Of a DNA stretch of 21,331 bases, positions 1 through 21,331 are shown one piece after another. The DNA is taken from positions 1-21,331 of IMG/VR virus record IMGVR_UViG_3300006920_000313; one strand, given 5' to 3'. Positions within the stretch are counted from its first letter, which is position 1, and every line of letters starts with the position of its first letter. Made by a program: the position numbers and the translations under genes. This DNA is from a virus. The notes beneath the pieces were generated by a model. That model did not search any database. It was not told where the DNA came from and saw nothing but the letters and a program-made list of their open reading frames with translations.

Positions 1-20
1 CCTATAAAAATTAATAAATT

Positions 21-236
21 ATGAAATTAGAACAAAAATTTGCAGAAATTTTAACATTTACAGAAATAGAAGGTTGTTATGAACAGTGTATTGATTGTGT
101 AAAAATATCAGAAGAATTCGCTATTGATTTTTTAGATTGGATATTTAGTAAAGATGTGACAATAATTAAAGATAAAAATATCTATACAAGAAAAGAACTT
201 TTAGAAATTTACAAAAATGAAAATAGCAAGACCTAA
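21..236 (+). CDS. Small acidic phage protein of unknown function
   Basis: A 71-aa protein starting at an ATG near the window edge. I do not recognise a named family. It is rich in Glu, Lys and Ile and contains a pattern (residues about 33-66) of the kind seen in many small flavobacterial phage early proteins: an 'AIDFLDWI' segment, then a short variable stretch, then 'YTRKELLEIYK'. No signal peptide or membrane segment is visible. It is first of three small plus-strand genes and overlaps the next one by 20 nt, which suggests co-transcription. The promoter would lie at or beyond the left edge. That it is a gene is fairly likely; its function is unknown. Confidence 0.6.
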   Translation: MKLEQKFAEILTFTEIEGCYEQCIDCVKISEEFAIDFLDWIFSKDVTIIKDKNIYTRKELLEIYKNENSKT

Positions 237-378
237 AACAGAAAGTTACTTTAATTATTTGGAAGGAGATTGCGGAAAGCCTATAAAATATTATTATAAA
301 AAAGGATTTTGGAAAAGATACGGACGCAAAAAATTCTTTCGTAATATTTTTAAACGCTCCAACCAAGCTGGAATATAA
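217..378 (+). CDS. Very small basic protein, hypothetical (53 aa)
   Basis: An ATG-to-TAA reading frame of 53 codons that starts inside the 3' end of the preceding plus-strand gene. The product is strongly basic and aromatic: 'KYYYKKGFWKRYGRKKFF' lies at about residues 24-41, followed by more Lys/Arg. This fits a small nucleic-acid- or membrane-surface-binding phage peptide, but no family is recognised. A 66-codon frame on the opposite strand covers the same bases; the plus-strand frame is preferred because it overlaps and continues the direction of its neighbours. The call is based on context only. Confidence 0.45.
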   Translation: MKIARPKTESYFNYLEGDCGKPIKYYYKKGFWKRYGRKKFFRNIFKRSNQAGI

Positions 379-409
379 CTACTCAATAATATCACGCTAA
401 TTGTCAAAA

Positions 410-691
410 ATGAACTATATCAACAACTCAAAGATAAATGTATTTTCAATTTACAAAAATTATCCATTTATAGTAAAAGATGAATACGGAGAATTATATC
501 AGTTGCAACACTTCAAAGGAGAGCGTACAAGATCATTAAAAAAGTTGGTAGTTAGTAATGGTAGGGTAAGAATAGAGTCAAAGTGGGTTAAATTATCCAC
601 TTTGACTAATTTAGAAATAGTAATTAATAGTATAAAAACTTTTGAGCCAAAATTAACAAAACAAGATTTAATTGAATCTATGGCTTTTTAG
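410..691 (+). CDS. Hypothetical phage protein (93 aa)
   Basis: The start chosen is the ATG at 410; an in-frame TTG at 401 (96 aa) is also possible, because a TAA stop lies directly upstream of it. The protein is basic. Its middle part 'YGELYQLQHFKGERTRSLKKL' splits into a 'DEYGELYQL' segment and a basic stretch, followed by 'LSTLTNLEIV'. This resembles small flavobacterial phage proteins of unknown role. No signal peptide or membrane segment is present. Its last 24 nt overlap the 3' end of the convergent minus-strand spanin-like gene, so transcripts from the two strands would be complementary there. The role is unknown. Confidence 0.55.
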   Translation: MNYINNSKINVFSIYKNYPFIVKDEYGELYQLQHFKGERTRSLKKLVVSNGRVRIESKWVKLSTLTNLEIVINSIKTFEPKLTKQDLIESMAF

Positions 692-1114
692 GTAGAACAA
701 AATAAAAAAAAACAAACACAATATAAAAAATAAGCCTAAATATAAATAAGTGTTATTTTTCCGCTCAACTATTTTAGTTTTTTCAATCGTTATGGTCTTA
801 ACTATATTAGCATATTTCCAATTTATAACCTCTTTGTATTTAGTATTTGAAACAATAACATTTACATACTCTTTACCATCTACTAAATATGGCTTAGAGT
901 TATCAAAAGGAGTGAATGTTATGTTACTACCTAAAACTATTTTCGATCCGTTAGAATAGGTATTATTAACGTTTATCTGTTCTTTAGACTGAATATCTGT
1001 GTTACGTGTACCGCCACAGCTAGCGATTAATAAAGCTACTAGAATTATCGCTATTTTTGAAAAGCCATTTACTGATAAAGTCCCAAATTTTTTCCATGAT
1101 GATAGTTTTTTCAT
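668..1114 (-). CDS. Lipoprotein with C-terminal membrane anchor, candidate u-spanin
   Basis: A 148-aa protein starting at the ATG at 1114; a longer TTG start at 1126 adds four residues and is less likely. It has an N-terminal signal with a hydrophobic stretch ending in the lipobox I-A-S-C (Cys33), about 90 residues of hydrophilic, probably extended sequence, then a strongly hydrophobic segment (about residues 123-142), ending in basic residues (K, H, R). An outer-membrane lipid anchor plus an inner-membrane C-terminal segment is the defining architecture of unimolecular spanins such as phage T1 gp11, which fuse the inner and outer membranes at the last step of lysis. It lies 13 nt downstream of the endolysin gene, where a spanin is expected. 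No sequence homology to T1 is claimed. An unrelated phage lipoprotein is the main alternative. Confidence 0.8.
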   Translation of the reverse strand: MKKLSSWKKFGTLSVNGFSKIAIILVALLIASCGGTRNTDIQSKEQINVNNTYSNGSKIVLGSNITFTPFDNSKPYLVDGKEYVNVIVSNTKYKEVINWKYANIVKTITIEKTKIVERKNNTYLYLGLFFILCLFFFILFYLKSHRFN

Positions 1115-1127
1115 AGTATATTGCAAA

Positions 1128-1562
1128 TTATATGCTAAAATATTGAGCTACCTCTGATTTTCTCCTGCCTATAAGCTCTTTATTTTTAGTCCACATCATA
1201 AAAGCATTTGCAATAGTTGGATCGTTAGGATTTATATTTACACGTCTTAAAACAGTGCTGGTTCTAAATCCATTAATACCGATGTTGTAGGCTAGAGATA
1301 CAAGAGCATTAAATTGATTTTGGTTAACTTTTACTTTTAATAATGCGAAAACATCCTTTGCGAAATTATCACTTACTACCTTTCCTAATTTATAGGCTTC
1401 ACGAATAGATAACGGTTTATCCTTCATCGTGACTCTTTTACCATCCAAATAAAAAGTATTACCCATTGCTATAGTAGGTATTCCTTGAGTATCTAAATAA
1501 GGCTTTAATCTTAAACCTTCTCTTTCGTGTAATGCGTTGTATCCTTTATCGTCTAATCTCAT
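1128..1562 (-). CDS. Endolysin, GH24-family (T4/P21-type) lysozyme
   Basis: A 144-aa muramidase that cleaves the beta-1,4 bond between MurNAc and GlcNAc in peptidoglycan. The GH24 catalytic pattern E-x8-D-x5-T is exact: Glu15, Asp24 and Thr30, in 'HEREGLRLKPYLD' and 'TQGIPTIAMG'. Further family features follow: the 'NQNQFNALVSLAYNIG' segment, with 'F..ST.LR..N' after it. Length is normal for the family. There is no N-terminal membrane or signal-anchor segment, so it should accumulate in the cytoplasm and need a holin for release. The ATG at 1562 is preferred over an in-frame TTG at 1583, because it falls 4 nt after the stop of the upstream cupin gene, whereas TTG would overlap it. Confidence 0.95.
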   Translation of the reverse strand: MRLDDKGYNALHEREGLRLKPYLDTQGIPTIAMGNTFYLDGKRVTMKDKPLSIREAYKLGKVVSDNFAKDVFALLKVKVNQNQFNALVSLAYNIGINGFRTSTVLRRVNINPNDPTIANAFMMWTKNKELIGRRKSEVAQYFSI

Positions 1563-1566
1563 ATTT

Positions 1567-1980
1567 CTATTCTTTAAATTCAATTTCTAAACCGTTCATT
1601 TTAGGAGTGAAAGTAGCTAGTAATGTACTGTCTTTTTTAAACTTTACAATATGCTCAACTCCTTTATCTATAAAAAAACTTTCTCCTCTGTTATAAATCT
1701 TTATTCCTTTAGGTGTTATTAATTCAACTTCACCATCTAAAACAAAAGTTAATTCATCGCTAAATAAGTGGTAATGCTTAGATACTTCACTATCTTTTAT
1801 ACCTTTAAATATTAAATTAGTAGAGTCTAATTTTAAATCTAAACCTACCCATTGATTATCTGATTCTAAAAAATTACTCCAAACTTTAGGAATGTTTTTT
1901 ATATCATTTACCTCAATACCATCCTCTAATATCAATCTTGCATTTGCTTTAAAAATATTTAATATATCTTTAGCGTCCAT
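1567..1980 (-). CDS. Cupin-fold protein in the lysis cassette
   Basis: A 137-aa single-domain cupin. The first cupin motif is complete: His69-x-His71, Glu76 and Gly83, in 'KHYHLFSDELTFVLDGEVEL'. The second motif has Gly99 and His110 in 'GESFFIDKGVEH'. The three His and one Glu are the usual metal ligands, so a divalent metal site is expected. Cupins include enzymes, isomerases and small-molecule sensors, and sequence alone does not tell which this is. There is no signal peptide, so it should be cytoplasmic. It overlaps the upstream coiled-coil gene by 11 nt and ends 4 nt before the endolysin start, so it is translated as part of the lysis group. No role of cupins in lysis is known to me. Confidence 0.85.
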   Translation of the reverse strand: MDAKDILNIFKANARLILEDGIEVNDIKNIPKVWSNFLESDNQWVGLDLKLDSTNLIFKGIKDSEVSKHYHLFSDELTFVLDGEVELITPKGIKIYNRGESFFIDKGVEHIVKFKKDSTLLATFTPKMNGLEIEFKE

Positions 1981-2353
1981 TATGTACCTCCTTTTTTAAC
2001 TTGTCGTGATCTATTTTTAACCTCTCGTATTTACGCTCTAATTCATCGTATTTTTTTGATAATTCGTTGTATAAACGCTCCCAATTTTGTGAAACCTCAA
2101 CCTCTTTAGTATAAGCTAAAGACATTTGATTAAATTGGTTTTGAATATCTAAATTACTTTGTTTTACCCTTGCTAACTCTTCAATAACTTCGTTCATTCT
2201 ATCTTTATACTGAGTCAAAAAAGAGGTGTACATCTCACTCATAGCCTTAACGCTATCTGTATTGTTTTTTTGTCGTCCTCCAAAATACCAAGCCGAAGGA
2301 ATACCAACTAAACCGAGTAATGCAATAAATAAATTAAGTAAGTGTTCCGACAT
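1970..2353 (-). CDS. Membrane-anchored coiled-coil protein
   Basis: A 127-aa protein with one N-terminal hydrophobic segment (about residues 5-24) followed by about 85 residues of charged heptad-type sequence (about 40-125, with repeated K/E/L/Y/D patterns such as 'LSKKYDELERKYERLKIDHD'). It is probably a single-pass inner-membrane protein with a long helical coil. The layout resembles Rz-like i-spanins or accessory lysis proteins. However, the flank after the membrane segment is basic (GGRQK) and the N-terminus acidic, so the positive-inside rule suggests the coil faces the cytoplasm, unlike Rz. The gene overlaps both its neighbours (20 nt upstream, 11 nt downstream), typical of a translationally coupled lysis cassette. 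Confidence 0.8.
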   Translation of the reverse strand: MSEHLLNLFIALLGLVGIPSAWYFGGRQKNNTDSVKAMSEMYTSFLTQYKDRMNEVIEELARVKQSNLDIQNQFNQMSLAYTKEVEVSQNWERLYNELSKKYDELERKYERLKIDHDKLKKEVHNGR

Positions 2354-2669
2354 TCTTTTTTATGATTGATAACCAAACGGTTACTATTAATATTAACGTA
2401 TAAACTACATAATACAATTCTATACTCAAAAATGATTTAATTAAAAACAATTGAAGGAAAGAAACAATGTATAATACAAATATAATATTTTTTGTAAGAT
2501 AGTATTTGATATTTACGCAAAAATGTATTATAAAAAACACTATAAAAATAGTATCTAAGTCATTTAATTCTTTGTAATTGTAATAGTAAAAATCTGAATA
2601 GTAGATTAACGACAAAAAAACCCGCCATGTTACAATAAGTAAAGGCGGGAATGTTTTTAAATTAATCAT
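2334..2669 (-). CDS. Multi-pass membrane protein of unknown function
   Basis: A 111-aa very hydrophobic protein, rich in Ile, Leu, Phe and Tyr, with about four candidate membrane segments (about residues 10-25, 39-55, 61-77 and 86-103). Its ATG overlaps the stop of the holin-like gene as ATGA, which suggests translational coupling and supports the start. It could be a second holin, an antiholin or an unrelated membrane protein; no family is recognised. A strong intrinsic-terminator-like hairpin lies in codons 7-19, so the gene and everything after it may be expressed only by readthrough. No other Met codon exists in the frame, so a downstream ATG start is not available. Confidence 0.6.
   Translation of the reverse strand: MINLKTFPPLLIVTWRVFLSLIYYSDFYYYNYKELNDLDTIFIVFFIIHFCVNIKYYLTKNIIFVLYIVSFLQLFLIKSFLSIELYYVVYTLILIVTVWLSIIKKNVGTLT
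2614..2649 (-). terminator. Intrinsic terminator-like hairpin inside a coding sequence
   Basis: On the minus strand CCCGCC (2644-2649) pairs with GGCGGG (2621-2626). A short inner TTAC/GTAA pairing partly closes the 17-nt loop, and seven T residues follow directly (2614-2620). The GC-only stem stands out in this AT-rich sequence. It lies about 20-55 nt downstream of the ATG of the gene that follows the holin, so it would terminate or attenuate transcription between holin and endolysin. Confidence 0.7.
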
Positions 2670-2929
2670 TTCTTTGGTCTTGGTGGTGGTTCAGGTAGCC
2701 CTAAATCATCCGAAACTATTTTTTGTGTGCTAGGAGCAGTAAAAAAGTTTTTAGTTAAATACCCTAACGCTCCAGCAATAGCAGCCATAAAAATAGATTT
2801 CCATTCAAACACTAATACACCTGCATCTAGTGACTGCTGAACAATTACGAATACGGGTGTAAGTATTGCAACTACTAGCCCTTTAAGAGCGTCCTTCCAA
2901 CCTAAACTTAAAAAATTTGAATCCTTCAT
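2666..2929 (-). CDS. Holin-like protein with two membrane segments
   Basis: An 87-aa protein with two hydrophobic segments (about residues 15-31 and 43-60), a short charged N-terminus containing 'GWKDALKG', and a polar, proline-rich tail ending in basic residues. This pattern ('WKD..KG' plus two membrane spans plus 'YLTKNFFT') is common in holin-type proteins of Bacteroidetes phages. Holins oligomerise in the inner membrane and release the cytoplasmic endolysin. Its place upstream of a non-secreted GH24 endolysin supports the call. The start is ATG, 7 nt after the stop of the preceding gene. The functional assignment comes from architecture and context and is not proven. Confidence 0.8.
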   Translation of the reverse strand: MKDSNFLSLGWKDALKGLVVAILTPVFVIVQQSLDAGVLVFEWKSIFMAAIAGALGYLTKNFFTAPSTQKIVSDDLGLPEPPPRPKK

Positions 2930-2936
2930 TTGTTAT

Positions 2937-3233
2937 TTATTTACGTGTTAATTTTAATTTTAATAGTGCTAAATCTTCGATGTACTTATTTGTTTCGCCC
3001 CAGTTAGCAAATTCCTTTTCTGTTAGTTGTAAATTACCCTCATCTATTTTAAGCTTTTTAGCGTCGAAAATAGAGTAATACAGTTGACAAGTCTTGTCTG
3101 TAGTTTTGAATGTTAAAACCGATACAGAAACGCTATCTGCGACTTTGTTTATCCCTATAGTTACGGGTGTTATCTTTTGAGCCTTTGCTCCTATTGATGC
3201 TAAAATAATAGCTGTAAAAATTAGTTTTTTCAT
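2937..3233 (-). CDS. Small secreted or periplasmic protein
   Basis: The ATG at 3233 gives a 98-aa precursor with a clear Sec signal peptide: two Lys, a hydrophobic core, and a likely cut after Ala18 in 'IGAKAQ' with Gln as the first mature residue, as is usual in Bacteroidetes. A longer frame starting at 3275 would overlap the fibre gene and hide the signal peptide, so it is rejected. The mature part of about 80 residues looks beta-rich first ('DSVSVSVLTFKTTD') and helical and charged at the end. It has one Cys and no lipobox. Together with the preceding fibre it forms a pair of exported products between the tail and lysis genes. Function unknown. Confidence 0.8.
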   Translation of the reverse strand: MKKLIFTAIILASIGAKAQKITPVTIGINKVADSVSVSVLTFKTTDKTCQLYYSIFDAKKLKIDEGNLQLTEKEFANWGETNKYIEDLALLKLKLTRK

Positions 3234-3244
3234 TGTGTTTATAT

Positions 3245-6200
3245 TTACCAAGTTGTTAATGCCGATCTTACCCATGTATTAGTTGCAGTACATACATAAA
3301 TATGTGTAGATGTCACTCTTATCTCTCCCGTTGTTCCTGTAGCTGTTGCGCTTGCTGGTGCAGTGTTTAAAGCGGTCAAGTTATATTGTGCAGATGAAAT
3401 AATACCTAAGTCGCTTATTTTCGCTACTTCTGTCCCATTTCTCAAAACCGATAAAGGTGTTGAAGTATCAACTACCCCGTTTACAGCTAGTTTATTAGAT
3501 AAAACTAACATGTTTGATACTGTTGGATTATTTTGAGCTGGTTCTATTTTAATACCTACTGTGTTAGCCCCGAATGGTTCTGCTAGTAAACCTGTAGCGC
3601 CTGATACATTAGGCTTTACTATTAATCCAGCTTGTGACGCAGAATTATTAGTTACTCTAATTACGGCACTAGTAGCATCACTTGCGTTTGTTACAAATAA
3701 TCCTGATGGGTTAGCTAAAGAATTAGTGAAAGACTTAGCTCCCGATACAGTCTGATTTCCTGTAAGCAATACCGCATTTGCAGGACTAGCAAAAGTACTA
3801 TAAGGTACACTCTCAACTGCTTTTGTAGTTGCGTTATACGTTAATAACGGTGGCGTACCGCTTGAAGTTGTTGGTGTTGTTGTTATTGCTAAACTTCCAA
3901 CTTTTGCTGAGCCGTTAACGTTTAATAAAGTGCCATCATCTGTAGTCGTATTTATTAAAAAATTACCGCCTGTAGTAAGTCTTGCACGCTCTGTTGCACC
4001 CGTCAAAAAAACTAAATTACTTAAAGTTCTAATCATAAAATTATTACCTCCTCCAAAGAAGAAAGGTGTACCTATATTACCTATCTCTGTTCCATTTTGT
4101 AAAAAAGAAAAGTAATTAAGTGCAGAATCATAACTTAGAGTACCGTTATTTTGGCTTAAAGAAGAGTTTATAAAATTACCTGTAGCATTTGTAATAGGTA
4201 TATTGTTTTGAGTAGATGAATTGCTAGGCTTAGTATTTAGCTGATTTAAAGTAACCGCATTATTCCCACTTATCCCATTACTTATAGATAGTGTACCATT
4301 TATTTGAACTTTATCTGTATTATTGTCTATATCTGTTCCAAATCCATAACGACCATCTATAGCATTGAAGTAAGAAAATCCTCCACCGAAACCGCTTCCG
4401 TTAGCTCTTATCCTAACAGTAGGAACTCCGCCCGTTAAGCCGTAATTATATAAATCTATTTTTCCGTGATTAACACCTTTGAAACCATCAAAAACAGCAT
4501 ATCCCTCAGCTGCAGTATCACCTCCTATCTTAACTTTGTCGTCAATATATATGTTATTAAAATTATCTGAAAATTTAGCTTGTTTTGGCGATATAATACC
4601 ATTAGCAACAACACTAGAAACCAATTGATGACCCGCATCGTTTGGGTGTAATCCATCAGGTAGATAAGAAGCCTGCCCATTTATCCCGCTATTTGCATAA
4701 GTATCTATTACTGGAATAGATAAAGCATTAGCAATAGCTATCTCGACATCTACAAAGTGTCTTAACTTCAACGCACCACTCCAAGCTGTCGAAGTTTGTA
4801 ACGGCGTTAAAACTATTATTTTTGCAGTTGGGTACTTATTTTTAATTGTTTCTAAATTATATCTAAAAGCCTCTGCAAATGATAAAGTTTGATCTAAACT
4901 TGCGAAAGATTTAGCTAAAACAGCATTAACATCTCCTATAGTATTATCTATATCCCAATCGTTCACACCTGCCATTATTGTAACCAATGTAGCCGTTGCA
5001 GGTGCGCTTGCTATTGTGCTACTTAGTGTTGTACGGCTAGGACTGGGTTTTACAGTTAAAGCTGAAACTCCTTTATTGGTAAAAGCTCTAAAATTGAAAC
5101 GGGTATTTAAAAGTGTAGCGTAACTTGTTAAACCTCCTGTTGAGCCTACACCGTAAGTGATTGAATCACCAAAAGCAACGTAATCTGTAGTTGTTGGGTC
5201 TATAGTATTACTTAAGTTTTTGATAGCGACTAAAGACGCTTTCTCCGCTACGGTTAAGTGTTGATAGTCTCCCGTATTTAAGCCCCCTAATTCGTTGTGA
5301 TCAGGGATAACTCCCGCAGCGAATTCTGTATTAAAAGGGCTAGCGATGTTTAATACCGTATCGTCTTTTTTCACGATTACCCTACCAACTATTACGCCTA
5401 ATTGTTGAAGCTCTACGGGTAATACAGCGGGTCTTGGCGCTGCTTGTGCCAAACTTAAGCTATTGTACTCCGTAGTGCCTAATAGCACGTATAATTTGCT
5501 AGGGCTATTAACTAAAGTGTAGACAAAATCTGTTCTATATTTATTCGTGCCTAAAGTTGTTAAAACTCCCGAATTACTATACTGAGTGTTATTAATATTC
5601 GTTAAGCCTGCCGTTCTTATCCACGTACCTCCACTATTTTGATAGGCTTGTGTAAACGTACTACCGGTATTAGTATTGAAGGCTGGAACGTCTAAACGAA
5701 TAAGCCCTGAGTAAGTGATACCTGCTGTAGTTGCTATCTTTAAAGATGCTGGCGTACTAATGACTAAACCCGTTTCTCGTTTAATAGATTCCGTAAATAA
5801 ATATCTAGTTCGTAACTTTGCATTTGGGTCTGAATTACTACCAACTAGCGAGATATAATGTACCGTAGTGCCTACTCTAGCTGCTACTATCGCAATACTA
5901 TTAGTTTGCGTGTCAATTCCCGTTCCCGTAGTGTTTAATACCAAACTAGGTGAGCCACCGTTATAGCTAACCGTTACATAGTTAGTGATTCCATCGACTA
6001 AAGGGATGTTATTATAAGCTGCTAAAGGATACTTAATAATAGGCGCATACTGATCATTTGTTGCCCTTAAATAAGCTATACCACTTGAAACATTTATTGT
6101 TCCGTTGCCGTTATCCGTAACAGTGAAACCGCTAAATGCACCAGCTGAAATAGTAGTTTTTAAATCTAAGGCGTTCGTTGTTGCTGTTGGGGTGGGTAAA

Positions 6201-6379
6201 TTGCTAGGTATTACTTTACCATAAGTACCATCAGCACCCTCAGTAACTAAGTTAATAGGATCTGTTATAGTTGCACTTCCTGTATTTCTAATCCCGTTTG
6301 CAAATTTAGTTTCTTTTCCCGTACTTACTTGTGCGTAAGTCGAAACCGTTACTAATAATAAAAAAAGTATTTTCTTCAT
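3245..6379 (-). CDS. Tail fibre/spike-like protein with SGNH (GDSL) esterase domain and signal peptide
   Basis: A 1044-aa multidomain protein. Residues 1-17 form a signal peptide ('MKKILFLLLVTVSTYAQ', cut near A16|Q17), unusual for a virion protein. Residues about 18-380 are beta-rich, fibre-like sequence; 'HNELGGLNTGDYQHLT' (361-376) is a segment typical of phage fibres. About 398-600 is an SGNH hydrolase: block I GDS with Ser406, a Gly at 437 (block II), block III GVND with Asn473, and block V 'DGLHPN' with Asp575 and His578, so the catalytic set is complete. The rest is Thr/Ser/Asn-rich with 'NFLINTTTDDGTLLNVNG', seen in Bacteroidetes phage fibre tails. The esterase would probably remove acetyl or similar groups from host surface polysaccharide. 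It starts 4 nt after the small fibre gene. Confidence 0.93.
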   Translation of the reverse strand: MKKILFLLLVTVSTYAQVSTGKETKFANGIRNTGSATITDPINLVTEGADGTYGKVIPSNLPTPTATTNALDLKTTISAGAFSGFTVTDNGNGTINVSSGIAYLRATNDQYAPIIKYPLAAYNNIPLVDGITNYVTVSYNGGSPSLVLNTTGTGIDTQTNSIAIVAARVGTTVHYISLVGSNSDPNAKLRTRYLFTESIKRETGLVISTPASLKIATTAGITYSGLIRLDVPAFNTNTGSTFTQAYQNSGGTWIRTAGLTNINNTQYSNSGVLTTLGTNKYRTDFVYTLVNSPSKLYVLLGTTEYNSLSLAQAAPRPAVLPVELQQLGVIVGRVIVKKDDTVLNIASPFNTEFAAGVIPDHNELGGLNTGDYQHLTVAEKASLVAIKNLSNTIDPTTTDYVAFGDSITYGVGSTGGLTSYATLLNTRFNFRAFTNKGVSALTVKPSPSRTTLSSTIASAPATATLVTIMAGVNDWDIDNTIGDVNAVLAKSFASLDQTLSFAEAFRYNLETIKNKYPTAKIIVLTPLQTSTAWSGALKLRHFVDVEIAIANALSIPVIDTYANSGINGQASYLPDGLHPNDAGHQLVSSVVANGIISPKQAKFSDNFNNIYIDDKVKIGGDTAAEGYAVFDGFKGVNHGKIDLYNYGLTGGVPTVRIRANGSGFGGGFSYFNAIDGRYGFGTDIDNNTDKVQINGTLSISNGISGNNAVTLNQLNTKPSNSSTQNNIPITNATGNFINSSLSQNNGTLSYDSALNYFSFLQNGTEIGNIGTPFFFGGGNNFMIRTLSNLVFLTGATERARLTTGGNFLINTTTDDGTLLNVNGSAKVGSLAITTTPTTSSGTPPLLTYNATTKAVESVPYSTFASPANAVLLTGNQTVSGAKSFTNSLANPSGLFVTNASDATSAVIRVTNNSASQAGLIVKPNVSGATGLLAEPFGANTVGIKIEPAQNNPTVSNMLVLSNKLAVNGVVDTSTPLSVLRNGTEVAKISDLGIISSAQYNLTALNTAPASATATGTTGEIRVTSTHIYVCTATNTWVRSALTTW

Positions 6380-6383
6380 GTGT

Positions 6384-7196
6384 TTATTGATAAAATATTA
6401 CTATGTAATTGTTAACCTCTGTAGGCTCGTTCAAAGTTACAATATTACCAGATTGCGTCCAAGTGTTTATTAATGTTGTATTGTTGCTTGTAGATTTCCA
6501 ATGCTGTGTACCGTTGTTATAAACTTGTTTACACGCTGTATTATCAGGGATTTCAAATGTTTGGCTACCATCTACAGAAACTACATAATCAATAGATAAT
6601 AATACTTTATCTACGTTTGGGACATTAGTATCTAAAGAACCATCTGTAATTAAAGTAATAGAAAATAAAACAGTATTCTCTGGTGTTTGTGGCGTTATTG
6701 GATTATTCACGCTCTCAACACCTTCAACTCTTTGTGCTGAGTTTAAATCATCAAAAACTATTAAATCTAAACGCTGATTTCCTGAACTTGAATAAGGAAA
6801 ATTTATTACAATAGGTACTGTATTAGTGTAATTTTGGTTATTTATTTGCCAAACCCAACCGCTATTAATTGTCAAATCTTGACCTACTAAAGAATAGTTA
6901 CCGTAAACTAATATTTTACCGTTGCTTGGTTTCCCTGCTATGTAATCAGGTGCATCAGGATCTTGTTGAGCATAATTTGGTATTACATTTTTTTGCGCTT
7001 CGAATTCAATACCATCTAATTTATCTTTTAAAGTAGTTGTAAAATCGTTTGTACTAAGTCCTTTTCCTGCTACCTTTTCAACCTTCTTTGCGTTTAACTC
7101 TGTAAAATTTTCGTTTGTTTTTACAAAGCCATTTCTTAAAGTATCGCCTAAGTTGTCGTTAGGTGTAGATGTGTTTATATTTTGTATTAATGCCAT
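6384..7196 (-). CDS. Small tail fibre or virion structural protein
   Basis: A 270-aa protein. Its N-terminus 'PNDNLGDTLRNGFVKTNENF' (about residues 12-31) matches a recurrent start of Bacteroidetes phage fibre-type proteins (P-N-D-x-L-G-D-x-L-R-x-x-F-x-K-x-N-x-N-F). The remainder is Asn/Thr-rich and beta-like, with 'GNQRLDLIVFD' (about 138-148), of the type found in receptor-binding or fibre subunits. No signal peptide is present, in contrast to the larger fibre encoded next. The gene overlaps the connector-like gene by 10 nt. It may link the large fibre to the tail or form a separate fibre; this is inference from position. Confidence 0.85.
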   Translation of the reverse strand: MALIQNINTSTPNDNLGDTLRNGFVKTNENFTELNAKKVEKVAGKGLSTNDFTTTLKDKLDGIEFEAQKNVIPNYAQQDPDAPDYIAGKPSNGKILVYGNYSLVGQDLTINSGWVWQINNQNYTNTVPIVINFPYSSSGNQRLDLIVFDDLNSAQRVEGVESVNNPITPQTPENTVLFSITLITDGSLDTNVPNVDKVLLSIDYVVSVDGSQTFEIPDNTACKQVYNNGTQHWKSTSNNTTLINTWTQSGNIVTLNEPTEVNNYIVIFYQ

Positions 7197-7663
7197 GGAA
7201 AATCTGTATCTACGTTAATACTAATACTTTTTAATTCAGGTAAGTCTAAAGGCTCTACAAATTCCTTAAAATTAGCTTCTACATTTGCAGTAAGTTTTGA
7301 ATATCTTAAAACTAATTTAGCTACCTCTTCTTCACTTAACAACTGTAAGTTATCTCCTGTAATTTTGTGTAGTCCATTTTCACTTACTTTATAACCTCCG
7401 AAATCTACAAACAAAGTAGCAGTTTGAAACGATAAAATATCTTTTACATATTCATCATAAATAGTTAGATATACACCGCTTAAATCATTATTATCTACTC
7501 CTTCATATATCTTATTATACAAAGACAATCCTAAAAAAGATTTTAAATAAGTAGTCTGAGCTGTTAAAATCATAGGATTTAAACTATCTACATCTATGTT
7601 GCCACTAAATAAAGTTCGTTGTATAACGTCCTCTGCTTCTATCATTAATCTTATCTCACTCAT
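7187..7663 (-). CDS. Head-tail connector-like protein (DUF6712-like)
   Basis: A 158-aa, mostly helical acidic protein. The stretch 'MILTAQTTYLKSFLGLSLYN' (about residues 31-50), coming after a short 'DVIQRTLFSGNIDVDSLNP' segment, is the pattern I know from Bacteroidetes phage connector proteins grouped as DUF6712, functional counterparts of HK97 gp6. These form a ring under the portal. It directly follows the portal gene and overlaps it by 8 nt, which fits. The family match is from memory of the motif pattern and should be tested by profile search. The start is an ATG. Confidence 0.75.
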   Translation of the reverse strand: MSEIRLMIEAEDVIQRTLFSGNIDVDSLNPMILTAQTTYLKSFLGLSLYNKIYEGVDNNDLSGVYLTIYDEYVKDILSFQTATLFVDFGGYKVSENGLHKITGDNLQLLSEEEVAKLVLRYSKLTANVEANFKEFVEPLDLPELKSISINVDTDFPWH

Positions 7664-8726
7664 TGCTATTGTTATCTAGTTTTTCCTCTGTAAAATCTTT
7701 AAAATCTAGGTTATAAAGTGGATCTATAGCTTTAAAAATAGGTGCTAATCCAGCTAATAAAACCTCTCTAGATGGATTTATAACTCTTCTAAATACTGAT
7801 TTAGTGGCTACTGCTATTTCATCAGCATTACTAGAGAATCCTGTTTTAGACCCTGCTAATAAAATACTAGGGTATGAATGTGCTATAAGTATTTTTCTTT
7901 CTGCTTCCTCTGTATAGTTCACATAAGTTGCATTTACATTTGGTGGATCTATGTTATCGACTACTATTGCATTTTCAGGTGTTGCATTAATTGATACAGT
8001 AACTCTTTGACCTTTTACACCACTAAATTTATCTCTTATTTTTGTAGCTAAAATATCTTTCTCTGTATCTGTTAATCCTTTACCACCTACCCAATTGATT
8101 ACTTTTTGACCTGTAAAGCCTGTAGATATATCTGTGTAGGAATGTTGTGCCATTAATCCCTCATCTTGCGCCCAACGTAAAGCAGGAAACCAATCTGGCT
8201 TGCTAAATAAAGGTTCGTTCGAAGGTCTTTTAATGATTAACATCTGCGTATCATTATCAGGATTATCTTTATCAAATTTAGCCCTAAATTGTGGTGTATA
8301 TTTCCACTTTTTGCACCAATCATAAGAATACCAATAACCGTTAACTTTCATTCTTTCGTCAAGATTTAAAGCGGTGGTATCTATTGGTAAATGAAATATT
8401 TTAGCAGGTTTACCACCATACCAAACGATCTCAATTGCACATTGTCCTTGTGTCTTATAATCTTGAACCATTAACCTTACATCTTGATCTGATATTACAT
8501 CACTAACGCTTTTACCGTTAGAAAATAAACCTTCACCAATTATTAAGTTAACTATATCATTAATACACGCTGAATTTGTTACGCTATCATCGTAAGCATC
8601 AGCATACATTTTGTAATTTTCGTTGTTTGTACCGTTCAAAACATATTTAGTCCCTACAATTACCTCTTTAATTGTTGGAACATAAGCAGAAAAAGTTTGT
8701 AAGCTTAATCTGTTTTCGTCTTGAAT
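7656..8726 (-). CDS. Portal protein, probable non-canonical ATT start
   Basis: The portal forms the dodecameric DNA gate at one capsid vertex. The C-terminal 'KTGFSSNADEIAVA' and the N-terminal 'QTFSAYVPTIKEV' and 'YVLNGTNNENY' segments are features of Bacteroidetes phage portals. The frame is open from just after a TAA at 8730-8732, and the conserved N-terminus lies upstream of the first usual start codon (TTG at 8639). Between them there is no ATG, GTG or TTG; the ATT at 8724-8726 is in the right place and would give 356 aa. Starting at TTG-8639 would give 327 aa and lose the conserved segment. The gene would then overlap the 3' end of the upstream gene by 22 nt. The portal call is solid; the exact start is less sure. 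Confidence 0.85.
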   Translation of the reverse strand: MQDENRLSLQTFSAYVPTIKEVIVGTKYVLNGTNNENYKMYADAYDDSVTNSACINDIVNLIIGEGLFSNGKSVSDVISDQDVRLMVQDYKTQGQCAIEIVWYGGKPAKIFHLPIDTTALNLDERMKVNGYWYSYDWCKKWKYTPQFRAKFDKDNPDNDTQMLIIKRPSNEPLFSKPDWFPALRWAQDEGLMAQHSYTDISTGFTGQKVINWVGGKGLTDTEKDILATKIRDKFSGVKGQRVTVSINATPENAIVVDNIDPPNVNATYVNYTEEAERKILIAHSYPSILLAGSKTGFSSNADEIAVATKSVFRRVINPSREVLLAGLAPIFKAIDPLYNLDFKDFTEEKLDNNSNE

Positions 8727-9046
8727 CTCTGTATTGTTTGTTTCGATGGTGTGTAATTTTGAATGTCTGTATTTTCCTTAACTACAATCGCTTTACCTCT
8801 GTAAACTATTGTATCTGTAGTTTCGTTTTTTATCGAAATCTCTAATTTATCACCCGATTTAAATGCTTCGGGAATATCAAAAGTAAATATTAATCTACCA
8901 TTATGCATATAATGTATCAATTCAATATCAGTACTTTCTTGGTTCGATTCTTTGATAGCTGTTAAAACCAAACTATCACTAAAAAAAGGCGCAATTCTAG
9001 GAACTGCGCTCAATTTTAAAATGGTATTTAGTTCGATAACTATCAT
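8705..9046 (-). CDS. Small beta-rich virion-module protein, function unknown
   Basis: A 113-aa protein starting in a TAATG junction with the preceding stop, so translation is probably coupled. The sequence alternates hydrophobic and charged residues ('NGRLIFTFDIPEAF', 'DKLEISIKNE', 'VYRGKAIVVKE'), consistent with a compact beta fold, and ends in a basic Lys/Arg/Thr tail. Residues 1-8 (MIVIELNT) may form a first strand. Placement between the putative tube/decoration protein and the portal suggests a head or neck component, but no family is recognised. Its end overlaps the proposed ATT start of the portal. Confidence 0.8.
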   Translation of the reverse strand: MIVIELNTILKLSAVPRIAPFFSDSLVLTAIKESNQESTDIELIHYMHNGRLIFTFDIPEAFKSGDKLEISIKNETTDTIVYRGKAIVVKENTDIQNYTPSKQTIQRFKTKTD

Positions 9047-9570
9047 TAAGCAGTTGCTACTATAGCAGAATTATAATCCTCTACTGCTGGAGCTGTTAAT
9101 GTTTGCTTAAAAATCGGCTCAGTTGTTGCAAATGTAAATACAAATCCTTGAGCATCTGTACTTTCAACTACTGTTAAAATCTCAGCACCGTTTACAGTAC
9201 CCGCTACTTCAATAGTACTTGCAGCGTCATTGCTTTCTAAAAATACATTCCAAACTCCATCTAGTAAAGCCTGAGCGTCGTTAAGATTTTTAATTCTATC
9301 GCAATACATTAAAGCAAATGTACCTGTACCCGCTTTATCAGAAGTCATTGTAGCCATATCTTTAGTAGCTGTTTCAATGAAATTATCAGCAGGGTTTTTA
9401 ACCTCAAATCTGTATATTGAAGTCATACCTACAGGTAATTCTAAAACACCCGTTGGAGAAGTAGCTATAAGATTGGCTTTATCCCAAGCAGAAAAAGAAA
9501 TAGCTTTGTAACCTTTTGGTTTAGCATATCCCGTTTTTTTTCTTGAAGCCGTTAATGTTGTTCCACACAT
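9046..9570 (-). CDS. Putative major tail (tube) or head decoration protein
   Basis: A 174-aa protein, rich in Ala, Thr and Val and probably all-beta. It has a small basic N-terminus (TASRKKTGYAKPKGYK, about residues 8-23) and 'FALMYCDRIKNLNDAQALLDG' in the middle split by a helix-like segment. It comes directly after the capsid gene and its terminator, the position of highly made virion proteins. No other gene in the window looks like a tail tube protein, so major tail protein is the favoured guess, with head decoration protein as the alternative. I cannot place it in a family from sequence alone. The start is ATG, 18 nt beyond the terminator hairpin. Confidence 0.75.
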   Translation of the reverse strand: MCGTTLTASRKKTGYAKPKGYKAISFSAWDKANLIATSPTGVLELPVGMTSIYRFEVKNPADNFIETATKDMATMTSDKAGTGTFALMYCDRIKNLNDAQALLDGVWNVFLESNDAASTIEVAGTVNGAEILTVVESTDAQGFVFTFATTEPIFKQTLTAPAVEDYNSAIVATA

Positions 9571-9587
9571 ATTATTTATTTTTTAAA

Positions 9588-9611
9588 AACCGCCCTAATT
9601 AAAGAGCGGTT
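9588..9611 (-). terminator. Intrinsic terminator after the capsid gene
   Basis: On the minus strand a 9-bp stem (AACCGCTCT pairing with AGGGCGGTT, including one U-G wobble) encloses a TTAATT loop and runs into a T-rich stretch. It lies 10 nt after the capsid stop codon and 18 nt before the next start, so it probably limits transcription past the capsid gene. A hairpin with the same geometry and loop lies at 20821-20844. Confidence 0.8.
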
Positions 9612-9620
9612 ATGATTAAT

Positions 9621-10652
9621 TTATCCGTTGTAAAGAACGTTCCATTTTTGCTTAACAACCCATGTATTCATTGAGTTGATAAGTTTCAAAATTCTACGAG
9701 TTGAAGCGTTAGCCTCTTTCTCGATAATCAACTGAGAAGAATCAGAAAGTAAATCCATAACTAATTTAAAGTTATTTTTTTGCCCTGCGATTCTGAAACC
9801 GATAAGATCAACAAAAACGATTTTCAAATCATTAAAGTACATATCATTAAATGAAGTACCAACGAAGTTTTCTTGTAAAGCAACGCCTTGAACTTTGTTT
9901 ACAGATTTGATTAGTTTGTAATCAGATTTAGGAACCATTAATACAGGCGCTTCATCTCCGCTTTTTACTAATACATCGTGAGGTATTGCGTTATATATTT
10001 TTAAGTACTCAGCTACAATGTTTGCACTTGTAACAGTTGTACCTGTAACTTTTAAATAGTCACCTAAACCTGCACCTGCTACTGCTTTGCTTTGAGAATC
10101 ATTATATAACATTGTTGCAGGGATAGAATCAAAGAATGTAGTAGGCATTGCAGCAACTAATGTTTGAGCACCTGCTGTGATTGAACCCTGACCCGCCCCA
10201 GGCGTTAATGCTGCGATAGCTGCTTTTGTAGCTGCTGTTGCTCCGTTCCATACATGAGATTCTAATTTAGCACCAACCGCTGGCTGCACTTGAATTAAAA
10301 CTTTTTTATCAAATTCATCTGAAACCACATTGTAAGCACCTGCTGACATTGTTTTTTCAAAACGTGTACCTTTTAAAGAGCTTTCATCGATGATACCCTC
10401 AACATTGAAAGTCTTAAGATTTACGATTGATTTTTGTGCTTTTAAATTAACGTTATCAGCGGTAACTGCTCCGTAATTTGCATCTGTAAAAGTGATCTCA
10501 GCTGAACTTTCGTAAATGTCCATTCCTGATTTGTGACCTTCTACAAGCTCAATTGTTTCACCTCTGAAAGTTGGAGAATCTGCATAGATTTCTTGTACGA
10601 TTTCTGCGTACTCACCTCTTTCTGTTTTTGTTCCTGTGTATGCTACTGCCAT
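9621..10652 (-). CDS. Major capsid protein
   Basis: A 343-aa protein of typical length for an HK97-fold capsid subunit lacking its own N-terminal scaffold domain. The assignment rests on position (two genes after the prohead protease/scaffold, followed by a strong terminator) and on sequence character: N-terminal 'YAEIVQEIYADSPTFRGETI', a mixed middle part, an Ala/Gly/Thr-rich stretch (about residues 137-175), and a C-terminal 'STRRILKLINSMNTWVVKQK' segment, as seen in Bacteroidetes phage capsids. No signal or membrane segment is present. Scaffolding is probably provided by the coiled-coil C-terminus of the protease protein. Codon use looks better balanced than in the lysis genes, as expected for an abundant protein. 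Confidence 0.88.
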   Translation of the reverse strand: MAVAYTGTKTERGEYAEIVQEIYADSPTFRGETIELVEGHKSGMDIYESSAEITFTDANYGAVTADNVNLKAQKSIVNLKTFNVEGIIDESSLKGTRFEKTMSAGAYNVVSDEFDKKVLIQVQPAVGAKLESHVWNGATAATKAAIAALTPGAGQGSITAGAQTLVAAMPTTFFDSIPATMLYNDSQSKAVAGAGLGDYLKVTGTTVTSANIVAEYLKIYNAIPHDVLVKSGDEAPVLMVPKSDYKLIKSVNKVQGVALQENFVGTSFNDMYFNDLKIVFVDLIGFRIAGQKNNFKLVMDLLSDSSQLIIEKEANASTRRILKLINSMNTWVVKQKWNVLYNG

Positions 10653-10655
10653 TTG

Positions 10656-10826
10656 TTATTTTTGTTTTAAGTGTTTAATATCATTTTCGAGCCATTCAAT
10701 TTGCTCTTTTTCTAAATTACCTTTGCAGTATTCTGCTACTGTTTTTTTTGATTCCTTTACCGCTGCTAAAAAAGAAATATAACTAACTCCTTTATCAAAC
10801 GGATTTAAAAATTCTGTTTTTGCCAT
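10656..10826 (-). CDS. 56-aa protein between protease and capsid
   Basis: A short gene, ATG at 10826 to TAA at 10656. It starts 2 nt after the protease stop and ends 3 nt before the capsid ATG, so it fills the gap exactly and must be in the same transcript. The protein reads 'FLNPFDKGVSYISFLAAV', then 'TVAEYCKGNLEKEQIEWLE' and a helical Lys-rich end. The pattern (N-P-F-x-K-G-V-x-Y-x-x-F-L, then V-x-x-Y-C-K-G-x-L, then Q-I-x-W-L-E) looks like a short helical domain under selection and resembles small proteins seen next to capsid genes in other Bacteroidetes phages. A capsid assembly or expression role is possible but unproven. Confidence 0.8.
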   Translation of the reverse strand: MAKTEFLNPFDKGVSYISFLAAVKESKKTVAEYCKGNLEKEQIEWLENDIKHLKQK

Positions 10827-10828
10827 AA

Positions 10829-12049
10829 TTACAATAATCCTCTATTATACTTTGCTTTCTGTAGATTAGTCATTTTATCGTAAGACAATTCTACTTGTGT
10901 TGGCTCAGGCTGTACCCTCTTAGCTTCGATTATTTCAGCTTCTAACTTTTCAATTTTAGCCTTGTAATCTGCTTCGTTTGTTTCGTTAGCCATTTGAGTC
11001 TCTTGTGATTTAGAAATCTCAGCTTTTAAATCAGCTACTTCAGTTTCAAGTTCTAAAATTCGAGCTTGTGCCATTGCTAATTCATCAGTACCACCTGCTG
11101 GATCTGCTACTGGCGCATCTTCAATAGGCTCTATCTCAGAGATAGCACCCATGTCATCCGTTTTATACTTGTTTCCATTTGCTTCAAATTCAGCGTTAGG
11201 CATTACATTACCATCCATATCAGTGATAATTGAGCCAACTTCTAAACTAGAACCAAAGAAACCCGTTGCAACCTCCGTTGTAGGATCGGCTGCGAATAAT
11301 GCTTTAATATGCGCAAAGGCATATTGCATTAAATTTGGTTTATTCATATCCTCTTTTTTAAATGTTACTAAATTAGTTACAAGACCGTCTTTAACTTCTA
11401 TCTTTGCGTTAGTCATTAATTCATAACTACCATCTTTCAAGTTGTTTCCTTCCATGTCTTGAACGTTTGTTCCTTCGGTTATCATATTATTCTCAAACCA
11501 AATTTTTAACCCGTCAACCGTTTCATTCTTTGACATCTTTACTTCTAAGTGAGAAAGTAAAGCCTCTATAGATAGACCTGTTATTTTTCCTGATTTAATA
11601 TCATTCCAAACATCAGCGTTATCTATTTTATAACCTTTCATTAACGTACCTACAGGAACATCGAAGCCCATTTTATACGCTTTATCCTGTGGCTTATCTT
11701 CAATTATCCAATTCTCAAAACAGAAAATACCATCTGTATTATTGTCTTGGTGCTGTAAGTTAATTCTTGAATCATAACCTAAACGAGATCCGTTAATATG
11801 TAATTCTTTGATAGTTTCAGCGTCGAAGAATACTTGTGCTGGCTCTCCTTTTACGTCTTTTCTAAAAATAAGTTTGTTCGGAATTAAAGCAGGTGCATAA
11901 ATAATTTGCTTTTCGTCGTTCGCAAACAACAAAGGTTTATCTTCTTCACTAGCAAAAGCCATTAATTTTGATTCAATAGCAGGATCTTCAACTAATGATA
12001 CTCTTAATAGCCCCTTTTTATCTTTATCTTCTAATTTATATGTTTTCAT
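10829..12049 (-). CDS. Prohead protease (XkdF-like) with C-terminal scaffold-like coiled coil
   Basis: A 406-aa protein. Residues about 10-170 match the XkdF-type putative phage serine protease: 'VSLVEDPAIE' (17-26), 'YAPALIPNKLIFR' (51-63), His100 in 'NLQHQ', 'GFDVPVGTLMKGYKI' (128-142), and Ser160 in 'VWNDIKSGKITGLSIEAL' (147-164). His100 and Ser160 are the likely catalytic residues. Two small beta-like modules follow, each with a D-M-x-G-N motif (198-228, 277-305), then an acidic linker and a coiled coil (about 324-377) resembling an internal scaffold. The enzyme would cleave scaffold during head maturation. It heads the protease-56aa-capsid group. Confidence 0.9.
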   Translation of the reverse strand: MKTYKLEDKDKKGLLRVSLVEDPAIESKLMAFASEEDKPLLFANDEKQIIYAPALIPNKLIFRKDVKGEPAQVFFDAETIKELHINGSRLGYDSRINLQHQDNNTDGIFCFENWIIEDKPQDKAYKMGFDVPVGTLMKGYKIDNADVWNDIKSGKITGLSIEALLSHLEVKMSKNETVDGLKIWFENNMITEGTNVQDMEGNNLKDGSYELMTNAKIEVKDGLVTNLVTFKKEDMNKPNLMQYAFAHIKALFAADPTTEVATGFFGSSLEVGSIITDMDGNVMPNAEFEANGNKYKTDDMGAISEIEPIEDAPVADPAGGTDELAMAQARILELETEVADLKAEISKSQETQMANETNEADYKAKIEKLEAEIIEAKRVQPEPTQVELSYDKMTNLQKAKYNRGLL

Positions 12050-12068
12050 ATTGCGTATAAAGCATAAA

Positions 12069-12097
12069 AACCCTATCCGATTATCTCAGATAGGGTT
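12069..12097 (-). terminator. Terminator- or attenuator-like hairpin before the protease gene
   Basis: A perfect 9-bp stem (AACCCTATC at 12069-12077 pairing with GATAGGGTT at 12089-12097) with an 11-nt loop, followed on the minus strand by a TTTTT run. It ends only about 20 nt before the protease ATG. It either ends tape-measure transcripts or, if the promoter motif at 12151-12158 is used, sits in the 5' leader as an attenuator. Confidence 0.7.
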
Positions 12098-12118
12098 AAT
12101 TTATTGATTTTGTGAGTG

Positions 12119-12136
12119 CTGTATATCTTCATACAG
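12119..12136 (-). other. Small leader hairpin
   Basis: CTGTAT (12119-12124) pairs with ATACAG (12131-12136) around a 6-nt loop. It lies between the promoter motif at 12151-12158 and the terminator-like hairpin at 12069-12097, so it would be in the same leader RNA. There is no T-run after it, so it is not itself a terminator. A 6-bp stem can arise by chance. Confidence 0.35.
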
Positions 12137-12150
12137 TTGTATTGTTTGTA

Positions 12151-12158
12151 CAAATATA
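12151..12158 (-). promoter_or_regulatory. TAnnTTTG promoter motif upstream of protease/capsid genes
   Basis: The minus strand reads TATATTTG, an exact match to the Bacteroidetes -7 box TAnnTTTG. It would start transcription near 12144 and give a leader of about 95 nt before the protease ATG. No convincing -33 TTG box is seen at the usual spacing. The motif is AT-rich and can occur by chance, but it recurs in the two largest intergenic gaps and the same 8-mer is used each time. Confidence 0.45.
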
Positions 12159-12233
12159 AACAAAAAAGCGTAATAAAATTAATTATTACACTTTTTTTCT
12201 CCTTTCTTTTTAAATTACGATTAGATTACAATT

Positions 12234-12241
12234 CAAATATA
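12234..12241 (-). promoter_or_regulatory. TAnnTTTG promoter motif just after the tape measure gene
   Basis: A second TATATTTG on the minus strand, 5 nt past the tape-measure stop codon. A TTTG lies 15 nt upstream of it, inside the end of the coding sequence, slightly closer than the usual -33 spacing. It could be an alternative or additional promoter for the protease/capsid group. Support is the motif alone. Confidence 0.35.
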
Positions 12242-12245
12242 CAAA

Positions 12246-14000
12246 TTAAGTTTTACCAAATGAATTATTACTAACTAAATTCGCATCTTTTTTTTGTTGA
12301 TCTGTCATATCGCTAGATACTACATAAGCCTTTACAACTGCCTGCTCTTGTTTCGCTCCTGTAATTGAAGTCGCTATTTGATTTTCACTACTTGCTTGGA
12401 ATCCTGTTTGTGGTGTTGCACTTGCTCGTGAAACCTTAGCTATATTTTGAGCACCTCCACCTGCTGAACCTACGCCTAATGATTGCAATGCTTTTGTTGT
12501 TGCTGCTATGTTTGCCGCTATTCCTAAACCTGCTGATATAGTATTAGTCGTAACTAATGATGCTGCTGCTGCTACTGACGCTCCACCCGTTGGAATAGCT
12601 AAAGCTACACCCTCCGCTGTTGCTGCAACGTTTGCTGCGTTTGCTGATATAATAGATTTACCTATTCCTAATGCACTATCGGCTAATATAGCAATCTTTT
12701 GTAGTGTTTTATTTTTTCCAGCAATAGCTGTTAACGCTCCTACTATATTATTAGCTAATTCTATTTTAGCATTTTCTAAAGCTTCTTTTTGTTGGAATAC
12801 TCTCTCTTGTAGTTTTATCTGTTCATCAGCGTAATACTTTTCTAAATCATTAATTACTTTTAATCCCGCTTCTTTTTCTTTTGCACTTACATCGTCACGT
12901 TCTTTTTGTGCATCAGCTAATGATTTAAAGAAATCCTTTTCTGCTTGTAATTTAGATTTATTAAATTCCTCAATTTCTTTTAACTCTTTATCTCTTTGTT
13001 CTTTTCTCGCTTTTGCTAACTCTTTTTCTCTATCTGCTCTTTCTTTATCTGCCGCTTTTCTTTCATCTGCTATCGCTTTCAGTCTTGCTCTTTCTTCGTT
13101 GTCTGCCCTTATTTCTGTTTTACGAATTGCACGCCTATTATTTGCGCTTTCTGCTTGTAAATTATAAAGTGCCGCTTCTGCATCTGCTTGTTTTTGCAAA
13201 TCTGCGTCACTTGTATCAGACAAACTATTAGCGGTTTTTATAGCTTCTAATTTCTTTTTAGCATTGGCTAATTCTTGGTTAGTTTGCTTTTCTTCTGCTA
13301 TTCTAACCGCTTCAATTGCTTTCTTTTTATCTGCATAACTAGCCGTTTCATCTGTTATTATTTCTTTGCTTTCTGCTAAATCTCTATTTAATTTTGCTCT
13401 AGCAACTCCTAAATTTCTAGTAGCATCTTCTACTTCTTGAAGCATTTTTGCAGCATTAGCAGCTTGTCTAAACTCTTTTTCAACCTCAGCTCCAAAACCT
13501 TTAACAGCTTCTTTACCTACCTCTATAGCTCCTTTAAAATCTCCTGAAAAGAACTTAGCTATAGCTTCACCTACTTTTAAAACACGATCTCTTAATATAT
13601 CAATTACAGCACCTACACCAGCCATTACTTGCTCGAATTTATCAGCTCCATCGTTAGTGCTAGTAAATGCCTTGAATAATAATGCTAACGCTCCTACTAT
13701 ACCTGCTATTAACAATATAATAGGATTAGCTAACATTAAAACAAATTGTTTAATCAAACCTTTTGCTCCTGTAATAGCTGATCCAAAACCACCTCCTAAA
13801 TCCTCTAAACCTGCTTTTTGTTGTTTAGTGCTTTTAGATAGATTTTGTTGTGTAGAACTTAACTCAGAATTAGCACTTGCTAGGTTTTCGCTTTGATCTA
13901 CTGATACATCTATAGAAGCGTTTAAACCGTCAATACCTTTCTTAGCTTCGTCTGCGTTCGTGTCAAACGTAATCTTAATTCTTTCTTCGTTATCTGCCAT
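12246..14000 (-). CDS. Tail tape measure protein
   Basis: A 584-aa protein whose layout fits a tape measure: a polar N-terminus, a strongly hydrophobic segment (about residues 82-112, with 'LMLANPIILLIAGIVGALAL'), a long charged helical region rich in Lys, Glu and Ala (about 170-430), and an Ala/Gly-rich hydrophobic C-terminal part (about 430-525). It would set tail length, act as assembly chaperone client and reach the cell envelope at DNA ejection. It is short for the family; at the usual 1.5 angstrom per residue it implies a tail of under 90 nm (inference). The gene follows two large tail genes by 10 nt, whereas a tape measure usually precedes the distal tail genes. Confidence 0.85.
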   Translation of the reverse strand: MADNEERIKITFDTNADEAKKGIDGLNASIDVSVDQSENLASANSELSSTQQNLSKSTKQQKAGLEDLGGGFGSAITGAKGLIKQFVLMLANPIILLIAGIVGALALLFKAFTSTNDGADKFEQVMAGVGAVIDILRDRVLKVGEAIAKFFSGDFKGAIEVGKEAVKGFGAEVEKEFRQAANAAKMLQEVEDATRNLGVARAKLNRDLAESKEIITDETASYADKKKAIEAVRIAEEKQTNQELANAKKKLEAIKTANSLSDTSDADLQKQADAEAALYNLQAESANNRRAIRKTEIRADNEERARLKAIADERKAADKERADREKELAKARKEQRDKELKEIEEFNKSKLQAEKDFFKSLADAQKERDDVSAKEKEAGLKVINDLEKYYADEQIKLQERVFQQKEALENAKIELANNIVGALTAIAGKNKTLQKIAILADSALGIGKSIISANAANVAATAEGVALAIPTGGASVAAAASLVTTNTISAGLGIAANIAATTKALQSLGVGSAGGGAQNIAKVSRASATPQTGFQASSENQIATSITGAKQEQAVVKAYVVSSDMTDQQKKDANLVSNNSFGKT

Positions 14001-14010
14001 TTTATTTAAA

Positions 14011-16500
14011 TTAAGGATTGCAAACTACTGCAAACTCTGTTGTTATTATTGATCTAGCTGGTATTAATCTACATTCATTTTTTAGTAATCCATCAGCAAC
14101 TTGTATAACTCCGTTAAGGTCGTAATAAGTCACAGATCCCTCTCTTGCGTTTGGCTCATTACCATTAAAGAAACCTCTGTAGTAAAAATTATAAACTATT
14201 GGTTGCTCAGGCTCAGGCTCTACTTCAATAACATCGTCTAAGTACTCGAATGAATTTACAATGTTTAGTAATTTCATTTTAGAGTTACCTGTTGTCACAT
14301 CTATAGTAGCATCAACAACTGAAAACCTTTGCTCTTGTATAACTATTTCATTTTGCAATCTAAAACCATCAGGTACATTTGCTAATCCTTGCGAAGTCGT
14401 AGAAAAGTTTAATGATAATTCACTAGCTGGTAAAATTAACTCGTAATTATAAAGTAATGTATTTGGATTTAAAAACTTTTCTGTTTGCTCTCTATAAAAA
14501 TTATAATATAAGGATTGTTTAACCGCTTCTTGTATTAATCCAAAACCAAAACTAAATCCTGATTTATGTATAGGCGAAGTTTTAACATAAGAATCTAAAC
14601 CGCTTGCAGTTACGTTTCCACTTGTGTTGTACGTCTGAACTGCTATCCTATCTTTTTGTGATATAACTTGAATACCATTCGCAAAGAAAATAGTAAGATC
14701 TTCGGTGTTAGGTTTATATCTTCTCTCTCCTGTATCTAATATAGTTGGTGAATCACTTGTAAAAGCATAGCTAGTTTTAACCGTTTCCGCTCCTGCTATT
14801 GGTAATGATTCTAATATACAAAAATCTGTTTCTACTTTAAACTCACTTAAATTTTCTTCTGGCTTTATTGTTGGGTAAGTTACTTGTCCAAACTCTATTC
14901 CTTTTGCTAATAAATAATCAGCGTTAGATTTATACTTACTCGTTTTATGTTTAAAATTATAATAGTTATAATCGTTCGCTATCTCTTTAGGAACTATTCG
15001 ACTACTTACATATGGCGTGTAGTCAACTTCTTTTTTAGAGTATTGATTTCCTTTAGTAGCTACATCTCTAGGTGTTAACCAAAATAGCTCATCACTATCT
15101 GGTGCAGTATCGAATACTGAAATATTAAATACCTTAAAGAAACTAGCTAAAAAGTCAACACATTTTATATTAGGTAATGTTTTAAATAAATCTATTTTTG
15201 ATAAACCTGTAGCGTCTGAGTTGTTATTATTTAAACTAGATTGTCTGTAGCTTGCGTATGCGGTACTGTTGAATAGTCCAAACTTACCATCTCTATAACC
15301 AAACTCTAAACGAACATCACTAGATTTCCAAACTATTGGTATTGCTGAATTTACTTTTAATTTAAAATTTAAAGTATCGCCTACAAAATCAGTATCTTTT
15401 ACTACTATTGTAACTGTTATATTATTATCTGCATCTGTCCCAGCGCTTTCTTGCGATACTATTACTCCGTTATCTTTCTCTATAGATACATTTATGTTTA
15501 CATCCTCAGTGCTTTTAACTGATAATACTTTATTAAACACAACTACTATTTTAAAATCCTTATCAAAATTACCATCAAAGTTAGGTACTCGATTTAAAGT
15601 GAATAAATTAGTTTCTGTATTTACTGATATAGAATATTTTACTAAAGTAGGTATATGAAATCCGTTTTTAACATCATACCTTTGAATAGTTCCAAAATTA
15701 TTTATAACATCAAAATATACAGGCTCATTGTTTTCGCTTTTATCTGCGTTGCATAGTATGTACCAATCATTATAATAAGCCTCTTTCTCAATAGGTATAT
15801 TTATTTTTAAACCATACTTTGCTTTAATTAAATCTATTATTACCCTACCTTGTATCGATGGATTAAGCTCATCAGGTTTTAATACTCCTTCACCTAATGG
15901 ATCTACATTATTATAAAATGATACATTGTCAATATACGCTAATTGATTCACATTATAAATTTGGAATACTCTTTTATTAGACATTAACGGAACAAAATAC
16001 TTGACATTTACCCCATTAATAGGCATTGTAGGATGTTGTTTTATAGATTTTAAGCTATTGTAAACCTCATTAGGCAACCAATTAATACTAACGTTATTAG
16101 TTGGTAAATCGCTTATTGTATCGTCTCCTAAACGTGTCTTTAACGACTGCATAGAAGTAGTCAAGTTACCTGTATATGATGTTATTCTACCATATTCCTC
16201 AGTTATATTAGTTATCTTTAACTTACCTGATTGGTTTAATTTCCCATTAATGTATAATTTACAGTCTAAAGTATTCTTATTTGACTTTAATACACTAACT
16301 ATTCCGATAAAACCTAACGCTTTTTGATTGTTTAGCGTAGCTGGAAATGTAAAAGCCTGAGAATAAGGAGAGAAAATAGTACTTAAATCTGTTGTATCTT
16401 TAAGTGTGTACTTTTTATTTATTGATTCAGATTTAGAAAGGTCTAATCTATTGTATATCAAACCATCTAAAGATACGTATAATTCAGTCTGTAAATTCAT
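14011..16500 (-). CDS. Large tail (distal tail/baseplate-like) protein
   Basis: An 829-aa protein, mainly beta-rich. Its start ('YVSLDGLIYNRLDLSKSES', then 'FSPYSQAFTFPAT' at about residues 43-55, then 'LYINGKLNQSGKLKI' at about 102-116) follows the pattern of a conserved tail protein of Bacteroidetes phages, in which an opening strand motif is followed by 'F..fSQsFtvPAt..N' and 'G.i...G.l.l'. The C-terminal part from about 755 holds a proline-rich 'EPEPEQP' linker and a small domain ending in 'NECRLIPARS', possibly a carbohydrate-binding or host-contact module. It begins directly at the stop of the preceding tail gene and is followed by the tape measure. The precise position in the tail tip is inferred. 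Confidence 0.8.
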   Translation of the reverse strand: MNLQTELYVSLDGLIYNRLDLSKSESINKKYTLKDTTDLSTIFSPYSQAFTFPATLNNQKALGFIGIVSVLKSNKNTLDCKLYINGKLNQSGKLKITNITEEYGRITSYTGNLTTSMQSLKTRLGDDTISDLPTNNVSINWLPNEVYNSLKSIKQHPTMPINGVNVKYFVPLMSNKRVFQIYNVNQLAYIDNVSFYNNVDPLGEGVLKPDELNPSIQGRVIIDLIKAKYGLKINIPIEKEAYYNDWYILCNADKSENNEPVYFDVINNFGTIQRYDVKNGFHIPTLVKYSISVNTETNLFTLNRVPNFDGNFDKDFKIVVVFNKVLSVKSTEDVNINVSIEKDNGVIVSQESAGTDADNNITVTIVVKDTDFVGDTLNFKLKVNSAIPIVWKSSDVRLEFGYRDGKFGLFNSTAYASYRQSSLNNNNSDATGLSKIDLFKTLPNIKCVDFLASFFKVFNISVFDTAPDSDELFWLTPRDVATKGNQYSKKEVDYTPYVSSRIVPKEIANDYNYYNFKHKTSKYKSNADYLLAKGIEFGQVTYPTIKPEENLSEFKVETDFCILESLPIAGAETVKTSYAFTSDSPTILDTGERRYKPNTEDLTIFFANGIQVISQKDRIAVQTYNTSGNVTASGLDSYVKTSPIHKSGFSFGFGLIQEAVKQSLYYNFYREQTEKFLNPNTLLYNYELILPASELSLNFSTTSQGLANVPDGFRLQNEIVIQEQRFSVVDATIDVTTGNSKMKLLNIVNSFEYLDDVIEVEPEPEQPIVYNFYYRGFFNGNEPNAREGSVTYYDLNGVIQVADGLLKNECRLIPARSIITTEFAVVCNP

Positions 16501-17640
16501 TTATCTTAAATTATTGATTCTATCTGTAGTCACTTCAAAACTTAAATCGTAATTAATCTTTTGCTTATCGTTTCTTCTTGTTTTCTTAATGAACGTTTCA
16601 GTTGAGCAAGTAACAGGTATCTGTTTAAATGAACTAAAGAAACCTAAGTCCTCAGTAGTTATTGTTTGATTATCTGCTGTGTAAATAGTGCTATCAACTG
16701 TTACTACAGTATTATCAACTGTTAAACCTACGTTAGTAATAACAAATGTTTCACCTGTGAACTCAACTAAATAAACTAAAGGCGAATAAATAATTTCTTC
16801 TATTTGTTCAGTCATATCTTCTTTTAAAGATCCTGAATTTATTTCGATTGTTTGCTTTGTCTGGGCTATTGATTTAACTGCTGAATGATTTACATTATTG
16901 TTAATGCTATTTGAATTTCTGTAAAGTCTAGGATTAGTATTTGATTCTACTTTAGTTGTCTTTGTCACTTTTCCGTATGGTGTAAAGTAATCAAACAAAC
17001 CTAATCGGTTAATATAAACTACCAAAAAAGAATCTCCTAACTGACACTTGATATCAGTTGGAGTATAAACATTAGATAGTATTATATTCTCACTTGTACA
17101 CTCTTCTAATGATTTTGTAAAGTCAAAAGATCTCCTATAATACTTTATCTTATCAGTATAGTTTCTATCGTAGTTAATAGGTATTAATCCGTTATAAGGT
17201 TGTGTATCAAACACAGTTCCTACCTGCTCAAAATCATATCGATAACCACGTGTTGCAAAGTTTGTAAGACTTTCGTATTCTGTTTCTACTTCTCCATCAT
17301 TATTAGTGACTGTATGTTTAGTTTGCCAAAATACACCCTCTCCTACTGCTGTGGGTGTTTGATCTCCTGCTATCCATGCAAACCTTGTATTATTAATTTC
17401 TGCTGCTAATAATTCCGCTATTTGAAAAGATACGTAATCATTTTCAAATGATGCTTTTTCTGCTTTAAGAATGTGACGAGGAGAAACGCTAGGCTCGTTT
17501 AAGTTACCGTTCCAAATGTATAACTCAACTGATACAGATTTAATAGTATTATCAGCGTTGTAATTTCTAAATCTAATATTAACAGGCGAACCTACTAAAT
17601 ATATCTGATCTTCTGTGTTTATTATCGTTGGTGTTATCAT
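16501..17640 (-). CDS. Tail structural protein, probably distal tail
   Basis: A 379-aa beta-rich protein beginning with 'YLVGSPVNIRFRN' (about residues 14-26) and 'VELYIWNG' (about 38-45), as in fibronectin-like or jelly-roll N-terminal domains of Bacteroidetes phage tail proteins. A central 'YYRRSFDF' segment and a C-terminal series of short Val/Thr repeats ('DNTVVTVDSTIYTADNQTIT') are visible. No signal peptide is seen. It overlaps the upstream gp10-like gene by ATGA and touches the 829-aa tail gene directly, so the three are clearly one translational unit. Specific role unknown; a tail-tip subunit is the best guess from neighbours. Confidence 0.78.
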   Translation of the reverse strand: MITPTIINTEDQIYLVGSPVNIRFRNYNADNTIKSVSVELYIWNGNLNEPSVSPRHILKAEKASFENDYVSFQIAELLAAEINNTRFAWIAGDQTPTAVGEGVFWQTKHTVTNNDGEVETEYESLTNFATRGYRYDFEQVGTVFDTQPYNGLIPINYDRNYTDKIKYYRRSFDFTKSLEECTSENIILSNVYTPTDIKCQLGDSFLVVYINRLGLFDYFTPYGKVTKTTKVESNTNPRLYRNSNSINNNVNHSAVKSIAQTKQTIEINSGSLKEDMTEQIEEIIYSPLVYLVEFTGETFVITNVGLTVDNTVVTVDSTIYTADNQTITTEDLGFFSSFKQIPVTCSTETFIKKTRRNDKQKINYDLSFEVTTDRINNLR

Positions 17641-17966
17641 CCTCTAAATGGGTATAAAATACTTTCTGTTAAATCTTTTTTTATAATCTCTATTCCCTCT
17701 GGTAAATGTTTTTTAACAGCAATTAACAAAGCATCTGTTTCGCCTGTCTTTTGTCCTGCAGGTCTAACATCTCTACCATAAGCAAGTTGAAACATTGTTA
17801 AAGTCGTATCAGGTTTAACAGCGTAGTTCTGAGAGTTCTTTAACGCTCCTGTCAATACTCTTGTTGTCCTTCTCGATTCTTTGTATATCTTTTCTCCTAA
17901 GATATTAAGATTCTTTTTAATAACTTGATCCGCTTGTATCTCTAATTTAGTTCTTCTCTTTGCCAT
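17637..17966 (-). CDS. HK97 gp10-like tail completion protein (second copy)
   Basis: A 109-aa basic protein. An N-terminal helix with 'LEIQADQVIKK' is followed by 'TRVLTGALKNSQNYAVKPD' (about residues 35-53), the T-G-x-L-x-x-S signature found in HK97 gp10-type neck or tail-completion proteins, and by 'FQLAYGRDVRPAG', which fits the later strand of that fold. These proteins join the tail to the head connector. The upstream gene carries the same kind of signature, so this may be a diverged duplicate. It overlaps its neighbours by 20 nt upstream and 4 nt downstream (ATGA). Confidence 0.7.
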   Translation of the reverse strand: MAKRRTKLEIQADQVIKKNLNILGEKIYKESRRTTRVLTGALKNSQNYAVKPDTTLTMFQLAYGRDVRPAGQKTGETDALLIAVKKHLPEGIEIIKKDLTESILYPFRG

Positions 17967-18339
17967 TTATTAAACCTTTTAAAAAGTTTCTTATTCCTCC
18001 AATACCTAAACTTTTTGGAGTGGTTGCTTTTGTCGCATTTGATACACTTGCTCTACCGCTGGCTGTTGCCCTCACTACTTGATAAGGTTGCCCGTTATCA
18101 TCTGTATAAATTAATTTCCAAGCAACTCCACTAGGCATTAATGCCTTTATATTTTCTTCTAAATCAGAGTTATCACCGAATTGACCGTAAAATACTTCTG
18201 TAAATGTTGGAATACCTTTTAAATCAAACACAAAAGATATAGACCTCTTTAATCTTCCTGTATCAACTTTCGAAGATGCTTTTGATTTAGACACTATATC
18301 TCTACAAATTGTATTTAATTCTGATCTAATATACTCCAC
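17947..18339 (-). CDS. HK97 gp10-like tail completion protein (first copy)
   Basis: The start chosen is GTG at 18339 (130 aa, overlapping the previous stop by 14 nt); a TTG at 18363 (138 aa, 38-nt overlap) is possible, and no ATG exists nearby. The signature 'KVDTGRLKRSISFVFD' follows an N-terminal helix, exactly the V-D-T-G-x-L-x-x-S pattern of HK97 gp10-like proteins. The segment 'FYGQFGDNSDLEENIKALM' further on fits the family less clearly. The C-terminus is Lys/Gly/Ser-rich and probably flexible. The protein would sit at the head-tail junction. The gene lies between a tail-terminator-like gene and the second gp10-like gene, as expected for neck genes. Confidence 0.72.
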   Translation of the reverse strand: MEYIRSELNTICRDIVSKSKASSKVDTGRLKRSISFVFDLKGIPTFTEVFYGQFGDNSDLEENIKALMPSGVAWKLIYTDDNGQPYQVVRATASGRASVSNATKATTPKSLGIGGIRNFLKGLINGKEKN

Positions 18340-18778
18340 AATAACCAGTGTTAGGTAAACCAAGTGTTATATCAAAAACAAATCCATCTAAATTAGCCAC
18401 ACCATACTCTGATAAAGATCTAATAGAGCTTAAATTTTCAATAGTCAAAGGTAAATCTATTTCCATTCGTCTGATATAATTAATGAACTTATTACATATA
18501 CTTTCTGTATCTGCCAAGTTGTCAATGTAGTTACTGTCCTCCATTAACTTAGAAGGCTTTAACTTTCTATTACTATCTCTCTGCTGCAACACATGAATCG
18601 TAAAGTTGTAATTATACAAATCATTAGTATCTACCTTATCGATAAAATTAATAGCCACTAACGGATATATATTTTCTTTCTTAGTGTCAACTATTGAACG
18701 ATCATTTAATGTAATAGTATTAACCATTTCATCATATTTAAATCGTTCAATTACGTATAATGTTATTGCGTTTATCAT
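18326..18778 (-). CDS. Tail terminator-like neck protein
   Basis: A 150-aa protein. The central 'KKENIYPLVAINFIDK' (about residues 33-48) followed by 'YNYNFTIHVLQQRDSN' (about 56-71) matches the Y-P-L-x-x-x-x strand pattern of Bacteroidetes phage neck/tail-terminator proteins, where an inner 'ENIYPLA' strand precedes a 'F.i.V...D' strand. Late in the sequence comes 'VANLDGFVFDITL', a likely last beta strand. Tail terminators cap the tail tube and contact the head connector. The start overlaps the previous stop by ATGA. The family assignment is by pattern and position and needs a structure-based check. Confidence 0.65.
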   Translation of the reverse strand: MINAITLYVIERFKYDEMVNTITLNDRSIVDTKKENIYPLVAINFIDKVDTNDLYNYNFTIHVLQQRDSNRKLKPSKLMEDSNYIDNLADTESICNKFINYIRRMEIDLPLTIENLSSIRSLSEYGVANLDGFVFDITLGLPNTGYCGVY

Positions 18779-19209
18779 TTAATATTTTCTACAAATTTCT
18801 TTCTTAATAAATACTCACCCCAATATAAAAAATCAGTTAATTTCATTTGCATTACATCAGGTACTTTTAATATGTCGCCTTTGCAAATCATGTAAATTAC
18901 TTCTACATATCCCCCGTAATCCTCTGCGAACTCTTGCCTATAATCATCTCCGATCGTTGGCTGCTGTTGTTGTGATTCCGTAGGCATTTGAGGAGGATTG
19001 TAAAGCCAATAATATGTTTCTTTAATTTCGATTAACTCCTTAGTTATTAATTCAATACATTCTAGTACTTCCTTTTCGCTTGGATTATCTTTCCCTAACA
19101 AAAGTAAGTAAAATTTATCTAAGTTATCGAAATTATTATCTATTATTTCTTTATAGTAATTCTCAAAGTCAATAAACTCACCAGCTTTTAAATCTGTTAA
19201 CTTATGCAT
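18775..19209 (-). CDS. Acidic protein after terminase, function unknown
   Basis: A 144-aa, strongly acidic, helix-rich protein. It has Trp/Tyr-rich 'ETYYWLYNPPQMP' (about residues 58-70), a Gln run (QQQQ), and 'KLTDFLYWGEYLLRKKF' near the end. The acidic helical character and terminal 'DFLYWGEYLLRKK' resemble tail assembly chaperone-type proteins of Bacteroidetes phages, but the position directly after the large terminase is unusual for one, and no slippery frameshift site to a downstream frame is evident. It overlaps the terminase gene by 13 nt and the next gene by ATGA. Function left open. Confidence 0.75.
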   Translation of the reverse strand: MHKLTDLKAGEFIDFENYYKEIIDNNFDNLDKFYLLLLGKDNPSEKEVLECIELITKELIEIKETYYWLYNPPQMPTESQQQQPTIGDDYRQEFAEDYGGYVEVIYMICKGDILKVPDVMQMKLTDFLYWGEYLLRKKFVENIK

Positions 19210-20498
19210 AGTGTTTGCGTTGGGTTTAATTCATCATCATAAATAATATATCTAACAGGATCAATAGCGTGGTTTTTCTTATCTATAGGGTATTCTATTT
19301 TTCTTTTATCCCAACAATAATTATTAAGTTCATCAATCAAATCTAAACTATCAGGGTCTACTATTAAGTCCCATTTCAGCATTGACTTAATACCAGCTAC
19401 AACACTAGACCCATTTAAACCTCCACCTTTGTAACACTTCTCTATATTCAAGCCTAATGCTTCTAATCGTGATATATCATCAATCTTTGCAGCATCAGCA
19501 ATTATTAAATTTAGTTTAGCTATTGTTTTAATTTGGTCTTGTATATCCTCGATTAAAACTCCTGATTTATAAATATGCTGCTTTAAATATGCTTTGTTAT
19601 TTTTTCTATCTAATGCTACCTCAACTAAAGTAGTAGGATCAACAAATCCAAAGTCCATCCCAAAGGTACTAGGTAGGTTATCAGGATTAAAAGCACCTAT
19701 CTCATAATCAAATATAACTCCCTCTGCTGTATCTCTGAATGAACCTGCAATAGTATTTTTGTAGTTCTTAGCATCTTTAATTACTTTCTTTGGTAACTTA
19801 TCCTGTTCTTCTTTTGTTAGTTTAGAAAACATCTCATATACTTCACGTAACCTTTCATATTCATTCCAGTTATGCGGTGCCATATTTTTTTTACCGTTAT
19901 CTCTGTAGGTAGTATGAATGTACATTATATTTCCACGAATACCGTTAAAACCATCAGGTATTCCTTGATAGAATTGATTATAAAGCATGTGATCTTTAGT
20001 AGGTGGATTGAATACAATAATAGATAAACATCTTACATCTGTAGCTCTTACTGATCTCTTTATCTTTTCCCAATCATCATAATCATTTAACTCTTCACCT
20101 TCTTCTGTTACGAATATAGAATATCCTTCTAATGATTTTAATTTTGCGGTCTGTTCACCGCTTGAAGTCTTTTGACCTGTAATAGATAATAAGCCTTTAT
20201 TATGCTTTGACGTGTATTCGTTGTTAGCAAAGTTAAAATCATCGCTTAATCCTAATAATTCAAGCCTTGAATCCAATGCCTTAGTGATAGAGTTACTTGT
20301 TGAACTCATTGTATAACGAGTGAACAAAATTCTATGATTATAATCTGCTGCTGCTGTAGGTAAAAAGCAAGTGGTCGCAAAAGTTTTACCACTATCACGA
20401 CCTCCCGAAATTAAAACTATATCAACTTCTGGAAAATATCCATCTAATAATCTAAACAATGGATCGTACTTGTCTGAAAATTTAATCTCGTCTGACAA
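19197..20498 (-). CDS. terL: Terminase large subunit (ATPase/nuclease)
   Basis: A 433-aa DNA-packaging motor subunit. Walker A is GGRDSGKT (residues 32-39), and a Walker B-like strand lies at 126-136 with the acidic pair Glu132/Glu133. The C-terminal nuclease has the RNase H-like acidic residues: Asp282 in 'GMDFGFVDP', Asp335 in 'LIIADAAKIDD', and Asp413 in 'HAIDPVRY'. All parts are present and the length is normal. The start is TTG at 20498: a TAA lies two codons upstream and no ATG comes before the Walker A motif. It overlaps the small terminase gene by 17 nt, a typical coupled pair. The motor cuts and pumps DNA through the portal into the prohead. Confidence 0.95.
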   Translation of the reverse strand: MSDEIKFSDKYDPLFRLLDGYFPEVDIVLISGGRDSGKTFATTCFLPTAAADYNHRILFTRYTMSSTSNSITKALDSRLELLGLSDDFNFANNEYTSKHNKGLLSITGQKTSSGEQTAKLKSLEGYSIFVTEEGEELNDYDDWEKIKRSVRATDVRCLSIIVFNPPTKDHMLYNQFYQGIPDGFNGIRGNIMYIHTTYRDNGKKNMAPHNWNEYERLREVYEMFSKLTKEEQDKLPKKVIKDAKNYKNTIAGSFRDTAEGVIFDYEIGAFNPDNLPSTFGMDFGFVDPTTLVEVALDRKNNKAYLKQHIYKSGVLIEDIQDQIKTIAKLNLIIADAAKIDDISRLEALGLNIEKCYKGGGLNGSSVVAGIKSMLKWDLIVDPDSLDLIDELNNYCWDKRKIEYPIDKKNHAIDPVRYIIYDDELNPTQTLCIS

Positions 20499-20757
20499 AG
20501 GTTATCTTTTTTGGTTCTCTTTCTTTTGGTGTTGTATCGGTAACATCAACTGACTTTAAAGTAGGCACGCAAAACTTAGATAGTTCAGTAATTGCTTTTA
20601 TTCTTTCCTGCGGTTTAAGTAATAACAGATCTTTTTCTATTTGTTCTAAGTTATTCTCAATAAGCAATTTAAACCTATCACGTATATTAACGGTTGCTTT
20701 GTTTGGCGTTCCTTTTACACGCCCTCCTAACTTTGGTTCTCCCTTTGGTCTTGCCAT
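20482..20757 (-). CDS. terS: Terminase small subunit
   Basis: A 91-aa basic protein directly upstream of the large subunit. It starts 'MARPKGEPKLGGRVKGTPNK', the R-P-K-G and G-x-P-N-K basic N-terminus common in Bacteroidetes phage small terminases. A helical segment follows ('FKLLIENNLEQIEKDLLLLK', then 'ERIKAITELSKFCVPTLK'), consistent with oligomerisation, and then a Lys/Arg/Pro-rich tail. It would bind the packaging site and recruit the large subunit. The start is ATG; there is no Shine-Dalgarno sequence. It is the first gene after a promoter-like gap, so it probably begins the late operon. Confidence 0.88.
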   Translation of the reverse strand: MARPKGEPKLGGRVKGTPNKATVNIRDRFKLLIENNLEQIEKDLLLLKPQERIKAITELSKFCVPTLKSVDVTDTTPKEREPKKITFVRRD

Positions 20758-20793
20758 ACTAAAAAAATACTACAATAGTATATATTGATACTA

Positions 20794-20809
20794 CAAATAT
20801 ACAAATTTA
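20794..20809 (-). promoter_or_regulatory. Tandem TAnnTTTG promoter motif for the late operon
   Basis: The minus strand reads TAAATTTG immediately followed by TATATTTG: two back-to-back exact matches to the Bacteroidetes -7 box TAnnTTTG. They lie 37-52 nt before the small-terminase ATG and just past a terminator of the upstream gene, where a late promoter is expected. No clear -33 box is seen at the usual distance, which falls in the T-run of the terminator; the late promoter may need a phage activator. Confidence 0.5.
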
Positions 20810-20820
20810 TTTAATAAAAA

Positions 20821-20844
20821 AACCACCCTAATTAAAGGATGGTT
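20821..20844 (-). terminator. Intrinsic terminator upstream of the terminase genes
   Basis: On the minus strand a 9-bp stem (AACCATCCT pairing with AGGGTGGTT, one U-G wobble) encloses a TTAATT loop and runs into TTTTTTT (20816-20822). It should end transcripts of the gene at 20931-21331 and isolate the late operon. Geometry and loop are the same as in the hairpin after the capsid gene. Confidence 0.8.
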
Positions 20845-20867
20845 TAAAGAAACTGTTACCAGTCATT

Positions 20868-20888
20868 GTAATAGATGCTATCCATTAC
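20868..20888 (-). other. Hairpin in the gap before the terminase genes
   Basis: On the minus strand GTAATGGAT pairs with ATCTATTAC around a 3-nt loop (9 bp, one G-U wobble). It lies between the stop codon at 20931 and the terminator at 20821-20844. It could protect the 3' end of the upstream mRNA, or it could be a protein-binding palindrome near the terminase genes. No decisive evidence exists for either. Confidence 0.35.
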
Positions 20889-20930
20889 GATCAACGAACT
20901 AACCAAAAACTATATTATGAATGTGCTAAT

Positions 20931-21331
20931 TTACACTATTTTACATTCAAAACCAAATTCTTTTAGTTTTTCTTCTGCTTGTTGTTTAGTTAACGTTGGT
21001 ATTATTGTAGCCCAAACTCCATCTTTAAAAATAAGTCCTGAAGAGTTTATTTCATATAAACAATCTTGATTATTCCATCCATATTTTAAACAAGATCCTT
21101 TTATTAAGAAATTATTATCACCAATAATACTTTTAAAATAAATTCCTTCTTCATACCCTCTTCTCTCAGCTTCTTTAATCAAAGCTTCTTCCCATTCTTT
21201 TTGAGTTGCTTCTTTTAAAGTATTTGATTCATTTGAAAAATACATATTATTATCAAATTCACCAAAGAAGTTAAAGCCGTAATTTTTCATTCCTTCAACA
21301 TCTTGAATATAAGCTATGAACTTACTCTTTA
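20931..21331 (-). CDS. Hypothetical protein, 5' end beyond the window
   Basis: The reading frame is open from the right edge of the window to the TAA at 20931. The first ATG within it is at 21290 (119 aa), but the codons upstream of it (reading S-K-F-I-A-Y-I-Q-D-V-E-G) look like coding sequence, so the true start probably lies outside. The protein is rich in aromatic and acidic residues, with 'KEWEEALIKEAERRGYEEG' in the middle, and ends with 'GVWATI', then 'TKQQAEEKLKEFGFECKIV'. Many flavobacterial phage proteins of unknown function share this kind of ending, a G-x-W-A-x-I strand followed by an acidic helix and a K-I-V terminus. Its own terminator follows at 20821-20844. Function unknown. 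Confidence 0.75.
   Translation of the reverse strand, partial: KSKFIAYIQDVEGMKNYGFNFFGEFDNNMYFSNESNTLKEATQKEWEEALIKEAERRGYEEGIYFKSIIGDNNFLIKGSCLKYGWNNQDCLYEINSSGLIFKDGVWATIIPTLTKQQAEEKLKEFGFECKIV

Follow-up and report, generated by a model that had tools for sequence, protein, structure and literature searches.

A recurrent Sec signal peptide on tail fibres of Bacteroidota phages, with an SGNH-domain fibre as the starting case

Results

In the present study, we found that an SGNH-domain tail fibre begins with a canonical Sec signal peptide, and that such a signal is a recurrent and modular feature of many Bacteroidota-phage fibres. The gene lies in an incomplete viral genome (21,331 bases from IMG/VR, 32% GC), and this whole stretch is called the window below. 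We consider it probable that these fibres are exported, trimmed and then joined at lysis to tails built in the cytoplasm. The initial annotation had treated the signal as a departure from the norm for a virion protein; the signal is real, but it is not an oddity of this phage. Its view that export is the key to the fibre is supported.

The open reading frame proposed for the fibre (3245-6379, 1044 aa) is real and is on the minus strand, in the tail operon and beside the fibre connector, whose gene ends 4 bp upstream. The features of this region are as follows.

3245..6379, minus strand: coding sequence of the SGNH/GDSL tail fibre, 1044 aa (phrog_5240 tail fiber, E 4.5e-28)
6332..6379, minus strand: predicted Sec signal peptide, residues 1-16, with the predicted cut before Gln17 (Q-rule)
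6200..6331, minus strand: mature N-terminal plug, residues 17-60 (Q-STG-E--F--GI-N), the constant segment of the fibre class
5180..6148, minus strand: fibre shaft region, residues 78-400, with similarity to phage tail fibres
4622..5176, minus strand: SGNH/GDSL hydrolase domain, residues 402-586 (Ser406, Asn473, Asp575, His578)
3254..3367, minus strand: C-terminal tip segment, residues 1005-1042 (phrog_21017, E 3e-6)
6384..7196, minus strand: tail connector (adaptor), 270 aa, signal-less, with an N-terminal PNDxLGDTLR domain, phrog_677-like (baseplate wedge tail fiber connector)
6387..6602, minus strand: putative socket, the last 72 adaptor residues, covarying with fibre plugs across phages
2937..3233, minus strand: 98-aa protein with a Q-rule signal (MKKLIFTAIILASIGAKA, then QKITPV), 3' of the fibre

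Residues 80-403 of the fibre match the tail fiber of MW202484 (E 3e-22), and the match to phrog_5240 is mainly through the SGNH domain, which Pfam recognises as PF13472 (Lipase_GDSL_2; residues 402-586, E 5e-22). The complete esterase set claimed at the outset was verified in the sequence: GDS at 404-406 (Ser406), GVND (Asn473) and DGLH (Asp575 and His578). The Ser/Asn/Asp/His set is kept in three homologous SGNH domains, and the Asp of the GDS block is Asn in one relative (L007). The D-S-I of the catalytic GDSI (residues 405-407, about 5159-5167) coincides with the Bacteroidota O-glycosylation motif treated below, with the nucleophile Ser406 as acceptor. AlphaFold2 models of the fibre were too poor for use (pLDDT 35 for the whole protein, 46 for the SGNH domain). 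By likeness to SGNH domains on virion proteins, the domain, a putative esterase, probably deacylates surface polysaccharide at adsorption. With the window fibre as query, neither a relative among viral or genome contigs nor a bacterial homologue was found, and the N-terminal consensus gave no tblastn match against phage records.

The 98-aa gene downstream likely starts at 3233, the first listed start (3275) being too early. Its homologues in L008 and L013 are signal-less and start at the mature position, in L013 although the fibres of that phage have a signal. Directly after a signal-bearing fibre, L007 encodes an 84-aa Q-rule protein (L007:17395-17649; MKIIIILLFCFSIQA, then QESIVASG), like the small gene of the window. 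Elsewhere in the window, a cupin-domain protein (1567-1980, minus strand; PF07883, E 4.5e-7) has the endolysin on one side and a coiled-coil gene on the other; the cupin gene gp061 of Cellulophaga phage phi17:2 also directly adjoins the endolysin.

The fibre N-terminus reads MKKILFLLLVTVSTYA followed by QVSTGKETKF, with a positive n-region, a hydrophobic core, a small residue at -1 and Gln at +1. This bears out the Sec signal peptide of the initial annotation, which had extended it through Y-A-Q to residue 17; the predicted signal is one residue shorter (1-16). Cleavage between Ala16 and Gln17 is expected for a canonical Sec signal under the Q-rule, by which Bacteroidetes signal peptides are cut before Gln (PMC5837995). 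Gln at +1 matters only once the protein is cleaved and exposed (PMC5837995, PMC10653852). The ATG at 6379 is the sole start before codon 146, in-frame ATG, GTG and TTG being otherwise absent, and thus a signal-less isoform with the mature N-terminus cannot arise by internal initiation. Among N-termini with a hydrophobic core of this kind, 31 of 32 have [AGS]-Gln after the core, where shuffled sequences gave an expectation of 5.3; because the proteins are partly related, the nominal p (4e-25) exaggerates the significance. By our rule-based and coarse calls, 30 of 1336 phage open reading frames of at least 100 aa bear a signal, and nearly all of these occupy fibre slots. The same caller applied to phage lambda called lom, left all tail and fibre proteins uncalled and mis-typed the lipoprotein Bor. 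A lipoprotein (SPII) reading was rejected, as position +1 is Gln17 and not Cys. Type IX secretion cargo was also rejected: the C-terminal-domain family of that system is absent from the NCBIfam matches of nine signal-bearing fibres. Export and cleavage of the window fibre are strongly inferred, and the signal is fitted to the signal peptidase and glutaminyl cyclase of the host. The host is presumed to be a member of the Bacteroidota from the Q-rule and the relatives; the window capsid as query had no match in genome contigs.

Relatives of the window phage were obtained with the portal, the capsid, the connector and one relative's fibre as queries; the portal and capsid searches gave 52 loci, some of which are overlapping pieces of one contig. 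The fibre that follows the connector (motif STPNDxLGDTLR) has a Q-rule signal in 10 phages (the window, L002, L003, L005, L007, L010, L011, L013, L026 and L029). In L002, L007 and L026, unrelated genes are inserted between the two, breaking the usual close pair. The same slot holds a fibre without a signal in L008 and a different gene in L012. Fused connector-fibre proteins (at least 400 aa) have no Q-rule fibre after them, and in a wider connector scan one was found downstream of the fused form in 0 of 21 cases with visible downstream genes. Signal-less genes also follow short connectors in less closely related phages, many of which probably infect other hosts. The signal, the Gln and about 45 further residues are constant across fibre bodies that vary: SGNH (window, L002, L007, L008), beta-helix (L029), LRR-like (the second fibre of L010) and others of unknown kind. 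With the L010 fibre as query, the same kind of fibre was found in 13 further phage contigs, with Q-rule signals and mostly with other tail adaptors. Near opposite ends of one contig (IMGVR_UViG_3300020045_005470; L155 and L158), two fibres of 670 and 1124 aa each have the signal-plus-plug N-terminus, the matching parts of the two copies being 95% identical; these may be alternative fibres.

The L008 fibre is 45% identical to the window fibre over 78-704 and begins within the constant segment, without a signal; thus, the signal is no structural anchor but a module separable from the fibre. Signal prediction across homologues, proposed with the initial annotation and done here by rule, gave recurrent Q-rule signals together with a signal-less case (L008/L033). 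A homologue lacking the hydrophobic N-terminus had been expected to speak against the signal, but this one begins at the mature position.

The adaptors 5' of the 13 L010-type fibres are signal-less and have N-terminal parts of at least five kinds, one of which resembles gp45 of Flavobacterium phage 11b. Several of these otherwise different adaptors share homologous C-terminal 60-86 residues. Over 18 adaptor-fibre pairs, similarity of this socket followed similarity of the mature fibre N-terminus (Mantel r 0.68, p 1e-4), also when the adaptor N-terminus was controlled for (partial Mantel 0.68), whereas the adaptor N-terminus itself did not follow the plug (r -0.14). In L162, the adaptor N-terminus is like that of L157, and both socket and plug are like those of L163. 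The covariation supports a plug-socket contact without proving it, and it may partly reflect DNA linkage, since socket and plug are encoded adjacently.

Q-rule signals are also found on fibres of Cellulophaga phages from at least three families. Two to five distal fibres have them in each of phi10:1, phi19:1, phi39:1, phi46:3, phi13:2, phi19:3 and Ingeline, with three to five in the Pachyviridae (phi46:3, phi13:2, phi19:3) and in Ingeline (Duneviridae). As evidence of virion detection, we used GenBank notes reading 'annotation based on experimental MS/MS proteomics analysis'. In phi39:1 (NC_021804), which shares the layout of the window, Q-rule signals occur on gp25 and gp26, after the signal-less PNDGLGD connector gp24, and all three proteins have MS/MS notes. 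In phi10:1 (gp90-gp95, NC_021802), a signal-less small protein precedes Q-rule fibres and spikes; MS/MS notes cover gp90-gp94, and gp91-gp94 (structural proteins, a pectate lyase and a tail fibre) have Q-rule signals. In phi19:1, gp101-gp103 have both signal and note, and gp104 is also noted, its signal having Lys at +1. The spike bodies of phi39:1 and phi10:1 are pectate-lyase-like or other, whereas the window body is SGNH. The Q-rule signal was absent from all checked head, neck, tube and tape proteins with MS/MS notes. By analogy with the signal-bearing fibres of these relatives, the window fibre would be a virion member.

A structural protein of phi17:2 has the same pectate-lyase body (49% identity over 119-773) behind a different, signal-less N-terminus; the SGNH fibre of phi46:1, which has an MS/MS note, is also signal-less. 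Signal use is all-or-none among the distal fibres of a phage: with distal fibres as grouped by us, 0 of 14 phages were mixed, against 9.3 in shuffles. No Q-rule fibres were found in Nonlabens phage P12024S, Flavobacterium phage 11b, Bacteroides phage B40-8, the crAss-like phi14:2, phi18:1, phi12:1 and the examined part of laban6-1; thus, the feature is widespread and not universal.

Several further observations concern these isolates. Phages phi10:1 (Assiduviridae, L056:44100-46433) and phi19:3 (Pachyviridae, L072:6001-8334) share a signal-bearing pectate-lyase spike at 97% identity; these two families reportedly have no core proteins in common (PMC8776804). In phi46:3, gp81 and gp82 (L068:5890-9067) have an identical signal peptide, MKHTFNIVLFFILSLGLNA, then QT and different bodies. 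Isolated Q-rule proteins occur in Flavobacterium phages FCL-2 (L066:45363-45806; 147 aa, mature part QVGIATTTPTETLDVNGTAR, fibre-like) and 6H (L065:8153-8707; DUF4468).

Bacteroidota O-glycosylation modifies non-cytoplasmic proteins at the motif D[ST][AILVMT] (PMC12871550). In non-redundant protein sets, this motif makes up 29% of D[ST] pairs in signal-bearing fibres (40/139), 51% in signal-less fibres (61/119) and 42% in other phage proteins (514/1211). The depletion is significant against signal-less fibres (Fisher p 1.8e-4; permutation over proteins, p 0.002) and other proteins (Fisher p 0.001); it is weaker when neighbour frequencies are modelled (0.72 of the Markov expectation, 95% interval 0.47-1.00). 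None of eight control motifs was depleted against that expectation in the signal-bearing set. The depletion is suggestive of fibres that really encounter the periplasm. Export in the service of O-glycosylation of the fibre was rejected on this ground.

Discussion

The most probable assembly route is as follows. The fibre would be made as a secretory preprotein and moved by Sec into the host periplasm, where signal peptidase I would cleave it before Gln17 and the host glutaminyl cyclase would probably cap the mature fibre with pyroglutamate. The tail, including the signal-less adaptor (6384-7196), would be assembled in the cytoplasm. Once the cell is opened, the mature plug of the exported fibre would dock on the socket at the adaptor C-terminus, and the resulting infectious virion would bear the SGNH esterase. 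That docking follows export and occurs at lysis is our inference. Counting against the route, the fibres noted by MS/MS in GenBank may be co-purified free fibres, and the L008 fibre and the small-gene homologue of L013 have no signal.

Alternatively, the protein might be exported and have no place in the virion, serving as an esterase or adhesin, either free or bound to the cell, that clears polysaccharide, masks receptors or excludes superinfection. The initial annotation had preferred options of this kind (a free esterase, superinfection exclusion), and both the signal and its Q-rule are real. Furthermore, Q-rule secreted proteins of unknown function in Porphyromonas gingivalis phages (Nixviridae) have been read as possible modifiers of the host surface, potentially of the outer membrane (PMC10367356). 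Those proteins share Q-rule signals with the window fibre, a likeness drawn from their description, and have not been read as virion fibres. However, the window fibre slot adjoins the tail connector, plug and socket covary, proteins of the same kind have MS/MS virion notes, phi17:2 uses the same spike body in its signal-less structural protein, and the type IX export domain was not found in the nine signal-bearing fibres searched. We regard a purely non-virion role as unlikely, and the evidence favours a fibre that is exported and then returns to the virion.

The same MS/MS notes would be explained most simply if the fibres never left the cytoplasm, the hydrophobic N-terminus being unused or inefficient for export and retained as a tail anchor; the cleavage is, after all, a prediction. 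An uncleaved membrane or tail anchor, also offered by the initial annotation, is difficult to reconcile with the invariant Gln at +1, which is relevant only after cleavage, with the depletion of the O-glycosylation motif in signal-bearing fibres only, and with the L008 orthologue, which has the docking segment and lacks the hydrophobic part. We consider this reading improbable. That the signal is a remnant with no present role, left when an exported host gene was recently joined to a fibre (a fusion that the initial annotation had also suggested) or taken over as one, would suit bodies with secreted-enzyme domains (SGNH, pectate lyase) but is very improbable, given that the signal and the phage-specific plug stay constant while bodies are swapped, that the signal is retained over large divergence and in several phage families, and that the window fibre had no bacterial homologue in genome contigs.

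Among known systems, the tail-associated lysin gp59 of Staphylococcus phage 80alpha (PDB 6v8i) has an SGNH domain on a tail-tip virion protein, matching in sequence at E 0.001. Its protein architecture differs from that of the window fibre. To our knowledge, gp59 is assembled in the cytoplasm and has no signal peptide. The coat proteins of filamentous phages are virion proteins whose signal peptide directs their insertion through the host membrane; they are membrane-anchored and assemble at the membrane, and the virus is non-lytic and tailless. In contrast, the window encodes soluble fibres of a tailed phage of lytic type. We found no published remark on the fibre signal peptides of phi39:1 and phi10:1, and full-text literature searches, beyond whose reach most subscription journals lie, gave no report of secretory tail fibres. 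In protein terms, the window product is an SGNH-bearing tail fibre; its assembly route would be a variation not described before, possibly a new kind.

Conclusions

We lean, somewhat less firmly than for the route itself, towards a general form of the exported-fibre reading. A broad set of Bacteroidota tailed phages may build their virions in two compartments, with adsorption fibres exported through the host Sec, signal peptidase I and glutaminyl cyclase, escape from periplasmic O-glycosylation through loss of its sites, plug-socket docking at lysis, and standardised plugs and sockets that let fibres move between adaptors. If so, a large group of Bacteroidota viruses would break the rule that tailed phages are fully assembled by the time of lysis, and fibreless particles and free fibres would stay separated until lysis. 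Inhibition of Sec or of signal peptidase would then block infectivity and not particle formation. The Q-rule genes of such phages would gain a function, and fibre exchange among phages would follow plug-socket rules.
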